In this document: positions 1 to 64,000 of the stretch, in pieces
How the letters are laid out: each line of letters opens with the position of its first letter
Position numbering within the stretch: position 1 is the first letter of the stretch
From: Deltaproteobacteria bacterium ADurb.Bin207
Lineage (GTDB): Bacteria; Myxococcota_A; Polyangia; Polyangiales; Polyangiaceae
Assembly (NCBI GenBank): GCA_002070115.1
Contig: MWCO01000020.1
Coordinates: 1 to 64,000, forward strand
Reading direction: 5' to 3'
Length of the DNA stretch: 64,000 nt
Notes under the pieces: model-generated
The model's database searches: none
The model's input: only the letters and a program-made list of their open reading frames with translations
What the model was told of the DNA's origin: nothing
Made by a program: the position numbers and the translations under genes

Positions 1-1
1 A

Positions 2-376
2 GCCGGCTCGGGGGCGTCGGCAGGGACAAGCGGCTTGGGAGGGGAAGGAGGAACCGCCGGAGCAGGAGCCATGGGAGGAGCCAACAACACGGCGGGAAAT
101 GCTGGATCTGGAGAGCCGGATGGTGCGGTAGGGAAAGCAGGGGGGGCAGCGACAGGAGACCAGGACGCCGGAGTGGATACTCCGGCACACGAGCAGTTCA
201 CGGATACCACGGATGTCTCAGGGTTCTACGCCTGTTCGACCATCGACGCCCATGGTGGCCGTCATCCGATCGGTGTCGTCCTCGGACTTGGGCTCATCGC
301 GCTTAGTCGGCGCCGATACCGCGACCGATCGGGAGCCCTTCGCCCTCGAAGCGATTCCCGCAACCGCTTTCCATGA
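2..376 (+). CDS. C-terminal part of a Gly-rich exported protein with MYXO-CTERM-like tail (5' truncated)
   Basis: The reading frame is open to the left edge, so the start is outside the window. The visible part is a Gly/Ala/Ser/Asn-rich low-complexity stretch, then a short acidic segment, then a sorting-type tail: Cys-Ser followed by Gly-Gly, a hydrophobic helix (GVVLGLGLIALS) and an Arg cluster (RRRYRDR). That order matches the MYXO-CTERM domain, known in myxobacteria for surface-anchored proteins. About 20 further residues follow the Arg cluster, which is longer than usual. The protein is inferred to be secreted and surface-attached; the functional domain is not visible. Confidence 0.7.
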   Translation, partial: AGSGASAGTSGLGGEGGTAGAGAMGGANNTAGNAGSGEPDGAVGKAGGAATGDQDAGVDTPAHEQFTDTTDVSGFYACSTIDAHGGRHPIGVVLGLGLIALSRRRYRDRSGALRPRSDSRNRFP

Positions 377-451
377 TCGAGTCGTCCATATCCACGGATA
401 CGCGGACTATCCGTATCCGGATACTATGCAAATCGGTCACATGCGGCCCGT

Positions 452-973
452 TCAGGTGGACGAGCCATGCCGTTTCGCCACCACATCATCCACCATGCTC
501 GCCGCAAGCTCGGCAAGGATACCATCGGTCACGCGCAACCGTCGGCTCAGTTCGCGCGCCACATTGAGTACGAACAAGGAGTACGACTTCACATCACGAC
601 GATACAACGCCTCGAGGTCGGCCGTGGTGATGACGAGCAAACGAGAAACGGCGAGAGAACGAACGGAAGCAGAACGCGGTTGCACATCGAGGATGGACAT
701 CTCGCCAAACCAATCGCCGGTTCCGAGCAGCGCCACACGGGTATCGACACCCCGTTTGGAGTTTTTGAGCACCTCGAATTCCCCATGCAACACGACATAC
801 ATTTCGCTGGAGGTATCCCCTTCCCGAAAGATAAGTTCACCGGGAGCGACGTCCAAGCAGCGAAGCGATCGAGCGAGGCTTTCGAGAGCTATCCGCTCGA
901 GAGCACCGAACAGTCCAATCTGCTCGAGGGCTCCGGCTGTGACCGTTACGCCGAAGGCAGTGGAATCCACCAT
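452..973 (-). CDS. Cyclic nucleotide-binding domain protein
   Basis: A 173-residue protein made almost entirely of one cNMP-binding beta-roll (about residues 15-130) and a C-terminal helix. The phosphate-binding cassette is recognisable: FGEMSIL at 89-95, then PRSASV at 99-104 with the expected Arg and small residue. There is no helix-turn-helix, so it is not a CRP-type transcription factor; in other bacteria such stand-alone domains act as sensory or protein-interaction modules. The ATG at 973 is chosen because AGGAG lies 8 nt upstream; a TTG at 1018 would extend it but overlaps the preceding gene's stop. It follows the lipoprotein gene by about 40 bp on the same strand. Confidence 0.82.
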   Translation of the reverse strand: MVDSTAFGVTVTAGALEQIGLFGALERIALESLARSLRCLDVAPGELIFREGDTSSEMYVVLHGEFEVLKNSKRGVDTRVALLGTGDWFGEMSILDVQPRSASVRSLAVSRLLVITTADLEALYRRDVKSYSLFVLNVARELSRRLRVTDGILAELAASMVDDVVAKRHGSST

Positions 974-1014
974 CTCATCGTCTCCTGGCTCGCTCGAGCG
1001 AAGCGGTCCGGGGT

Positions 1015-2022
1015 TCAATAATCACAAACCCCGATTTCCGTATTGCCTACATATAGGCCCTCCTGAACACCACTGATCAAACCATAGCAGGTTTGAAGGC
1101 CAGGACAGTCGCTCTTGCCGACACGACACCAGCGGTAACAACGATTGTCGCTGAGGCAAGCGTACCCCGGTGCACAGAAAGGCTGACTTTGCGAACACGT
1201 GGCGTTACTGGTGGCTCCCGTATCGGCGCATACGGAAGTGCCAGGCTTCTGTCCCACATCGCTAAACGGTTCACAAGAAAGTCCCCCGCCACAGGTTCCC
1301 GAGGGATTCCATGGCTCGCATTGATCCGAGCAGACCATCATGTGAGGGACAGGCTTGGATTGTCCTGCATCGCTGTACGTCACCTGAAAACACCCGGCAT
1401 ACTGTTTGGGACAATCACTATTCTGCTCGCAGAAGTTTTTGCACCCACCAAAGATGCAAGAAGCCCCAGCCACACATTCCCCCATCGCCGCGCATTTAGA
1501 AGAAACGGGGATGTTTTTTGTCTTAAAACAATCCGTGGTACCGGCCACTGTCTTGATGTCACACGCTTCGTCCGGTTCGCATCCACATTGAGGGAAATTG
1601 TCACAGGGGCCGGAAACCGGGGGCGTACAAGTCGCTCCTCCTGTTCCGCCCGATCCACCGGTACTTCCGCCACTACCTCCCGTGCTTCCTCCCGAGCCTC
1701 CCGTACTTCCGCCGCTGCCGCCCGTGCTTCCTCCCGAGCCACCCGTGCTTCCGCCACTACCTCCCGTGCTTCCTCCCGAGCCACCCGTACTTCCGCCAGA
1801 GCCCCCCGTCGGTCCCCCGCCCTCACCGCTCGCCCCTCCGGGTTGCTCACCTCCCGCCTGGCCGGCGGAGGCTCCCTCTCCTGCAATACCTGCCGTTCCC
1901 GAGGCACCCCCGGTATGACCCGTCCCTCCCAGGCCAACGAAGTCCCGAGCGTCTTCACCATGCGCACAGGCAACGCTCACCACCACACTCATCGATGACA
2001 CAAGCCAAAGCGTCCAGCGCAT
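1015..2022 (-). CDS. Cys-rich exported protein with Gly-Ser-Thr repeat linker (probable lipoprotein)
   Basis: A 335-residue protein with an N-terminal signal (MRWTLWLVSSMSVVVSVAC) ending in a loose lipobox (SVA-C). A long Gly/Ala/Ser region follows, then eight near-perfect TGGSGGS heptapeptides, then a Cys-rich globular domain of roughly 200 residues with regularly spaced Cys pairs (for example CGCEPDEAC). Proteins of this build, a flexible linker plus disulfide-rich head, are typical of the myxobacterial cell surface; the head domain is not one I can name. The start is the ATG at 2022 with GGAGG 6 nt upstream. Likely outer-membrane anchored and extracellular. Confidence 0.78.
   Translation of the reverse strand: MRWTLWLVSSMSVVVSVACAHGEDARDFVGLGGTGHTGGASGTAGIAGEGASAGQAGGEQPGGASGEGGGPTGGSGGSTGGSGGSTGGSGGSTGGSGGSTGGSGGSTGGSGGSTGGSGGSTGGSGGTGGATCTPPVSGPCDNFPQCGCEPDEACDIKTVAGTTDCFKTKNIPVSSKCAAMGECVAGASCIFGGCKNFCEQNSDCPKQYAGCFQVTYSDAGQSKPVPHMMVCSDQCEPWNPSGTCGGGLSCEPFSDVGQKPGTSVCADTGATSNATCSQSQPFCAPGYACLSDNRCYRWCRVGKSDCPGLQTCYGLISGVQEGLYVGNTEIGVCDY
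1645..1809 (-). repeat. 21-nt tandem repeat encoding TGGSGGS x8
   Basis: Eight 21-nt units lie in frame inside the lipoprotein gene, with only synonymous variation between many copies (Gly and Ser third positions). The unit length is a multiple of three, so copy-number change would alter linker length without a frameshift. Confidence 0.9.
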
Positions 2023-2120
2023 TTCCAACCTCCGTAAGGAATCGACGATTCCTTGGGACCACCATTGTATCTAGGCATAGACCCCAGACCACGGTCATGC
2101 CACACAAAACCCTAGCACAA

Positions 2121-3701
2121 TCACGGGTCGCTCGTGCCTGGACCGCACTGAGCATCGCCTGGCGTTGCCACCATCACATCGTAGTCACCAACTTGAACTT
2201 CCAACGGAATTACGACCGAGCCTTTGAATCTTCCCTCCTCGTCGGTCGAAACAGCCCCGATTTCATGGCGACGGGCCGTTCGTGGGTCTCGAATCAACAC
2301 ATTGACGCGCACAAACGAACAGGGACCGTGGTCCGTTCGAACGACCCCTTCCACCCGCATCGGCGACCCCCGCAGTACCTGGGAATCATGACTGAGTACC
2401 GTCATGGTCACAGGAACCATCCGGCTCGAAAGCTCGCTTTCCGCCATGGTCGGCCCTGGATACGAATACTGGTTGTGGGGACCGGTTGCTCCGGACCCAT
2501 CCGAAGGGGTTTGCTCCGTACGTGACCGTTGAGCGACGGCCGCTCCGGAATCTTCTGCCTGGCTGCCCTGGGGCCATGGAAATACATCGGGCGCGGTACG
2601 GTGCGGCGGACGAGGGGGGCCAGCGTCTTGTTGTTCCAGAAGCGTCGAAGCGCCTCCCAAGTCGATCCGCCTCCACAACGAACCATCATGGACCTCAACC
2701 CACGCATGGGCTTCGTTGAGCACCATTCTTGCTGGAATCCCCAAGCCAAGGGCCGTAATCACGAACGCATAGGCGCGGTGACGGCACACACCTTTTCGGG
2801 ATAGCGCCAAGTCCAGATAGATATTGTCACGTCCTCGGGGCGCTTGTTCGGAAGGCTCGAACCCACGGAAGTACGTGACCAAATAGGTGACGATCGCACG
2901 CGTCGATGTCTCCCCTTCAAGTCCCAACGCTTTCACCACTTCGTGGACGGAACGAGCCACATTGGATGGCACGGCGGGGATGCGTCTTTGCCCCCCGACT
3001 GCCATGTCTCCAAATGCGCCCCCGAAGGTGTCCTGAGCAATAGCAAGCTGAAGCACCAAACGCAGTCGTGTACGAATCGGCCCTCGCACGAACCAATTCT
3101 CGGCTCCATCGCGAACGAGTTCCACATCGACGGAAGGCTGTGTCGTTTGACGAATGATCCGCGCTCCTGGTCCCACGGACGGAATACGCACCGGTTCACC
3201 AGGCACTAGATCTACCGTCATATCGCCATAAAACGCGTCATCGCCGGGGTTCACGGCATCGCCCCTGACTACCGCCCGAAGCGTGGTGTCCACCACCGTC
3301 AGCGTATAATCCGCCGCTACTCCGTCGAAAGCGCGCAATCGTTTGTACGGCGCCGTTGCCGGTGAAAACGGATCGTCGTAACGGCTCACCACGGGTCGTC
3401 GAGTATCCCGATCGGGATTATAACGACTCTCCACGCTGCGCGGGGCGCTCATGCCATACGCCTTCTCCGCGGCAGTGGGTAACCGCGAGGTATCCGGAGC
3501 TTCGACAAGACCACTGCGTGTCATCATCGCCGCTGGCAGGCGACCATCCGTCGTGGTAGCCGCAAGCTCGATGTCCTCCTTCGGATCGGGGGGAATGTAC
3601 TCGTGCAATACGACACCCGGCTCTGCTTGTGTCACTGATGAGAGCGCGAACACCATCGAGCCAATGGCAGCGCGGAATCGCCGTCTCATCGAAAACACCA
3701 T
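2121..3701 (-). CDS. Exported transglutaminase-like cysteine peptidase-fold protein
   Basis: A 526-residue protein with an N-terminal signal peptide (MVFSMRRRFRAAIGSMVFALSS, then QAEP). The transglutaminase-like core is at about residues 255-350 and has the full triad: Cys306 in KGVCRHRA, His332 in NEAHAWVEV, Asp347 in RIDLGG. A Pro/Ser-rich linker (360-420) leads to a C-terminal beta-sandwich-like region (about 425-520) resembling an Ig-like or transthyretin-like fold. Such proteins act in the envelope as peptidases or cross-linking enzymes; the substrate is unknown. The ATG at 3701 has AGGA 9 nt upstream; a TTG at 3710 is the only longer choice. It lies 64 bp downstream of the Ser/Thr kinase gene on the same strand. 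Confidence 0.82.
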   Translation of the reverse strand: MVFSMRRRFRAAIGSMVFALSSVTQAEPGVVLHEYIPPDPKEDIELAATTTDGRLPAAMMTRSGLVEAPDTSRLPTAAEKAYGMSAPRSVESRYNPDRDTRRPVVSRYDDPFSPATAPYKRLRAFDGVAADYTLTVVDTTLRAVVRGDAVNPGDDAFYGDMTVDLVPGEPVRIPSVGPGARIIRQTTQPSVDVELVRDGAENWFVRGPIRTRLRLVLQLAIAQDTFGGAFGDMAVGGQRRIPAVPSNVARSVHEVVKALGLEGETSTRAIVTYLVTYFRGFEPSEQAPRGRDNIYLDLALSRKGVCRHRAYAFVITALGLGIPARMVLNEAHAWVEVHDGSLWRRIDLGGASTLLEQQDAGPPRPPHRTAPDVFPWPQGSQAEDSGAAVAQRSRTEQTPSDGSGATGPHNQYSYPGPTMAESELSSRMVPVTMTVLSHDSQVLRGSPMRVEGVVRTDHGPCSFVRVNVLIRDPRTARRHEIGAVSTDEEGRFKGSVVIPLEVQVGDYDVMVATPGDAQCGPGTSDP

Positions 3702-3765
3702 GAGTCTCAATCCTAATCCCTCTCACGAAGAAGGGAAGGTTTTGCGGTGCAAGAGCCCGTTCGTC

Positions 3766-4875
3766 TCACGGGCGTTCGAGCAAAACCGAGCAAGCCGCGG
3801 GACCCGAGGTGTCCAACGACGGCTGACGAGTGGACTTCCAAGCCACGGTGGTGGCCAACACCATCGCCGTCAACGCAAGGGCAAGTATCCCAATTTGTAT
3901 ACCCCATAACCATCCTGCATGATGCACAATGCGAAGCGAACGGCAACTCGGCTCACGTCGTGGGTCAGGCGGTTTGCACGCCGTCGAAAGGCAGAAAGCC
4001 ACACGTGTTTTTTGCCGCGGCATGGGAATCGGCGGAGCCGGAACCCACACGCGCAAGGCGGTGGCCATCTGTTGTGCTGAGGAAAAACGCAGGGTTGGAT
4101 CACGCGCAACCGCTCGTCTAATCGCCGATACGAGTCCAGGTGGAGCATCCCCGAACCCGTCTTCGGATTCACAGCGCCTCCATATTTCCTTTCTGCCTTT
4201 CCGACCGATGAGAAGTTCCGCCAACACGAGGCCCGCCGCAAAGACGTCCGCCCGCGCGTCTACCGACACTCCCATGAGTTGCTCCGGCGCCATGTATTTC
4301 GTCGTTCCCAACACCATCCCCTCTTTGGTCAAAGACTGACTCAGCGTCGGTTGGATCGACTTGACGATCCCCAAGTCGAGCACCTTCACCACACCACGAT
4401 GGTCCAAAAACAGGTTGCTCGGCTTGATATCTCGATGCACGAGATGCCTTGCTTGAATGGCGGACAGCCCATCCAACACTTGCAACATCAGACGAACCGC
4501 ACGCTCATGCATCATCGGAGCTTGCTCGGCAATGACAGTCCGAAGGCTCATGCCCTCCAGTAGCTCCATCGAAAAATAGGGACGCTCTCCCGATAACATC
4601 CCCGCTTCATACACACGCACCACGTTCGGATGCTCGATGAGCCGAAGCGCACGGGCTTCGCGAAGCAACCGTCTCGACATTGGCGCATCAGCGTGTTTTC
4701 GCGCAACTTTTACCGCACGACGCGTGCCCGTACGGGTATGGTCGACCTCGTAGACTTCCCCCATACCGCCCGCGCCCAGCGGCCGAACGACACGATAAGG
4801 AGTCCCTTCCAACCATTGCCCTTCTTGAAAACTATACGAAAACTCTGCTCCCACCTCGACCTCGATGGCCCTCAC
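3766..4875 (-). CDS. Hanks-type Ser/Thr protein kinase, membrane-anchored
   Basis: A 369-residue kinase. Catalytic motifs are complete: glycine loop GAGGMGEVY (34-42), VAIK-type Lys56, HRDIKPSN (147-154), DLG in place of DFG (Asp167) and MAPEQ (195-199). The activation segment (SLTKEGMVLGTTKY) holds Ser/Thr for autophosphorylation. The C-terminus has a Pro-rich stretch and one membrane helix at about 322-345, leaving a short tail of some 24 residues outside, so no large sensor domain is attached. The start is a GTG at 4875; a second GTG at residue 8 with GAGG just upstream is possible. It sits between the TPR/PEGA gene and the transglutaminase gene, all leftward. Confidence 0.92.
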   Translation of the reverse strand: MRAIEVEVGAEFSYSFQEGQWLEGTPYRVVRPLGAGGMGEVYEVDHTRTGTRRAVKVARKHADAPMSRRLLREARALRLIEHPNVVRVYEAGMLSGERPYFSMELLEGMSLRTVIAEQAPMMHERAVRLMLQVLDGLSAIQARHLVHRDIKPSNLFLDHRGVVKVLDLGIVKSIQPTLSQSLTKEGMVLGTTKYMAPEQLMGVSVDARADVFAAGLVLAELLIGRKGRKEIWRRCESEDGFGDAPPGLVSAIRRAVARDPTLRFSSAQQMATALRVWVPAPPIPMPRQKTRVAFCLSTACKPPDPRREPSCRSLRIVHHAGWLWGIQIGILALALTAMVLATTVAWKSTRQPSLDTSGPAACSVLLERP

Positions 4876-4962
4876 ACCACAATGGGCACTGCCGCAAGTT
4901 CGGCCAACGTGGCAACGTGGTTGCGTACAATCGTCCCCTCGGAAAGCAGGAAAACGAACCGT

Positions 4963-5919
4963 CTAAAACGTTCCCCGCACCTGGATCCACGCTCCCGCGT
5001 TGCCAGATGCCACATCCGGTTTGGAAGGCGCCGTCAAAAACAAATACGTTCCAGCCCCGACACCAACCACCCCTACCGCCCAAGCCGCAAGATTGATCGG
5101 AACGAGCGTTCGACCACGCCCCGCCGCGTCCATCCCCTGCGAATCACAGCGATTCGCCTCATCACAATGCTCGTCCACCGTCTTGCGACTGTCGAGCAAC
5201 ATCACACCCGTCACCGCCGCGGCAGCCAATCCACTCACCCCAATCCCCCCAAGAACATAAGCCAGCGTCCGTGAAGACGAAGAGTCCTGCGCAACCGACG
5301 ACGCCGACACAGGCGGTGACACAGGCCGGTGGGCAGGCCCCGGCCCCACCGTCAGCATCTTCTTATCCCCCTCCGCCAGCATCACCCTCATGACCCGGTC
5401 TTCATGCCCCGGCGCGCGAATCACGATGATTTGCTCGCCCATGTCGAGAGGAATGGACCGTCCAAAAGAATCCGCGCGGACGAGTTCCCCCTGGCGATAT
5501 ACGGTCGTTCCCCCAGGAGCATCGGAAGACAACACCACCGTAAGATGTGGCATTCGATGCAAAAGCGCATCGTGACGCTGATGCGCGACTTGCTCTCGCT
5601 CGTCGTGGGTCGCCTGCGCTAACTCAACGGCTCGCTTCCAACCGCGAAGCGCCTGAACAAAACGCCCGCGACGTTCCTCGCATTCCGCCAAGTTCAAGGC
5701 CGTGCCTACCGCGGGGTCGAGTCGCAAACTATCGGCAAATAGATGACAAGCCTGGCTGAGATCCCCAGCCTTGAGCGCTTCTCGACCTTGCACGAACAGA
5801 TCGGTCGCAACCTCCGAGTCCCGTTCTTGCGCTTGCACGTGTCCACCCACCAAAGCCGCACCCACCCCCGCCCAAAACAGCACGACATTTCGAAATCGGG
5901 GCAGGAAACGCATGGTCAT
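4963..5919 (-). CDS. TPR/PEGA-type membrane protein
   Basis: A 318-residue protein: signal peptide (cleavage probable after VQA30), a TPR-like helical region (about 35-115, with the LNLAECEERRGRF type motif common in myxobacterial kinase neighbours), a PEGA-like beta domain (about 125-190, APGGTTVYRQGE and APGHEDRVMRV), a Ser/Pro linker, then two hydrophobic segments (218-242 and 272-296) around a short Cys-containing loop. It probably sits in the envelope as a partner of the kinase. Its ATG overlaps the stop of the upstream kinase gene by 4 nt (ATGA), which implies translational coupling. Start alternatives differ by two residues. Confidence 0.75.
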   Translation of the reverse strand: MTMRFLPRFRNVVLFWAGVGAALVGGHVQAQERDSEVATDLFVQGREALKAGDLSQACHLFADSLRLDPAVGTALNLAECEERRGRFVQALRGWKRAVELAQATHDEREQVAHQRHDALLHRMPHLTVVLSSDAPGGTTVYRQGELVRADSFGRSIPLDMGEQIIVIRAPGHEDRVMRVMLAEGDKKMLTVGPGPAHRPVSPPVSASSVAQDSSSSRTLAYVLGGIGVSGLAAAAVTGVMLLDSRKTVDEHCDEANRCDSQGMDAAGRGRTLVPINLAAWAVGVVGVGAGTYLFLTAPSKPDVASGNAGAWIQVRGTF

Positions 5920-7394
5920 TGATGCGCAAACGGGTCGTAATCAGCGCTTTTTGCAGGCGATGCACTCGCGCCCGACACAGCCGTTTGCCCTCCCGAAACA
6001 CGTGTTCCCGGCACGCTCGGCAACGCATACACGTCGACCGGATTGCCGCTCGCCGATGATGATGGCCCCGGAGCCGATAGTAGCGCGGGAGCCAATGCCG
6101 CCGACGCTATCCGGCTGGCTGGAACCCCAACTCCACCCAACGCCGGACGTGCCATTCCCACAGCCCCTCGATTTCCATACACCCACCCAAATACGACAAT
6201 CAGCAGAACCATCGCGGCAGTGGCGATCCCAAACCACAACCCCTTGCGGATGGTCCGTACCTTGGTTGCCCGCGGCTCGACATCCGAGGTCGTTCCCACT
6301 CCGGTGGAAATCTTCGAAGCCGTGCTCGGCGTCCACTTGCCCGTCTCGTTGCTCTCAATCGCGCGCTCCAACTCGTCGATCGGATGAAGCTCCTCCAACT
6401 CCGCTTCTGGATCCACTAGCAATGTCGGCCAATCATCCCCCTCGCCGGCCAGCGCCAGGTCCACCGACTCGATTCCATCGAGCACGCTCGCCAGCTCCGC
6501 CCCCACCACCGGCGGAGTTCCATAAGCCTCCGCATGCGCTTGCTCGAGCGCATCCCGCATCGCTGCCGCCGAAGGCCACCGCAAAGCCTTCTCAAACACC
6601 AAGGCCCGGTCCACTACATCCACGATCGGCTTCGGCACATCACTCACCACATCCGCCAAGGAACGTGCGCGACGTGTCGCCGCCATGATCAACAATTCGT
6701 TGGCACTCTCGCCCTCATGCACGAAACGCCCAGAGAGCATCGTGAACATCACCGCACCAACCGCATAAATATCCGATAGGACGTCGATCTCCTTGACCTT
6801 GCCAAGCGCTTGCTCCGGAGCCATGAAAGCAGGCGTCCCAATCGTCGTTCCCTCCCGGGTGGCCGTCGCCGTATCACGCATGCGCGCCACACCAAAATCC
6901 AACAGCTTTACCGTCCCATCACACGTAAGACAAATGTTGTCGGGCTTGATATCGCGATGAATCACCCCGTTTACGTGAGCTGCCGCCACAATATCCAACA
7001 ATTGATAGGAAATCCCTACCACCACCTCTGGATCCACTCGCCCCCCACGCCACTCCGCTATCGTCTCCGCACTCGCCCCAACCACCAAATCCATCACAAG
7101 AAATATCGCACCATCCTCGTCCGTGTCGTCATCCAACACGCGAACCACCCCCGGATGATTCACCGCATTCGCGACATACCCCTCCCGCAAAAAACGTTTG
7201 CGCAAATCCGCTTCCATCGACAACGCCGTGTGCAACATCTTCACCGCTACACGATTGCCGTTGCGATGCGTCGCCGCATACACCGCCGCCATCCCGCCTA
7301 CGCCAAGAAGCGAGTCCAGCATATACTTGCCACAGAGCACTGAGCCAACACGTGCTTCAGCGCGCTGGACTACATCTTCGTGAATTTCTCCCAT
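5916..7394 (-). CDS. Hanks-type Ser/Thr protein kinase, membrane-anchored
   Basis: A 492-residue kinase with all catalytic motifs: GVGGMAAVY (31-39), Lys52, HRDIKPDN (146-153), DFG (166-168) and MAPEQ (191-195). An acidic region (about 310-350) precedes a single membrane helix (about 388-410), followed by an extracytoplasmic Ala/Ser/Pro-rich tail of about 80 residues with no recognised domain. The following gene overlaps by 4 nt, so the kinase and TPR/PEGA protein are made together. A weak AGGA abuts the ATG. This is the first gene of the leftward run that ends near 452. Confidence 0.93.
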   Translation of the reverse strand: MGEIHEDVVQRAEARVGSVLCGKYMLDSLLGVGGMAAVYAATHRNGNRVAVKMLHTALSMEADLRKRFLREGYVANAVNHPGVVRVLDDDTDEDGAIFLVMDLVVGASAETIAEWRGGRVDPEVVVGISYQLLDIVAAAHVNGVIHRDIKPDNICLTCDGTVKLLDFGVARMRDTATATREGTTIGTPAFMAPEQALGKVKEIDVLSDIYAVGAVMFTMLSGRFVHEGESANELLIMAATRRARSLADVVSDVPKPIVDVVDRALVFEKALRWPSAAAMRDALEQAHAEAYGTPPVVGAELASVLDGIESVDLALAGEGDDWPTLLVDPEAELEELHPIDELERAIESNETGKWTPSTASKISTGVGTTSDVEPRATKVRTIRKGLWFGIATAAMVLLIVVFGWVYGNRGAVGMARPALGGVGVPASRIASAALAPALLSAPGPSSSASGNPVDVYALPSVPGTRVSGGQTAVSGASASPAKSADYDPFAHQ

Positions 7395-7732
7395 TCCTGC
7401 GCGTCCAGACGACGTGAATTACCACGTTCGCCCTATCTCGCATATCACATCCGGGGTAGTCCACCCCCAGTCAAGCACCTCGCCTAACCACAGTGAATGC
7501 AGCCATCACACATACTGTTCTCGTATTTCGAAACATTCGTTTCCGATGTTGACACAAAACCACTAGCGACTCATACCCCATCGGCGAGACAAACCAACAC
7601 CATTTCTTCATTCCCAAGCCATTTGACGCAACGCGTTATGACCGTTCGAATCGAACCTCGTTGACGATACGAGCCCTCACGGTGATGCTCCACGCTCCAC
7701 CAAGACCCGTTCCCAAAACCAACGAGGCCTGG
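7395..7732. other. Divergent intergenic region between kinase and nucleotidyltransferase genes
   Basis: 338 bp with no supported gene. It holds a candidate rightward promoter (7549-7577). On the other strand a TTGACT-like hexamer (7469-7474) is followed by a small inverted repeat, GGGGT-AGTCC-ACCCC (7453-7467), where a -35/-10 spacer would lie; this could be an operator for the kinase operon but the -10 is poor. Confidence 0.5.
7549..7577 (+). promoter_or_regulatory. Candidate sigma70 promoter for the UDP-sugar pyrophosphorylase-like gene
   Basis: TTGACA (7549-7554), a 17-bp spacer, then CATACC (7572-7577). The -35 is perfect and the -10 is weak (3 of 6). It would give a leader of about 150 nt before the ATG at 7733. 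Confidence 0.35.
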
Positions 7733-8860
7733 ATGTCGCCCCCTGAGATCGCCCAAACGCTGTCACAACAACTCCTTTCTTCCCTCGTGCAGCAAGGTTT
7801 CGACCCCTCCTTATTCGATACCCTCGCGGCATCCATCGGCTCCGATCCCGACGCTCGTAATCGGCTCACGACGGGCGTCACACCGCCTGCTGCCGACGAC
7901 ATCCTTGATTTGCCTCCGGCGGGAAGCGATGAATACCATCAGCTCTCACGACTTGGCTTGGAGGCCCTCGCCTGCGGTCAACTCGCGTTCGTCGTGCTGG
8001 CTGGGGGAATGGCCACCAGAATGGGCGGTGTCGTCAAGGGACTCGTCCACGCTCTCAACCATCAAAGCTTTTTGGACCTTCGCCTGATCGAAAACCTCGT
8101 CTGGTCCAAGCGCGCGGGCAGGGATATCCCCCTTTGGCTGATGACCAGTCACGCCACTGACAGCGCCTTGCGCGAAGCCCTTGGCTCGCACCTCGAGGGC
8201 GACCGCCTTGCAACCTTCCGCCAGAATCTTTCGTTGCGGCTCAATCCGGATGGCTCCCTGTTTCACGCCTCCGACGGTTCTCCGAGTGTCTATGCCCCCG
8301 GCCACGGTGACTTGCCCGATGCGCTTCGTCGAGCCGGTCTTCTCGAACGATTCGTACAACGGGGCGGTAAGGTCGTTTGGGTCGCAAACATCGATAATTT
8401 GGGCGCGGGCATCGATCCGGTCATCCTCGGATGGCATCTTCGTCATGGCGCTCCCGTCTCCGTGGAAGTCGTTGATAAAATCGGAACCGACAGAGGCGGT
8501 ATCCCCGTGCGCCTTGACGATCGTCCGGTCATCCTCGAAGAATTTCGGCTTCCCCGTGACTTCGACCCATCCCAGGTTCGAGTCTTCAACACCAACACGT
8601 TCCTCATCGATGCTCGCCTGCTGGCAACGTCTCGATTCGACTTCACCTGGGTGCAAGTCACCAAACAGGTAGATGGCGCCAAAGCAATCCAATTCGAACG
8701 GCTCCTTGGCGAAATCACAACCGCCCTCGACACGAGATTTCTGCGCGTGCCGCGACAAGGCACCACCTCTCGATTCCTTCCCGTCAAAGACAACGATGAG
8801 TTGGCTTTCCGACGCGACGAAATCCAAACGGTCTTAAAAGCTCGCGGTGTACTGCCATGA
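7733..8860 (+). CDS. UTP--glucose-1-phosphate uridylyltransferase-like (UDPGP family) enzyme
   Basis: A 375-residue protein of the UDPGP nucleotidyltransferase family. The nucleotide-binding loop is LAGGMATRMGG (89-99), followed by a VVKG Lys102 equivalent; later segments WVANIDNLGAGIDP and FNTNTFLID match the sugar-nucleotide binding core of UDP-glucose and UDP-N-acetylhexosamine pyrophosphorylases. The expected reaction is UTP plus sugar-1-phosphate to UDP-sugar plus diphosphate in the cytoplasm; the exact sugar cannot be told. The ATG at 7733 has GAGG 9 nt upstream; an in-frame TTG at 7661 would add 24 residues of non-conserved character. The SppA-type gene follows after 52 bp. Confidence 0.82.
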   Translation: MSPPEIAQTLSQQLLSSLVQQGFDPSLFDTLAASIGSDPDARNRLTTGVTPPAADDILDLPPAGSDEYHQLSRLGLEALACGQLAFVVLAGGMATRMGGVVKGLVHALNHQSFLDLRLIENLVWSKRAGRDIPLWLMTSHATDSALREALGSHLEGDRLATFRQNLSLRLNPDGSLFHASDGSPSVYAPGHGDLPDALRRAGLLERFVQRGGKVVWVANIDNLGAGIDPVILGWHLRHGAPVSVEVVDKIGTDRGGIPVRLDDRPVILEEFRLPRDFDPSQVRVFNTNTFLIDARLLATSRFDFTWVQVTKQVDGAKAIQFERLLGEITTALDTRFLRVPRQGTTSRFLPVKDNDELAFRRDEIQTVLKARGVLP

Positions 8861-8912
8861 TGCTCGATCCAACCCGCGGCATAACTGCCGCTATTTGACG
8901 TGAGGAAAAACC

Positions 8913-11447
8913 ATGCGCGTTCGTCCGAGCCTTTCGAGCCTAATCACTTCCGCCGCGGCGCTCACGATCCTTATCTCCTCGTCGATCCACGCACAACCAC
9001 GCGCTCTTTCCGTTCCATCTCCTGGTCGTTCCGCGGCCTCCAGTGACGATGGCCATGCTCTCGTCCTCAATCCCGCGAATATCAGTCATATCCCAGGAGC
9101 CGAATTGCGATGGACCTGGGTGCAACCTGGACAGGACCCTCTCGCTTTGCCTCGCGGCCATGCCTTTAGCCTCGCAGGAGCATTCCCTTTCGGTTTGGGC
9201 ACAGGTCTTCGCCTCGACTTCCTTCGACCCCACGAACAGCACGCCCGTGCATCAACCTTCCTCGACGAACCGTACACATGGCTAACGTGGGGACTTGGAT
9301 TTGGAACCGAAACTTCCGCCCTCGGTATGTCGATCCGACATCTTTATGCATCGGAACCAGGGGTCGGTGGGCCTACGACCATCTCTCTGGGCGCTTCCAT
9401 TCGCACCTCTCCCGTCCTTGGCTTGGGAGCGGTCATTCATGACATCAACGCGCCCACCGCCGCTGACGGACGCGGGTTCGCTGACCGAAGCTACACCCTC
9501 GCCGCCGCTTTTCGACCTTTCGGCAAACGCTTGCTCGAACTAGGGCTCGAAGGACGCTACTATGAAGGCTTTCGCTTTCCCGCGCGAAATACTACCGATG
9601 CGTCGTTCCCCATCGACCAGGGTTGGGTACCTCGCGCTACGTTGGGATTCGATGTCCCCTATGTCGGAAGGCTTCTTGCCGATGTCACCGTCCCCAGGGA
9701 ATCGGCGTGGATGGCAACGACAAGCCTCGACATCAATCTGGAACACTCCACGGTCACGGGAGGTGCCATATTCGGTAACGCGATCGGTGGAAAAGATGGC
9801 GCGGGATTCATCACAGGTCTCGCCCTGACGAGTTGGCGCGAACCTGGGATTCCCGACCCATCCTACGCCCTCAAAATTCGGATCGAGCAAACACCCTCGA
9901 ATCGAGGCCATGTGGACTTTCTTCGACAGCTCTGGCGCATCTCGAAAAACCCCGAGATCGCTGCCGTCGTGCTGCATCTGAAAACCGAGCCCGCATCGAC
10001 CCTCGCTCACGCTTATGAAATCGATGATGCCGTCCGCCTGATTCGCGCTCGTGGCAAAAAGGTTGTCTGTCATCTTGAAGATGCAGGAGGGCGCTCGTTG
10101 CTCGCTTGCTCGAGCGCGGATCGTATCGTGGTCAACCCCGCTGGCGGCCTGCGTTTCGCCGGCCTCCGAAATGAACGGCTCTTCCTCGCTGGACTACTGC
10201 AAAAAATTGGCGTTCGCGCGCAATTCGTCCGCATCGGCGACCATAAATCGGCCCCAGAACAGTTCACCAACACCGAACCTTCCCCCATTGCCAAAGCCGA
10301 CAGCATCGAACACCTCGCGACACTCACGCGTGAGATGACCCAAGTGATCGCACACGGACGACACTCCGATCCTTCGACCATCCAACGCGCCATCGATGCG
10401 GGACCTCATACGGCACGAGAAGCGTTGGCTCATCATCTCGTCGATGGATATGCCTACGATGACGAACTGAGAACCGTGGTGAGCGAAGTCGTGGGCCGTG
10501 GTGTGGATCTGCGAGATGACCTGCCCAACTACGCGCCAGAGCGGTTTGGACGACGACCATCGGTCGCGATCGTCTATGTCGAAGGCAATATCGTCGATGG
10601 CCGAAGCATGGACATCCCCTTGCTCGGCATGCAAATCGCCGGCTCCTACACCATCGCGGAATCCCTTAAAAAAGCCCGAGAAAACCCTGATATTCGCGCC
10701 ATTGTCTTGCGTATCGTGAGCCCCGGAGGCTCGTCCATGGCCGCCGACGTGATGTGGCGCGAAGTAGCCCTCACCGCCAAAATCAAACCTGTCATCGTGT
10801 CCATGGGAGGAGTTGCTGCCAGTGGCGGCTACTACATTGCCGCCCCCGGTTCCAAAATCTTCGCGACACCTTTCACCGTAACCGGTTCCATCGGCATCTT
10901 CTACGGCAAAGCGGATGTGGCAGGACTGCTCGAAAAACTCGGCGTCAACGTCGATACCATCAAAACCTCACCCCGCGCCGACGCCGAATCCATCTTTCGA
11001 CCCTTCACGGATGAAGAAGTCGAAGAACTCGGCCTCAAGGTCAAACAGTTTTATGACGTCTTCATTGACCGCGTCGCCAAAGGAAGAAAACTCGACCCCG
11101 AACGCGTCGATCGCGTCGCCCGCGGACGCGTGTGGCTCGGGCGAAAAGCCGTGGACCATAAGCTCGTCGACGATATTGGTGGAATTCGACAAGCCTTGAA
11201 CGCCGCTCTCGCCGTGTCGAATTTGCCCGATGACACGCCCATCATCGAATTACCACCCCCCCAATTCTCATTGCTCAATCTTGCCGCAAGCATGGTTTCC
11301 ACAGACTCGCTCGAACCTCCTGAAGCGAAATGGCTCCGCCATCACGTCCCCGGTGAAATCGGCAAAATCCTGCAAGCCGTCGCGCCTTTCGTCGTCTATG
11401 ACCCGTTCCAACCCCTCGCGCTCACCGAAATGACGGAAATTCCGTGA
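8913..11447 (+). CDS. SppA-type signal peptide peptidase (S49) with N-terminal beta-barrel-like region
   Basis: An 844-residue protein. A signal peptide (1-28, ending IHAQ) is followed by about 270 residues of alternating polar/hydrophobic, Gly-rich sequence that looks like outer-membrane beta strands (FSLAGAFPFGLGTGLRLDF, then similar strands). Residues about 315-780 form a tandem S49 peptidase: general base Lys445 in IGDHKSAPE and nucleophile Ser637 in GGVAASGGYY, the arrangement known for long SppA. Known SppA enzymes cut membrane-embedded signal peptides; the added N-terminal region suggests an outer-membrane or periplasmic location here. The start has GAGGA 8 nt upstream. The next gene starts within this stop codon (GTGA). 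Confidence 0.88.
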   Translation: MRVRPSLSSLITSAAALTILISSSIHAQPRALSVPSPGRSAASSDDGHALVLNPANISHIPGAELRWTWVQPGQDPLALPRGHAFSLAGAFPFGLGTGLRLDFLRPHEQHARASTFLDEPYTWLTWGLGFGTETSALGMSIRHLYASEPGVGGPTTISLGASIRTSPVLGLGAVIHDINAPTAADGRGFADRSYTLAAAFRPFGKRLLELGLEGRYYEGFRFPARNTTDASFPIDQGWVPRATLGFDVPYVGRLLADVTVPRESAWMATTSLDINLEHSTVTGGAIFGNAIGGKDGAGFITGLALTSWREPGIPDPSYALKIRIEQTPSNRGHVDFLRQLWRISKNPEIAAVVLHLKTEPASTLAHAYEIDDAVRLIRARGKKVVCHLEDAGGRSLLACSSADRIVVNPAGGLRFAGLRNERLFLAGLLQKIGVRAQFVRIGDHKSAPEQFTNTEPSPIAKADSIEHLATLTREMTQVIAHGRHSDPSTIQRAIDAGPHTAREALAHHLVDGYAYDDELRTVVSEVVGRGVDLRDDLPNYAPERFGRRPSVAIVYVEGNIVDGRSMDIPLLGMQIAGSYTIAESLKKARENPDIRAIVLRIVSPGGSSMAADVMWREVALTAKIKPVIVSMGGVAASGGYYIAAPGSKIFATPFTVTGSIGIFYGKADVAGLLEKLGVNVDTIKTSPRADAESIFRPFTDEEVEELGLKVKQFYDVFIDRVAKGRKLDPERVDRVARGRVWLGRKAVDHKLVDDIGGIRQALNAALAVSNLPDDTPIIELPPPQFSLLNLAASMVSTDSLEPPEAKWLRHHVPGEIGKILQAVAPFVVYDPFQPLALTEMTEIP

Positions 11448-12388
11448 CTTCGACCCCTCTGCTTTCACTCCACCACGCTCGCATCGATCGTGACGGCTCT
11501 TTGTTATGTGAAAACATCGACCTCGAAATCGACGGACCCCGCGTCGTTGTCGCCGGACCCGGAGCAGACGCCGTCCTAGAGGCGATTTGCATGACCGCCA
11601 ACGTCTCGAAAGGCCACGTACGAATTTCCGGATACGACGTTTCTACTCGTTCCCATGTCGGACGCGTGGGAATCGCCCCCTCGGATCTACCGCTTCCCCA
11701 ACGCATGTCCGTCGAACAATACCTCATCCTGTACTATCGAACTCTCGGCTTTTCGAAACGGGAAGCAAATCACGCGACCATGACGAGCTTATCGGATCTC
11801 GGCCTCACGCACCTCGCAAGCCGACAATCCAATTCCTTGACGTTATCGGAACGGAAAGCGGTCACCATCGCGGCTGCCATGCTCCCCAATGCCCCTTGTC
11901 TCGTGGCTCACTCGCCGTTGCGTGGCATCGAAAAACCAGAAAGCCATGGGATACTATCCGTTTTGGGACAGGTGGCAAACCGACGCCAAGTGCTCGTGAG
12001 CACAAGTCGTTGGGACGCCGAAGGCGTGGATGCCGAACTTATGGCCGGCGCCACGCATATCGCTTTCTTATCTCGGCACGCTACCCTTTGGTCAGGTCCG
12101 ACCAGCCATCTATTCTCCGAAGGAAAACAAGCCGCCTTGCTCGTAAGCGGCACCGACGATGCCTTCGTACGGGCATTGGCTCAACAAGGCTTCGATCCAA
12201 CAGGAAAGCTTCCCCGAATCGTCGTGCGAATCGACGATCCGAACGGCACATCTCGCTTGTTGAGCATCGCCAACGAATACGATGTTGCCATCATCCAAAT
12301 GATCCCACTTTGGCAACCCCCAAGGGCACCATCATCATCGGAACCCGAGGTGGGACCCAATGACCAAGAGCCACCCTCCCATGACTGA
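11444..12388 (+). CDS. Degenerate ABC-transporter ATPase-like protein
   Basis: A 314-residue protein with the layout of an ABC ATPase but without catalytic motifs. The P-loop position reads VVAGPGADAVLEAI (36-48), with no GK[ST]; the signature reads SLTLSERKAVTIAAAML (131-147) instead of LSGGQ; the Walker B/D-loop region reads CLVAHSPLRGIEKPE, with no Asp-Glu. Spacing and surrounding hydrophobic strands are kept. It probably cannot bind ATP in the usual way and may act as a structural or regulatory subunit. A Pro/Ser/Glu tail ends the protein. GTG start overlapping the SppA stop by 4 nt, so translation is coupled. Confidence 0.72.
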   Translation: MTSTPLLSLHHARIDRDGSLLCENIDLEIDGPRVVVAGPGADAVLEAICMTANVSKGHVRISGYDVSTRSHVGRVGIAPSDLPLPQRMSVEQYLILYYRTLGFSKREANHATMTSLSDLGLTHLASRQSNSLTLSERKAVTIAAAMLPNAPCLVAHSPLRGIEKPESHGILSVLGQVANRRQVLVSTSRWDAEGVDAELMAGATHIAFLSRHATLWSGPTSHLFSEGKQAALLVSGTDDAFVRALAQQGFDPTGKLPRIVVRIDDPNGTSRLLSIANEYDVAIIQMIPLWQPPRAPSSSEPEVGPNDQEPPSHD

Positions 12389-13046
12389 TCAGGATTTGCA
12401 TTCATCCGCCAAAGCGTTGAGCCGCTCTCCCACGTTTCCACCTGGACGCCTGACTTTGTTGACGGCCCTGGGCGCTGCTTCCGGCTCCTTGCCCCTGCCC
12501 GTGCTGCCAGGACGACTCGTTACCAACATTCGGGGAGCTATCGCGTTCGATGTAGCTCGCCAACATGGGCTCAGCTTGACTGCGGAAGCTCGCCGCGCTC
12601 TGGCCAGAGCAAGCTCCGTCGACCCAACTCGCGCTCAGCTCATCGGTATTGTTTCATGGACCGCCCGGCGATTGCTTCGGCGCGTCAGCCCATTGTGGGT
12701 TCTGGCCCCCGCTCTATCCGCCATCGAAACTTTCGCCCTCGGTCACCTGATGAATCGATACCTCGAAGAAGCTCGAACCCATCGCGGTATCCGAATCGAA
12801 ACCGATGAAGCACGCCATATCCGACGCATCGTCGAACAGTCTTTGCTCAAAACGCTTTCGCCCGAAATCGTGGTCTCCCAAGAACCAAGGGCGGACTATC
12901 CACACGGCGACGAACGAGATGATCTCACGCGGCTCATCGATTGGACGCTGCTCACCACCGCTTCGTTCCCTTCGTATCTCCTTCGACGACTCGACGCATC
13001 TTTCGAGGCTGTGATCCGTGAGTCGAAAAACGCTCCCAGCGAATGA
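12360..13046 (+). CDS. Conserved-type hypothetical protein with hydrophobic hairpin
   Basis: A 228-residue protein that I do not recognise with confidence. Visible parts: a Gly/Leu-rich segment (LTLLTALGAASGSLPLPVLPGRLV, about 31-54), a basic/alpha region (IAFDVARQHGLSLTAEARRALARAS), a second hydrophobic stretch (VSPLWVLAPALSAIETFALGHLM, 108-130) and a charged C-terminal helix region. The pattern is loosely like EcsC or DUF697-type membrane-associated proteins, but that is only an impression. It overlaps the previous gene by 29 nt and the MutT gene by 4 nt. The ATG at 12360 is preceded by GGGA; another ATG at 12381 is possible. Confidence 0.6.
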   Translation: MTKSHPPMTDQDLHSSAKALSRSPTFPPGRLTLLTALGAASGSLPLPVLPGRLVTNIRGAIAFDVARQHGLSLTAEARRALARASSVDPTRAQLIGIVSWTARRLLRRVSPLWVLAPALSAIETFALGHLMNRYLEEARTHRGIRIETDEARHIRRIVEQSLLKTLSPEIVVSQEPRADYPHGDERDDLTRLIDWTLLTTASFPSYLLRRLDASFEAVIRESKNAPSE

Positions 13047-13471
13047 ACAATCTCTTGAATACACAACTGGTCGTTGCTTCGGTCATCATTCAGGAAGCTC
13101 GCGTCCTCGTGACACAACGAGCACAGGGTTCCCATCTTGCGGGTAAGTGGGAATTCCCGGGTGGAAAAGTAGAGCAAGACGAAGACCCTCGTGACGCTCT
13201 GCAACGCGAATTGCGCGAAGAACTCGGCATAGACATCAACGTCGGTGACGTCTTGGAAGTGGTCTTCCACCGATACTCGTCAAAAAATATCTTGCTTCTG
13301 TTTTTCTTCGCTTCGATACGCCCACACTCGCCCCCGCCACAACCTCTCGAGGTCGCTGCATTCGCTTGGCGTACCGAGCATGAACTCGCCGAACAGGACT
13401 TCCCTCCCGCGGATACCGCTGTCCTTTCCCGCGTGCGCTCGCTACTTCGTCAGGCAACGCGCGAGGATTGA
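13043..13471 (+). CDS. mutT: MutT-like Nudix hydrolase (probable 8-oxo-dGTP diphosphatase)
   Basis: A 142-residue protein with a perfect Nudix box at 41-63 (G, five residues, E47, seven residues, R55-E56-L-x-E59-E60-x-G62-I). Length and the WEFPGGKVE entry match the MutT/(deoxy)nucleoside triphosphate pyrophosphohydrolase group, which removes oxidised nucleotides and prevents A:T to C:G transversions. The ATG overlaps the previous stop (ATGA). The 3' end overlaps the convergent histidine kinase gene by 22 bp. The symbol is given by family; other pyrophosphohydrolases share this pattern. Confidence 0.85.
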   Translation: MNNLLNTQLVVASVIIQEARVLVTQRAQGSHLAGKWEFPGGKVEQDEDPRDALQRELREELGIDINVGDVLEVVFHRYSSKNILLLFFFASIRPHSPPPQPLEVAAFAWRTEHELAEQDFPPADTAVLSRVRSLLRQATRED

Positions 13472-14898
13472 CACTCCTCGATCGGAACCACGACCTCCGT
13501 GGCCCGACTTGCCGGCAACACCACCGTAAATGTCGACCCTCTTCCACACTCGCTATGAACCGTGACTCGTCCACCGTGCGCGGTGACGATCTTGCGCACG
13601 AGCGCCAGCCCCAAACCCGTGCCATCCGCTTGTTTCTTGAAATGCGGCTCCCAAATACGCTCCAAATCGCATGACTCGATGCCATGCCCCTCATCCCGAA
13701 CCAAAATGGTCACTTCATCTCGTTCTTGATGCGCCGCAATCCACACGCGGCTGCCAGAAGGACTTGCAGAAACTGCATTTCGCAATAAATCCAAAAGCAT
13801 ACGATGCACCTGCTCCTCATCGACAGGCACCTTCAACTCACAGGGGACATCGATGACGATCGCTACATCCCGCTGCATCGCCGATAGCACCTGTTCTCGT
13901 GCATCCTCCACCAACTCTCGGAGCAGTACCGGTTTTACTTCGAGCAACGCCGGCTTCGTGAACACCAACAATTCGTCGATATCCGTGCCCAAACGCGAGA
14001 TCTGTTCCAAGGTCAAATCGAAGTACTCCATGTCTTCGGGCGATAAAACGGCTTTCGAGCGAAGAATCTGTACGCTCATCCGAATCGAAGACAACGGCGT
14101 TCGAATGTCGTGCGCAATCGCGGATGCAAACTCCCGTAACGCAGCTTGCTTTCGCACTTCTTCCCTCTCCCGAAAATAGGCATCGCGCTCCGTCGTGTCG
14201 AAGGTCACGATCAAATACCCCTCTTGTTCGTGTTCGGACCGAAAGGGAACAATCGTCGTCTCTATTCCCGACTCCCCTTGCACCGACCAAGAAACGCTTG
14301 GAAACGTCACGATCTCCTGGGGCTTAGCGCGAATGGCTTCCACCAACCTGCCGTCGAGATGCCGCTCGGCAACTTGATCCAAGTACCGCTTGCCCAAGAC
14401 CTGTCGCGCCTCGATACCCGTTCGCTGAGCTTCGTAACGATTCCACATCTGTACCTGCAACGAAGGGCCAGCAATCCACACGATTCCCACCGGAAGACAG
14501 TCCACGACATCTCTCCAATCCGCATCGAGATGTCGCGTTTGTCGTGGTACCGACGATAATCCCTTCTCGGCTTCCGGCTCCGAACCGTTCGTTCCATCAC
14601 GATCGATTGAGCCAGTCGAAAACGAAAAGGTACGCTTGCGTCGTGCGAAAAGCCCCAAAGCCGTCGCCGCAACAGCAACAAGCACAACGGTCATCCACGG
14701 TTCGCCGTTGAGGAACCGTGGCCCATGGTTTCCAAACGATTCGGCTATCGCCCAGACTGATTCGAGACCAACAAGCACACCCAAGGCTGCGAGCAAACGG
14801 TGTTCGGGACGGAACGATCGCGCGCGCGCCATGAAATAGGCAAGCGCAAAACCTGCCAAGCCCAACGACACCCGGAGCACGAGAAACACAAATAGCAT
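13450..14898 (-). CDS. PAS-domain sensor histidine kinase
   Basis: A 482-residue kinase. Three hydrophobic segments in the first 90 residues form the membrane anchor with almost no periplasmic domain, followed by a linker, a PAS domain (about 128-245, DVVDCLPVGIVWI), then the HisKA domain with His263 in AIAHDIRTPLSS, N box (LLRNAV, Asn374), G1 (DEGHGI, 402-407) and G2 (GTGLGL, 426-431). The build matches NtrB/AtoS-type kinases that phosphorylate sigma54 activators. It follows the response-regulator gene by 11 bp. The ATG at 14898 is chosen because longer starts run into that gene; no strong ribosome-binding site is visible. Confidence 0.9.
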   Translation of the reverse strand: MLFVFLVLRVSLGLAGFALAYFMARARSFRPEHRLLAALGVLVGLESVWAIAESFGNHGPRFLNGEPWMTVVLVAVAATALGLFARRKRTFSFSTGSIDRDGTNGSEPEAEKGLSSVPRQTRHLDADWRDVVDCLPVGIVWIAGPSLQVQMWNRYEAQRTGIEARQVLGKRYLDQVAERHLDGRLVEAIRAKPQEIVTFPSVSWSVQGESGIETTIVPFRSEHEQEGYLIVTFDTTERDAYFREREEVRKQAALREFASAIAHDIRTPLSSIRMSVQILRSKAVLSPEDMEYFDLTLEQISRLGTDIDELLVFTKPALLEVKPVLLRELVEDAREQVLSAMQRDVAIVIDVPCELKVPVDEEQVHRMLLDLLRNAVSASPSGSRVWIAAHQERDEVTILVRDEGHGIESCDLERIWEPHFKKQADGTGLGLALVRKIVTAHGGRVTVHSECGRGSTFTVVLPASRATEVVVPIEECQSSRVA

Positions 14899-14909
14899 TC
14901 GTTCAATGT

Positions 14910-16364
14910 CTACGATGCTCGAACCCGGTCCGCGGGTGGCCGCTCGAGATGAAAATCTCGGATCTTGCGATCGAGCGTCGGCCTGGTGATCTGCAAAATC
15001 GCGCACGCTCTTCGCTTATGCCATCCCGTATGGGTCAACACACGCTCGATATGGCGCTTTTCCACTTCGCGCAAGGTCAGCAGCGGCTCCAAGGTTTCAT
15101 CGGCAAACGCCTTCCGATCCTCCACGTCCATCCCATCATCGGGGTCGTCGTCTGGAACAATGGGAAGAACATCAGCCGTCAAAACGTCCCCTTTGCAGAG
15201 AACCACCCCCCGCGTCAGCGCATTCTCCAGCTCGCGAACATTGCCCGGCCAACGATATTGCAGCAGCGCATCCATCGCTTCGGAAGAAACGTATCGAACC
15301 TGTTTGTGAGTCTCCCGAGCGATCCTTGCCAGCAAATAATCGACCAACATCGGAATGTCTTCCCTTCGATCACGAAGCGACGGAAGAAGTATCTCGAAGA
15401 CTCGAAGCCGATAATACAAATCCTCCCGAAAACTGCCCGCTCCCATCATCTCTTCGAGATTACGATGCGTCGCGGCCACGACTCGCGCTGCGAGCTTGAT
15501 GGGACGAGAATCCCCCACGCGCTCGAATACTCGCTCCTGAAGGACCCGAAGAAGCTTCGCTTGCAAATCAGGCCGCAACTCCCCAATCTCATCGAGAAAT
15601 AAGGTTCCCTGCCCGGCCAGTTGAAACCTGCCCGTCTTATCCGCCACGGCACCCGTGAAGGCACCACGCACGTGACCAAACAGCTCGCTTTCCAGCAAAT
15701 CAGGAGGAAATGCCGTGCAATTGACAGCAATGAATGGTGCGTTCGACGCACCTGACGCGTGATGGATCGCACGAGCTACCAGTTCTTTGCCCGTTCCACT
15801 CTCCCCTCGAATCAATACCGTCGCCCGACTCGTCGCCACGGCACCAATACGCTTATATACCTCGCGAATGGCCTCGGATTTGCCCACAATACTGTCTACA
15901 CCACGATCCTCTCGCTCCTCAGCTACCATATGCGCCAAGGTCAAGGATGTTCTTCGCTGCTCGAGCGCCCGTTGCACCGTCAGTTTGATTCGATTCGCAT
16001 CCAACGGCTTGACCAAGTAGTCATACGCTCCCAGCTTGACCGCTTGCACCGTCGTATGCATGTCATCACGCGCGCTGATGATGATCACTCCCGGCGGGGT
16101 CGTATCCAAAGGCCACGCCTGATGCATCCGGCGCAACACTTCCATGCCGTCCACCCCAGGCATTCCCAAATCGAGCAAACATACGTCCGCCGTGCCTTCA
16201 CAAAGCCGCTCCCACGCGCTTTCCCCATCACTCGCTGTCACAACGACATAACCCGCGTCCCCAAGATACTTCTCGAGCGTACGACGAATGGCACGATCAT
16301 CATCCACGATGAGAATCGTGTTCATGCCTTCTTGAACTTTGTCGGTTTCGGACATCGTGTGCAT
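14910..16364 (-). CDS. NtrC-family sigma54-dependent response regulator
   Basis: A 484-residue protein. Receiver domain (15-130) with phosphoacceptor Asp65 in LLDLGMPG and conserved Lys119; AAA+ domain (about 158-395) with Walker A GESGTGKE (187-194), the sigma54-contacting GAFTGA loop (234-239) and Walker B LFLDEIGE; C-terminal Fis-type helix-turn-helix (about 430-472, HIERVLTHTGWHKRRACAIL). It activates RNA polymerase holding sigma54 after phosphorylation by the adjacent kinase. Target genes are unknown. The ATG at 16364 is the longest; the ATG at 16325 (MNTILIVDDD) gives the family-typical N-terminus and is preceded by AGAAGG, so the true start may be there. Confidence 0.92.
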   Translation of the reverse strand: MHTMSETDKVQEGMNTILIVDDDRAIRRTLEKYLGDAGYVVVTASDGESAWERLCEGTADVCLLDLGMPGVDGMEVLRRMHQAWPLDTTPPGVIIISARDDMHTTVQAVKLGAYDYLVKPLDANRIKLTVQRALEQRRTSLTLAHMVAEEREDRGVDSIVGKSEAIREVYKRIGAVATSRATVLIRGESGTGKELVARAIHHASGASNAPFIAVNCTAFPPDLLESELFGHVRGAFTGAVADKTGRFQLAGQGTLFLDEIGELRPDLQAKLLRVLQERVFERVGDSRPIKLAARVVAATHRNLEEMMGAGSFREDLYYRLRVFEILLPSLRDRREDIPMLVDYLLARIARETHKQVRYVSSEAMDALLQYRWPGNVRELENALTRGVVLCKGDVLTADVLPIVPDDDPDDGMDVEDRKAFADETLEPLLTLREVEKRHIERVLTHTGWHKRRACAILQITRPTLDRKIRDFHLERPPADRVRAS

Positions 16365-16416
16365 CAGGAGGGGGACGATAGCGCCGCACCATCTGAAAAG
16401 GAAACGCTTGTGCCGA

Positions 16417-17187
16417 CTACTCCTCGGAGTTGTCGTCCTTCGGTTTGTCGTCCTTCGGTTTGTCGTCCTTCGGTTTGTCGTCCTTCGGCTTATCGTCCTT
16501 CGGCTTATCGTCCTTCGACTTGTCGTCCTTCGGCTCGTCGCCTTTCGGCTTGTCGTCCTTCGGCTCGTCGCCTTTCGGCTTATCGTCCTTCGGCTCGCCG
16601 CCTTTCGGCTCGTCGCCTTTCGGCTTATCGTCCTTCGGCTCGTCGCCCTTCGGCTTATCGTCCTTCGGCTTATCGTCCTTCGGCTCGTCGCCCTTCGGCT
16701 TATCGTCCTTCGGCTTATCGTCTTTCGGCTTATCGTCCTTCGGCTTGTCGCCCTTCGGCTTGTCGTCCTTCGGTTTCGTGTCTTTGGCTTTCTTTTCCGC
16801 GGGCGACGTTTCGGCTTTTGCCGGTGGCTCGGGATCGGCTGGCCGTTGCGGCGCTGGGTCGATGATTCGCGAAGGCTCGAGACGGTCTTGCCCGCCCGGC
16901 ATGGATGTCACTTCGATATCTTCGAACACACGGGTTTGACAGGCCAACCTACGTCCGTCCCCCATGCCGTGAAACCGTTCCCGGAAATTGGGTGGAGATG
17001 TAGCGTTACGGCTGCTTTCGCGAACCCATACTTTGCAGGTCCCGCATAGACCGCGTCCCCCGCAATTGAATCCGCTAAAAAACTCACGATTGAGATAGAT
17101 CCCCGCTTCGAGCGCGACTTCGCGAATGGTCCGCCCACTGGCGATATCGACTTCACGATGTTCCACGAGAAACTTGATTTTCGGCAT
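16417..17187 (-). CDS. 2Fe-2S ferredoxin with long PKDDK-repeat tail
   Basis: A 256-residue protein. Residues 1-98 are a plant-type ferredoxin fold: ligands Cys42, Cys48, Cys51 and Cys83 (CGGRGLCGTC, then ACQT), spacing C-x5-C-x2-C. A Pro/Ala linker (100-135) leads to about 23 pentapeptides of the type PKDDK or PKGDE (139-253), a zwitterionic, probably disordered tail. The ferredoxin core resembles those that serve adrenodoxin-like or methane-monooxygenase-like electron transfer, but no redox partner gene lies nearby. glyA is divergent at 17394. The ATG at 17187 fits the fold's N-terminus; the ribosome-binding site is weak. Confidence 0.85.
   Translation of the reverse strand: MPKIKFLVEHREVDIASGRTIREVALEAGIYLNREFFSGFNCGGRGLCGTCKVWVRESSRNATSPPNFRERFHGMGDGRRLACQTRVFEDIEVTSMPGGQDRLEPSRIIDPAPQRPADPEPPAKAETSPAEKKAKDTKPKDDKPKGDKPKDDKPKDDKPKDDKPKGDEPKDDKPKDDKPKGDEPKDDKPKGDEPKGGEPKDDKPKGDEPKDDKPKGDEPKDDKSKDDKPKDDKPKDDKPKDDKPKDDKPKDDNSEE
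16429..16773 (-). repeat. 15-nt tandem repeat encoding PKDDK/PKGDE x23
   Basis: About 23 in-frame 15-nt units at the 3' end of the ferredoxin gene, with a few codon variants (GAC to GGC, AAG to GAG). Homogeneity suggests recent expansion or gene conversion. The reverse strand gives long low-complexity open frames that are artefacts of this repeat. Confidence 0.92.
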
Positions 17188-17393
17188 GGGTGGACCATCC
17201 GTACCGCTGGGGTCCGGTTGGCGTCAAGGCGAGGCTTCGTGCAAGCTCCAAACATCCTTTCACGCGTCCGACAGTCCCCTTCGCCGTCCTGCCCCTTCCA
17301 GACAAGACGAGGAAGCGGACTCGAACCGTGGCACGGTTAGGAGCCACCCGTCGCAATAGCGTGAAATGCATGAGTGTACTAGGGTACCCACCC

Positions 17394-18671
17394 ATGAACA
17401 CTGCGAAACAAATCACGTGGCATGAGCCGCCCTTGGCGGAGACGGATCCGGAAATCTTTGCTCTCATCGAGCGCGAAGAGGCGTATCAACGCGATACGGT
17501 TCGCTTGATCCCAAGCGAGAACTATGCGTCGCGGGGCGTGCTCGAGGCCGCGGGGTCGGTGTTGAGTAACAAGTACTCGGAAGGCTACCCGTTCAAACGA
17601 TATTATGAGGGACAAGCGCAGATCGACGCCATCGAGGAACTTGCCTGCAAACGCGTTGCGGAACTTTTCGGCGCCGAGCACGTGAACGTGCAACCGTACT
17701 CCGGCAGCCCTGCCAATTTCGCCGTATACGCTGCATTCGCCTCACCGGGCGATACGGTAATGGGCATGATGCTGCCGGCGGGTGGCCATCTCACGCATGG
17801 GTGGGGCGTATCCGTGACCGGCTCCTTTTTCAAAGCCGTGCAATACGGAGTGCGAGAAAACGATCATCTCATCGATTACGATCAAGCTCGAAATCTAGCC
17901 AAAGAACACCGTCCGAAAATCCTGTTCTGCGGAGCCACCGCCTACCCACGTATCATTGATTTCCAGGCCTTTCGTTCGATCGCTGATGAAGTCGGCGCCA
18001 TTCTCGTCGCGGACATAGCCCACATCAGTGGGCTCGTGGCGGCGGGCGTCCATCCTAGCCCCGTCGGTCTTGCCGATGTCGTCACGTCCACGACCCATAA
18101 GACATTTCGTGGTCCCCGAGGCGGCATGATCATGTGCAAGAAAGCGCATCGCAAAGCCATCAACAAGGCAGTTTTCCCCGGATTGCAAGGGGGACCCCAC
18201 AACCAAACTACCGCGGCCATCGCTGTCGCGGCACGAGAAGCCGCAACACCGGAATTCAAAGCCTATGCCCAAAAGATCGTCGAAAATGCAAAAGCTCTCG
18301 CAGAGGAATTGAATGCAAGAGGCTTCCGACTCGTGACCGGAGGTACCGACAACCATTTGATGGTCGTCGATCTAACCAACAAAGGGGTTCCCGGCAAAAC
18401 CGCGGCGAAAGCCTTGGATCGAGCGGGGATCGTCGTCAATTCCAACACGGTTCCCTTCGACCCTCGCACTCCTTTCGATCCCTCGGGTATCCGTATCGGT
18501 ACTCCTGCCATTACGTCGCGCGGCATGGGTATGGGAGAAGCCAAACGCATTGGCGCTTGGATCGATGACGTCGTGACACACCATGAGGATGAGGCCGTTT
18601 TGACGCGCATCGCTGCTGAAGTAAAGGAGATGTGCTCGCAGTTCCCGGCTCCCGGTCTTCCCATCGGCTAG
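17394..18671 (+). CDS. glyA: Serine hydroxymethyltransferase
   Basis: A 425-residue PLP enzyme that interconverts serine and glycine with tetrahydrofolate, supplying one-carbon units. The PLP-binding Lys236 is in STTHKTFRGPRGG; other family motifs are RLIPSENYAS, YSEGYPFKRYYEG, the Asp207/His210 pair in VADIAHISGL, and PAITSRGMG near the C-terminus. Length is normal. The start at 17394 is preceded by AGGG; an ATG at 17370 would add eight residues. It stands alone here; the glycine cleavage genes lie about 20 kb away. Confidence 0.97.
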   Translation: MNTAKQITWHEPPLAETDPEIFALIEREEAYQRDTVRLIPSENYASRGVLEAAGSVLSNKYSEGYPFKRYYEGQAQIDAIEELACKRVAELFGAEHVNVQPYSGSPANFAVYAAFASPGDTVMGMMLPAGGHLTHGWGVSVTGSFFKAVQYGVRENDHLIDYDQARNLAKEHRPKILFCGATAYPRIIDFQAFRSIADEVGAILVADIAHISGLVAAGVHPSPVGLADVVTSTTHKTFRGPRGGMIMCKKAHRKAINKAVFPGLQGGPHNQTTAAIAVAAREAATPEFKAYAQKIVENAKALAEELNARGFRLVTGGTDNHLMVVDLTNKGVPGKTAAKALDRAGIVVNSNTVPFDPRTPFDPSGIRIGTPAITSRGMGMGEAKRIGAWIDDVVTHHEDEAVLTRIAAEVKEMCSQFPAPGLPIG

Positions 18672-18725
18672 ACCAATCTCCGAAAAACCCACCGTCGTCA
18701 GGAGCTGCCTGCCCCTCCCGCTGAC

Positions 18726-18741
18726 TATACGTATACGTATA
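18726..18741. promoter_or_regulatory. 16-bp perfect palindrome of alternating pyrimidine/purine
   Basis: TATACGTATACGTATA is fully self-complementary and lies in the 110-bp gap between the convergent ends of glyA and the next leftward gene. It could be a protein-binding site or a cruciform; no T-tract follows, so it is not a typical terminator. Confidence 0.45.
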
Positions 18742-18781
18742 TTACGTGATCGACTTGCGTCGTCGTGCATCGAAAGTGTCT

Positions 18782-19450
18782 TCAACGAATGGGGCGCAGA
18801 ATTCGAATGATACTCACCCCGTTCCACACGGCGAAGAAAGCAAAGAGAACCACCAGCGCAATCGCCCATCGGGAGGCCCGAGGCGATGCCCCATCGACGA
18901 GAACCCAAGCATCCGGTGCAATGGTTTGTCCCGTTTGCTGAACGACAGAGCGAGTCACGCCAGAAAGGCGCAATCCAGCCTTCGACAAGGGAACCAACCG
19001 TCCGGTAAACTCGCTCGGGGGCACGAAACGAGGTCCTTCCATCCCTTCCGGTACGCGAATTTCCACCCAAACCCGCGCCGTTCCCGCAACGGGTTGAAGA
19101 CGAAATGAATCGCCTTCGAACGGCCGTGCATAACGAACGGCTCCCGCCGTACCGAGCAGCCCCCGGGCCACGACATATTGATTGGGGGTCAGCGAGGATG
19201 GTTCGAGCGAAGCAAGTTCGCCAATGGCAATGGGAAACGACGAAGATACCGCGTATTGAACCTCGCTGCGCAACGACCAGCCCATGGCGCAGGAAGCCAC
19301 CATCGTAAGCAGCATCAGCACGGCCGCGAGCGTCCGCTGTCGCTTGGGCGGCCCGGGTAAGGCTTGCAATTCGGGATCTTCGACCTCTTTGCGTGCCAAG
19401 GCGCGTGCATCGGACAACGAAGGAAGATCGACAGGTTGATTTAGCGGCAT
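18782..19450 (-). CDS. Hypothetical two-helix membrane protein
   Basis: A 222-residue protein with a charged N-terminus (1-38), a membrane helix (about 40-60), an extracytoplasmic domain of about 130 residues (61-190) and a second helix (about 193-215), ending RILRPIR inside. The external part is beta-rich and begins right after the first helix (SLRSEVQYAVSSSFPIAIGE). I do not recognise a family. It starts 140 bp from the divergent zinc-ribbon gene. Confidence 0.65.
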   Translation of the reverse strand: MPLNQPVDLPSLSDARALARKEVEDPELQALPGPPKRQRTLAAVLMLLTMVASCAMGWSLRSEVQYAVSSSFPIAIGELASLEPSSLTPNQYVVARGLLGTAGAVRYARPFEGDSFRLQPVAGTARVWVEIRVPEGMEGPRFVPPSEFTGRLVPLSKAGLRLSGVTRSVVQQTGQTIAPDAWVLVDGASPRASRWAIALVVLFAFFAVWNGVSIIRILRPIR

Positions 19451-19590
19451 AACGTAGGACCGGATGTCAGGTTGGCGCGTTCCTCGGCCTCAGACAACGA
19501 TAAAACGCCCCGGTTCCCATCCTTCATGACACCCCTGGTGCAGACCCCACTTCTTGCGGTAGGCTGAGAGGCTCGGAACGAGGGAACCCG

Positions 19591-20124
19591 ATGGCGAAAA
19601 GCAAGACCGTCCTCTGCCCGTCCTGTGGATTTAAAAATTCGTCTACCCAAAAACGCTGTGTGTCGTGTGGAGCTAAGATCGAACAACTCGGTCCCACCGC
19701 ACGGAGCCGGGAAGAAGAACTCGAGCGACGCTACCAACAAGAAGGTTTCAGCCTCATCTGGATGCTGGTCGCTCTTGTCGTGCAAGGCGTACTCACCGCC
19801 GCAATCGTGATTGGCTTGCCCATGGTCGTGCAAGCCTTCGACTTCGAAGGGATCTACGGCATGTACATGTGTGTGCCGGTTTGGTTCCTCGGGGGTCTTT
19901 TGGTGGGTCTCATCTCGCCCGGAAAAACGTTCATTGAACCGGTGGTTGCCGCTTTTTTCATCGCGGTCCCCACCGTGTTCTACCTTGTGCAAAGCCAAAC
20001 CGTTCGCACGATGCCCACGTTCATGTACGTTCTCATCGGTTGCGTGGGCGTGATGTTCACGCTCATTGGTTCGTACATCGGTGAACGCATCCAAATGGGG
20101 CCACCTCCCAAATTATCAGACTGA
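19591..20124 (+). CDS. Zinc-ribbon integral membrane protein
   Basis: A 177-residue protein with an N-terminal cytoplasmic zinc ribbon (Cys9, Cys12, Cys23, Cys26: CPSCG, then CVSCG), a short charged linker with REEELERRYQQ, and about four membrane helices (56-78, 88-108, 114-132, 142-165). Such small zinc-ribbon membrane proteins are common in myxobacteria and uncharacterised. The ATG has GAGGGA about 7 nt upstream. Confidence 0.7.
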   Translation: MAKSKTVLCPSCGFKNSSTQKRCVSCGAKIEQLGPTARSREEELERRYQQEGFSLIWMLVALVVQGVLTAAIVIGLPMVVQAFDFEGIYGMYMCVPVWFLGGLLVGLISPGKTFIEPVVAAFFIAVPTVFYLVQSQTVRTMPTFMYVLIGCVGVMFTLIGSYIGERIQMGPPPKLSD

Positions 20125-20330
20125 TCGGTTCGTTTGACGTACGAATCATTTCGCCGGCTTCCCTTCGTCCGAAACGATGCCCGGCATCGAGGGTCCATCT
20201 TTTGCCAAAGGACGACAACGCACTACCGATCGGCCATCCCTGCGCGCCACGCTCGGCTTCGTTTCCCCTGCTCATGGTGTCGAACGCAGGAATGTATCCG
20301 GACTGACGGTCTCATGCTACTGCATCGATC

Positions 20331-21944
20331 GTGCATCGACTCAGTGCCCCGCCTCCGCCGAAAATCACATCGCTCAGCCCGCGGCGCGATGCGTATATCG
20401 ATCTGCTTGAAGACAGCCGTGGTCTCCGACGAGAACAACAACAAGCCCGTGCAAACTGGCTTTCGACTTTGTCCCCAGAGCGCCAGGAGTTGGTTTTCGA
20501 ACTCGAGGTATTGCTCAAAGGAGCGGCGTGTTTCTCCAACCCACGTAATCATCCTGGCAAACCGCGACGCGTACCGACGGTGGCCCAAGATTTTCGTGAG
20601 CCTCTAGCGTTGCTCCACAAAGGATTCAAAAGAATCACACACCTTGCTCGGCTATGCCTTGGAGACCGCGACAAAGCATTCGTGTTTCACCGCTATCTCG
20701 AAACTCTCCTTCCTGAAGACACCGCTCGAACCCGCCTTTTTCGCGAGGACAGCTCGCAAAGCACACCGCAAGGGAGCCTGTTCGCATTGCGACGCGGATT
20801 CTCCAACCTCGTGGAGGTTGGCGATGGGTTGTTACGTCTTCCGCGTGTGCCGTTTCGGTTGTTCTATGCCACCGCGAATCTCGCGCAGCGGGAGGTGTCG
20901 CAAAACGCATTTTTCAATCCCCTTTCGGCTTTGGAGTTTCGACCGGAGTTCGATCGAATCCAATCCACCGAAGTCGTGGAGATGATCGGTCGCGTTCCTG
21001 GAGAACATGCCCAACGGTTGACGTCGTTGACGTTCCTTTCGCTGTTTCGAATGCTTCGTTACCTGCGATTGCTCGAACACATCGTGCCAGACTTATCCGA
21101 CCCTCTCGGCACGGCAGCCGGCAGCCTGTATCTGGTACTCAGCGTGCTGCGCTCCGACGCTCGCGCCCTTGCGACCTATTTGCGTCGAAAATCCGGCGAA
21201 CAACTCGCGTCCTCTTTCGAACGCGATCTGCTGATGACGCCTTCTTCGCAGCTTCGCGATCGGTATGAGGAACTACTCACCACGGGACATCGATTGATCG
21301 ACGCACGAGGCGCTTTCGAAGGCGTGAGCGCCAATCTTCGACTCGAACTGCAACGCGTTTTCGAACATACGATTCCTTCACCCGAAGAGGGCAGTGGTTC
21401 GACTCGACTGCGCGACGACGTACTCACGGGCATCGCCGAATTGCGTCCGACATTGCAGAACGTGATCATGCTGCTAGCGCGAACGCTCGGCGCCACGCTC
21501 GAGGAAGACGTGGTGTTCGATGATCAGTTGGCGAAACGCCAGATATCGGAACGGCTGCGACGGCATATCTGGATGTTTGCCCAAATCATTCGAGCGTTCA
21601 TGGTCAAGGCACGACACGCACAAGGCGCCGGAGAAGCGTGGGATACGGTGTCGAGTTTTCAATTCGTGCGTGAGTTTGTCGCGTACTTTCGCGCCATGGG
21701 ATACCCGCTGCTGAGGGCCAGCGACTACCCTCGATTCGCATCGTTCCTGCATGCGATGAACGCATTACAAGATGCCGACCTGCTTGATCCGGACAAGCTC
21801 GATCGCGCGATAATTGAATGCGAAGCGTTTCATGCTTTCTTGTCCGAATTGCTCGAACGTGTGGGGCAGCGGGAAGAATTGCAAGGGATCGCATTCGACA
21901 AACGTGCGGCTGCCATGACGCTGCGCTTGTACCTGAGGGAGTAG
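20331..21944 (+). CDS. Large hypothetical alpha-helical protein
   Basis: A 537-residue, mostly helical, Arg/Leu-rich protein with no signal peptide and no clear membrane segment. No catalytic motif is recognised. Base composition and codon use look like the neighbours, and the frame is uninterrupted, so it is very likely a real gene. It begins with GTG (MHRLSAPPPPKITSLSPRRDAYIDLLEDSRG) after a 206-bp gap. A hairpin lies just beyond the stop. Confidence 0.65.
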   Translation: MHRLSAPPPPKITSLSPRRDAYIDLLEDSRGLRREQQQARANWLSTLSPERQELVFELEVLLKGAACFSNPRNHPGKPRRVPTVAQDFREPLALLHKGFKRITHLARLCLGDRDKAFVFHRYLETLLPEDTARTRLFREDSSQSTPQGSLFALRRGFSNLVEVGDGLLRLPRVPFRLFYATANLAQREVSQNAFFNPLSALEFRPEFDRIQSTEVVEMIGRVPGEHAQRLTSLTFLSLFRMLRYLRLLEHIVPDLSDPLGTAAGSLYLVLSVLRSDARALATYLRRKSGEQLASSFERDLLMTPSSQLRDRYEELLTTGHRLIDARGAFEGVSANLRLELQRVFEHTIPSPEEGSGSTRLRDDVLTGIAELRPTLQNVIMLLARTLGATLEEDVVFDDQLAKRQISERLRRHIWMFAQIIRAFMVKARHAQGAGEAWDTVSSFQFVREFVAYFRAMGYPLLRASDYPRFASFLHAMNALQDADLLDPDKLDRAIIECEAFHAFLSELLERVGQREELQGIAFDKRAAAMTLRLYLRE

Positions 21945-21953
21945 CGATGACCC

Positions 21954-21975
21954 GTCTATCCGAATATGGATAGAC
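21954..21975 (+). terminator. Stem-loop after the 20331-21944 gene
   Basis: GTCTATCC-GAATAT-GGATAGAC, a perfect 8-bp stem with a 6-nt loop, 10 bp beyond the stop codon. No U-tract follows (CGGGATG), so it could be a 3' stability element rather than an intrinsic terminator. Confidence 0.4.
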
Positions 21976-22041
21976 CGGGATGCGTTGGCCACGGGCAGTC
22001 TCGCGTCCGCGACACCACCACGAAGGGGAGAAGCCGTGGAA

Positions 22042-22090
22042 GCGGTGACAATTATTTCCAATTTTAGGAATTAAGGGACAGACCACCAAT
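22042..22090. repeat. AT-rich relic with imperfect hairpin and GGGACAGACCACC motif
   Basis: This AT-rich stretch in an otherwise GC-rich gap contains an imperfect hairpin (TTATTTCC-AATTTTA-GGAATTAA, 22052-22074, one mismatch) followed by AAGGGACAGACCACC. From memory, GGGACAGACCAC-type motifs recur beside REP-associated (Y1) transposases in many proteobacterial genomes; no transposase is present here. Only a possible relic. Confidence 0.3.
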
Positions 22091-22157
22091 TGCGGCGAGG
22101 TTGAACAGGTGAAACCGCCCCGGACAATTGGGTGGGCGAATCGAGTCTTAAGCAATA

Positions 22158-22174
22158 CCCACAGCGCTTGTGGG
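22158..22174 (-). terminator. Possible terminator of the histone-like gene
   Basis: CCCACA-GCGCT-TGTGGG hairpin 12-28 bp beyond the stop of the leftward gene; on that strand it is followed by TATTGCTTAAG, a weak T-rich tail. Confidence 0.4.
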
Positions 22175-22186
22175 TCCTACAGCGGT

Positions 22187-22648
22187 CTATTCTTCACCGT
22201 CGTTGTAGGACGCTACGGGCGCTATCAGCTCTTTGGAAGAGGCTTTTCGACCGCGGATCGTTTTTTTGGGCTCCCGCTTGACCGATCGTGGGCTTGCTTT
22301 TTTGACCGCCTTTTTGGGCGCTTTTTTAGCGACTTTTTTGGCAGCCTTTTTGCCGACCTTTTTCGCGACCTTCTTCGGCGCCTTTTTCGCTGCCTTCTTG
22401 ACAGTCTTCTTGGCAACCTTCTTGGCAACTTTCTTCGGCGCCTTCTTCGCTACCTTCTTGGCGGTCTTTTTGACAACCTTTTTGGCAACCTTCTTCGCCG
22501 CCTTCTTCGCCGCCTTCTTGACAGCCTTCTTGGCTACTTTCTTTGCAGCCTTCTTCGGCGCCTTCTTTGCGGCTTTTTTAGCGACCTTTTTCGGAGCCTT
22601 TTTCGCGGTTTTGGTCTTCGCTTTCGTCGTTTTCTTCACAGCAGCCAT
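22187..22648 (-). CDS. Histone H1-like Lys/Ala-rich DNA-binding protein
   Basis: A 153-residue protein, of which about 1-115 is nearly pure Lys/Ala/Val with PKK/AKK repeats, the pattern of eukaryotic H1 tails and bacterial AlgP/HctB-like proteins. The last 35 residues differ (SPRSVKREPKKTIRGRK, then an acidic end NDGEE). It probably coats or compacts DNA. The ATG at 22648 has GGAGGG 6 nt upstream; the longer frame upstream is excluded by that site and by the promoter at 22701-22729. Repetitive coding gives long false frames on the other strand. Confidence 0.88.
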   Translation of the reverse strand: MAAVKKTTKAKTKTAKKAPKKVAKKAAKKAPKKAAKKVAKKAVKKAAKKAAKKVAKKVVKKTAKKVAKKAPKKVAKKVAKKTVKKAAKKAPKKVAKKVGKKAAKKVAKKAPKKAVKKASPRSVKREPKKTIRGRKASSKELIAPVASYNDGEE

Positions 22649-22700
22649 GCTAGACCCTCCTGTATGGTACCTCGCTCGCGGGGTAACGCATATTGCACGA

Positions 22701-22729
22701 CTTATATGGCCATGCATTGTGCGTGTCAA
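22701..22729 (-). promoter_or_regulatory. Near-consensus sigma70 promoter of the histone-like gene
   Basis: On the minus strand: TTGACA (22729-22724), a spacer of exactly 17 bp, TATAAG (22706-22701). Eleven of twelve positions match consensus. The predicted transcript starts near 22694 and has a 46-nt leader carrying GGAGGG. This implies high expression, fitting an abundant chromosomal protein. Confidence 0.75.
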
Positions 22730-22857
22730 TGAAAAATGTTCACGGGTCGTGCAAAGGGACGGTCTTTTCTGCTTCGACACCACGCAACGCCTGCATACAG
22801 CCAAATTGATCTACCATTTCAACGAGATCCCCGCGACCGGGACGTGCCTTCCAGACG

Positions 22858-22887
22858 TTGACTTGCAGACCCCCAACGCTGTACATA
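22858..22887 (+). promoter_or_regulatory. Weak candidate promoter for the OmpA-domain lipoprotein
   Basis: TTGACT (22858-22863), 18-bp spacer, TACATA (22882-22887). It is placed about 110 bp before the ATG at 22998. The -10 is poor. Confidence 0.3.
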
Positions 22888-22997
22888 ACCACGGTCGGCT
22901 GGCACGTGACAGTTCCGATTTGCCCGCCGGTTTCGCTCACGATTGCATGGCACAACGGAAACCTCGCGTTTCGCAGTCCCGCTGGAAAGGTTCAACA

Positions 22998-23819
22998 ATG
23001 GCCTGGTATCGCTCGGTCGGATTGTCTTTTCTCACGACGCTCTTGCTAGCTTTCGTTCTCGGAGGCTGCGGCCATTCCGAGGAAGAATGGCAAGCGAAAC
23101 TCAAGGAAGTCGATGGACTCAAAGCGCAGTTACAAGCCGAACGGCAGGCCCATCAAAAAACGCAAGACGACTATAACGCGGCAAAAGCGGAGATCGATGA
23201 ACTCAAAGACCGTCTGAAGCAGGCTGGGGTCGACGTTCAGCAACTCAACGCCTCTCTCGCCGAACAACGCAAAGCCCTCGAAGAGTTCAAACGCAGGGCC
23301 GAACAGCTCGAAGCCATCCGGAAACGCTTCGAATTGCTTCGAAGCAAGCTCGATTCCCTCGTCAAACTCGGACTATCCGTATCCGTTCGGAATAACCGAA
23401 TGGTCATTTCCATGCCCGGCGACGTGCTTTTCGACTCCGGAAAAGTCGACCTGAAAAAGGATGGCGAAGCGATTTTACGACAGGTGGCCGAGGTTATCCG
23501 CGGCGATGCGCAACTCAACGCAAGAACCTTCCAAGTAGCCGGCCATACGGATAATCGGCCCCTCGGAGGGGGTCCCTATAAGGATAATTGGGGCCTTTCG
23601 CTGATGCGCGCGCGCCAGGTCCTCATTTTCCTCGTCGAACCCCTCGATAAAGAAGGCGGTGGCCTCAATCCGCTGCGCTGGAGCGCCGCGGGCTATGGCG
23701 ATACAGACCCCATCGCCCCCAACACGACACCGGATGACATGCGGAAAAACCGTCGGGTCGAACTCATCGTCTTGCCGAATGTCGAAGAGATGCTCGACTT
23801 GCAAAGCCTGACTCGCTGA
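22998..23819 (+). CDS. OmpA/MotB-domain lipoprotein with coiled coil
   Basis: A 273-residue lipoprotein: signal with lipobox LGG-Cys24, a long coiled coil (about 28-125, KLKEVDGLKAQLQAERQAH and so on), then an OmpA-like peptidoglycan-binding domain (about 135-262) with the diaminopimelate-contacting segment VAGHTDNRP and downstream NWGLSLMRA. It probably tethers the outer membrane or a motor complex to peptidoglycan. The start is the ATG after AAAGG; the longer open frame upstream runs antisense through the histone-like gene and is not coding. Confidence 0.87.
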   Translation: MAWYRSVGLSFLTTLLLAFVLGGCGHSEEEWQAKLKEVDGLKAQLQAERQAHQKTQDDYNAAKAEIDELKDRLKQAGVDVQQLNASLAEQRKALEEFKRRAEQLEAIRKRFELLRSKLDSLVKLGLSVSVRNNRMVISMPGDVLFDSGKVDLKKDGEAILRQVAEVIRGDAQLNARTFQVAGHTDNRPLGGGPYKDNWGLSLMRARQVLIFLVEPLDKEGGGLNPLRWSAAGYGDTDPIAPNTTPDDMRKNRRVELIVLPNVEEMLDLQSLTR

Positions 23820-23874
23820 CTTCTGCGCCGGGCTCACGATTTCCATCACCCTTCCCCACCATCGAGGTTTCCGC

Positions 23875-24801
23875 TTGAAAGTCGCTACCATCGACATCGG
23901 CACCAATTCTGTCCTGCTGCTCATCGCGGAAATTCACAATCATCAGCTCGTCGCCCTGCAGGAAGAATCAACCATCACCCGACTCGGACAAGACGTCGAC
24001 CACAGCCGACGCCTTCATCCGCAAGCCATCGAACGCACTATTTCTTGCCTACATCGCTACGCCGAAGCCATCCGAGGGCACGGCGTAAGCCAAATGGACG
24101 CCGTCAGCACCAGCGCCACGCGCGATGCCCAAGGAGTCGATGACTTTCTTGATAGTGCCGAGCGCGTGCTGGGTGTCCGTCCCCGCATCATCTCCGGAGA
24201 TACCGAAGCGCGACTGTCGTTTCAAGGCGCATTGAGCGGTTTAGACGTGCAAGGACCCGTGATGGTGTACGATGTCGGCGGCGGCAGCACGGAAATCGTC
24301 CTCGGCCATGTCGACCAGGGCCGTCGATGGCACATTGAGGCCTCCCATAGCCTCGACATCGGATGTGTGCGGCTTTCCGAACGCCATATCCGCTCCGACC
24401 CTCCTGCGGAAGTCGAACTCACCAACCTTCGAACCGAAGCAGCGCTGCTTTTTGGCCCAATGAGCTTGGATGCCCCTGCTCGAACCCTCATCGGTATCGG
24501 GGGAACCGTGACCACACTCGCGGCCGTTCACCTTGGCCTCGCTTCGTACGACCCCACCAAAATCCACGGCGCTCTTTTGACCACCACGCAAATCTCCCGA
24601 TTGGCTAGCCGTCTCGCCCAACTGCCCCTCGCAGAACGACAAATTCTGCCAGGAATGGAACGAAAACGAGCCGACGTCATCATCGCCGGAGCCATCATCG
24701 TCGAACAAATCCTGCTATCGACAAAATCACCCGAGACACGGGTCTCAAACCGCGGCCTGCGATGGGGTCTCGCGCTCGACTTGATAGCTCCACACGTATA
24801 A
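23875..24801 (+). CDS. Ppx/GppA-family phosphatase (exopolyphosphatase or pppGpp phosphatase)
   Basis: A 308-residue protein with the sugar kinase/actin-type fold: phosphate-1 loop IDIGTNSVLLLIAE (6-19), TSATRDAQG, phosphate-2 loop YDVGGGSTEIV, and GIGGTVTTLAAV. It is the short, two-domain form without the C-terminal HD region of E. coli Ppx. It hydrolyses polyphosphate or pppGpp. The start is TTG, with CGAGG about 9 nt upstream, 55 bp after the OmpA-domain gene. Confidence 0.88.
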   Translation: MKVATIDIGTNSVLLLIAEIHNHQLVALQEESTITRLGQDVDHSRRLHPQAIERTISCLHRYAEAIRGHGVSQMDAVSTSATRDAQGVDDFLDSAERVLGVRPRIISGDTEARLSFQGALSGLDVQGPVMVYDVGGGSTEIVLGHVDQGRRWHIEASHSLDIGCVRLSERHIRSDPPAEVELTNLRTEAALLFGPMSLDAPARTLIGIGGTVTTLAAVHLGLASYDPTKIHGALLTTTQISRLASRLAQLPLAERQILPGMERKRADVIIAGAIIVEQILLSTKSPETRVSNRGLRWGLALDLIAPHV

Positions 24802-24825
24802 AATGCCTCATCCCATCATTTCCGC

Positions 24826-24855
24826 TTGACAAACTCGGCAAAGCGCGACTAACAT
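24826..24855 (+). promoter_or_regulatory. Candidate sigma70 promoter of cdnL
   Basis: TTGACA (24826-24831), 18-bp spacer, TAACAT (24850-24855; 4 of 6). It is the best hexamer pair in the 243-bp gap and would give a long leader of about 180 nt before the ATG at 25045. Confidence 0.5.
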
Positions 24856-25044
24856 CTGTCGCTTGCCGCAATTTACCCTAATTTCTGACCATTCACTCCA
24901 TGAGAGTAAAATACCGGGTCTTTCATGCAACGTAAATTTTTGCGGGAATAGTCCGTTGTCTTGATGGTTCCTGCCTCAACGTTGTGCGTGTTCCGCTACC
25001 TGCGAAACGCGGGGGTCTTGCGGCCGTCAACCAAGGAGACGCCA

Positions 25045-25551
25045 ATGCAGGCTCGCTCGGAAGTCAAATTCAAAGTTGGAGATAAAGCCGTCTACCCCGC
25101 CCAGGGCGTAGCAGAAGTCATTAGCATCGAAGAAAAGGATATCGCAGGCTCCCGTCAACGCTTCTACGTCCTGCGCATCATGGACACAGACCGAAAAATT
25201 ATGGTCCCTGTCAATAACGCCAGCGCCGTCGGGCTAAGACAAGTCATCTCAGAACAAGAAATTCGAGAAATTTTTGATATTCTGCGGGAGCGAACCATCG
25301 CCTTCGACAACCAAACCTGGAACCGGCGATACCGCGGCTTCATGGACAAAATCAAAACCGGCTCCATTTACGACGTCGCGGAAGTCTTGCGGGACCTTTA
25401 TCGCCTGAAAACCGATAAACAGCTCAGTTTCGGCGAAAGACGAATGCTCGATACGGCCCGAACCCTCATCGTCAAAGAAATCGCCATCTCGAGAGGACAA
25501 ACCGAAGAACAAGTCCGCACCGAAATCGAAGCCATCTTCCTCGCCAACTAA
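25045..25551 (+). CDS. cdnL: CarD/CdnL-family RNA polymerase-binding regulator
   Basis: A 168-residue protein: an N-terminal Tudor-like RNA polymerase beta-binding domain (FKVGDKAVYPAQGVAEV, about 8-65) and an all-helical C-terminal domain (about 70-165). This matches CdnL of myxobacteria, an essential factor that stabilises open complexes at rRNA and other housekeeping promoters. It lacks the HMGA-like tail of true CarD. Start: AAGGAG 7 nt before the ATG at 25045 clearly decides it; upstream in-frame starts lack a site. Confidence 0.93.
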   Translation: MQARSEVKFKVGDKAVYPAQGVAEVISIEEKDIAGSRQRFYVLRIMDTDRKIMVPVNNASAVGLRQVISEQEIREIFDILRERTIAFDNQTWNRRYRGFMDKIKTGSIYDVAEVLRDLYRLKTDKQLSFGERRMLDTARTLIVKEIAISRGQTEEQVRTEIEAIFLAN

Positions 25552-25616
25552 CCTGAAATCCGCCTGCCCCCGGCCCTAACCCCTCAAGCTTACCCCTCGC
25601 GCCTATGCATAGCCTT

Positions 25617-26126
25617 TCACCCTCCCGCGTCCGGACGCTTTTCCACCGCGGGCAAAGGCGGTAGCACCAAATCCACGCGCCACTTCCCCTGCTCCAGCAC
25701 ACACGGCACCTCCGCACGCTCCAGCTCCGGGTCCGAACCCACCACTTCCACCAACGCCCGATCCCCTGCCACCCGCGATCGCATTCGCCTCGGTGTAAAA
25801 CGCAACGAAAACCGCGATGGCGCAAGCATACTCTCCGGCTCCATCTTGCGACCGGTCGCCGCCGACGCCCGGCGCGCCCGCTCCTGTAAGTTGCTCTTCG
25901 TCTCCGACGACAGCAATTCATACGCCTGCTGCGCATCACGCGGATCCCCATGCACCCGCGCCATCCGCTCCAACCACTCCTGTACGACCCCCTCCGGCGT
26001 CTCGTCCACATCGCGCCGTCGACAACCCACGGCCATGCCCGCAAACCATGCCAATGCCTGCCGACGTGACAGCCGAACCTCCTTTCGGATCCGAATCCCC
26101 AGCTTCTGCCCAGCTTCCCCCTTCAT
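25617..26126 (-). CDS. Hypothetical Tat-type lipoprotein
   Basis: A 169-residue protein with a probable twin-arginine lipoprotein signal: RLSRRQALAWFAGMAVGC (18-35), lipidated Cys35. The mature part begins helical (VQEWLERMARVHGDPRDAQQAYELLS) and ends with a beta region (VEVVGSDPELERAEVPCVLEQGKWRVDLVLPPLP). That order resembles small NTF2-like or DUF4878-like lipoproteins; this is inferred by shape only. The ATG at 26126 has AAGGA 7 nt upstream; the ATG at 26159 lacks a site. Confidence 0.65.
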   Translation of the reverse strand: MKGEAGQKLGIRIRKEVRLSRRQALAWFAGMAVGCRRRDVDETPEGVVQEWLERMARVHGDPRDAQQAYELLSSETKSNLQERARRASAATGRKMEPESMLAPSRFSLRFTPRRMRSRVAGDRALVEVVGSDPELERAEVPCVLEQGKWRVDLVLPPLPAVEKRPDAGG

Positions 26127-26257
26127 CTTGCGTTCCTTCGATCCATCGATCGATGCCATAGACCAGTTATCCCCCTGGTGTCATCCCCGTCCTCGACCAC
26201 GCCTATTCGACAGCCAAGAATTAGGACTTGTGTAGGTTCGTAGAATACAATGTAGGC

Positions 26258-27253
26258 ATGAAGCCGCGCGGGCCTCGCCAAGCACCCCAAAACACAAACC
26301 CTCTACCCGTCCCTCACGCGTCGGACCTCAGGCTCTTTCACGGTGATAATCTCGACGTCCTTGCGGCTCTCTCCCCGCAATTTCAAAAAAAATTCACCTT
26401 GGTCTATCTCGACCCACCGTTTTTTACCATGCGCCAGCATGAACGGGTCATCCGAAAAACAAATCCCCATGGCCCTCCAATCCGTCTTTTTACCCCGGCC
26501 TTCGACGATCGATGGCAGGATTTTCCGGATTATCTGGGCTCCCTACGCGCTCGTCTCGAAGCCCTTGCTCCTTTGCTTGCACCCCATGGCAGTCTGGTGC
26601 TGCATGTCGACCCTAGAACCAGTCACTACCTAAAAATTATCGGCGACGAAATTTTTGGTCCCGAATGCTTCGCCAGCGAAATCATTTGGCGCTATCGCCG
26701 CTGGCCGACGCGGACCGCGAATTTCCAGCGAATGCATGACGTACTTCTGCGGTGGGTGGGGGACCCGCGGCAACCTCCGAGATTCGTTCAGCAATACGAG
26801 CCGTTGGCGGCGTCGACCTTGAAAACTTGGGGAACCGGCAAACAGAAAGCCGTATTCGATGATGGAGGTCGTCGGCGACGCTCTTCCACCGAATCGCAAC
26901 AGTCTCCTGGTGTCCCTCTGGGGGACGTTTGGGATATTCCCATTCTTGCCCCGGTCGCCAAACAACGAACCGGTTATCCCACGCAAAAGCCTGAGGCTTT
27001 GCTCGAACGGCTCATCCGATCCTGCTCGTTTCCCGGGGATTGGATTCTCGATCCGTATGTGGGAAGCGGAACTACCCTCGCGGTGGCAGCGGCGTTGGGC
27101 CGTCATGCCGTGGGAATCGACGCCAGTGCGGAAGCTTATCAGGTGTCTCAACAGCGGCTCCGGCAAGCAGGGCATCCGATTTCAACGTTTTCAACGACAT
27201 CAAATTCCAATCACACGCCAATAGGCTCGAGATCTTCTGCTCAGGTGTCTTGA
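26258..27253 (+). CDS. Site-specific DNA methyltransferase (N4/N6, beta-type), orphan
   Basis: A 331-residue methyltransferase. Catalytic motif IV is LDPPFF (51-56); the AdoMet motif I comes late, DPYVGSGTTLAVA (265-277), preceded by YPTQKPEALLERL, so the motif order is the beta class. The target (N6-adenine or N4-cytosine) cannot be told. No restriction endonuclease lies next to it; the downstream gene, 34 bp away, is a parvulin-type chaperone. The start is the ATG giving MKPRGPRQAPQ; a TTG at 26228 would add ten residues. A likely solitary regulatory or phage-derived methylase. Confidence 0.85.
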   Translation: MKPRGPRQAPQNTNPLPVPHASDLRLFHGDNLDVLAALSPQFQKKFTLVYLDPPFFTMRQHERVIRKTNPHGPPIRLFTPAFDDRWQDFPDYLGSLRARLEALAPLLAPHGSLVLHVDPRTSHYLKIIGDEIFGPECFASEIIWRYRRWPTRTANFQRMHDVLLRWVGDPRQPPRFVQQYEPLAASTLKTWGTGKQKAVFDDGGRRRRSSTESQQSPGVPLGDVWDIPILAPVAKQRTGYPTQKPEALLERLIRSCSFPGDWILDPYVGSGTTLAVAAALGRHAVGIDASAEAYQVSQQRLRQAGHPISTFSTTSNSNHTPIGSRSSAQVS

Positions 27254-27286
27254 CCCCCGCGCCGTTCTTCGCCACACCTTCACACC

Positions 27287-28309
27287 ATGAAACGCGCAGG
27301 CATCCTCGTCCCATGCATAGGGCTTGGTCTTTCCCTCATCGCTTTGATGCTGCTGGCGAGCCCCAACCATAGCCGGGCGAGCAAAAGCCCGGATGGCTCG
27401 ACCCGTGTCGTTGCGACCGTAGGGCAGGCAACCATCACCGCCGCGGAGTTGGAGCGTCGTCTCAGCGCGGTTCCGGCGTTCCAACTTCGGGTATACGGCT
27501 CGACGCCGGAGGAGGTGAAGCGAAACTACTTGTCTCGGGTGCTCGTTCCGGAGCTTCTTTTTGCGCAGGGGGCGATGGATCGGGGAAAGCACGAAGCTGC
27601 CGAAATTCGCTCCCGGCAGCGTGACATTTTGAAAACCGCGCTGCTCGACCAATTGCGGCAGGAGTCCGTGCAACAGGAAGCGGTAACCCCAGAGCAAATC
27701 GCGGCGTATTATCAGGCCAATCGCGAGCGTTATCAGACGCCCGCGCGGGTCAGTGTGTGGCGAATCCTCGTGGCGGACCACGAACTGGCGAAAAACCTGA
27801 TTGAGCAGGCGCAAAAGAACCCAACCCCCAAAGCGTGGACGGAGCTTTCGCAGAAGTATTCCCTCGACAAATCAACGAATTTGCGCGGGGGCAACCTTGG
27901 TTTTTTGGCGGCCGACGGTACGAGCGCGGACGGCAAAACCCGGGTTTCCGAGCCCATTGCCAAGGCTGCTTTCGCGGTGCGAGATGGCGAGATTGTCAAG
28001 GAGCCGGTCGCCGAAGGTGCGGGATTTGCTGTGATTTGGCGCAGAGGAAGCATGCCCGCGGTTCATCGAACCGTGGCGGACGAAGCGAAAGCCATCGAAA
28101 AAATCTTGCTTCGCGACCGCTTCCGCGCCAAGCAAGACGCGCTGATCGAACGTTTGCGGCGAGACCACTTGCGATTGCTGATGCCGGATGGACCGGAATT
28201 GATCGCGGTATCAGGAGGCGGGCAGATTGAGCAGGAGAGAAAACCCGGTCGTATCGTTCGCCGTCCGGGGCGCACGGAGCCTTTCGCCACGCCGCGCGGT
28301 CTTCGGTGA
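27287..28309 (+). CDS. Exported parvulin-type peptidyl-prolyl isomerase
   Basis: A 340-residue protein: signal or anchor helix (6-25), a SurA-N-like helical region (about 40-140, VVATVGQATITAAELERRL), a parvulin domain (about 150-255: RVSVWRILV, then KAWTELSQKYSLDKSTNLRGGNLGF) and a basic C-terminal tail. It is expected to fold exported proteins in the periplasm. The last 99 bp overlap the convergent gene at 28211-28825. It follows the methyltransferase gene by 33 bp. Confidence 0.85.
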   Translation: MKRAGILVPCIGLGLSLIALMLLASPNHSRASKSPDGSTRVVATVGQATITAAELERRLSAVPAFQLRVYGSTPEEVKRNYLSRVLVPELLFAQGAMDRGKHEAAEIRSRQRDILKTALLDQLRQESVQQEAVTPEQIAAYYQANRERYQTPARVSVWRILVADHELAKNLIEQAQKNPTPKAWTELSQKYSLDKSTNLRGGNLGFLAADGTSADGKTRVSEPIAKAAFAVRDGEIVKEPVAEGAGFAVIWRRGSMPAVHRTVADEAKAIEKILLRDRFRAKQDALIERLRRDHLRLLMPDGPELIAVSGGGQIEQERKPGRIVRRPGRTEPFATPRGLR

Positions 28310-28825
28310 ACGGAAACGTCGGGGAGCTTGCAGCGCCGCAGGGGGGTTCAGCTTTTCGGTGGCTTCGGCATGCCGTGGTTGGGCAGCGCTCGGGGCCGCC
28401 GCTCGATGATAGTTCGGCAGGGTAAACCCCGCCGCTTGTAGCACCGCTTGAAACGTTTTTGCCTCCCCCGAGGATGTCTGAATCTGCCGGATGAAATCAG
28501 ATATGCGCCCATCGATCGCGGCCTGCATGGCTCGCTCCATCGCGGCCAGAGCCAGCAACAGATGGGGATGAGCTTCTCGCACTTCCGGGGGAACGACCAT
28601 GGTGGATGCCACGTCCAGACGGGCCTGCGCCATTTTTTGTGCGTTTTTGGCAAGTTCCTTGTCTCCAAGGTTGGTGCGAACCCATCGTCCCGCATGGTCG
28701 CTTTCCACCAGCAGCATCGTCGAGGTATTCAAATAGGGGCCCGCCCAGCAGGGAAAAGAAAAAAGCAGCATCAGCGCAACGGTGCTGAGCGCGAGCGGCA
28801 ATAAAACCGGCAGTCTACGATTCAT
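28211..28825 (-). CDS. Hypothetical exported protein, coupled to rnc
   Basis: A 204-residue protein with a signal peptide (MNRRLPVLLPLALSTVALMLLFSFPCWAG), a helical middle (about 45-135, with LLLALAAMERAMQAAIDGRI) and a Pro/Ala/Arg-rich C-terminus. The ATG overlaps the rnc stop by 4 nt. The C-terminal third is read across from the end of the convergent parvulin gene. No family is recognised; the helical part is the better supported portion. Confidence 0.6.
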   Translation of the reverse strand: MNRRLPVLLPLALSTVALMLLFSFPCWAGPYLNTSTMLLVESDHAGRWVRTNLGDKELAKNAQKMAQARLDVASTMVVPPEVREAHPHLLLALAAMERAMQAAIDGRISDFIRQIQTSSGEAKTFQAVLQAAGFTLPNYHRAAAPSAAQPRHAEATEKLNPPAALQAPRRFRSPKTARRGERLRAPRTANDTTGFSLLLNLPAS

Positions 28826-29514
28826 GATGTTTTCTCATTCGATCGGTGGTTGATCAGCGCCATCCGTGCCGCGGCCTGCTCCGCGCTTTTTTTGGAACGT
28901 CCTTGCCCACGGCCTAGCACGATATCCTCGACACGCACTTCGACATCGAAGCGCAGGTCATGATCGGAGCCAGAAACGGAAAGGACGTGATAGACGGGGG
29001 TGGCACCGCCGCCTCGTTGCACCCGTTCTTGCAGTTCGCTTTTGGGATCCCGTTGTGCGATTTTACCGCGTCGCGTCATCGGCTCATCCACGATTCGACG
29101 GGTAAGTTTTCTTGCCCCATCGAGTCCGTGCTCGAGGTAAACGGCGCCGACGAGAGCTTCGACGACATCGGCAAGGACTTTCGGCTGGAGTGCATCGCCG
29201 GACAAGGAGGCTCCTTTGCCGAGATTGACCCACTGGGCGAGGTGAATGGAATGGGCGAAGTCGGCGAGGGCCTGGGTATTGACGAGCGAAGCGCGCATGC
29301 GCGTAAGCTGTCCTTCCTTGGCTGTCGGAGCGTGAGATAGGAGCAATTCCGTAACACACAAACCGAGAACGGCATCTCCAAGAAATTCCAGGCGTTGATA
29401 GTCTGATTGGCCGGGATGTTCATTGACGAAGCTTGGGTGTGTCATGGCTTCGTCGAGGCGCCTCACGGGGCCTTCGATATCCAGCAATTGCAGAAGTGCA
29501 GTTCGATCCATCAT
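28822..29514 (-). CDS. rnc: Ribonuclease III
   Basis: A 230-residue double-strand-specific endoribonuclease for rRNA and mRNA processing. The signature RLEFLGDAVLGL (41-52, Glu43 and Asp47) and the second acidic pair Asp116/Glu119 in LADVVEALVGAVYLEHG mark the catalytic domain; a dsRNA-binding domain fills 157-222 (DPKSELQERVQ, then GRGQGRSKKSAEQAAARMAL). Length is normal. Two ATGs (29514, 29511) are possible. The gene downstream overlaps by 4 nt. Confidence 0.96.
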   Translation of the reverse strand: MMDRTALLQLLDIEGPVRRLDEAMTHPSFVNEHPGQSDYQRLEFLGDAVLGLCVTELLLSHAPTAKEGQLTRMRASLVNTQALADFAHSIHLAQWVNLGKGASLSGDALQPKVLADVVEALVGAVYLEHGLDGARKLTRRIVDEPMTRRGKIAQRDPKSELQERVQRGGGATPVYHVLSVSGSDHDLRFDVEVRVEDIVLGRGQGRSKKSAEQAAARMALINHRSNEKTS

Positions 29515-29708
29515 GGTGGCCTATATGGTAATTAGCATACGTTATAGCGGGAGTCCGTCGACGCGGATACAATAACCAAGCATGGCGAAAATCGGCTCAT
29601 CGGGGCGCACGCATTTCTTGCATACCCATGCAATCGTTGCAGAAACGCGACGATAGCAGGGGGAGGATCCTCGGGGATTGGTGGCGTGGGTCACCTCCCC
29701 TACGCGGC

Positions 29709-30470
29709 ATGATGCTTGCTTTGCACCAGCATGGATCCATGCGAATGCAAAAGCCCCCCATCGTAGCTCGAACGAACGAGCATTTCCGCTTATCGCGCGG
29801 TTTTACGTTGTTGGAGTTGATGACGGTGGTGATTTTGGTCGGAATTATCGCGGCCATTGCGATACCGACCGCGAGTCGGCTGATGCGTGAAAACCGGTCA
29901 TCGACGGCAGCGCAGCGGATAGCGTTGATGTACCAGGTAGCCAGGGCGAGGGCGATGGGACGAGGAGCGGCGGTTCTGGTCCGATATTCCAATGGTGAGT
30001 TCAAGGTTCGTGAAGCTGTGGTGGGAAAAAGCTCCGCGAGTTCTTCCGGCGGTGGGGCAGGGGGAGCGGCGGGAGGCGGTAGCACGACTAATTATTTTCC
30101 GGTCGCAAGCTGTACCATGCCGGCGACTCGTTGGGATGATTCTTCAGACTTATTCGAAGAGATCGAATCATTTACGTTGGGCGGACAAGCGCCTTACGAC
30201 CTCGTCAAAACGGAGTTTTCAATTTACTCCGCGCAATCTGGAGCGACGGCAACCGTCATTGGAGACAGTGAGGTTGGCGATGTTTGTTTCACACCTAGCG
30301 GTACGATGCTGTTCCGAAAGGGAACAACAACGGCGTTTAGCTCGTCGCCGCGGACCTTGATGATTCGTGTGGGGCAGATGTCTGGAACGACGGAGGTGGG
30401 AATAAGCCGGGTGGTATTCATCCTGCCGAACGGGATGGCGCGCATCGCCGCGAAGGTGAAGGAGAGCTGA
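29709..30470 (+). CDS. Type IV minor pilin, GspH/FimT family
   Basis: A protein of about 253 residues with a type III (prepilin) signal: LSRG31 cleavage before Phe32, then FTLLELMTVVILVGIIAAIAIP with Glu at +5. The mature domain is GspH/FimT-like with an inserted Gly/Ser loop (SSSGGGAGGAAGGGS). It is expected to prime pilus assembly. The leader is long and the start uncertain: ATGs at 29709, 29712, 29739 and 29745 are in frame and none has a clear ribosome-binding site. First of five overlapping or abutting pilus genes. Confidence 0.85.
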   Translation: MMLALHQHGSMRMQKPPIVARTNEHFRLSRGFTLLELMTVVILVGIIAAIAIPTASRLMRENRSSTAAQRIALMYQVARARAMGRGAAVLVRYSNGEFKVREAVVGKSSASSSGGGAGGAAGGGSTTNYFPVASCTMPATRWDDSSDLFEEIESFTLGGQAPYDLVKTEFSIYSAQSGATATVIGDSEVGDVCFTPSGTMLFRKGTTTAFSSSPRTLMIRVGQMSGTTEVGISRVVFILPNGMARIAAKVKES

Positions 30471-31084
30471 TGAACGCGAGGCGAAATAACCGGCGTGGAT
30501 CGACGGTCATCGAAGTGATGATGGCGATTACCGTGCTTGCGATTGGTGCCTCCGGGGTGGTGGCGTTGCAGAAGGTAACGTCGTCGGCGAATCGAAACTC
30601 GAGAACCATTGCGGTGGCGAACGAAGTCGCGCGCACGTGGATCGAGCGATTGAGAATGGACGCCATGTTATGGAACTACCCATCGCCCACCAATCCAACA
30701 TCGGATCTCAATGTGGATACCTTGTGGCTGAAAAATCACATCAAAGGCCCTGATCCCACGAAGACGGATTGGTTCCGGCCAACGAATGGAAATGACATTT
30801 GCGGCACGCACGATGTGTTTGGCAGGGATGAACCGTGTTCGGGAGGGGCAACGGTTCAAGGTCCTTATTGTGTCAATCTTCGGCTGAGTTGGGTGCGGGA
30901 GGACCAACGGATGATCCGGGCGGAAGTACGGGTCCATTGGGTAGGTCGCAACGAGGGGGACGGTGCGGTGGACCAGAAAGACTTGCCGTGTGGAGACCCG
31001 GCCACGGTGGATGATCTAGCAGCCAAAGGTATTTTTCGGGTGGCTCATGCCGTCACGATGGTGACGAAAAACGAGGCGCCATGA
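30470..31084 (+). CDS. pilV: Type IV minor pilin, PilV-like
   Basis: A 204-residue prepilin: cleavage after RRG10, mature start STVIEVMMAITVLAIGASG with Glu at +5. The rest is a Cys-containing pilin head (CG..., PCSGG, PYCVNLRLSWVRED). PilV proteins form part of the minor-pilin tip complex. The ATG shares one base with the previous stop (TGATG). Confidence 0.85.
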   Translation: MNARRNNRRGSTVIEVMMAITVLAIGASGVVALQKVTSSANRNSRTIAVANEVARTWIERLRMDAMLWNYPSPTNPTSDLNVDTLWLKNHIKGPDPTKTDWFRPTNGNDICGTHDVFGRDEPCSGGATVQGPYCVNLRLSWVREDQRMIRAEVRVHWVGRNEGDGAVDQKDLPCGDPATVDDLAAKGIFRVAHAVTMVTKNEAP

Positions 31085-32403
31085 GGGTTCGAAGGATGTC
31101 CCGGCAGAGCGATAGTCGCCAAACGAGCAAGCGGGGATTTACACTGATTGAGCTGCTCGTGGCCATCATGGCGGGGCTTCTGGTAGCGACGGCGGCGGTT
31201 TCCTTTTCCCGGCAAGCTACCCGGTTTTTTGCGCAGGAATCGCGTATCGCAAGCGCCCAAATGTCCGTACTCGCTGGCTTTCAACGTCTTCAAGCGGATT
31301 TGGCTCGGTCCGCGTACATGGCCCCAACGGATATGGCACGTGACTACGCGGCCAATAAAATCTGTGCTCCAAACTACGACACATGGCCAGGCAGCGTCAA
31401 AGAACTCACAAGTATCAGAATATCTTCGGCAACCAGCAAACCGGATGTCGTGAGGGTGGCAGGGAACCTGGATTCTTCAGAAATGTTTCCTGTACTGGCG
31501 ATTGCCGCAAAAGGGACGGGCCACGAGGTATTTCTCCAAACGAATAACGGACCCATGACCCGAGCGGGTTTCATACCGAGCGCTTCAGATAGGGATGCGG
31601 CGTTTCAAGCGGTGTTCCGTCCGGGCCGGTTGATTCGTATTCTCGACGATCAGGGGAAATATGAGTACGAAATCATCAAATCCTCTAGCTATTCGGCGTC
31701 TCCCGTGATCACGACGGTGGGGCGGCTCCCACTGCGCTCGGAAATTTCCATGGCATCGGGAGCGACTTCGGCTTCCTGCGGTCTTTCGGACGGACTTGGC
31801 ACCCAAATCAACCCAATCAGTGTCGTTGAATATCGGATAGCGAATCTATCGGCCCTCAGTCCTTATAAGGACACGATCTATCACGAGAATTACCGTGTGG
31901 CGGATTCGGACGCGAATCGGATGGAACTCGTACGCAGCGAGGTGTTGTTGTTGGAGAGCAGTGGCTCTGGGTCTGGTGGCGCGGGTGGCGCGGGTGGCGC
32001 TGGCGGTTCTGGCAGCACTTTGCCTTCCCTCACCGAGCAGCCTGAAATTGTCGCAGAATTTGCTGTAGATTTGAAAGTCGGAGTCTGGACCACCAGTACG
32101 GCATCCGGAGGAGTCGTGCGAGGAAATCTGAGGTACCTTGCTCCGGGTTCGGCAGCGGGAGCGACCCTACCAACCGTTGCCCTTGCTCCTGTCGGTGGAC
32201 CCACGGCTATCCGGGCGCTTGATCTTCGGCTTGTCGTGCGTTCACGGGAGGCTGACCGTTCCGAAACCATTGATGAAGTGGCCAATCCCCTCGTTTCGGA
32301 TGGCTATATGTTTCGCTCGAAAGTGTCGGAAGGCCGATGGGCTCGAACACGTACGTTGACGGCCACGATTTCGCTGATGAATCACCGAGGTGAGGCATGG
32401 TAA
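31081..32403 (+). CDS. pilW: Type IV minor pilin, PilW-like
   Basis: A 440-residue prepilin: KRG19 cleavage, then FTLIELLVAIMAGLLVATAAV with Glu24 at +5. The C-terminal domain is larger than typical PilW and holds a Gly-rich loop (GSGSGGAGGAGGAGGSGS, around residues 296-313). PilW works with PilV, PilX and PilY1 at the pilus tip. The ATG overlaps the previous stop by 4 nt. Confidence 0.85.
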   Translation: MRVRRMSRQSDSRQTSKRGFTLIELLVAIMAGLLVATAAVSFSRQATRFFAQESRIASAQMSVLAGFQRLQADLARSAYMAPTDMARDYAANKICAPNYDTWPGSVKELTSIRISSATSKPDVVRVAGNLDSSEMFPVLAIAAKGTGHEVFLQTNNGPMTRAGFIPSASDRDAAFQAVFRPGRLIRILDDQGKYEYEIIKSSSYSASPVITTVGRLPLRSEISMASGATSASCGLSDGLGTQINPISVVEYRIANLSALSPYKDTIYHENYRVADSDANRMELVRSEVLLLESSGSGSGGAGGAGGAGGSGSTLPSLTEQPEIVAEFAVDLKVGVWTTSTASGGVVRGNLRYLAPGSAAGATLPTVALAPVGGPTAIRALDLRLVVRSREADRSETIDEVANPLVSDGYMFRSKVSEGRWARTRTLTATISLMNHRGEAW

Positions 32404-33065
32404 GCCAATCCGCAGGCCGCTGTTTTCCCCCTGCTTCACTGGCGGTTTTCAAGCGACGACGCCAACAGCGGGGTGCTTCGATTTTCGTCGTCATGTCCGT
32501 CATCACGGTCTTGACAGCGGTCGGGATATTCGCTGCCCATACGGCAGGTTTGAATCAGCGCATTTCAGGGTATGCCAAGCAATCGACCCAATCCGCGTAT
32601 ATAGCCGATCTCGGAACGGTAGCGGTTGTGGACGAATTGTCTGGGGGTAAGGCGCTGGCATACATGCAATTGGTGATGGCGGGGAATGAATCGTGCCGTG
32701 CCAACCAGTATATTACTGGGATCTCAGCACTCCCATGCTACCGACTCACGAAAACCGATATCGAAAACAGGATGAAAACGGAAAGCGGAGCCGACTACCT
32801 CATCGATTCATCGGGCACGAGCCTGAGTTCTCCGATGGCGCTTTTACGAGGTGATTTTTTGGTGGAACTGACCGATCCGGGCCCCGTGGGCCGACCGGTG
32901 GCGGGTATGGATCAATCCGGCATCGGTCCACGATTCCGCTATATGCAACTGACATTTTCGGGCACGGGCGTGGTTCGTCCCGACGATACCAACCAGCAAT
33001 CGGTTCGTTTGGCGGCGATTCGCGCTAACCGGGCCATCGTACAAGTGGGTCCTTTGCCGCGATGA
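32397..33065 (+). CDS. pilX: Type IV pilus assembly protein, PilX-like
   Basis: A 222-residue protein: RG26 then ASIFVVMSVITVLTAVGIFAA, a PilX-type N-terminus lacking Glu at +5, which is normal for this member; ISGYAKQSTQSAYIADLG matches the PilX helix. It overlaps the PilW gene by 7 nt and the PilY1-like gene by 4 nt. Confidence 0.8.
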   Translation: MVSQSAGRCFPPASLAVFKRRRQQRGASIFVVMSVITVLTAVGIFAAHTAGLNQRISGYAKQSTQSAYIADLGTVAVVDELSGGKALAYMQLVMAGNESCRANQYITGISALPCYRLTKTDIENRMKTESGADYLIDSSGTSLSSPMALLRGDFLVELTDPGPVGRPVAGMDQSGIGPRFRYMQLTFSGTGVVRPDDTNQQSVRLAAIRANRAIVQVGPLPR

Positions 33066-36000
33066 AAGATGTTGATTCGAGGAGCATTCGAGCCATGACG
33101 CATACCAAACTCCGAATTCTGGCTTCTCTGGCGGCGGTCGTGACGCTCCAAACGGTCGGTCATCCGGCGAAGGCACAATCCGCGGAGTACCAGGCCGCGG
33201 ACGTCCTTCTGCTTCTCGATACATCCGGTTCGATGGCCTATACGACGAAGCGTTCGACCACCGATACGACTCGCTATGCGCTTCCGCAATGTGGAGTCTA
33301 CCCGGCCTCGAGCCCAATGTCTTTCGATTCCGCGGCGTCTTTTTCATCGGGACCAACCCCCGCGGATCGATGGGCGATCCTCGCCAATGCGTTTACAGGC
33401 ACTGTCATCGGCGCCGAATGCTCCGCCCAGGAGCGCTCGAACACTGATTTCGCCGGTGAATACAAGCTCGGTGCGGCGGACCCCTACGACAAAGGATACT
33501 ATCTTCCGTTCAACCGAATCGTCGCTACGTATACGGTCAATGGCACGAAGCAGCGTTGTACGCCTGCCCCTTCTTGGGACACTGATCTTCGAACTGCACT
33601 GACCAATGGGAACGCGATGAAATGGCCGGACAAGGCGCCTGTCTACTGGCGAGATATGTCGCAAACGTATTCATCGGGAGTCGAGTGTCCTTTTATGCCT
33701 CAAGAATCGGATGGTGTCATCGACCGCCTTCAAACTTCGGTTCGATTCGGCATCATGACCTTCGACCCTTCCCCGTCTCGTGTGGACACAGGTGGTATTG
33801 GAACAGGAATACTTTCCACATTTCTGCCTGATTTTGCCTCTGGAGTCGGTGATACGTGGAGTTATTTTCCAGGTTGGTTGACGACAGACACGCAGTATGC
33901 GGGGCAAGGATGGCCTGTGGACTGCCCGCCTCCTCCGGGAGCGGCTCGATTGTTCGAGGTGGGGGCGCGCAACCCCGCCGCGATCATCCTGCTGAGCGAC
34001 GGCGCCGATTTTGGCGACCCCAATGCCACCACCGAGGAGATCATTGCCCACAATGAAAGGGTGCAGCAAGCGATTTTGGGAATACGTCCCTTTGGGGGAA
34101 CACCTGTGGCTGGAATGCTCAAAGATGCGCTCTTTTTTTTGACGCAAGACAATACGAAACCGGTGGATATTGGTGGAGCCAGCTTCTACGGAGGTGCGGT
34201 GGACCCCAATGTATCCATGGATCGGACTCATCCGGGTTGTCGCAAGAGAATGGCGATTTTGATCACGGATGGCGGGCCCAACCTCGATTTGCGTCCCCAT
34301 TGCGACTTGAAAGCCACCCCATCCACCAATGATGGGAAGTGCCCCTTCGAGACACCACAAAGCTACGCCAAAGATCTATACGATAAAAATATCGATCTCT
34401 TCGTGGTCGGATTTGCGGTCACAGCGGCTAAAGGCAGCAGCGCATTGACCTGTAGTCAATTGATGAACATCAAAGATCCGGAATACCGCGCCTGTAGTTC
34501 TTTGCCACCCTGTACCAGCACGTGTGCCGCAAACCAATGCGCTTATGGTTATTGCATATCGACCCCGGAGGATGAATTACTTGCCACCTGCTGCACCATC
34601 GAAGGAATTGCCAACGAGGGCAGCAGGTATACGGCAGAAGATAAAGGAATGACGCTCGGAGCCCCTCGAAGCGCCTATTGGGCCGAGTCGGGAACGGAAC
34701 TGCTTGCGGCAATATCCAATATCCTGCGTTTTCCGCCCGCGGCCATGACGCGAACCCAGCCGGTGTTCGCCACCGGAAATATTTCGGCCACCAAAATTTC
34801 CGATACGATAGTAGGCGCCAGATTCTTCAGCTCCTTCGATCCCGTCTCGAAAGACCTCTACGCCGGGCATCTCGTACGAGAACGATATACGTGTGAATCC
34901 AACATTCCCGAAGAGCAAGAGATCGACAAGAGCAAAGGCGATTATTTCGAAGCAAATGTGGACGGCAATCTGAGTTCTCGCTATATCTACACCGTCCTTG
35001 GCGATGCCTATTCGGGTGGCACCATCCATTCGACTCGATCCATACGTCCCATGCTGCCCCCGAGCGCCGACCCGGACGGTTTGGGCAGCGTGGGCGGCAC
35101 CACGGTCGAGGATAGTGCCAGCGTCTTCGCCTCAAAGGTTACTCCCACGGCGCTTTTCGGAACCAACCAATGCGATTCAGCAGGCCAGCTTTGTTGTGCT
35201 CGTACGTCGGCCAACACGATTCCCACGGCGACGGCGTGTCGCGACCGATTCTTGAAGCTTCAGCTTGGTTTATCGGCGACCGGCATTGATTATCTTCGCT
35301 CCTCCGCGTTTGGCGCGATGATCAATTCGACTCCCGAACTCGTGATGCCGCCGAGTGAGAACCTTCGTGACGAAAGCTACACGCTTTTCCAAGGCCTGTT
35401 TTCGAAACGAGTACCCACGATTTATGCGGCTACCGCCGATGGCCAGCTTCATGCCTTTGCCATCAACAAACAGGACAATTCGCTCAACGAACTTTGGAGT
35501 TTCATTCCACCCGCGGTACTCCCATCGATTGGCGAACAGTACCCAACGCGTTATGAAGCGGCCAACAAGACCTTGTTGAGCGGCCCGATTGTCGTGGGGG
35601 AGGTAGCTGGGGATGCAAGCCCCACTGCCGGCCGATTCCTTACGCGCACGGCCCCCACCCCTTCTTCCTTCAACACCGCGAAATGGTATACGGTTTTGTT
35701 GGGAACCTATGGGTCATCCCAAGGATACTTTGCGTTGGACGTGACCAACCCGGATCGTGATGAAACTAAAAAAGTCACGGGTTACACTTCTGGACCACGG
35801 TTTTTGTGGCAGCTCACCACGGATAAGGACGGCAATCCGCTGTTTGGATCACGTTCCACGCGCCCTGCCATCGCGACGCTCTACTTTGTCATGCCGGGAA
35901 GCGGTGTGGGAACCCTTCCGGCAAGACACGCTGTAGCTATCCTGCCCGGTGGATATGGAGGAGTCCGTTCCAATGACGAAACCAACCTCGAAACCACGAC

Positions 36001-37216
36001 TTTCCCCACTGGATCGGTGGCCAACATTGTTGGGGTCACCCATCGAACCAAAACCGCTAAATACACACCTGTCAGTAATAACCCGCAAGATGTGCTCTCT
36101 CTGGCAGGTGCCCGGTCTCTGACCATCGTCCGTCTCGATACGGGAGAAGTCATTCGAACGTTTCGACGGAGTGATTCCTACAATGCAGCCGCGCCGGAGG
36201 CGCCGCAAGCCCTGTACGGAACGAATTCGGGCAATAGCAGGGTAACCAAAGCGCCTTTTGCGGCCCCCTTGGTCGGCCATATCATCTCCTATCCCAATAC
36301 GCCCGGCTCTGTCGCAGACCGAGCTTATATCGGCGATGCGGAAGGCCGATTGTGGCGACTCGATCTATCCTCTGCGGAGCCGCAGGACTGGTCCGTAACC
36401 TTGGTCCACGATGCTTTCCCGACGGATACGACATGGGGAGGTCCGTTCGGTCTGGCGGATGTGGGACCGATCGAAACTCCGCCCATTCTGTCCACCGACC
36501 CCATGGGCCGCGTGACCATCGCCCTGTCGACAGGCGAGCAAACCTCTCTAACCCCGGTCGGCAGAAACTCGGTATGGTCCTTGACGGAGCAAAAGAATCT
36601 TAAAACAGGCGACATCCAAATGGATGTGAATTGGATACTCAACGCAAGCAATGCCAAAAATACGACGAGCACCAGTGACAAAACCGTGCATTTTGCTGCC
36701 GGTTCCGGCGAGCGGGTCACGGGCCCCATGGCTCTTTTCTCGTCGGTCCTTTACTTTACATCGTTCAACCCACAAACCATCGATCCTGGCTCCTGCTCCC
36801 CAGGAAGCAGTTATCTATGGGGAGTCGATTATCTTCATGCGGGACAGACAGTAGGCGCTTCAGGACCCACTACCGCCGTGGACGGACCCTTACCGCAATT
36901 TCCGGATCCCACGTCCAGCACCCCGGCTAACAATCTACGTGTCATTAGCTTCAACGAAGCGGGTATCGCCTTCGGCGTAGGGGTCATGCAGAAACCAAGC
37001 TGTATAACAATCGAGGATGACCTAAGTGAGGATCCTTTCCTGGGCATGACTGGACACCAAACCATCAAAAGCCTCAATCCAGGCGCTTTCCAGCTTGTCG
37101 TGCAGGTGGGAGCCAACCAAGGAGGAGGAGATAAAAAGGTCCGCGTGGATACCTTCGACTTATTGCCCCCCTCCGCTCGGTCCGTCATTGACTCCTGGGC
37201 CGCAATCCTCGATTGA
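33062..37216 (+). CDS. pilY1: PilY1-like pilus tip adhesin with von Willebrand A domain
   Basis: A 1384-residue protein with a signal peptide (about 1-38, cut near KAQS), a vWA domain starting at 45 with the MIDAS motif DTSGS (53-57) and VGFAVTAAKGS, Cys-rich insertions (about 480-510), and a C-terminal PilC/PilY1 beta-propeller (about 760-1350; TIYAATADGQLHAF and DVTNPDR are typical). PilY1 caps type IV pili, controls extension and retraction, and binds surfaces. The build is complete. The ATG overlaps PilX. Confidence 0.9.
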   Translation: MKDVDSRSIRAMTHTKLRILASLAAVVTLQTVGHPAKAQSAEYQAADVLLLLDTSGSMAYTTKRSTTDTTRYALPQCGVYPASSPMSFDSAASFSSGPTPADRWAILANAFTGTVIGAECSAQERSNTDFAGEYKLGAADPYDKGYYLPFNRIVATYTVNGTKQRCTPAPSWDTDLRTALTNGNAMKWPDKAPVYWRDMSQTYSSGVECPFMPQESDGVIDRLQTSVRFGIMTFDPSPSRVDTGGIGTGILSTFLPDFASGVGDTWSYFPGWLTTDTQYAGQGWPVDCPPPPGAARLFEVGARNPAAIILLSDGADFGDPNATTEEIIAHNERVQQAILGIRPFGGTPVAGMLKDALFFLTQDNTKPVDIGGASFYGGAVDPNVSMDRTHPGCRKRMAILITDGGPNLDLRPHCDLKATPSTNDGKCPFETPQSYAKDLYDKNIDLFVVGFAVTAAKGSSALTCSQLMNIKDPEYRACSSLPPCTSTCAANQCAYGYCISTPEDELLATCCTIEGIANEGSRYTAEDKGMTLGAPRSAYWAESGTELLAAISNILRFPPAAMTRTQPVFATGNISATKISDTIVGARFFSSFDPVSKDLYAGHLVRERYTCESNIPEEQEIDKSKGDYFEANVDGNLSSRYIYTVLGDAYSGGTIHSTRSIRPMLPPSADPDGLGSVGGTTVEDSASVFASKVTPTALFGTNQCDSAGQLCCARTSANTIPTATACRDRFLKLQLGLSATGIDYLRSSAFGAMINSTPELVMPPSENLRDESYTLFQGLFSKRVPTIYAATADGQLHAFAINKQDNSLNELWSFIPPAVLPSIGEQYPTRYEAANKTLLSGPIVVGEVAGDASPTAGRFLTRTAPTPSSFNTAKWYTVLLGTYGSSQGYFALDVTNPDRDETKKVTGYTSGPRFLWQLTTDKDGNPLFGSRSTRPAIATLYFVMPGSGVGTLPARHAVAILPGGYGGVRSNDETNLETTTFPTGSVANIVGVTHRTKTAKYTPVSNNPQDVLSLAGARSLTIVRLDTGEVIRTFRRSDSYNAAAPEAPQALYGTNSGNSRVTKAPFAAPLVGHIISYPNTPGSVADRAYIGDAEGRLWRLDLSSAEPQDWSVTLVHDAFPTDTTWGGPFGLADVGPIETPPILSTDPMGRVTIALSTGEQTSLTPVGRNSVWSLTEQKNLKTGDIQMDVNWILNASNAKNTTSTSDKTVHFAAGSGERVTGPMALFSSVLYFTSFNPQTIDPGSCSPGSSYLWGVDYLHAGQTVGASGPTTAVDGPLPQFPDPTSSTPANNLRVISFNEAGIAFGVGVMQKPSCITIEDDLSEDPFLGMTGHQTIKSLNPGAFQLVVQVGANQGGGDKKVRVDTFDLLPPSARSVIDSWAAILD

Positions 37217-37228
37217 TACCCCTATCGC

Positions 37229-37765
37229 ATGTTTTTCCGTAGCCATTCTTGTCGCAGGAACCTGGCACTCGTTTGCTTCAGCCTCGTTGTCTGGACAGGA
37301 TGCAAGCAAGACCACCCACCAACTCCCACACCATCCACCAGCTCATCTGTCGAAGACAAACCTCGACCCGACCGGCTTGCCCCAGGAGAGCTTTCCCCCG
37401 GCAAAGAAACAGCTTTTGGCTTGCTCCTGCCCAAAGCCATGCGAATCATCCGACGCGAGCCGCTTAGCGTGCATTGCGAAGGCACGGTACAACCCGAACG
37501 GGTTGCCAATTACCTTCGGCAAAATGTCGTTTCAAAAACGGTGGAAATCGGTTCAGTCAAAACGATTTTCGAAGGTGCGCTCGTCAAAGGCAGCACGGCT
37601 CCTTTGCTCCGTATCGAGGTCGAAAAAGTCGACCGAGGAACACGGTTGGTAGTTCGAAACCTCACATCACCCAAGGCAGACCCATTTTTGACTCCCGAGG
37701 ATGCCTGGAAGCATTATGGCTTCGATGGTGAGGGAAAACGTTTTGATCCTCGAAAACTCGAGTAG
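37229..37765 (+). CDS. Hypothetical lipoprotein
   Basis: A 178-residue protein with a lipoprotein signal ending VVWTG-Cys25, a Pro/Thr/Ser linker, and a compact domain (about 60-178) with basic KAMRIIRREPLSVHCEGTVQPERVANYLRQNV. It follows pilY1 by 12 bp, so it may be a pilus-associated lipoprotein, though no family is recognised. It ends 2 bp from the convergent gcvPA stop. Confidence 0.65.
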   Translation: MFFRSHSCRRNLALVCFSLVVWTGCKQDHPPTPTPSTSSSVEDKPRPDRLAPGELSPGKETAFGLLLPKAMRIIRREPLSVHCEGTVQPERVANYLRQNVVSKTVEIGSVKTIFEGALVKGSTAPLLRIEVEKVDRGTRLVVRNLTSPKADPFLTPEDAWKHYGFDGEGKRFDPRKLE

Positions 37766-37767
37766 TT

Positions 37768-39126
37768 TCAGATCGCTCGCAACGCGGATACCAGGCGATC
37801 CAAATCCTGTCGCGTATGCTTTTCCGTGACGGCTACCAAAAGCTGATCATCCCGGGACGGCAAATATCTGGAAAGTGGCACTCCTGCCAGGATCCCATCA
37901 CGGGCAAGACGTTCCACGACTGTGGTCGCTTGACCGGGAACCCGGATGGTAAACTCGTGGAAGCTAGCCGTATTCGGATAGACGATGGAATAGCCTTCGA
38001 GGCTCGCGATCTGTTCACGCAGGTACTTGGCTTTGGCCAAGCATTGTCGCGCCACGTCCACAAAACCTTGCTTTCCGAGCAAGCACATACGGATCGTGAG
38101 GGAAAGCGCCACGAGCCCTTGGTTCGTGCAGATATTGCTCGTTGCCCGTTCTCGACGGATATGTTGCTCGCGTGTGGCGAGGGTCAACACATAGCCTCGT
38201 TTGCCGTTGGCATCGACGGTTTCACCAACGAGGCGTCCGGGCATTTCCTGAAGGTACTTCCGGTCGATTCGCGATGCGAACAGGCCAACACCAGGACCTC
38301 CGAAGCTGGGAGACGTTGCGATGGCCTGTCCTTCTGCAATGGAGATATCGGCGCCGAGATGGCCGGGAGGTTCGATCAAAGCCAGCGCGTAGGGATCTTG
38401 GGTAACCGTAACGAGCAAGGCCCCAGCGGCATGAATTCTCTCAGCAAGGGGCCGCAGGTCGGTTACGCATCCAAAAAAGTTCGGATATCCAACGACTACG
38501 GCGGCAACTTGGTCATCGATTCGGTCTCCCAGGCTCGCAAGGCTCGTCACGCCCTCATCGCCCACGCGTGTGCGAATGACATGAGCCCGTCCGCCCTCGA
38601 GACCAGACATATACGTCTCGATCGTTTCGATGTATTCCGGATGTACCCCATCGCAAACGATGATCTTCGAGCGTTTGGTGATACGTCGGGCCATCAGAGC
38701 GGCTTCGGCAGCCGCGCTCGCACCGTCGTACATCGAAGCATTGGCGACAGGATGCCCGAGGATTTCCGAGACGATGGTCTGGAATTCCCAGATCGATTGC
38801 AAGGTTCCTTGCGAAACCTCGGGTTGGTAAGGGGTGTAGGCGGTATACAGTTCGCTTCGGAGCAGAAGCTGATCGACAGCGGGGGGGATGTGATGATCAT
38901 AGATCCCGGCTCCCTGAAAAGAGAGCATGGTTGCGCCCTGGTTGCCTGCGGCGAGATCCGATAGGTGTCTCATCAAAGACACCTCGTCGAGTCCTGGCTC
39001 GAGAGCGAGAGGCCTTCCAAGACGTGATTCGGCGGGGATGGTATCGAACAAGGCATCCACGGTGGGAACACCGATGGCTGCAAGCATTTGTTCGATCTCT
39101 TGCTGCGTATGGGGCAGGTAGCGCAT
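37768..39126 (-). CDS. gcvPA: Glycine dehydrogenase (decarboxylating) subunit 1 (P-protein alpha)
   Basis: A 452-residue subunit of the two-part P-protein that decarboxylates glycine and passes aminomethyl to the H-protein lipoate. Family signatures: MRYLPHT start, GAGIYDHHIPP, YTPYQPEVSQGTLQ, SMYDGASAAAEA. The PLP-lysine subunit (gcvPB) is expected next but is not in this window. Start at 39126 gives the usual N-terminus; earlier in-frame ATGs (39174, 39192) overlap gcvH. Confidence 0.95.
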   Translation of the reverse strand: MRYLPHTQQEIEQMLAAIGVPTVDALFDTIPAESRLGRPLALEPGLDEVSLMRHLSDLAAGNQGATMLSFQGAGIYDHHIPPAVDQLLLRSELYTAYTPYQPEVSQGTLQSIWEFQTIVSEILGHPVANASMYDGASAAAEAALMARRITKRSKIIVCDGVHPEYIETIETYMSGLEGGRAHVIRTRVGDEGVTSLASLGDRIDDQVAAVVVGYPNFFGCVTDLRPLAERIHAAGALLVTVTQDPYALALIEPPGHLGADISIAEGQAIATSPSFGGPGVGLFASRIDRKYLQEMPGRLVGETVDANGKRGYVLTLATREQHIRRERATSNICTNQGLVALSLTIRMCLLGKQGFVDVARQCLAKAKYLREQIASLEGYSIVYPNTASFHEFTIRVPGQATTVVERLARDGILAGVPLSRYLPSRDDQLLVAVTEKHTRQDLDRLVSALRAI

Positions 39127-39151
39127 GCGACGGCTCGATGCTGGCAAGGGG

Positions 39152-39547
39152 TTAGTGGGGGGAACTCTTGACATGCGTTTCGTAGGCCGCATCATCCATG
39201 AGTTTGTCCAGGTCGGCAGAAGAGGCTGGCTTGATCTTGATCATCCATCCCTTGCCGTAGCAATCGTCATTGATCGTCTCCGGTGAGTCTTCGAGTTCGC
39301 CATTGACGGCTTCGAGAATCCCGGAAATGGGCGCGAGCAGATCGGAAAGCGTTTTGACGGACTCGATGGTTCCGAACGCTTTGCCCGCTTCGAGATGATC
39401 ACCCACGCTTGCATCGATGCTCACGAGGGTAATGTCACCGAGTTGTTCGACAGCAAAAGAGCTGACGCCAATGACGACGCTGCCGCCTTCTTGTTTTGCC
39501 CATTCGTGGTCCACCGTATAACGACGATCATTCGGAAACGTGCTCAT
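39152..39547 (-). CDS. gcvH: Glycine cleavage system H protein
   Basis: A 131-residue lipoyl carrier. Lipoylated Lys65 lies in GTIESVKTLSDLLAPISG. It shuttles the aminomethyl group between P and T proteins. GAGGAG 6 nt before the ATG. Middle gene of the gcvT-gcvH-gcvPA run, spaced 28 bp from gcvT and 25 bp from gcvPA. Confidence 0.96.
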   Translation of the reverse strand: MSTFPNDRRYTVDHEWAKQEGGSVVIGVSSFAVEQLGDITLVSIDASVGDHLEAGKAFGTIESVKTLSDLLAPISGILEAVNGELEDSPETINDDCYGKGWMIKIKPASSADLDKLMDDAAYETHVKSSPH

Positions 39548-39575
39548 GATTACTCCTCGCCTGCTGCGGGGTAGG

Positions 39576-40685
39576 TCAGCCGGCTCGTTTGTAGAACGGG
39601 GTCTTGACTACGACGGCTTCGATGAGTTTGCCGCGGCAGTCGACCTTGAAACGTGTCCCGACCTTGGTCATCGAGGAAAGAAGGTATCCAAGGCCGATGT
39701 TTTTTCCGAGGGTGGGAGAGGGGGAACCGCTGGTGCAAACCCCGACGGTATTCCCGTCAAGGTCAAGCAGCGGGTATCCATGGCGCGCGATACCACGTCC
39801 CACCATTTCGAAGCCGACGAGCTTACGAGTCAGCCCTTGTCGTTTGATTTCGACCAGCGCATCGCGACCAATGAAGTCGTCGCCGTCGAGCTTGACGATC
39901 CATCCAAGGCCCGCTTCGAGGGGATTGGTGGTTTCATCGATATCGTTTCCGTACAGCGACAAGCGCGCTTCGAGGCGGAGGGTATCACGGCATCCGAGGC
40001 CAGCCGGTTTGAGGCCAAAGGCTTGCCCCTTGTCGAGCAACAGCGACCAGAGCTTGGGCGCGTATCGATTGGCACAGAATATCTCCACGCCATCTTCGCC
40101 GGTATATCCGGACCGCGCCACCATGCAGGGAATCTCAGCAAGTTCGTAGGAGCCGAAGTGAAAAGCTTTCAAGTCCGAGCAGCGGGCCCCTTCAGGGCTC
40201 AATTGCGCAAGGACATCGAACGTCTTCGGTCCTTGTACGGCTACCAATGCGGTATCGGGCGATTGGTCTTCGAATCCACAATGGTCTTTGGCTGCTTTCG
40301 CAAAATGCGAGGCGATCTTGTCGTGATTCGAAGCGTTGCAGACCACCATCCAGCGGTCTTTGCCGTGACGATATACCAGTAGATCGTCGAGGATCGTCCC
40401 TTTCTCATTGCAGGCGCACGTATACATGGCCTGACCATCCACGAGCGTGGTTACATCCGATGTCACGAGGTAATTGAGAACGGACTCGCTATGCTCGCCC
40501 GTGAGCACCAACTCCCCCATGTGGGATACATCGAATATTCCCACGGCGTTGCGAACCGCGTGGTGCTCTTGCGTTAGTCCCTCATACTGAATGGGCATCT
40601 CGAAGCCGGCGAACGGGACCATGCGGGCTCCAAGTTTTTTGTGTTCTTCGTACAGGGGGGTTTTGCGCAGAATAGTGTCGTTCAC
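39576..40685 (-). CDS. gcvT: Glycine cleavage system T protein (aminomethyltransferase)
   Basis: A 369-residue tetrahydrofolate-dependent aminomethyltransferase that releases ammonia and forms 5,10-methylene-THF. Motifs: PLYEEHKKLGARMVPFAGFEMP, GIFDVSHMGE, Asp of YTCACNEKGTILDDLLVYR, RSGYTGEDGVEIF and CRDTLRLEA. The start is GTG at 40685; no strong ribosome-binding site is seen. First gene of the operon, opposite a divergent lipoprotein gene 216 bp away. Confidence 0.95.
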   Translation of the reverse strand: MNDTILRKTPLYEEHKKLGARMVPFAGFEMPIQYEGLTQEHHAVRNAVGIFDVSHMGELVLTGEHSESVLNYLVTSDVTTLVDGQAMYTCACNEKGTILDDLLVYRHGKDRWMVVCNASNHDKIASHFAKAAKDHCGFEDQSPDTALVAVQGPKTFDVLAQLSPEGARCSDLKAFHFGSYELAEIPCMVARSGYTGEDGVEIFCANRYAPKLWSLLLDKGQAFGLKPAGLGCRDTLRLEARLSLYGNDIDETTNPLEAGLGWIVKLDGDDFIGRDALVEIKRQGLTRKLVGFEMVGRGIARHGYPLLDLDGNTVGVCTSGSPSPTLGKNIGLGYLLSSMTKVGTRFKVDCRGKLIEAVVVKTPFYKRAG

Positions 40686-40901
40686 GAGACCGTGTTGTAG
40701 CCTCGTTGGTAGCCAATGTCACGAACAGTCAGCCCGGACGTCCTTTGGAAACAGTGAAACCTCGATGAAAGTGTCGCAAGGCTGGACACGACAAGCGATT
40801 GTCTCGTAAAGACCACAGTCGACTCATGCCCTACGGTTGCACGACCGTGCAGACCGGGTGATGGGTACGTCGGGTCCATTGGTCGCCTCGCCGGAGTCCT
40901 C

Positions 40902-42008
40902 ATGCCACAATTTCGTCATCTTTTCGCAGTGTTATCTCTCATCGGGCTGTCGTCTCTTTCCGCATGTGACAAGTCGAAACAGGATGAGCGGCGAGGGCTT
41001 CCTCCTCCAGAAACGTCCGCGGCCACGCCGGGAGGGTGTTCTCAGGGAGGAGGAACGCTGACGGACCCTTCGACAGCAACGCAATTTCCTCGCAGTTTTT
41101 CTGATTATTGCATCGATCCCCATGGGGAAACACGAACCTACGGCGCCAGTGCAAGCAAGGATATCGATGCCATCTGCACGGAAGCTTTCAATGGTGACTG
41201 TGAGATGTACAAATCGTTCGGCCTCGAACGGGTGATACTCTTCCGATACATCGATGGGGGTGGGTCACCGGGAGCCGTCGACGTGGTCGTGTCAAAATAC
41301 GCGTCGTCGGAAGGCGCGTTTGGGATGTTCACGAAACGCGTCATTTCGGATGGCGATCCTGCGCGACAAGACGCTCCGAAGGAGATGCTCGTGGAGGGAA
41401 TGGGTGCTCTTGGAGCCGGGACCGCATATTTGTGGAAGGCGCAGATCGTGGTGGAGATGACGTATACCAACGATCGGCAAACACCACAGCAGGTGCAGGA
41501 AACGGCATCACGACTGCTGTCGGCGCTGAGCAAGGTGGTCGCGGCAAAGCTTCCGGCTCCGGCGACCCTTCCGACCGCGGCCACTCGCCTTCCAGCAGAA
41601 AACCGTATTGCTCTCGGAATTCGATTCGAGCCCAAGGACGTGTTCGGCGTGCAGGGTGGAGGTGCCGGTGCTTTTGGTTATTACCAACACGAAGGAAAGC
41701 GGTATCGCGTGGTATCCATCACCCGCGACGACGCGGACCAAGCGAAAGATCTGTTGACGGCCCTTTCGAAAAGGGAAGGGGTGACAAAATTGAAAGATCT
41801 TGGCGAAGGCGGCGTGCGAATGATGGAAGGGGAGCCGGGTGATGTGCGTATCGAATGGGTGATGGCGCGAAGCGGCCCTCAGGTATTTGGTATTGGAGAC
41901 GAAAGCTCGTCGCTCAGAGCGGAAATGTCCGCAACGGATCACGATGCGGTGTGCTTGACGAAAGAGCAAAAGGTGGAACGGCTCAAAGCATTGTTGTCGG
42001 TCAAGTAG
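40902..42008 (+). CDS. Hypothetical lipoprotein (DUF6599-like by pattern)
   Basis: A 368-residue lipoprotein: signal ending LSSLSA-Cys22, low-complexity linker, then a two-part domain. The segments FGLERVILFRYIDGGG, VVVSKYASSEGAFGMFTKR and FEPKDVFGVQGGGAGAFGYYQHEGKRY resemble the DUF6599 type lipoproteins; the name is from memory and not certain. GGAG 5 nt before the ATG. It is the first gene of a rightward run with ArsA, DnaJ and SurA-like genes. Confidence 0.7.
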   Translation: MPQFRHLFAVLSLIGLSSLSACDKSKQDERRGLPPPETSAATPGGCSQGGGTLTDPSTATQFPRSFSDYCIDPHGETRTYGASASKDIDAICTEAFNGDCEMYKSFGLERVILFRYIDGGGSPGAVDVVVSKYASSEGAFGMFTKRVISDGDPARQDAPKEMLVEGMGALGAGTAYLWKAQIVVEMTYTNDRQTPQQVQETASRLLSALSKVVAAKLPAPATLPTAATRLPAENRIALGIRFEPKDVFGVQGGGAGAFGYYQHEGKRYRVVSITRDDADQAKDLLTALSKREGVTKLKDLGEGGVRMMEGEPGDVRIEWVMARSGPQVFGIGDESSSLRAEMSATDHDAVCLTKEQKVERLKALLSVK

Positions 42009-42033
42009 ACCTCGCACGCAAACGATTGTTCGC

Positions 42034-42978
42034 ATGAACGTGTCCAAGGCCATTGAAGGACGGCGGTTCCTGTTTTTGACCGGAAAAGGCGGAGTAGGCA
42101 AAACCACGACCACCGCCGCGCTTGCGCTCGTATTGGCTTCGCAAGGCAAGCGCGTTTTGTGCGCGACGTGTCAAGCCAAAGATCGGCTATCCACGTTGCT
42201 CGAGGGGCCCCCCGTGGGGGAGGAGATCGTGCAACTCCGCCCCAACATCATGGCTGTGAACATTCATCCGGAGGCCGCTCTTCGAGAGTATGGCCTAATG
42301 GTGTTGCGGCTCGAGGTTCTGTACAAAGCGGTGTTCGAAAACCGGCTGGTTGCTTCGTTTTTTCGAGCAACTCCAGGCCTTTTCGAATGGGCGATGCTGG
42401 GCAAGGCCTGGTATCACACCACCGAGCGCCGACAAGACGGACAGCCCCGATTCGATGTGGTGCTTTTCGATGCGCCGTCGACAGGACACGCCCTGGATAT
42501 GTTGCGAGGACCCAAGGTGATCGTCGATATGGCACCTCCCGGACTGCTGCATCGTGAAGCCATGAAAGCGTGGTCGATGTTCACGGACCCCACCCAGGCA
42601 GGTGTGGTGTTGGTCACACTGCCCGAGGAAATGCCCGTGACGGAAACGTTCGAATTGTACGAAGCGCTCGACAAAGAGCTTGGGCTGCCGGTGGCGCAAT
42701 TGATCGTCAATGGTGTGATCCCTCCGATGTTTTCGGCATCCGAACGAGAGGCATTGCTGGCACCACGAGATCTGAGCGGGACCTGTTTGGGGGATGAGGC
42801 ATTGGCCGCGGGGGTTCGTCGCGCGCGACGAGAACTGGTGCAACATGAAGCTTTGGTGCGATTGCGTGAAGGGATGGGAGCAAGCGACAAGTCGGTCCCG
42901 CTCGCGTACCTTCCTCATCGTTTCGAGGGGGTCAACACGTTCGAGAGTGTGTCGGAGTTGGCGATGCGTTTGACCTGA
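42034..42978 (+). CDS. ArsA/Get3-family ATPase
   Basis: A 314-residue single-domain ATPase of the deviant Walker A group: GKGGVGKTT (17-25). Further segments fit the ArsA/Get3 family: DVVLFDAPSTGHALDMLRGP (switch II), VTLPEEMPVTET, and a hydrophobic helical insertion (about 75-115). No arsenic genes are nearby. In eukaryotes Get3 delivers tail-anchored proteins; bacterial roles are open. It follows the lipoprotein gene by 25 bp and precedes the DnaJ-like gene by 63 bp. Confidence 0.88.
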   Translation: MNVSKAIEGRRFLFLTGKGGVGKTTTTAALALVLASQGKRVLCATCQAKDRLSTLLEGPPVGEEIVQLRPNIMAVNIHPEAALREYGLMVLRLEVLYKAVFENRLVASFFRATPGLFEWAMLGKAWYHTTERRQDGQPRFDVVLFDAPSTGHALDMLRGPKVIVDMAPPGLLHREAMKAWSMFTDPTQAGVVLVTLPEEMPVTETFELYEALDKELGLPVAQLIVNGVIPPMFSASEREALLAPRDLSGTCLGDEALAAGVRRARRELVQHEALVRLREGMGASDKSVPLAYLPHRFEGVNTFESVSELAMRLT

Positions 42979-43041
42979 GGTGTCGTGCGGGGACCGGATC
43001 TTGCCTCGGGGCGATCCACGACATACCTTGGTCGAGATACG

Positions 43042-44001
43042 ATGAGCAACGACCTTTATAAAGAACTCGGTGTAACCCGCACGGCCAGTGCAAACGACAT
43101 CAAACAAGCCTACCGAAAACTGGCATCGAAGCTACACCCGGACAAAAACCCCGGTGATGCCTCCGCGGAAGCACGATTCAAGCGAGTCAATCAGGCCTAT
43201 CAAGTGCTCAGCGACAAAAAGCGTCGGGCTTTGTACGACGAATTTGGAGATGCGGCCTTGTCGGACAACTTCGATGCGGAACAAGCGCGAGCGTACCGAC
43301 AGTGGACGCAAGGGCGCGGTGGCGGAGGCGGTCGGGTAAGCGGCGTTCAAGGCGTCGACTTGGAGGACTTATTCGGTGCGAATCTTGGCGGACAGAACAT
43401 CGGGGACTTATTCGGCAACCTTTTTGGGGGAGCGGGACGGAAGCGAGCTTCCCGCACGGCATCCATGCGGGGATCGGACCTGGAAAGTCCCCTGACGATC
43501 GATTTCGTATCCGCCGTCCGAGGTTCCACCGTATCGCTCCGAATTGAAGGCCAAGCCGAACCGATCCAGGTGAGAATTCCTCCTGGGGCCAAGCAAGGAA
43601 GCAAAGTTCGCGTGAAAGGAAAAGGAAGTCCGTCGCCGTTTGGTGGGCCTCCCGGTGATCTGCTCCTCGAACTCCATGTCGAACCTCATCCGTATTTCCA
43701 TATGCAAGGCGATGATCTGCACGTCGATCTTCCGATCACGGTCACCGAGGCATATCGAGGGGCGCGAGTGACCGTGCCAACGCCGGAGGGCACCGTGACG
43801 ATGAAGGTGCCGGCGGGTTCGCAAAGTGGCCAATCGGCAAGGCTTCGGGGAAAGGGGATGGCTCGACGCGGGCAGCCACCGGGAGATCTATACGTTCATT
43901 TTCAGGTCCAGGTTCCGACCTCCCAAGACAAAGCCGTGCATCAAGCGATGGAAACGCTTTCGCAGTATGAGCAAGACGTGCGCGGGGAACTGCGCTTTTG
44001 A
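43042..44001 (+). CDS. DnaJ-like co-chaperone (CbpA type, no zinc finger)
   Basis: A 319-residue protein: J domain (4-70) with HPD at 32-34, a Gly-rich segment with DLEDLFGANLGGQNIGDLFGNLFGG (about 105-135), no Cys-rich zinc-finger region, and the C-terminal DnaJ substrate-binding domains (about 150-305; PPGAKQGSKVRVKGKGSP, HPYFHMQGDDLHVDLP, RGKGM). This is the class B/CbpA build. The ATG at 43042 is the family-like start (MSNDLYKELG); the longer frame has no site. Confidence 0.93.
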   Translation: MSNDLYKELGVTRTASANDIKQAYRKLASKLHPDKNPGDASAEARFKRVNQAYQVLSDKKRRALYDEFGDAALSDNFDAEQARAYRQWTQGRGGGGGRVSGVQGVDLEDLFGANLGGQNIGDLFGNLFGGAGRKRASRTASMRGSDLESPLTIDFVSAVRGSTVSLRIEGQAEPIQVRIPPGAKQGSKVRVKGKGSPSPFGGPPGDLLLELHVEPHPYFHMQGDDLHVDLPITVTEAYRGARVTVPTPEGTVTMKVPAGSQSGQSARLRGKGMARRGQPPGDLYVHFQVQVPTSQDKAVHQAMETLSQYEQDVRGELRF

Positions 44002-44057
44002 GCGAAACGGCCAATTTTGTCTTGCGCAAAGGCCGGGTGTGCTAGACACAGGCCGCT

Positions 44058-45041
44058 GTGATTGTGCATCGACGTTTCCTACTGGCGGGAATCATCTCGC
44101 TTATTTTGTGGATCTCGGCTTCGTCTTCCCAGGCGGCCGTGATCGAACGGGTCGTTGCCGTGGTCGGGGATCACCCTATTCTCATGAGCGAGTTACGGCA
44201 GCGTGCGCGACCATTCCTCCTCGAGATTCATTCGAAGATACCCACGGAAGCGCAGAGAGCCGCCGCCGAATCCGAAACGTTGCGGCAGATGCTTCAACGG
44301 ATGATCGACGATCAGCTTGAAGCGCAAGCAGCGGCCAAAATGAGAATTCGGGTGGAAGCCGAGGAAATCGACAAGGCTATTGCTCGCCTTGCACGGATGC
44401 AGGATACCACGGTGCAGGAACTGCTATCCGAGGTCCTGAGAAGCGGAATGACCGCTCAGGAATACCGAAATGAAATCCGCCGACAGCTTCTCGAAGGAAA
44501 ACTTTTGGAGCTGCGGGTCAAAGGTCAGGTGCGTATCACCGAAGAAGACATGCGCGCGTTGTATCATCGCCTCGCGAGGGAAGAACGACGCACCTTAGGA
44601 TATGCTCCGCAATGGATCGTGCTTCGCATTCCCCCGGACGCAAGCGCGGAAGTCAAAGCGCAGCGTCGTGCGCTTGCCGATGAGATCGCGCGGGAAGCGC
44701 GAACAGGTAAGGATTTTTCGCAGTTGGCACGTCGTTACTCGGATGATTCGACTTCTCGACAGCAAGGGGGTCATCTTGGGATGAGGAAGCCAGGGGAACT
44801 CGAGGTAGCAATTGAGCGTGTGGCAATTGCTCTCGAGGTTGGAGAGGTATCGGCACCGTTTCGATTTGCGGACGCATTGATTGTGATGCGAGTGGTTGAG
44901 CGTGAGCAAAGTCGTTTGGGGACGTACGAACAGGCACGCAATCAACTGGCGCAGCGTGTTTATGCGGAAAAGCTAGAAACCGCCAAACGTCGCTGGCTCG
45001 ACAATCTGAAGCGAAGCACACACATCGACGTTCGGTTGTAG
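44058..45041 (+). CDS. SurA-like periplasmic chaperone / parvulin isomerase
   Basis: A 327-residue protein with a signal peptide (about 1-27, SSSQAAV), a SurA-N domain (about 28-150, VIERVVAVVGDHPILMSELRQRA) and one parvulin domain (about 170-285, PQWIVLRIPPDAS... DFSQLARRYSDDSTSRQQGGHLG). It probably handles outer-membrane protein precursors. It has one PPIase domain, where E. coli SurA has two. GTG start (MIVHRRFLL). A small hairpin (GTCCA-GCG-TGGAC) lies at 45042-45054. Confidence 0.87.
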   Translation: MIVHRRFLLAGIISLILWISASSSQAAVIERVVAVVGDHPILMSELRQRARPFLLEIHSKIPTEAQRAAAESETLRQMLQRMIDDQLEAQAAAKMRIRVEAEEIDKAIARLARMQDTTVQELLSEVLRSGMTAQEYRNEIRRQLLEGKLLELRVKGQVRITEEDMRALYHRLAREERRTLGYAPQWIVLRIPPDASAEVKAQRRALADEIAREARTGKDFSQLARRYSDDSTSRQQGGHLGMRKPGELEVAIERVAIALEVGEVSAPFRFADALIVMRVVEREQSRLGTYEQARNQLAQRVYAEKLETAKRRWLDNLKRSTHIDVRL

Positions 45042-45102
45042 GTCCAGCGTGGACGTGAACAACAAATAGTAATTTCTCGAAATCTTTTCTTAAGGTTGTG
45101 TC

Positions 45103-45144
45103 TCTCACGGTTGTGGGTTGTGGGCTCGAGTCCCGCCCCCTCGA
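45103..45144 (+). other. tRNA 3'-half-like remnant
   Basis: GTGGG-CTCGAGT-CCCGC (45120-45136) folds as a T-arm with a 7-nt loop, and is followed by exactly seven bases, CCCCTCG, as an acceptor 3' strand and an A discriminator. The loop has C where T54 is invariant. No D-arm or matching 5' acceptor strand (CGAGGGG) lies upstream, so this is not a functional tRNA. It could be a decayed tRNA end or attachment-site remnant next to the sulfur operon. Confidence 0.35.
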
Positions 45145-45158
45145 ATGGAGTGTCTTCC

Positions 45159-47408
45159 ATGTCGCGACCCAAGGAAGGCGCTGTGTCACGACGCACCGCG
45201 ATGGGTGTGGTCGGAGCCGGCGCGGCGGTAGGAGTGCTCACGACAGCTCGTGATGCGCATGCGTTTCGTGTTCTTCGTTCCCCGGAGGTGACTCCGGTGG
45301 AGCGGACGATACCGACGTTTTGCGAGTTATGTTTTTGGAATTGCGGGGTGCTTGCGGACGCGAGCAATAACCGCGTCTTGGCGTTGCGGGGGCATCCTGA
45401 TTCACCGACAGCGAAGGGGCGGTTATGCGGCCGTGGCAACGCGGGCGCGGGTTTTTTGCGGGATCCAGATAGATTGAAGTATCCGATGGTACGGGTGGGG
45501 GAGCGTGGGGAAGGAAAGTTCAAGCGGGTAGGTTGGAAGACGGCCTACCAGATGGTGGCTCGAGCTTTCGACAAGATCAAAAAGGAGCATGGCGCAAAGG
45601 CATTGGCGCTTTTTTATCATGGTTCGGGCGGGCCGATGTTGCGCAATATGTTGGTTGCTTATGGAAGCCCAAACTATGCGGCACCTTCGTATGCGCAATG
45701 CAGGGGGCCGAGAGACGTAGGTTATAAATTGACGATCGGTCGAGGACCTGGGAGTCCCGAACCGTTGGACTTCGACAAGACTCAATGCATCGTGCTGTTT
45801 GGTTCGCATTTGGGGGAAAACGCGCATAACAGTCAGGTGCAGGAGTTCGTGCAGGCGCGGGCGCGAGGGGCAAGCCTAATCGTGCTCGACCCTCGCATGT
45901 CGACGGTGGCATCGAAAGCGGATGTTTGGCTTCCCCTCAAAACGGGTTCCGACACGGCGATTCTGTTGTCGTGGATGCATTTGTTGATCGCCAACGACAC
46001 CTACCATCACACGTTTGTCGAAAATCAGTGTACGGGATTCGAGCGATTGGCCGAGCATGTCAAGCCGTTCACGCCATCGTGGGCGGCGCAGCAGGCGGAT
46101 GTCCCCGCCGAGGATATCGTAAAAGCCTACGAATTGATGGTGAAAGCGATGCCAGCGGTAGTGGTGCATCCGGGTCGGCATGTTACGTGGTATGGCGAAG
46201 CAGACACACAACGAGCGCGAGCGCAAGCGATACTCAGTGCGCTGTTGGGAGCCATTTGGGCACCGGGGGGGCTTTATCGACCCGCGCCACCACCAGCGCT
46301 CAAGGACTTTCCTTCACCGGACTTTCCCGAACTGCCTGCCAACGTGGACAAGGCGGCGTCGCGCTTTCCGTTTGCCACCGAGGTTTCTACGACAGGGATC
46401 CGGGATGCTACACGAACGGGCGTTCCGTACCCCATCAAAGGCTGGTTTGTTCACGGCTCGAATCTCATTCAATCACTACCCAATCAGCATGAAACGATCG
46501 AGGCCATTCGCAGTCTCGACATGCTGGTGGTGACGGATATTCAGCCCACGGAAATCACGGATTGGGCGGATGTTGTTTTTCCCGAGGACAATTATCTCGA
46601 GCGATACGACGACTTGAAGACCGGGGGCAATCTTCGTCCATATATTGCGATTCGTCAGCCAGTGGTGAGAAGCCCTTACGATACGCGACCGGCGTGGAGG
46701 ATTGCGAAGGAACTAGGAACGGAGCTTGGCGTGGGAGATTTCTTCGCGTTCGATACGTTCGAGGAGTACTTGTCGGCGCGGCTCGACGGCTCTGGGGTGA
46801 CGCTGGCTGAACTCAAGGAAAAAGGTATCTATTTTCCGCAAAGCAAAGTGGAACCGTACCTGGATCCTCAGAAGCCATTTGCTTGGCAGACGCCGTCCGG
46901 CAAGGTGGAGTTGTTCAGCAAATCATTGGCGGAGGCGGGGTTCGATCCCATGCCCGTACACAAGCCGCCACCCGATCCTCCCAAGGGAATGCTCCGCTTG
47001 ACGTATGGTCGCAGTCCGCTGCACACGTTCGGTCGAACACAGAACAACGATATTTTGCACGACTTGAACCCAGGCAATTGCGTGTGGTTACACCCGATGT
47101 GCGCGGCCTCCCTCGGGGTGCAGCATGGCAAACCCGTATTCGTTCAAAACGCGTACGGTGATGTCACCGGACCGATGCCCGCCCGGGTCACCGAGCGGAT
47201 TCGTCCACAAACCGTGTACATGATTCATGGGTTCGGTCATTCGGCCAAAGGATTGTCCAATGCGTGTTGTATGGGGGGAAGCGACGCGGAACTCATCCGT
47301 GGGTATCAGGTCGACGGCATCAGCGGATCGACGGGAATGCGCACGGAGTTCGTGAAAATAACGCCTGCGGACGGCGGTAAGGAGAAGTACCCATGCGCTA
47401 TGGGATGA
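45159..47408 (+). CDS. Tat-exported molybdopterin oxidoreductase, PhsA/PsrA-like
   Basis: A 749-residue catalytic subunit. Twin-arginine signal VSRRTAMGVVGAGAAVG (9-25); an N-terminal 4Fe-4S site Cys55, Cys58, Cys62, Cys90 (C-x2-C-x3-C-x27-C); molybdopterin-binding domains. Cys180 (YAQCRGPRDVG) is in the place of the Mo-ligating Cys of thiosulfate/polysulfide reductases. Other core motifs: HPGRHVTWYGEADTQRARA, LYRPAPPP, and the C-terminal dinucleotide domain. Likely periplasmic and reducing a sulfur compound; the substrate is inferred from context. The ATG has GGAG 9 nt upstream. Overlaps the next gene by 16 nt. Confidence 0.87.
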   Translation: MSRPKEGAVSRRTAMGVVGAGAAVGVLTTARDAHAFRVLRSPEVTPVERTIPTFCELCFWNCGVLADASNNRVLALRGHPDSPTAKGRLCGRGNAGAGFLRDPDRLKYPMVRVGERGEGKFKRVGWKTAYQMVARAFDKIKKEHGAKALALFYHGSGGPMLRNMLVAYGSPNYAAPSYAQCRGPRDVGYKLTIGRGPGSPEPLDFDKTQCIVLFGSHLGENAHNSQVQEFVQARARGASLIVLDPRMSTVASKADVWLPLKTGSDTAILLSWMHLLIANDTYHHTFVENQCTGFERLAEHVKPFTPSWAAQQADVPAEDIVKAYELMVKAMPAVVVHPGRHVTWYGEADTQRARAQAILSALLGAIWAPGGLYRPAPPPALKDFPSPDFPELPANVDKAASRFPFATEVSTTGIRDATRTGVPYPIKGWFVHGSNLIQSLPNQHETIEAIRSLDMLVVTDIQPTEITDWADVVFPEDNYLERYDDLKTGGNLRPYIAIRQPVVRSPYDTRPAWRIAKELGTELGVGDFFAFDTFEEYLSARLDGSGVTLAELKEKGIYFPQSKVEPYLDPQKPFAWQTPSGKVELFSKSLAEAGFDPMPVHKPPPDPPKGMLRLTYGRSPLHTFGRTQNNDILHDLNPGNCVWLHPMCAASLGVQHGKPVFVQNAYGDVTGPMPARVTERIRPQTVYMIHGFGHSAKGLSNACCMGGSDAELIRGYQVDGISGSTGMRTEFVKITPADGGKEKYPCAMG

Positions 47409-48853
47409 TGATCGAGCTGGACAAGTGCGTCGGATGTCTGGCGTGCGTGTCGGCGTGCAAGGAGCGCTGGGATTCGGGTCCAGGTGTTGCGCGGGATTGG
47501 GTAGCAACGTTCGAGCATGGGTCCCGAGAAAAAAACAATCTGGGAGTGACGTTTTATCCCGGTCTTTGCATGCAATGTGAGGACCATCCTTGCACGTTGG
47601 ACTGTCCGACGGGAGCTACGTATGCGGATGAAAACGGGGTGGTCATCGTGGACCCCGAGATATGCATTGGTTGTGGAAACTGCGTGACGATGTGTCCGTA
47701 TGGTGCTCGCACACCCGATCCATCGAAAGGCATCGTAGAGAAGTGCAACTTATGTGCGCCTTATGTTGCCAACGGTGGGCAGCCTGCCTGTGTGACGACT
47801 TGTTTGGCGGAGTGTCGGCACTTTGGCGATCTGGATGATCCCAACGGTTCGTTGATGCAGCTCATTCAGAAGCGCGGGGCAAAGACACTGACGACACCGC
47901 AAGTGGATGTGGGACCGAAGGTGTATTACGCGCCGGAGTCGCATCGTCAGCAGATTCTCGCTCAGGGTGTCATCCGAGAACCGACGCCGACATGGTTGAC
48001 GAAGGTATGGCAAGGGGTCACGCGACCGGTCGCGCAATTGGGCGTGCCCGCGTTTGCAGTCATCGCGGGAGCGGGCGGTCTGTTGATGAATCTTCGCCAT
48101 CGGGGTGAGAACAAGCAGCCACAAAGCCAGGTCGAATCCGAAGCGACAGGCACCTTGCCACGGCATCGTTTCGGAATGCGCTTTTTGCATTGGTTCAATG
48201 CGCTATCGTGGGTGTTGCTCTTGCTGACGGGCACGGCGTTGATGGCCGCGCCGTCGTTTGCCTTGTTTGGCGTGGGATTTCCCAAAGCGATCTCGACGGT
48301 ATTTGGAGGTACTTCGAATCTGATCTTGTTCCACGTCTTGTGGGGGCTTCTGTGGACCGCTGTGATCATTCCGCCGTTTTTGTTCTTCAAGCGTGGTGGG
48401 ATCGAGGCATTGCGTGAGGTGATGCTGACACGTGACGACATTCGGTGGTTCATGCTGAAACCGCTCGTGATGTTGGGAATCGGCAACCATCAGCTTCCGC
48501 CCCAAGACAAGTACAACGCGGGGCAGAAAGTGTTTGCGGTAAGCGCGCTGGTGGGCACGGCAACGATCATCGGGACCGGTCTGGTGATGACCTTCCATCT
48601 TGGATCATCGCATGTCGTTGCTGCCGCGATTCTTGTCCATAAGTTGGCGGTAGGACTGGCTCTCGTGGGTGTAGCGGTACACATCACGATGGCAGCCATC
48701 ATGAAAGAAGAGCGTCCTGCGCTGATGTCGATGATCAAAGGAGATATTGATCGTCGGCATGCGGAGCATCATAGCAGCAAGTGGGTCGAGGAGTTGGCTC
48801 ACGAGAGCGCGGCGGAATCATCTGTCGAGCCCGTGGGGGAGAAAAAATCATGA
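47393..48853 (+). CDS. Fused 4Fe-4S electron-transfer / cytochrome b subunit (PhsB-PhsC-like)
   Basis: A 486-residue fusion. Residues 1-180 are a four-cluster ferredoxin: Cys12-15-18-22, 59-62-67-71, 91-94-97-101 and 118-121-133/137/141, as in DMSO/thiosulfate reductase B subunits. Residues about 210-470 are an integral membrane domain resembling the cytochrome b561-like gamma subunit (RFGMRFLHWFNALSWVLLLLTG, FHVLWGLLW, HKLAVGLALVGVAVHI), whose His residues probably bind heme. It would accept electrons from menaquinol and pass them to the Mo subunit. In most systems these are two genes. A charged tail (SSKWVEELAHESAAES) ends it. Confidence 0.85.
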   Translation: MRYGMMIELDKCVGCLACVSACKERWDSGPGVARDWVATFEHGSREKNNLGVTFYPGLCMQCEDHPCTLDCPTGATYADENGVVIVDPEICIGCGNCVTMCPYGARTPDPSKGIVEKCNLCAPYVANGGQPACVTTCLAECRHFGDLDDPNGSLMQLIQKRGAKTLTTPQVDVGPKVYYAPESHRQQILAQGVIREPTPTWLTKVWQGVTRPVAQLGVPAFAVIAGAGGLLMNLRHRGENKQPQSQVESEATGTLPRHRFGMRFLHWFNALSWVLLLLTGTALMAAPSFALFGVGFPKAISTVFGGTSNLILFHVLWGLLWTAVIIPPFLFFKRGGIEALREVMLTRDDIRWFMLKPLVMLGIGNHQLPPQDKYNAGQKVFAVSALVGTATIIGTGLVMTFHLGSSHVVAAAILVHKLAVGLALVGVAVHITMAAIMKEERPALMSMIKGDIDRRHAEHHSSKWVEELAHESAAESSVEPVGEKKS

Positions 48854-49365
48854 GCAAGCAAAGAGAGTTTTGGAATCCCTATGCGGCTGGCGTGGCTCTG
48901 GGCTTGGTATTGTTGGCTAGCTTCGTGCTGACGGGACAGGGGCTTGGGGCGAGCGGAGCGGTCACGCGCGTACAAGCTTCGCTTTGGCATGCGCTCGATC
49001 CGACTTGGGCGACGGAGAACGCCAATATCGGTAAGTTTTTCTTGTCGGATACGGGTGCCCTGAATACGTGGATCGTGTTTCTCGTAGTGGGAGTCGCCCT
49101 TGGAGGTTTGCTTGGGGCGCTTTCCGCAAAACGGGTCAAGTTCGAGACGATCCATGGCCCGCGCATAGGGCGCGACATGCGCTGGGTGTTCGCGTTGATT
49201 GGCGGCATCATCAGCGGAATTGCGGCACAAGTGGCACGTGGATGCACCAGTGGGCAAGCATTGACGGGGGGAGCCCAACTCGCGTTGGGCAGTTGGATAT
49301 TCATGTTCGCGGTGTTTGGCGGCGCCTACGGTCTCGCTTACTTCGTGCGCAAGCAGTGGATCTGA
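48850..49365 (+). CDS. YeeE/YedE-family half-transporter (first)
   Basis: A 171-residue membrane protein with about four helices. It carries the family motif ARGCTSGQALTGGAQLALGSW near its C-terminus, where the Cys lines the pore. YeeE/YedE proteins import thiosulfate (TsuA) or related sulfur compounds; here one protein is half the size of TsuA and works with the next gene. The ATG overlaps the previous stop by 4 nt. Confidence 0.86.
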   Translation: MSKQREFWNPYAAGVALGLVLLASFVLTGQGLGASGAVTRVQASLWHALDPTWATENANIGKFFLSDTGALNTWIVFLVVGVALGGLLGALSAKRVKFETIHGPRIGRDMRWVFALIGGIISGIAAQVARGCTSGQALTGGAQLALGSWIFMFAVFGGAYGLAYFVRKQWI

Positions 49366-49384
49366 CAAAGGGAGGCATAGGATC

Positions 49385-50005
49385 ATGCAAGCACCTCTCG
49401 CTTCAACGTTACAGTGGACACACGGCATGCAGATGGAAATGGCCGTGTTGGTTGGGATTGGTTTTGGCTTCGTGCTCGAGCGCGCCGGGTTTGGTCGCGC
49501 GGATAATCTCGCTTCCATTTTCTATGGTCGAGATTTTCGCGTAATGCGCGTGATGTTCACGGCCATCGTCACTGCCATGATCGGCGTGTACTTCCTCGAT
49601 CTCATCGGTTTCATGCCCATTGGGGACATCGGACTATTACCTACGTATTGGCTGCCGCAACTGATCGGCGGTTTGATGCTCGGGGCGGGTTTCATCATCG
49701 GAGGTTATTGTCCCGGCACGTCGCTGGTCGCCGTGGCCAGTGGAAAAATCGATGCGATATTTTTCGTCGGCGGTATTTTCATTGGCTCTTCCGCGTTTAC
49801 GCTTGCCTATCCTTCGCTCGAGAAGTTCCACGAAAGTACGTCCATGGGTCGCGTTCTGATGCACGAGTGGATGGGAATTCCCTCGGGGGTCATGGTGCTG
49901 TTGGTCGCGCTATTTGCGGTGGGGTCATTGACCGCGGTCACAAAAATCGAAGCGATGGTTCGCAAGTCACTCGAAAGCAAGCAGCTTCCGGAGGTGTCTT
50001 CATGA
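49385..50005 (+). CDS. YeeE/YedE-family half-transporter (second)
   Basis: A 206-residue membrane protein with about five helices and the second half of the family signature, FIIGGYCPGTSLVAVASGKID, again with a pore Cys, plus FERAGFGRADNL-type entry (FVLERAGFGRADNLAS). It pairs with the preceding protein to make a complete channel. It starts 19 bp after the first half; the rhodanese-like gene overlaps its stop by 4 nt. Confidence 0.86.
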   Translation: MQAPLASTLQWTHGMQMEMAVLVGIGFGFVLERAGFGRADNLASIFYGRDFRVMRVMFTAIVTAMIGVYFLDLIGFMPIGDIGLLPTYWLPQLIGGLMLGAGFIIGGYCPGTSLVAVASGKIDAIFFVGGIFIGSSAFTLAYPSLEKFHESTSMGRVLMHEWMGIPSGVMVLLVALFAVGSLTAVTKIEAMVRKSLESKQLPEVSS

Positions 50006-50649
50006 ACCGATTCAACAACAAGATTGGGGCCATCACCCTTGTGGGGCTTGCCGCGCTATACATGATCCTTTCGTTATCGATGGGACGCTCCGCGGCGTCG
50101 GAGGCGCCACCGAATCTTGCGCCCGCCGAAGCGGCCGTGGACGTTTGGCAAGCTACCGCGCTGCTTGCTCAGCAACCGCAACCAGTCGTGGTGGATGTGC
50201 GTGCCAAGGATCAGTACGAGCAGTATCACCTGACGGGTTCTACTTCGATGCCAGGCGCATCCGCGCACGACATTCTCAAGGTCTCCCAGGGAAAACCAGC
50301 GATACTCCTCGTGGCGGATACCGATGAAAACGCATCGAAGCTGGCCGGAGAGGTCGCGGCGTTGGACAAAACGACGCATGTGCATTTCTTGAAAGAGGGA
50401 GTGCGAGGATGGTATCTCACCTACGAGGTGCCCACGCCTTTGTTCAACGAGAAACCTCCTCCGTATGGATGGGCAGAAGCGATGGCCACGGTGCAAGCTT
50501 TCGTTCACGAGGGAAAAGGCAATGCCTCCGAGGTCGTGGCTGCCGTGGGAAAACTATCCACATCGGGATATATGCCGACTCAGCTTCAAGGCAAAAAGAA
50601 GCCTGCTGCAGCAGGGGCAAAGAAGAAAGTCAGCGGAGGATGTGGATGA
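50002..50649 (+). CDS. Membrane-anchored rhodanese-fold protein, Cys-less loop, C-terminal GGCG arm
   Basis: A 215-residue protein with an N-terminal signal or anchor (9-28, IGAITLVGLAALYMILSLSM), then a rhodanese-like domain (about 42-140; PVVVDVRAKDQYEQYHLTGSTSMPGA and VHFLKEGVRGWYL). The active-site loop reads LVADTDENAS, with no Cys. The only Cys in the whole protein is residue 214, in the ending VSGGCG that follows a Lys/Ala-rich linker (GKKKPAAAGAKKK). A C-terminal GGCG(G) on a flexible arm is the sulfur-carrier feature of SoxY. I infer a sulfur-shuttling protein for the upstream reductase. Last gene of the coupled run. Confidence 0.8.
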   Translation: MNRFNNKIGAITLVGLAALYMILSLSMGRSAASEAPPNLAPAEAAVDVWQATALLAQQPQPVVVDVRAKDQYEQYHLTGSTSMPGASAHDILKVSQGKPAILLVADTDENASKLAGEVAALDKTTHVHFLKEGVRGWYLTYEVPTPLFNEKPPPYGWAEAMATVQAFVHEGKGNASEVVAAVGKLSTSGYMPTQLQGKKKPAAAGAKKKVSGGCG

Positions 50650-50722
50650 GCGATCGCACGAGCCTACGCCGTGGGACAAAAGCTAGGTCCTTGCCTACAA
50701 ATCGACTAATAGCCTCCCGTAC

Positions 50723-51424
50723 ATGAACAACACATTGCAGGATGGGTCCGGTCAGATGTTCGATCGGATCTGCGAGCGCTATGACTTTTTGAACCGCGTG
50801 ATGTCGTTGGGAATCGACGGCCGGTGGCGAAAACGTGCGGTGCAAGCCCTTGGATCTGATGTTGGATACGTGTTGGATCTCGCGACGGGCACGGCTGATG
50901 TTGCGATTGAAGTAGCACGTAGGATTCCGAACAGCCGTGTGCTGGGGCTGGATCCGTCCGACGGAATGTTGCGTGTGGGACAGCGAAAGGTAGAAAAAGC
51001 GGGATTGGCGAATCGCGTTACGTTCAAGAAGGGTGATGGGCAGCGAATCGCTGCGAGCGATGATGCCTTTGACGCCGCGATCATGGCTTTTGGGATTCGC
51101 AACGTTGCGCGGCGCGAGAGATGTTTACGTGAACTTGGCAGGGTGGTTCGCCCTGGGGGCCCGGTGGTCGTGCTCGAGCTTTCGGAACCGCGGGGAGGGC
51201 ATCCTCTCGCGTTTGGGGCTGGGTTGTGGAAACGGTACGTCGTCCCTCGGCTGGGTTCTGCCCTATCGTCGACACCCGAGTATGCGTATCTGGAACGTTC
51301 GATTCGAGCATTTCCACGTCCCGACGAATTTCTCGAATTGATGGCAACGTGTGGATTACGAGGGGGAAAAGCAGAACCGCTGACCTTTGGTGCGGCGACG
51401 CTGTTTACGGCGCGAGCCCCATGA
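50723..51424 (+). CDS. ubiE: Menaquinone/ubiquinone C-methyltransferase
   Basis: A 233-residue AdoMet enzyme with the family motifs: VFDRICERYDFLNRVMSLGIDGRWR, VLDLATGTADVAIEVA (motif I), GLDPSDGMLRVGQRK, MAFGIRNVARRERCLRELGRVVRPGG. It methylates the demethylmenaquinone (or DDMQ) ring; in myxobacteria the product is expected to be menaquinone, so menG is an equal name. It starts 73 bp after the sulfur operon. Confidence 0.93.
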   Translation: MNNTLQDGSGQMFDRICERYDFLNRVMSLGIDGRWRKRAVQALGSDVGYVLDLATGTADVAIEVARRIPNSRVLGLDPSDGMLRVGQRKVEKAGLANRVTFKKGDGQRIAASDDAFDAAIMAFGIRNVARRERCLRELGRVVRPGGPVVVLELSEPRGGHPLAFGAGLWKRYVVPRLGSALSSTPEYAYLERSIRAFPRPDEFLELMATCGLRGGKAEPLTFGAATLFTARAP

Positions 51425-51506
51425 TCTGCATGGGCATCGCGTCCAAATGGTTTCTGGCGGGTTTGAACGGTTGCATGGCTTGACCTGAGCGACGCTGACG
51501 AGCAAG

Positions 51507-52334
51507 GTGCCACGGGTGCGTTTCCCGATATTGCGATTTGGCGTAGTGCCTGCTGTGGATGATCCGACGTTTCGAGCGAACCTCAAGGATATGGTAAAAG
51601 CTTTGGGGTATCACTTGGGAACGACGGTGGAATGCCGTGTGACACCCACCTATTCCGCATTGGTCGCCTTGATGACACAGGGGCAACTGGATGCGGCATG
51701 GGTTCCCCCGGTGCTGGCGATGGACTTCGACGCACAGCGAATCGCCCATCCGCGCATTGCGATGATTCGTCAGAACGAGACGGTATACCATTCGGTGTTG
51801 TATGCGTTACGAGACGCGCAGATACGTAGTGTATCGGACTTGCAGGGAGCCAAAGCGGCCTGGGTGAGTCCTGATAGTGCATCGGGATATTTGGTGCCTC
51901 TGGCATCGATGCGAGCGCGGGGCCTGTCGTTGACGAAAGCGTTTTCGGATCAGGTTTTTTTGGGGACGCATGAGGCGGTAGCGCGTGCGGTAGCGCACGG
52001 ACAAGCTCATGTCGGCGCAAGTTTCGCTCACTTCGAGCCATCGGACTTCGGGACTCCCGTGTGGGCGAGTTGGATCGAATTTGGATTGGAGGTGAACTTT
52101 CGCGTATTGCTGGTGGCTGGACCGATCCCTACCGACGTCATCTCGATGCACCGCTCCCTGGACGATCAGCATCAGCAAGCCATCATCCATGCGTTTTCCC
52201 TATTGACTTCGGACAAGCAAACTTCGGAAGCGGCCCGAGCGATCTTCCGATGTGAGGGGTTTGCGGGTTGTACCGAGGAACATCTTCGGGGATTGCGCAC
52301 GCTTCTTCGGCTTTTGGACCGTCGCAGAGGTTGA
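51507..52334 (+). CDS. PhnD-like substrate-binding protein without signal peptide
   Basis: A 275-residue protein of the phosphate/phosphite/phosphonate-binding (PhnD) superfamily: LRFGVVPAVDDP at the start, a lobe with SALVALMTQGQLDAAWVPPVLA, and SVSDLQGAKAAWVSPDSASGYLVP. The frame is closed by a stop just upstream (TGA at 51486-51488), so no signal peptide is present and the protein should stay in the cytoplasm. No phosphonate transporter genes are nearby. GTG start, preceded by AAG only. It lies 27 bp before the ABC ATPase gene. Confidence 0.78.
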   Translation: MPRVRFPILRFGVVPAVDDPTFRANLKDMVKALGYHLGTTVECRVTPTYSALVALMTQGQLDAAWVPPVLAMDFDAQRIAHPRIAMIRQNETVYHSVLYALRDAQIRSVSDLQGAKAAWVSPDSASGYLVPLASMRARGLSLTKAFSDQVFLGTHEAVARAVAHGQAHVGASFAHFEPSDFGTPVWASWIEFGLEVNFRVLLVAGPIPTDVISMHRSLDDQHQQAIIHAFSLLTSDKQTSEAARAIFRCEGFAGCTEEHLRGLRTLLRLLDRRRG

Positions 52335-52361
52335 GGGAATCCAGCGGGATTGATGGGATCA

Positions 52362-53144
52362 ATGAACACCGAGCCGCTCATCCAATTCCGAGGCGTTCAC
52401 AAGGCATTTGGCAACAAGGTCGTGTATGCCGGGTTGGATTTGGATGTGTATCCGGGCGAGACGCTGACGATCATCGGGGGTTCTGGGGTGGGCAAGAGCG
52501 TGATGATCAAGATGCTGATTGGCCTTTTGAAAGCGGATAAGGGTTCGATCCGGTTTCGCGGTCAGGAGATCACGACGATGTCGGAGCGGGAGTTGCAGAC
52601 GGTGCGACAGCGCATTGCGATGTTGTTTCAAGGGGCGGCGTTGTTCGACTCGATCGACGTGGGAGAAAACGTGGCTTATGGATTGCGAGAACACTTTCGA
52701 AAGAAGATGTCGGAGCAAGACATACGGGAAAGGGTGGCGTGGGCGTTGGGATTGGTGGGTCTTTCAGGAATTGAAACGATGGCACCCTCGGACCTGTCGG
52801 GAGGGATGAAAAAACGAGTTGGCCTGGCGCGAGCCGTGGCCCTTCGGCCCGATGTGGTGCTGTACGATGAACCAACGACTGGCCTCGACCCCATCAACAC
52901 GACTCGGATCAATCATATGATCACGGGGCTTCGTCGTGTGCTTGGCATCACGAGCGTGGTGGTCACCCATGACATGGCCAGTGCGTATTCGATAAGTGAT
53001 CGAATCGCGATGGTCCATCGTGGACGCATCATTGCCACGGGGACACCGGAGCAAATTCGTGCCTCGGACAATCCCCACCTGGCGGATTTCATTCGTGGAA
53101 ATGCTCCTGAAAACGAGGACTTGGATACGCTCTTGACGACTTGA
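52362..53144 (+). CDS. ABC transporter ATP-binding protein, MlaF-type
   Basis: A 260-residue ABC ATPase of the lipid-transport (Mla/MCE) type: Walker A GGSGVGKS (39-46), Q-loop MLFQGAALFDSIDVGENVAYGL, signature DLSGGMKKRVGLARA, Walker B VVLYDEPTTGLDP, H-loop VTHDM. The QGAALFDS segment and signature LSGGM are typical of MlaF/Ttg2A. The permease (MlaE) gene that normally follows is absent. Starts at 52350 (TTG), 52353 and 52362 (ATG) are all in frame. Confidence 0.88.
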   Translation: MNTEPLIQFRGVHKAFGNKVVYAGLDLDVYPGETLTIIGGSGVGKSVMIKMLIGLLKADKGSIRFRGQEITTMSERELQTVRQRIAMLFQGAALFDSIDVGENVAYGLREHFRKKMSEQDIRERVAWALGLVGLSGIETMAPSDLSGGMKKRVGLARAVALRPDVVLYDEPTTGLDPINTTRINHMITGLRRVLGITSVVVTHDMASAYSISDRIAMVHRGRIIATGTPEQIRASDNPHLADFIRGNAPENEDLDTLLTT

Positions 53145-53231
53145 CCTTTCGCGTCATCTTTGGGGCTCGCCCGCGCATGTTTCGCGCTGCGAGCGGCATC
53201 GTGCTAAGCCGTGTACCCCTGGGAGTAATCA

Positions 53232-54362
53232 ATGGCTTTATCCCGAGAGATCAAAGTGGGAGTATTCGTTTTGCTGGGGTTGATCCTCTCGGGGGGGGTA
53301 GTGTTTCTGATTGGGGATCAGCGCAATATGTTCGCGCGCAAAATCGACTTCGTGTCGACGTTCACCGATGTGCAGGGGCTCGCGGCCGGAGCCCCGATTC
53401 GGATGAATGGAATCAACGTGGGTTCGGTGTCGAGCGTAGGTCACTCCGAAGACCTTGGAGACCCGCGCATTCACGTCAAATTATGGATTGTTCGATCGGA
53501 AGCGCTGCGGTTGCGTGTGGATGCGCGTGCGCGGGTAGTCAACAAAGGTTTGTTGGGAGACAAGATGTTGGAGATCGATCCCGGCAAAGCAAGCCAACCC
53601 CTTGGTCTTGGCGGAACCATCGATAGCGAGGATCCAACGGACTTTTCGAATCTGGTCGGACAGGTAGGGTCGATCGCCGAACGGACCAATTCGGTGTTGG
53701 GAAACTTGGATAAAGCGTCGGCATCTTTTGCCGACGACAAAGTTCAGCAAGACATAAGAGGTTCGATTCAGTCGGTGAACATCATTTTGAAGCATGTGGC
53801 GCAGGGCGACGGCTATGCGAACCGGCTGTTGACGGATCCACAGGAAGCGGAACGGATATCGCGTGCGGTCGCCAACTTGGAGAAAACGAGCAATGAATTA
53901 TCGGTAGCCGCTGCGGAAGTGAGGCAATTGGTTCAGCGCGTGAATCATGGTCCCGGATTCGCGCATAGTTTGGTCTACGGCCAAGAGGGCGCGGATACCG
54001 TGAAGAGTTTTGGGGGGGCGGCCGACGAGGTAACCGCCACACTTCGCGGCATACGGGAGGGTAATGGATTGGCTCGTGCCATGCTCTACGGGGGTACGGG
54101 ACAAGAAGCCGAGATCATTTCCAACCTCAATACCGCGAGCGCAGACCTACGTGACATCATGTCGGGGTTGAAGAAGGGGAAGGGAACGTTGGGGGCTTTG
54201 CTGGTGGATCCATCCGTGTATGAGGACATGAAGCTTGTGCTTGGCAATGTCGAACGCAACGAGGTGCTCCGAGCGCTCGTTCGTTACTCGATCAAACAAG
54301 ACGAGCAGCGTCCTGCGGTGGAAATCAAGGACCCTGGCGCGCCCGCGTCTAGTGCGCGCTGA
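53232..54362 (+). CDS. MCE-family (MlaD-like) lipid-transport protein
   Basis: A 376-residue protein with one N-terminal membrane helix (8-27), an MCE domain (about 38-120: FTDVQGLAAGAPIRMNGINVGSVSSV, ARARVVNKGLLGDKMLEI) and a long C-terminal part with repeated motifs (GDGYANRLLTDP, NGLARAMLYGG) and helical segments that may form a tunnel or coiled coil. MCE proteins bridge inner and outer membranes for phospholipid transport. GGGAG 6 nt before the ATG. It is 87 bp after the ATPase gene. Confidence 0.88.
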   Translation: MALSREIKVGVFVLLGLILSGGVVFLIGDQRNMFARKIDFVSTFTDVQGLAAGAPIRMNGINVGSVSSVGHSEDLGDPRIHVKLWIVRSEALRLRVDARARVVNKGLLGDKMLEIDPGKASQPLGLGGTIDSEDPTDFSNLVGQVGSIAERTNSVLGNLDKASASFADDKVQQDIRGSIQSVNIILKHVAQGDGYANRLLTDPQEAERISRAVANLEKTSNELSVAAAEVRQLVQRVNHGPGFAHSLVYGQEGADTVKSFGGAADEVTATLRGIREGNGLARAMLYGGTGQEAEIISNLNTASADLRDIMSGLKKGKGTLGALLVDPSVYEDMKLVLGNVERNEVLRALVRYSIKQDEQRPAVEIKDPGAPASSAR

Positions 54363-54799
54363 ACCGATGCGCTCGCCATCCGACGAACGTTCACGCAGGG
54401 CGTGCGGGTTGGGTACCCATGTCTTCGAACCATGGGGGTAGACTCAAACGAAACGTTGGGGCCGAAAGACCCATACCAAGGGTCGAAGGCGGGGGGGGTT
54501 GTGCCTCCGACGACACCAACGCGCCACATTGTAGAAATATACACATAATTCAATATGTTACAGACCACGCGGCGCACCAAAGAGGAGGTATCGGCCTGGG
54601 TGATGACTCTCCCCCACGAATGGGTTGGCACTCTTGACGCGCCCTACCCGCAAGGGGCAACGAAATCGATGGTCGTTTCCGGAAGGTCGCCATAAACGCT
54701 CTTGCCGTCGTGACTTGCGTCCGGCCCTGGTTCGCGGCAAGTCAATTCCCTGGGCTTTGCCTTTGGTCCTTTTGCATCCGTCATCTATTGTTGAACATC
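54363..54799. other. Non-coding stretch before ctpA
   Basis: 437 bp with no supported gene. It contains a short hairpin (GACCC-ATACCAA-GGGTC, 54468-54484), a run of eight G's near 54491, and a notably AT-rich patch near 54530-54562. No promoter pair is convincing. Confidence 0.5.
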
Positions 54800-57700
54800 A
54801 TGCGCGGCATCGAACGTCTCACCAAGCTTCTGATCCTATTCAGTGCTTTCGCCCTATCTACGTATTTTGCGCTTCAATTTCGCAGTGGAGGTCTTTGGCA
54901 TGGCATCGAGCCAGCCCATGCGGTGGCAGCGCGAAGCGCCGTGGATGCAAAAACTCCCTACGACCTTACGAAACTGGAGGCGGTGACCGCGACGATCCAG
55001 ACGATACGAGACAAGTATGTGGATCCGACCCGTGTGAAACCCAAGCAAATGCTTCTTTCAGCGCTTGATTTCGTGCAGCGGGATGTGGCGCAAGTGATTG
55101 TATTGCGGGAATCGAATTCCGACGAAGTGACGGTGCGTGTCGGGTCGCAACAGATGGTTTTCGATGTCAGCAACGTGCAGGGGCCTTGGGATGTATCGGC
55201 AAAGCTCCGGGATATTTTTGCTTTTTTGCAGCAGCATCTCAAGACGGATACGGACGTGGATTTACGGGAAGTCGAGTATGCGGCGTGCAATGGAATGCTC
55301 AACACGCTCGATCCGCATTCGGTGTTTTTGAGTCCGGAAGCCTATCGGGAGATGACGATTTCCACGCAGGGAGCATTTGGGGGCGTGGGGATCGTGATCT
55401 CGATTCGAGACCAGCTTTTAACGGTGATCAAGCCGATGCCCGGGACGCCTGCGGGGCGAGCCGGGTTGAAGCAATATGATCGAATTGTTCGAATCAACAA
55501 CGAGTCTACGCTCAACATGCCGCTCGACGATGCGGTACGTCGTTTGCGGGGTGACCCTGGGACGGAAGTCTCCGTGTGGGTGACTCGGGAGGGACCTGGT
55601 GGTTGGTCGGGCAGTAAGCCATTCAAGCTTCGACGAGAGGTCATCAATGTCGAATCGGTGGAGAGTCGGATGCTCGACCAGGGGGTGGGATATATCCGGT
55701 TGAAGCAATTCCAAGCGGGGACGGCGGGGGAGTTGGATAACGCACTCGTGGCCTTGCATCGCGCGGAACCGAAAATGCGTGGATTGGTCCTCGACATGCG
55801 TTCCAACCCGGGGGGCTTGCTCGATCAAGCCGTCAAGGTAGCGGATCGGTTTTTGCGCAGCGGAGTGGTGGTAACGACAGTATCGGCTTCTGAGCCGCGT
55901 GATGAGAAGGTGGCCAAGTCGCCGGGGACGGAGCCGGATTATCCGTTGGTGGTATTGGTGAACTCCTCGAGTGCGAGTGCCAGCGAGATTGTGGCGGGTG
56001 CGCTGAAAAACCACAATCGCGCCATCATTGTAGGTCAGAAAACTTTCGGAAAAGGGAGTGTGCAACTCGTATTTCCCGACGTTACCAGGGAAAAGGCTGC
56101 GTTGAAGCTGACGATCGCCCAATATCTGACACCGGGAGACATCTCCATTCAGTCGGTGGGGATCACACCGGACATCGAGCTTGATCCGATGACGGTGGAC
56201 ACGTTGGAGATGGATGTGATGCGCCCGGGCAAGCGAATGAGCGAGCGGGATCTATCCAAACATCTGTCGAGCGCGCGTGCCGCGGCAGGGCAAAAACCGC
56301 TTGAAATCGTGCGATACAACATGCCTTCCGCCGAACGAGAAGCGATGCGGGAACGGGGAGGAGATCCCGAAGACGACTTCACCATGGATTTCACCACGCG
56401 CTTTGCGCGTGATCTGGTTTTGAATGTTCCCACGGGCCTGTCGCGTGTGGAGGCGGTGCGAAAGGCAGCAGAGTTCATCGACAAGGTTCGTCAAGACGAG
56501 ATGGCGAAGGTAGCTTTGGACTTGAAACATCTTGGATTCGATTGGAGCGCCACCCCAGCGGAATCCCCAGGACCATCGAAAGACCAATACGAAGTCAAGG
56601 TGGAAACCAACCGCCCCAACGATCGCGTGAGAGCAGGGGAATCCATCGAGTTGAAAGTAACCGTAAAAAACACGGGGACAGAACCCGTGTATCAGCTTCG
56701 CGCACTGACCTCGGCCGAGAGTTCTTATTACGATCGAAAAGAACTCATCTTTGGAAAAATCGAACCAGGAAAATCCAAAACAGCCATCGCGCCGCTGGGT
56801 TGGTGTGATGTGGAAGGACGTCGCATCGGTTCCACCAAAAAACCGAAGGATGGCAAACGGGTATGCACGATACCGAAAGATGCGACGACGCGTTGCGACG
56901 GGGTCAAGGTTGAGTTTTTCTCCGCCAACGGTGAGCCTCCCAAGTCAGTCGAAATAAGACCGACAATCGAGGAGTTACCAGCGCCATCTTTTGCGTATGC
57001 CTATCAGATCATCGACAATCGACAGGGAGCGAATGCCGATGGGCGTTTGCAGCGTGGGGAAGGGGTATCGATGTACCTGACGGTAAAAAACGTGGGTCGA
57101 GGCCGTTCCTTCGAGACCCAAGCGAACCTTCGGAACTTGTCCGGCGACGGCTTGGCGCTCCAAGCGGGCCGCTTCGATATCTCGAATATGCAACCGGGAG
57201 ACATGCGTTCGGTGGTGTTCACCTGGGAAGTGCAACAGGTTGCGGAGCCGGAGATTACCATTGAATTGAGCGTGGGAGACCGAGACCTCGGCAAACACGT
57301 CAACGAGAAGATCAAGATCCCGGTGGAAGCAGGATTGTCACTCGCACAAGACGTTGGCGTTTCCAAGGTCAACGGTACGGAAGCTCCGCTCGTGGAGTCG
57401 CTTCGACCTCAAGCACGCTTATTTGGTTCCATTCCGGGAGGAACACTCGTTCGAAGGCTTGGACGACATGGGGATATGATCAAAATCGATCTTGGAGCCA
57501 ATCGTTTTGCTTTCGTTCCCGCCAGCGCATTATCCGATGCTCCGGGTGCCAAAGCCCCCGACACGATCAGTTTCGATACGGTGTTCTCACATTCACCTCC
57601 CGCCATTGAATTGACTCCCGCGGCTTTGGTCGTACGAGGACCTACCGTAAAAATCACGGGGAGCATCGTTGATCAAACGCGCCTGTTGGACGCCTATATG

Positions 57701-57949
57701 TTCGTGGGTTCCAACAAGGTGTTTTATCGAACCAACCAGGATGCCGCGGATCCCAAGAGCATGAAGATCGACATGGACGTGTCTCTTCGGCCCGGGATGA
57801 ATGCCATCACGCTCGTGGGAAGGCAAAATGCCGACACCATGTCTCGTCAAACGATCATGATTCGACGAGATGGAGCGTCGGGAGAGCTATTGCCATCGCC
57901 GAAAGATGATGGAGCGGCGTTGTTGGACTTCGTGGAAGACGGTCCTTGA
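54800..57949 (+). CDS. S41-family C-terminal processing peptidase, extended
   Basis: A 1049-residue protease. Signal/anchor helix (8-28), CtpA-like helical N-terminus, PDZ domain (about 185-270, TISTQGAFGGVGIVISIRDQ), S41 catalytic core with Ser393 in SSSASASEIVAGAL and Lys418 in GQKTFGKGSVQ, the 25-residue spacing typical of Tsp/CtpA. About 500 further residues hold two CARDB-like Ig domains (VKVTVKNTGTEPVYQLRA; LTVKNVGRGRSFETQANL), a likely SH3-type segment and a last beta domain. Known CTPs are about 400-700 residues, so this is long. It cleaves periplasmic proteins, for example peptidoglycan hydrolase regulators. Substrate unknown. Confidence 0.9.
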   Translation: MRGIERLTKLLILFSAFALSTYFALQFRSGGLWHGIEPAHAVAARSAVDAKTPYDLTKLEAVTATIQTIRDKYVDPTRVKPKQMLLSALDFVQRDVAQVIVLRESNSDEVTVRVGSQQMVFDVSNVQGPWDVSAKLRDIFAFLQQHLKTDTDVDLREVEYAACNGMLNTLDPHSVFLSPEAYREMTISTQGAFGGVGIVISIRDQLLTVIKPMPGTPAGRAGLKQYDRIVRINNESTLNMPLDDAVRRLRGDPGTEVSVWVTREGPGGWSGSKPFKLRREVINVESVESRMLDQGVGYIRLKQFQAGTAGELDNALVALHRAEPKMRGLVLDMRSNPGGLLDQAVKVADRFLRSGVVVTTVSASEPRDEKVAKSPGTEPDYPLVVLVNSSSASASEIVAGALKNHNRAIIVGQKTFGKGSVQLVFPDVTREKAALKLTIAQYLTPGDISIQSVGITPDIELDPMTVDTLEMDVMRPGKRMSERDLSKHLSSARAAAGQKPLEIVRYNMPSAEREAMRERGGDPEDDFTMDFTTRFARDLVLNVPTGLSRVEAVRKAAEFIDKVRQDEMAKVALDLKHLGFDWSATPAESPGPSKDQYEVKVETNRPNDRVRAGESIELKVTVKNTGTEPVYQLRALTSAESSYYDRKELIFGKIEPGKSKTAIAPLGWCDVEGRRIGSTKKPKDGKRVCTIPKDATTRCDGVKVEFFSANGEPPKSVEIRPTIEELPAPSFAYAYQIIDNRQGANADGRLQRGEGVSMYLTVKNVGRGRSFETQANLRNLSGDGLALQAGRFDISNMQPGDMRSVVFTWEVQQVAEPEITIELSVGDRDLGKHVNEKIKIPVEAGLSLAQDVGVSKVNGTEAPLVESLRPQARLFGSIPGGTLVRRLGRHGDMIKIDLGANRFAFVPASALSDAPGAKAPDTISFDTVFSHSPPAIELTPAALVVRGPTVKITGSIVDQTRLLDAYMFVGSNKVFYRTNQDAADPKSMKIDMDVSLRPGMNAITLVGRQNADTMSRQTIMIRRDGASGELLPSPKDDGAALLDFVEDGP

Positions 57950-58054
57950 TGGCTGGGCAGGCGACCGGACTGGCCGCTGTTTCGACATGATCTGGCGAGT
58001 GGATGACGACACGGGTTGAGTGCCCATGTCGACATCTGCCACACTACTTTTTCG

Positions 58055-59671
58055 ATGGCGTTGTTATCTCGAACCACGCGAAAGCTGACGCTTGCGGTGT
58101 TGCTTGCTGCTGTCATCCCGTTGGCGGCGGCGATCATCATCGCGCGTAGCTTGGTCAGCAATGTTTCCGCGCAGCTATACAATCCGCGCGTGGGCGAGGA
58201 GTTGGAGCGTTCTCTCGATCTATACAAGGAATTGGCCGCGAGTTTGAAATCGACCATGCGTTACCAAGCGGAGGCAATTGCAGCACAGGAGGGCCTGCGT
58301 GCCGCGGCGATGCTCAATCATCGCCCAAGCCTCGAGCAAGAACTTGCCGAGATTTTTCCAACTCATACCAATCTCGTCCAACTGGCCGTCGTCGATGGAG
58401 ATGGCGAAATCGTGGTCGAAAAAAAACGTTTCACGGCCGTCAACGTCAACACCGAACTCGCGCTCGAAGTGAGAAAACCTCTTTCGAACAAAGCAGATGG
58501 CCCTCAATTGCTCGCCGTATTCGTCACGCCCAAAGCGCGATTCGACGAACGAGATCAAATGGAGGAAACCGTTCGCACCTATCGTCAAATCGAGGCTTCG
58601 CGCTCCCAAGTGGAACGCGCGCATCTCTACGCTTTTACGGTCTTGCTGGTCATCACGATGCTAGCCGCCGTAACCTTGGGAACACTTCTTTCTCGCGGCG
58701 TCACGCGACGAATCGGGCTGTTGGCGCACGTGGCGCAAGTGGTGGGTTCGGGAGATCTTTCCGTGCGAGTGCCCATTCAGGGCAAAGATGAGATCACGGA
58801 GTTGGCAAAAGCTTTCAATCGAATGCTCCGGGAGGTGCAACGCTCCAGGGCGCGTATCGAGTTTCTTCAGCGGATGGGAACATGGCAGGAGATGGCGCGG
58901 CGATTGGCGCATGAGATCAAAAATCCGCTGACCCCGATCCAACTCGCTGTCGAGGAGATTCACGCACGCTATCAAGGTGATGATGCATCGTTTCGAAAGC
59001 TTCTCGAAACGACCCATGGGGTAGTGACCGAAGAGGTAGCGAGTCTGCGTCGTCTCGTCACCGAGTTTAGTGCATTCGCACGTCTTCCCCGCGCCGACTT
59101 GTCAAATCACGATATTTGCGTTTTTTTGCGCGAACAACAAAAGCACATGGTGTTGTTCACCGACGATGAGAGCGGGATTTTACGAACGGATGGGGACGTG
59201 CTGGAAAGGGCCGTGGATGTGTCCTGGGAGATCGCCACGAGGCCGATCGCGGTCTATATGGACCAACAGATGATGCACCGCGTTCTCGTCAATCTCGTCC
59301 GAAACGCGGCGCAGGCCGTCAGCGTCAAACAGTCCGCAAGGGGAAGGGTGCGCGTTCGACTTCGGGAGGTGGACAAGGATTGGATAACGATCGAGGTGGA
59401 CGATGACGGTCCGGGGATCCCGATTGAAATGCGGGAAACCATCTTTGATCCGTATGTCACCACCAAAGCCGATGGTACGGGGTTAGGCCTTTCGATCGTG
59501 AAAAAGATCGTGATGGAACATGGTGGGTCCATCGAGGCCACCGAAAGTGAATGGCACGGCGCACGGTTGGTGGTTACGTTGCCTCGCGCGGGAAGCAGCG
59601 CTTCTTTCGCGGCGCGCGCACAGGTTGGGCAATCCCTGCAGATGACTGGAATGACGATGGGAGAACGGTAA
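58055..59671 (+). CDS. HAMP-domain sensor histidine kinase (NtrY-like), orphan
   Basis: A 538-residue kinase: helix 12-32, periplasmic region of about 155 residues, second helix (about 190-212), HAMP (about 213-262), HisKA with His286 in RRLAHEIKNPLTPIQ, N box LVRNAAQAV, G1 DDGPGIP, G2 GTGLGLSIVKKI. The LAHEIKNPLTPIQLA core is typical of NtrY-type kinases. No response-regulator gene is adjacent. The ATG at 58055 is chosen (MALLSRTTRKL); a TTG at 58016 would add 13 residues. Confidence 0.9.
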   Translation: MALLSRTTRKLTLAVLLAAVIPLAAAIIIARSLVSNVSAQLYNPRVGEELERSLDLYKELAASLKSTMRYQAEAIAAQEGLRAAAMLNHRPSLEQELAEIFPTHTNLVQLAVVDGDGEIVVEKKRFTAVNVNTELALEVRKPLSNKADGPQLLAVFVTPKARFDERDQMEETVRTYRQIEASRSQVERAHLYAFTVLLVITMLAAVTLGTLLSRGVTRRIGLLAHVAQVVGSGDLSVRVPIQGKDEITELAKAFNRMLREVQRSRARIEFLQRMGTWQEMARRLAHEIKNPLTPIQLAVEEIHARYQGDDASFRKLLETTHGVVTEEVASLRRLVTEFSAFARLPRADLSNHDICVFLREQQKHMVLFTDDESGILRTDGDVLERAVDVSWEIATRPIAVYMDQQMMHRVLVNLVRNAAQAVSVKQSARGRVRVRLREVDKDWITIEVDDDGPGIPIEMRETIFDPYVTTKADGTGLGLSIVKKIVMEHGGSIEATESEWHGARLVVTLPRAGSSASFAARAQVGQSLQMTGMTMGER

Positions 59672-59773
59672 GGGCGCGCTATCCGTTGTTGACGATACCG
59701 TTATTCAACGCCAGGAATCGTTTAGGCGCGACCCATCTCCAACCAAGGTCGGCCCGGGCCGTCTGGATATCTC

Positions 59774-60337
59774 ATGACATCTTCAGCAAAGGCACTCCCC
59801 ACGCAAAAGGGAATCGATCGGCGTTCGTCGCATCTCCGAGCATGGCTATGGGCTGCGGTGATCCTTGCCGGTTTTGCCCTGTTGCCGCGATTGGCTTCGT
59901 TTCCTTCCGCGATGATCGGTCAACCCGCGCCGGACTTCGTGCTTCCCGTCGTGCTCAACGGACAAGTAGGCGAAAAGGTGCAGCTATCCCAATTGTCTGG
60001 GAAGGCAGTGGTCTTGTCGTTTTGGGCATCATGGTGTGGTCCTTGTCGCGCGGAAGCTCCTTCGGTGGACCGATTGTCCAGAAGGCTCGAAGACAAAGGT
60101 GTGAAGGTGCTTGGGATCAACACGAGCGATGACCCTGACAAAGCCATTGCTTTTGCAAGGCAAAAGGGGCTTTCCTTTCCTATCGTATCGGACGAGGACG
60201 GCAAGGTTAGCCAGGCATTCGGCGTTTCGAGTCTGCCGACGATTGTCGTGGTGGATAAAAATGGGAAAGTGATGGCGGTGCGTTCAGGGGTTACGGACGA
60301 AAGCTCGCTCGAATCACTAGCACTTTCTGCACGCTGA
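59774..60337 (+). CDS. TlpA/ResA-like thiol-disulfide oxidoreductase
   Basis: A 187-residue membrane-anchored thioredoxin: anchor helix (22-40), thioredoxin fold with WCGPC (Cys88, Cys91) and the cis-Pro loop SSLPTIVVVDKNG. Such proteins reduce disulfides outside the cytoplasmic membrane, often in cytochrome c maturation. It is convergent with the DUF6209-like gene. Confidence 0.88.
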   Translation: MTSSAKALPTQKGIDRRSSHLRAWLWAAVILAGFALLPRLASFPSAMIGQPAPDFVLPVVLNGQVGEKVQLSQLSGKAVVLSFWASWCGPCRAEAPSVDRLSRRLEDKGVKVLGINTSDDPDKAIAFARQKGLSFPIVSDEDGKVSQAFGVSSLPTIVVVDKNGKVMAVRSGVTDESSLESLALSAR

Positions 60338-60370
60338 GATGATGAACCGCAAACGAAACGGAAAAGCTCA

Positions 60371-61789
60371 TCAGAAGCTTCGCAACAGGGTTCGCGCGTC
60401 TCCCCCCTCAGGGCCTTGCGCTTGACCGATGGTGTACCAATTCAGACCATCGGTCGAAAAGCGAAAGCGATACGTAATCTTGTCCCAGCTCGACTGCTGA
60501 AGAACGTCGCGAGGCAATTCCCACCGATAACGGTAATTATTTCCAACACGGCCTTGGTACGTAAGCCATCCGGCAACCGGATCCTGATCATCGAAGCCGT
60601 AGTTCACCTGGGCAACAATCCCCGCGGGATCCGCATCTACATCCGTCAATCCGGGGACATACACATCGGCATCTACGAACATGCAAGCACGCTGCATGAT
60701 CCAGGAATCGATCACGGTGGGCTCTTCGATGCCATCTCGATGCTCGCATTCTCTCGAGAAGCCATTGCCCCAATCGCCTGCCCACTTGACCGGCGAAGGC
60801 GCGAAACGTTGCACGGCAAAAACGTAATTGGCTTCGAGGTTGCTGTCCCAGGTTTCACATGACATTCCGGCTCCGCTCGCGTTGCGGAACCACAACTGCA
60901 CGCTCGTCGCTCCTTTCGGAACATCGAAGGTAATCGGGATGCCATGAGCCTTGGTGGTAGGGATTCCTTGATTCGATTCGAAGGCACGAACACTTCCCTG
61001 GTGAAGCTCGCCCATGGGCATGAATCGAGCAAAAGCCGTTGTATCCCAAGCCGGATAGCCGTTATGCGTTCCGCGGCAATCGGGCAAACGCGCAAGATCG
61101 TATTGAATCGTCAAGGTTCCCCCTTCGACGATCGTTCCATGCTGGACGTGTTTCCATCCAGCCAAAAACTCCAGCGTCGAGGCTGTGGGGGCGCCGACCG
61201 TACACACCGAATCGTCATCGTTGACCGACCAATCGTTGCCATAGTTCAAAACGTAATTGTCCAAATCGCTGGACACACGATTGTGATCGAACAAGCGCCC
61301 CCCGCCGGGCAAATGCACCACCGGAATGACTTGAACGCGAGCTTGCGCCAAAGCCGTCAAGCTGAGCGAGGTATCCACCGCATGATCGAAGAAACGAAAG
61401 GCGAAGGACTGCATTGGGCCATCATCCGACTCCGTCGCCTCGGCGGGGACTTCCCACCACTCACCCATGCCGACTTGATACATCAACCCGACTGTCGCTC
61501 CCTGTTCGACAAGCGAACGGGCCACATCGATCGTGCCGGACCAGACGAACCAACAACGCTCTGACGTACATTGTATTTCGTAGCCGGTCGGTCCGGGGCT
61601 GCGTTGCACCTGGCGCAGCACGACGAGGCATCCATGATCCGCGACATCTTGGCTATCGGCTTTTTGAACGAGGGGGGCTGGAACTTGCGCGGCGGAAACG
61701 GAAGCCGGTGAGTCAGCGTCATCGACAGGGGCCGAACAGGAAGACAAGGCAATGGCGACGAGAGGCAGAAAAGCGATGATTCGATTCAT
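60371..61789 (-). CDS. Exported lipoprotein, DUF6209-like
   Basis: A 472-residue lipoprotein (signal ending IALSS-Cys18). The middle and C-terminal parts (WKHVQHGTIVEGGTLTIQYDLARLPDCRG, VQLWFRNASGAGMSCETWDSNLEANYVF and DADVYVPGLTDVDADP) match, as I recall, the DUF6209 proteins of myxobacteria, whose function is unknown. GAGG 9 nt before the ATG. The operator-like palindrome at 61805-61818 lies just upstream, and a DtxR-family gene is next. Confidence 0.72.
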   Translation of the reverse strand: MNRIIAFLPLVAIALSSCSAPVDDADSPASVSAAQVPAPLVQKADSQDVADHGCLVVLRQVQRSPGPTGYEIQCTSERCWFVWSGTIDVARSLVEQGATVGLMYQVGMGEWWEVPAEATESDDGPMQSFAFRFFDHAVDTSLSLTALAQARVQVIPVVHLPGGGRLFDHNRVSSDLDNYVLNYGNDWSVNDDDSVCTVGAPTASTLEFLAGWKHVQHGTIVEGGTLTIQYDLARLPDCRGTHNGYPAWDTTAFARFMPMGELHQGSVRAFESNQGIPTTKAHGIPITFDVPKGATSVQLWFRNASGAGMSCETWDSNLEANYVFAVQRFAPSPVKWAGDWGNGFSRECEHRDGIEEPTVIDSWIMQRACMFVDADVYVPGLTDVDADPAGIVAQVNYGFDDQDPVAGWLTYQGRVGNNYRYRWELPRDVLQQSSWDKITYRFRFSTDGLNWYTIGQAQGPEGGDARTLLRSF

Positions 61790-61804
61790 GATGACCTCAT
61801 GGTA

Positions 61805-61818
61805 ACTCAGATCTGAGT
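61805..61818. promoter_or_regulatory. 14-bp perfect palindrome, probable operator of the DUF6209-like gene
   Basis: ACTCAGATCTGAGT is perfectly symmetric (TAACTCAGATCTGAGTAA with one mismatch when extended). It lies 16 bp before the ATG at 61789 and just downstream of the candidate -10, so a bound repressor would block transcription start. The adjacent DtxR-family regulator is the natural candidate. Confidence 0.55.
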
Positions 61819-61825
61819 AACGAAT

Positions 61826-61854
61826 AGCATAGAAGAATCCACACGCAAGCACAA
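61826..61854 (-). promoter_or_regulatory. Candidate promoter of the DUF6209-like gene
   Basis: On the minus strand: TTGTGC (61854-61849), 17 bp, TATGCT (61831-61826). Start predicted near 61819, at the edge of the palindrome. Confidence 0.4.
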
Positions 61855-61924
61855 TCGCACCGACACCTACAAAAGCCCACTCGCTACCAAAGAAGCGCCA
61901 GAAGCAGGATCGGCGTCTGTGGTT

Positions 61925-62686
61925 TCAGTCTTCGAGGATCATCAGCACGTTTTGCGCGTAGTTTTTTTCCAATTGCAGTTCGAATCCGCCTATTTGCACC
62001 CACACCGACTGACCATCGGCGGATCGCCGGATGACGACCACTCGTGTTCCAGGCAAAAATCCTCGGTCGAGCAGGGTTTGTCGTACTTGTGCCGAGGCTT
62101 CGACTTGCGCCACGCGGGCTTGGCGCTCATGAGGCACGTCCCATAAAGAGAACAATCGTTCTTGGGAGTTTTTTTGCTGATTTCGTACTTTTTGACACGA
62201 GCCGAGACAGTCGGGGGAGCCTTCATGGACGACGGAACATGCGTGGAATTTTGCGAGCAGTTCGGGACCATCGGGGCAGATTTGAAGAAACTCGAAAAAT
62301 CGAGCGAGGTGTTCCATGCCTTGTGGTGAGAGGCTGTGTTCCATCGAGCACGCGTTGGCTCTCGCCTCATCGCTTGGCATCTGGAGTATTTTCTCGAAAA
62401 ACTGCGTGAGCAGTTCGTGACGCGCATAGATGCGTCGCGCCAACCGTTCTCCCGCGGGGGTAAGGTCGATGTATTCTCGATGGGCGTAGTCGATCAATCC
62501 CATGGCGGCCAGACGTCGCATGGCGGGGGACACGGACCCGGCCCGGACTCCTCGGGCTTTGGCGATATCCTTGACGCGAGCCAGTTTTTGATCGCGCACG
62601 AGTTCGTAGATCGTCTCTAGATAATCCTCGAGCGCGCTCGTCAACTCAGGAGCAGGTGAAGTTTGCTTGTTTGCGTCTTTGGTCAA
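61925..62686 (-). CDS. DtxR-family metal-dependent transcriptional regulator with FeoA-like domain
   Basis: A 253-residue regulator: winged helix (about 14-75, ALEDYLETIYELVRDQKLARVKDIAKARGVRAGSVSPAMRRL), dimerisation and metal site (80-140) and a FeoA/SH3-like C-terminus (about 185-253). NACSMEH has the Cys-x2-Glu-His ligands of iron-type DtxR rather than MntR. A Cys cluster (CSVVHEGSPDCLGSC) follows, seen in many proteobacterial members. It likely senses Fe2+ or Mn2+ and represses genes through palindromic sites. TTG start with GAGGA directly before it; the true start may be slightly downstream. Confidence 0.88.
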   Translation of the reverse strand: MTKDANKQTSPAPELTSALEDYLETIYELVRDQKLARVKDIAKARGVRAGSVSPAMRRLAAMGLIDYAHREYIDLTPAGERLARRIYARHELLTQFFEKILQMPSDEARANACSMEHSLSPQGMEHLARFFEFLQICPDGPELLAKFHACSVVHEGSPDCLGSCQKVRNQQKNSQERLFSLWDVPHERQARVAQVEASAQVRQTLLDRGFLPGTRVVVIRRSADGQSVWVQIGGFELQLEKNYAQNVLMILED

Positions 62687-62801
62687 TCCTCGGGCCCCAT
62701 TGCCATGGCAATCGACTGGTGAAAAAACGTACGGCGAGTGGAGAGCCTAGCATAAGGCGTGGCATCTTGACGCTCATCGACTCACTGGGTACCGCAACTT
62801 C

Positions 62802-63074
62802 ATGCAAATATTGGTTGAACGAAATCCTTCCGATTCCCGACTTCAAGCGTTGCAGGTGACATCGTGGCCGCAATGGACCAAGGAGCCATCCACGTTTCCC
62901 TGGACGTATGAGGAGCAAGAGATCTGTTATTTTCTCGAGGGGCAGGTCGTGGTGACGCCGCAAGGGGGGACACCGGTCACCATGGGACAAGGTGATTTGG
63001 TCACGTTTCCCGCGGGAATGCAGTGCGTATGGGAGGTTCGACGCGCCGTGCGCAAGCATTATCGGTTTGGTTGA
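62802..63074 (+). CDS. Small cupin-domain protein
   Basis: A 90-residue single cupin of the DUF861/EutQ-like type: YEEQEICYFLEGQVVVTPQGG and FPAGMQCVWEV. The usual His/Glu metal ligands are reduced (Glu-rich first motif), so metal binding is uncertain. The formyltransferase-like gene starts directly after its stop (TGA then ATG), implying coupled translation. Confidence 0.8.
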   Translation: MQILVERNPSDSRLQALQVTSWPQWTKEPSTFPWTYEEQEICYFLEGQVVVTPQGGTPVTMGQGDLVTFPAGMQCVWEVRRAVRKHYRFG

Positions 63075-63956
63075 ATGCGGATCGCATTTCTCGGTCTTCC
63101 GGTTGCGGCTTTGCTTTTGCTCGAGGATGGGCATGAGCTTGTCCTTGCGGGTTTGAGCGGACGGTGGCGTACAGGAGAGCGACGGCTTCGAGCCAGGCTT
63201 GGTGCCGAGCGGGTGGTGCTCGATCCTCACCATCATTGGGCTGGATATCTTGCCCAACTCGAGCGGTTGCAACCGGATTTGTTGGTGAGTTGGTACTTCA
63301 CGCGTCGGATTCCGATGCAGGTTGTGCATGCCTGCAAGGGGGGAGGAATCGGGGTGCATCCATCGCTACTTCCGCGTCATCGAGGGCCGGACCCGTTTTT
63401 TGCAGCGATCGATGCGGGAGACGATGTGACGGGTGTAACCGTCCATCGAATCGAGGAGGACTATGATACGGGGGCGATCTTGGCGCAACGGCGTCTACCC
63501 ATCGATCCTTCGTGGAACGCATGGGATCTTGCCAAAAAACTCGATCGCCCCTCTCTATCGTTGTTGCGACAGACCGTAGCGGCTCTTGATCGAGGCGAGC
63601 CGATCGATTCTGTGGCTCAAGAGGAGTCGAAAGCCACCTTGGCCCCCTTCCCTACCGAAGAAGATCGCATCGTCAAGTGGAAATGGACGGCACACACGAT
63701 TGTACGACGTGTTCGGGCGTTGGCCCCCAATCCAGGGGCTATCGTTTCGGTGGGAGAAATGCCGCTGGTGCTATTGAAAGCTGATACTCGTCCATGCTTC
63801 GCGGTATTGCGACCAGGAGAAGCGGCGGTGATCGGCGGAGTAGCTGTGGTTCGTGCCTTGGATGAGGGAGTTGGGCTTCTTCAAGGCGAGTTTGAAGGGC
63901 ATCGGTGGCAAGCAAGCGACATTGCTCATCAGATTGCATCCCTTATCGCAAAATGA
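63075..63956 (+). CDS. Formyltransferase-like protein with altered active site
   Basis: A 293-residue protein of the formyltransferase family (methionyl-tRNA formyltransferase, ArnA, sugar N-formyltransferases). Segment GIGVHPSLLPRHRGPDPFFAAIDAGDDVTGVTVHRIEEDYDTGAIL has the catalytic His95 and Asp131, but the Asn two residues before His (NIH in Fmt) is Gly93. The C-terminal OB-like domain of about 90 residues is present. It probably transfers a formyl or related group to an amino sugar or another amine, or is inactive. No deformylase gene is nearby, so it is not the housekeeping fmt. Confidence 0.82.
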   Translation: MRIAFLGLPVAALLLLEDGHELVLAGLSGRWRTGERRLRARLGAERVVLDPHHHWAGYLAQLERLQPDLLVSWYFTRRIPMQVVHACKGGGIGVHPSLLPRHRGPDPFFAAIDAGDDVTGVTVHRIEEDYDTGAILAQRRLPIDPSWNAWDLAKKLDRPSLSLLRQTVAALDRGEPIDSVAQEESKATLAPFPTEEDRIVKWKWTAHTIVRRVRALAPNPGAIVSVGEMPLVLLKADTRPCFAVLRPGEAAVIGGVAVVRALDEGVGLLQGEFEGHRWQASDIAHQIASLIAK

Positions 63957-63982
63957 TGATAACGTAGCCGTGGGAGCTGGAA

Positions 63983-64000
63983 ATGTCCGACATCGTATCG
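63983..64000 (+). CDS. Start of a gene cut by the right edge
   Basis: ATG with GGGAGC 7 nt upstream gives MSDIVS before the window ends. Only six codons are visible, so the product cannot be named. Confidence 0.4.

Follow-up and report, generated by a model that had tools for sequence, protein, structure and literature searches.

Rhodanese-like proteins with a conserved C-terminal cysteine arm are encoded beside YeeE-type half-channels and may act as carriers of sulfur

Analysis of a window of 64,000 nucleotides of DNA from Deltaproteobacteria bacterium ADurb.Bin207 (contig MWCO01000020.1) identified a member of a family of rhodanese-like proteins, widespread among bacteria and apparently undescribed, in which the catalytic Cys of the active-site loop is missing and a Cys is carried at the C-terminal end. 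We propose, at a probability of roughly 0.7, that this Cys-tailed rhodanese is a periplasmic, membrane-tethered carrier with a swinging arm that shuttles sulfane sulfur between two partners, a respiratory sulfur reductase and a channel of the PmpAB/YeeE type. To our knowledge, no biochemistry exists for any member of the family.

The gene of the window protein (P0001, 215 amino acids) was identified from its translation, Pfam and its homologues at positions 50002..50649 of the forward strand, which is also the strand of all features of the window given below. These are the limits previously proposed for it in a reading made from the DNA letters only (hereafter the sequence-only reading), and its start codon overlaps the stop codon of the preceding YeeE2 gene. 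Rhodanese (PF00581) was the sole Pfam domain found; it covers residues 56-138 and scored 28.8 bits, where the cut-off is 22.2. An AlphaFold2 model, for which an alignment of 63 sequences was the input, had a mean pLDDT of 84 and consisted of a helix at residues 3-26, a rhodanese fold to approximately residue 141, two helices at residues 157-188 and an unstructured arm from residue 190. The first of these, supported by both the model and the sequence, is an N-terminal membrane helix (50008..50079) for which Arg3 and Lys7 indicate an N-in/C-out orientation, and is the counterpart of the extra membrane helix found in the YeeE2 fusions described below. The rhodanese fold (residues 48-141; 50143..50424) was defined from the model, from the 63-sequence alignment, in which D65 and R67 showed no variation, and from comparison with the PDB, where ordinary rhodaneses were the closest solved folds. 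Alignment with Cys-bearing rhodaneses placed the vacant position of the catalytic Cys at Ala105 (50314..50316), within the rhodanese loop LVADTDENAS, which had been described as free of Cys and was confirmed to be so. An active rhodanese needs a catalytic Cys in its active-site loop, and with Ala105 the window protein does not meet this criterion.

The Lys/Ala-rich arm (residues 190-215; 50569..50646) was modelled without secondary structure and with a pLDDT of about 60-73, which agrees with the mobile arm that had been suggested, while its persulfide and its docking are inferred only. The protein ends in GKKKPAAAGAKKKVSGGCG, where the Lys/Ala linker GKKKPAAAGAKKKVS precedes the terminal GGCG (50635..50646). 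Translation showed Cys214 (codon 50641-50643) to be the only Cys, following this linker and Gly-Gly as the sequence-only reading had stated, and G212, G213 and C214 were unchanged across the 63 aligned sequences.

The sequence-only reading had further inferred that the catalytic Cys was moved from the loop to the arm, an inference that homologues lacking the terminal Cys would have refuted. Comparison of 111 distinct sequences supported it, as a Cys was found within the last three residues of all of them (111/111), with the endings GGC, GGCG(G/S/T) or E/DGC, and the canonical loop column was occupied by Ser (78), Ala (17), Gly (15) or Tyr (1) and by Cys in none, demonstrating both the conservation of the tail Cys and its complementarity to the loop position. 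The linker before the terminal Cys was variable in sequence and length and Lys-rich: Lys and Arg made up 33% and Asp and Glu 5% of the last 20 residues ahead of the terminal motif in the 111 sequences, Lys and Arg reached 76-87% at positions -5 and -6 relative to the terminal Cys, and the distance from the FR motif to this Cys was 32-79 residues. Codons of the terminal Cys were divided between TGC (61) and TGT (54), and those of Gly were spread across all four synonyms, indicating saturation of synonymous sites and residues that were held while the DNA drifted. Four genomes were found to encode 18 other rhodanese-domain proteins without a Cys in the last three residues, the terminal Cys being limited in these genomes to one operon member each. 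The terminal Cys tail of the window protein is real, beyond chance and not a one-off.

An artefact of frame or assembly was ruled out by the homologues in many independent genomes. A role of the tail as a general sorting tag was also rejected, as its pattern in 20 host genomes matched only the operon gene and chance matches; in the genome of the window it matched once. This pattern search misses some codings and is not exhaustive.

Two copies each of the tail-bearing protein were observed at L017, L036 and L043, and three consecutive tail-bearing proteins at L037:7083-9506 (KHKKKE[IV]TGGCG / KRKKKEVTGGCG), of which two possess lipobox signals and the third is a tandem rhodanese of 387 aa with the loop Cys kept in both domains. 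A different rhodanese-like protein without a loop Cys (VVYGETS), from the same bacterial family, was identified at L003 and L014 (G015:C246); its C terminus is Cys-rich (FACSSGPCDDCQK), possibly a parallel relocation of Cys.

The closest homologue shares 46% identity and an identical operon order with the window and has the C-terminus KKKIAGGCGG; its genome was the only one among 97 relatives to contain a clear homologue. The main scan, covering 84,980 species genomes, was anchored on YeeE2 instead of the rhodanese and resulted in 80 loci, mostly of Bacteroidota and Neomarinimicrobiota, with others in Acidobacteria, Holophagaceae, Ignavibacteriae, KSB1 and Anaeromyxobacter (Myxococcota). A GGC-type protein directly followed YeeE2 in 78 of the 80; the remaining two loci were incomplete at the edge, and one of these, when recovered complete, encoded a protein ending in GGGCG. 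A profile made from only the window rhodanese and its closest homologue identified 42 ORFs in the fetched loci, some with an identity as low as about 20%, and each of the 42 terminates in GGC, GGCS or GGCGG. With a profile of 63 rows, 31 proteins were identified in loci fetched from 247 genomes of Bacteroidota, the phylum to which Labilibaculum belongs, each (31/31) with a Cys no more than two residues from the C-terminal end, and a new subfamily with the terminus KKK(K/R)EGC was found in this set. Ten further members, ending in GGC, EGC, RGC or GCS, came from 297 genomes that share their phylum with the Acidobacteria homologue. A selection caveat applies, in that 84 of the 111 distinct sequences were chosen by their GGC-type ending; the sets selected by profile (the two-sequence, Bacteroidota and Acidobacteria-phylum searches) gave the same outcome as the tail-selected set. 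The 63-row profile is biased to the tail because it includes it, and the two-sequence profile is less so, having been built from two sequences and having reached about 20% identity. Family members were present in records of the cultured species of Labilibaculum, Marinifilum, Prolixibacter and Mariniphaga, while no relatives were found in viral contigs (scanned with the rhodanese and with YeeE2) or in plasmids (tblastn).

A better test of the relocation of Cys than a profile containing the tail was provided by two exceptions with a loop Cys. At L189, the rhodanese after the YeeE pair was found to lack a tail Cys and to have one in its loop (IIVFCYKGG). At L193, YeeE2 is fused to the Cys-less rhodanese of the family and the arm is replaced by two extra rhodanese-like domains, the last of which carries a loop Cys (VVSCRTGHQ). 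The absence of a tail Cys from both, together with the presence of a loop Cys, favours the reactive Cys having moved. The proteins of L148 and L036_7774 have the tail Cys plus another immediately ahead of the canonical loop position, and these are counted against a role as carrier.

As an alternative to a shuttle, the arm could fold back in cis so that the tail Cys fills the vacant pocket of its own rhodanese domain, and the reaction would be that of an ordinary rhodanese with its nucleophile relocated. This pocket may persist, given that the D-x-R residues D65 and R67 are still invariant and that the loop position holds a small residue (Ser, Ala or Gly in 110/111), and the arm, with its Cys 32-79 residues beyond the FR motif, is of sufficient length. 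However, the loops YSNG, ADTD and VGEND are unlike the anion-binding loop of rhodaneses, the constant linkage to YeeE2 and the fusion to it point to a partner beyond the rhodanese domain, and the alternative that occurs at L189 is a plain active rhodanese. Action in cis is considered unlikely, while remaining the strongest of the rival explanations.

The operon of the window encodes, from upstream to downstream, a PhsA-like molybdopterin oxidoreductase with a Tat-type SRRTAMG leader (45159..47408), a fusion of a PhsB-like 4Fe-4S protein with cytochrome b561, the latter in the role of PhsC (47393..48853; Pfam Fer4_11 and Ni_hydr_CYTB), YeeE1 (48850..49365), YeeE2 (49385..50005) and the rhodanese. 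Most loci contain phsA, phsB, nrfD, yeeE1, yeeE2 and the Cys-tailed rhodanese in this order, and the EGC subfamily shares the same phsA-phsB-nrfD-yeeE1-yeeE2 operon. The Mo-ligand Cys180 and the 4Fe-4S Cys of the PhsA-like proteins were kept in 59/59. For that of the window, the best NCBIfam model was PhsA (NF012032) at 471 bits, below the equivalog cut-off of 694, and a substrate was not assigned. YeeE1 and YeeE2 match profile positions 174-309 and 1-159 of PF04143, making them the C-half (PmpA-like) and N-half (PmpB-like), respectively, of a YeeE/YedE sulfur channel. YeeE1 Cys133 and YeeE2 Cys108 (in the numbering of a comparison of 81 sequences) were each invariant in 81/81, and with both halves and one conserved Cys in each, the criterion for a two-half PmpAB/YeeE channel is met. 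The Cys of PmpA and PmpB, for which the same arrangement of halves has been described, map to TsuA Cys293 and Cys91, which are indispensable in TsuA (PMC11582611).

Variation in gene content was also observed around this operon. A PhsB-type four-cluster ferredoxin and a cytochrome b561 occur in one chain at 47393-48853 of the window and also at L015, and Bacteroidota homologues have PhsB and NrfD as separate genes. At L016:5337-7741 (Acidobacteria), only the first 238 PhsA residues were matched, directly before YeeE1 and without PhsB/C, and this is putatively a decayed operon or a misassembly. The region downstream in the window (50723-57949) looks ordinary, with a UbiE/MenG methyltransferase (Pfam) and, further downstream and identified by eye, a PhnD-like binding protein, an Mla-type ABC ATPase, an MlaD-like protein and a CtpA-type protease.

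Fusion of the rhodanese to the C terminus of YeeE2 was established in 24 sequences, which form a single clade with a support of 100/100, and the Cys invariant over all rows of the fusion alignment are channel Cys107 and terminal Cys398. The gene upstream of the fusion in the three loci examined (L063, L042 and L019) encodes a cytochrome of the octaheme tetrathionate reductase family, as shown by TIGR04315 scores of 566-599 bits, above the cut-off of 375, and the gene after the octaheme encodes a cytochrome b561 in two of the three fusion loci, being the two that were scanned. PhsA and the octaheme are two unrelated reductases. As the module also exists without PhsA, fused to YeeE2, the YeeE1/YeeE2 pair is a tight partner at least as much as PhsA, and with the channel linkage constant in the sample and the reductase interchangeable, the obligate partner is more likely to be the channel. 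This constancy is partly by construction, since the scan was anchored on YeeE2; the YeeE pair was met again in searches started from the rhodanese side.

On the tree, a very long branch of 3.5 changes per column lies between a clade of Myxococcota/Acidobacteriota and all other members. The arm of this clade could therefore have been acquired independently, and the clade is likewise counted against the proposed carrier. Members from Neomarinimicrobiota (L024, L026) nest within Marinifilaceae (Bacteroidota), which suggests that the module was transferred horizontally.

In the fusions, the loop ahead of the extra membrane helix contains 5-9 Lys/Arg and 1-2 Asp/Glu, which by the positive-inside rule places this loop inside and the rhodanese outside. 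The AlphaFold2 model of a fusion showed five long YeeE2 helices and the extra helix at residues 199-221, with low confidence for the YeeE2 part, and the topology of YeeE was based on the positive-inside count, the AlphaFold2 helices and the natural YeeE-YeeD fusions described previously (PMC11073785). Stand-alone members possess a positively charged N terminus followed by one membrane helix, and a lipobox was found in three paralogues. The exported partners (PhsA with its Tat leader and the c-type octaheme), the lipobox and the positive-inside rule establish a periplasmic topology for the rhodanese at the level of sequence, and the Cys arm is predicted to be located in the periplasm.

The terminal Cys might instead be structural or anchoring, either lipidated or joined by a disulfide bond with PhsA, YeeE or a cytochrome, with the Lys tail serving only for docking. 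Such a role would fit the conserved Lys-rich character (K+R 76-87% at -5 and -6), and the sulfur chemistry of the tail Cys has been inferred and none shown. It is nevertheless quite improbable, as the protein already has an anchor in its N-terminal membrane helix or lipobox, the trade of tail Cys for loop Cys in the two exceptions is not predicted by a mere anchor, and the tail was no general tag in the 20 host genomes or the genome of the window. The possibility that the protein matures the PhsA-like enzyme by sulfurating its Mo cofactor, as FdhD does for formate dehydrogenase, has in its favour the operon shared with PhsA (Mo-ligand Cys 59/59) and a precedent for persulfide delivery to bis-MGD (PMC9516567), but is highly doubtful given that the protein is predicted to be periplasmic, while insertion of the cofactor takes place in the cytoplasm, ahead of export by Tat, and that it also adjoins octaheme cytochromes in loci without PhsA.

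With a tethered sulfur carrier as the preferred reading, the rhodanese domain without its own catalytic Cys would be a scaffold or dock, and the reactive Cys would be borne by a cationic arm of roughly 25 residues ending in GGC(G). This Cys would be loaded in the periplasm with sulfane sulfur as a persulfide, or with thiosulfate as an S-thiosulfonate, and the arm would have two stations. One is the active site of a quinone-linked sulfur reductase, of either the PhsABC or the octaheme tetrathionate reductase type; the other, to which the arm would swing, is the mouth of YeeE1/YeeE2 on the periplasmic side, where the two invariant Cys of this PmpAB-like channel would hand the sulfur inward. That the arm Cys is loaded and takes part in sulfur chemistry, that it docks to either partner and that transfer runs inward are all inferred. 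Two further points count against a carrier: AlphaFold2 assigns no position to the arm, and the genome of the window showed no additional sulfur pathway from which the direction could be read, its SoxY search being negative without a positive control.

A full transmembrane relay is possible and is put forward only tentatively; here, the persulfide of the arm would enter the mouth of the two-half YeeE channel and the sulfur would be passed Cys-to-Cys, with interchangeable reductases loading or unloading the arm and the YeeE2 fusion representing a hand-over within one chain. The carrier reading has precedents: YedE1E2 is reported to import zero-valent sulfur (PMC10812762), and a relay from the SoxY Cys to a YeeE-type Cys has been regarded as conceivable (PMC11582611). 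A Mo/W-bisMGD enzyme has an essential Cys at its penultimate position (Cys1135 of 1136), for which a persulfide relay to the metal was proposed (PMC9516567).

The best reading of the family is that of a rhodanese-fold protein that works like SoxY or Sud and is a member of neither. SoxY, of the SoxYZ carrier (PF13501), is similarly periplasmic and bears its one reactive Cys on a GGCG(G) arm at the C terminus, near sulfur-oxyanion redox enzymes. The GGCGG terminus of SoxY is seen in the G043 and Acidobacteria homologues and, by locus, in L015 and L016, a resemblance of motif only. In contrast to SoxY, the family has a rhodanese fold, a membrane anchor and a long Lys-rich arm, and in most members the Cys of a terminal GGC is the final residue. 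Membership of SoxY was rejected, as Pfam gave Rhodanese only in 63/63 and no PF13501; SoxY was not found in the genome of the window, in a search that lacked a positive control. Sud of Wolinella, grouped here with the periplasmic rhodaneses that serve Psr/Phs, is alike in being a periplasmic rhodanese-related protein that serves a Psr/Phs-type reductase. This polysulfide-sulfur transferase is soluble and keeps its Cys inside the domain, whereas the present family has no loop Cys, bears its Cys on the tail and is tied to the YeeE channel, and the Sud-type criterion of a single catalytic Cys within the rhodanese-like domain is not met.

YeeE1 and YeeE2 resemble PmpAB/YedE1E2 as half-channels with one invariant Cys each, although the present halves measure about 170-205 aa instead of about 130; the portions of those papers available describe neighbouring rhodanese or PDO genes, and within them no Cys-tailed rhodanese and no fusion appear (PMC11582611, PMC10812762). 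The YeeE-YeeD (TsuA-TsuB) system also has a sulfur-carrying Cys protein partnering or fused to a YeeE channel, but YeeD is cytoplasmic, TusA-like and acts after import, while the Cys-tailed rhodanese is predicted to be periplasmic and would act before it (PMC11073785). Metallopterin-dependent ergothioneine synthase shares an essential near-terminal Cys with a proposed persulfide relay to bis-MGD, and differs in its cysteine-desulfurase fusion and in having no rhodanese domain and no channel (PMC9516567). No specific NCBIfam model matched the family, Pfam gave Rhodanese only, and no description of a Cys-tailed rhodanese was found in the literature, within open-access papers.

Current family libraries miss this family, for which the lost loop Cys, the K-rich GGC/EGC tail and the position after YeeE2 provide an annotation signature for sulfur respiration. 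In the SoxT study, transfer of sulfur from carrier to channel is given as occurring 'by unknown means' (PMC11582611). Here a carrier arm adjoins a YeeE half-channel, and in one clade lies on the same chain, which makes the hand-over directly testable by single Cys mutants.
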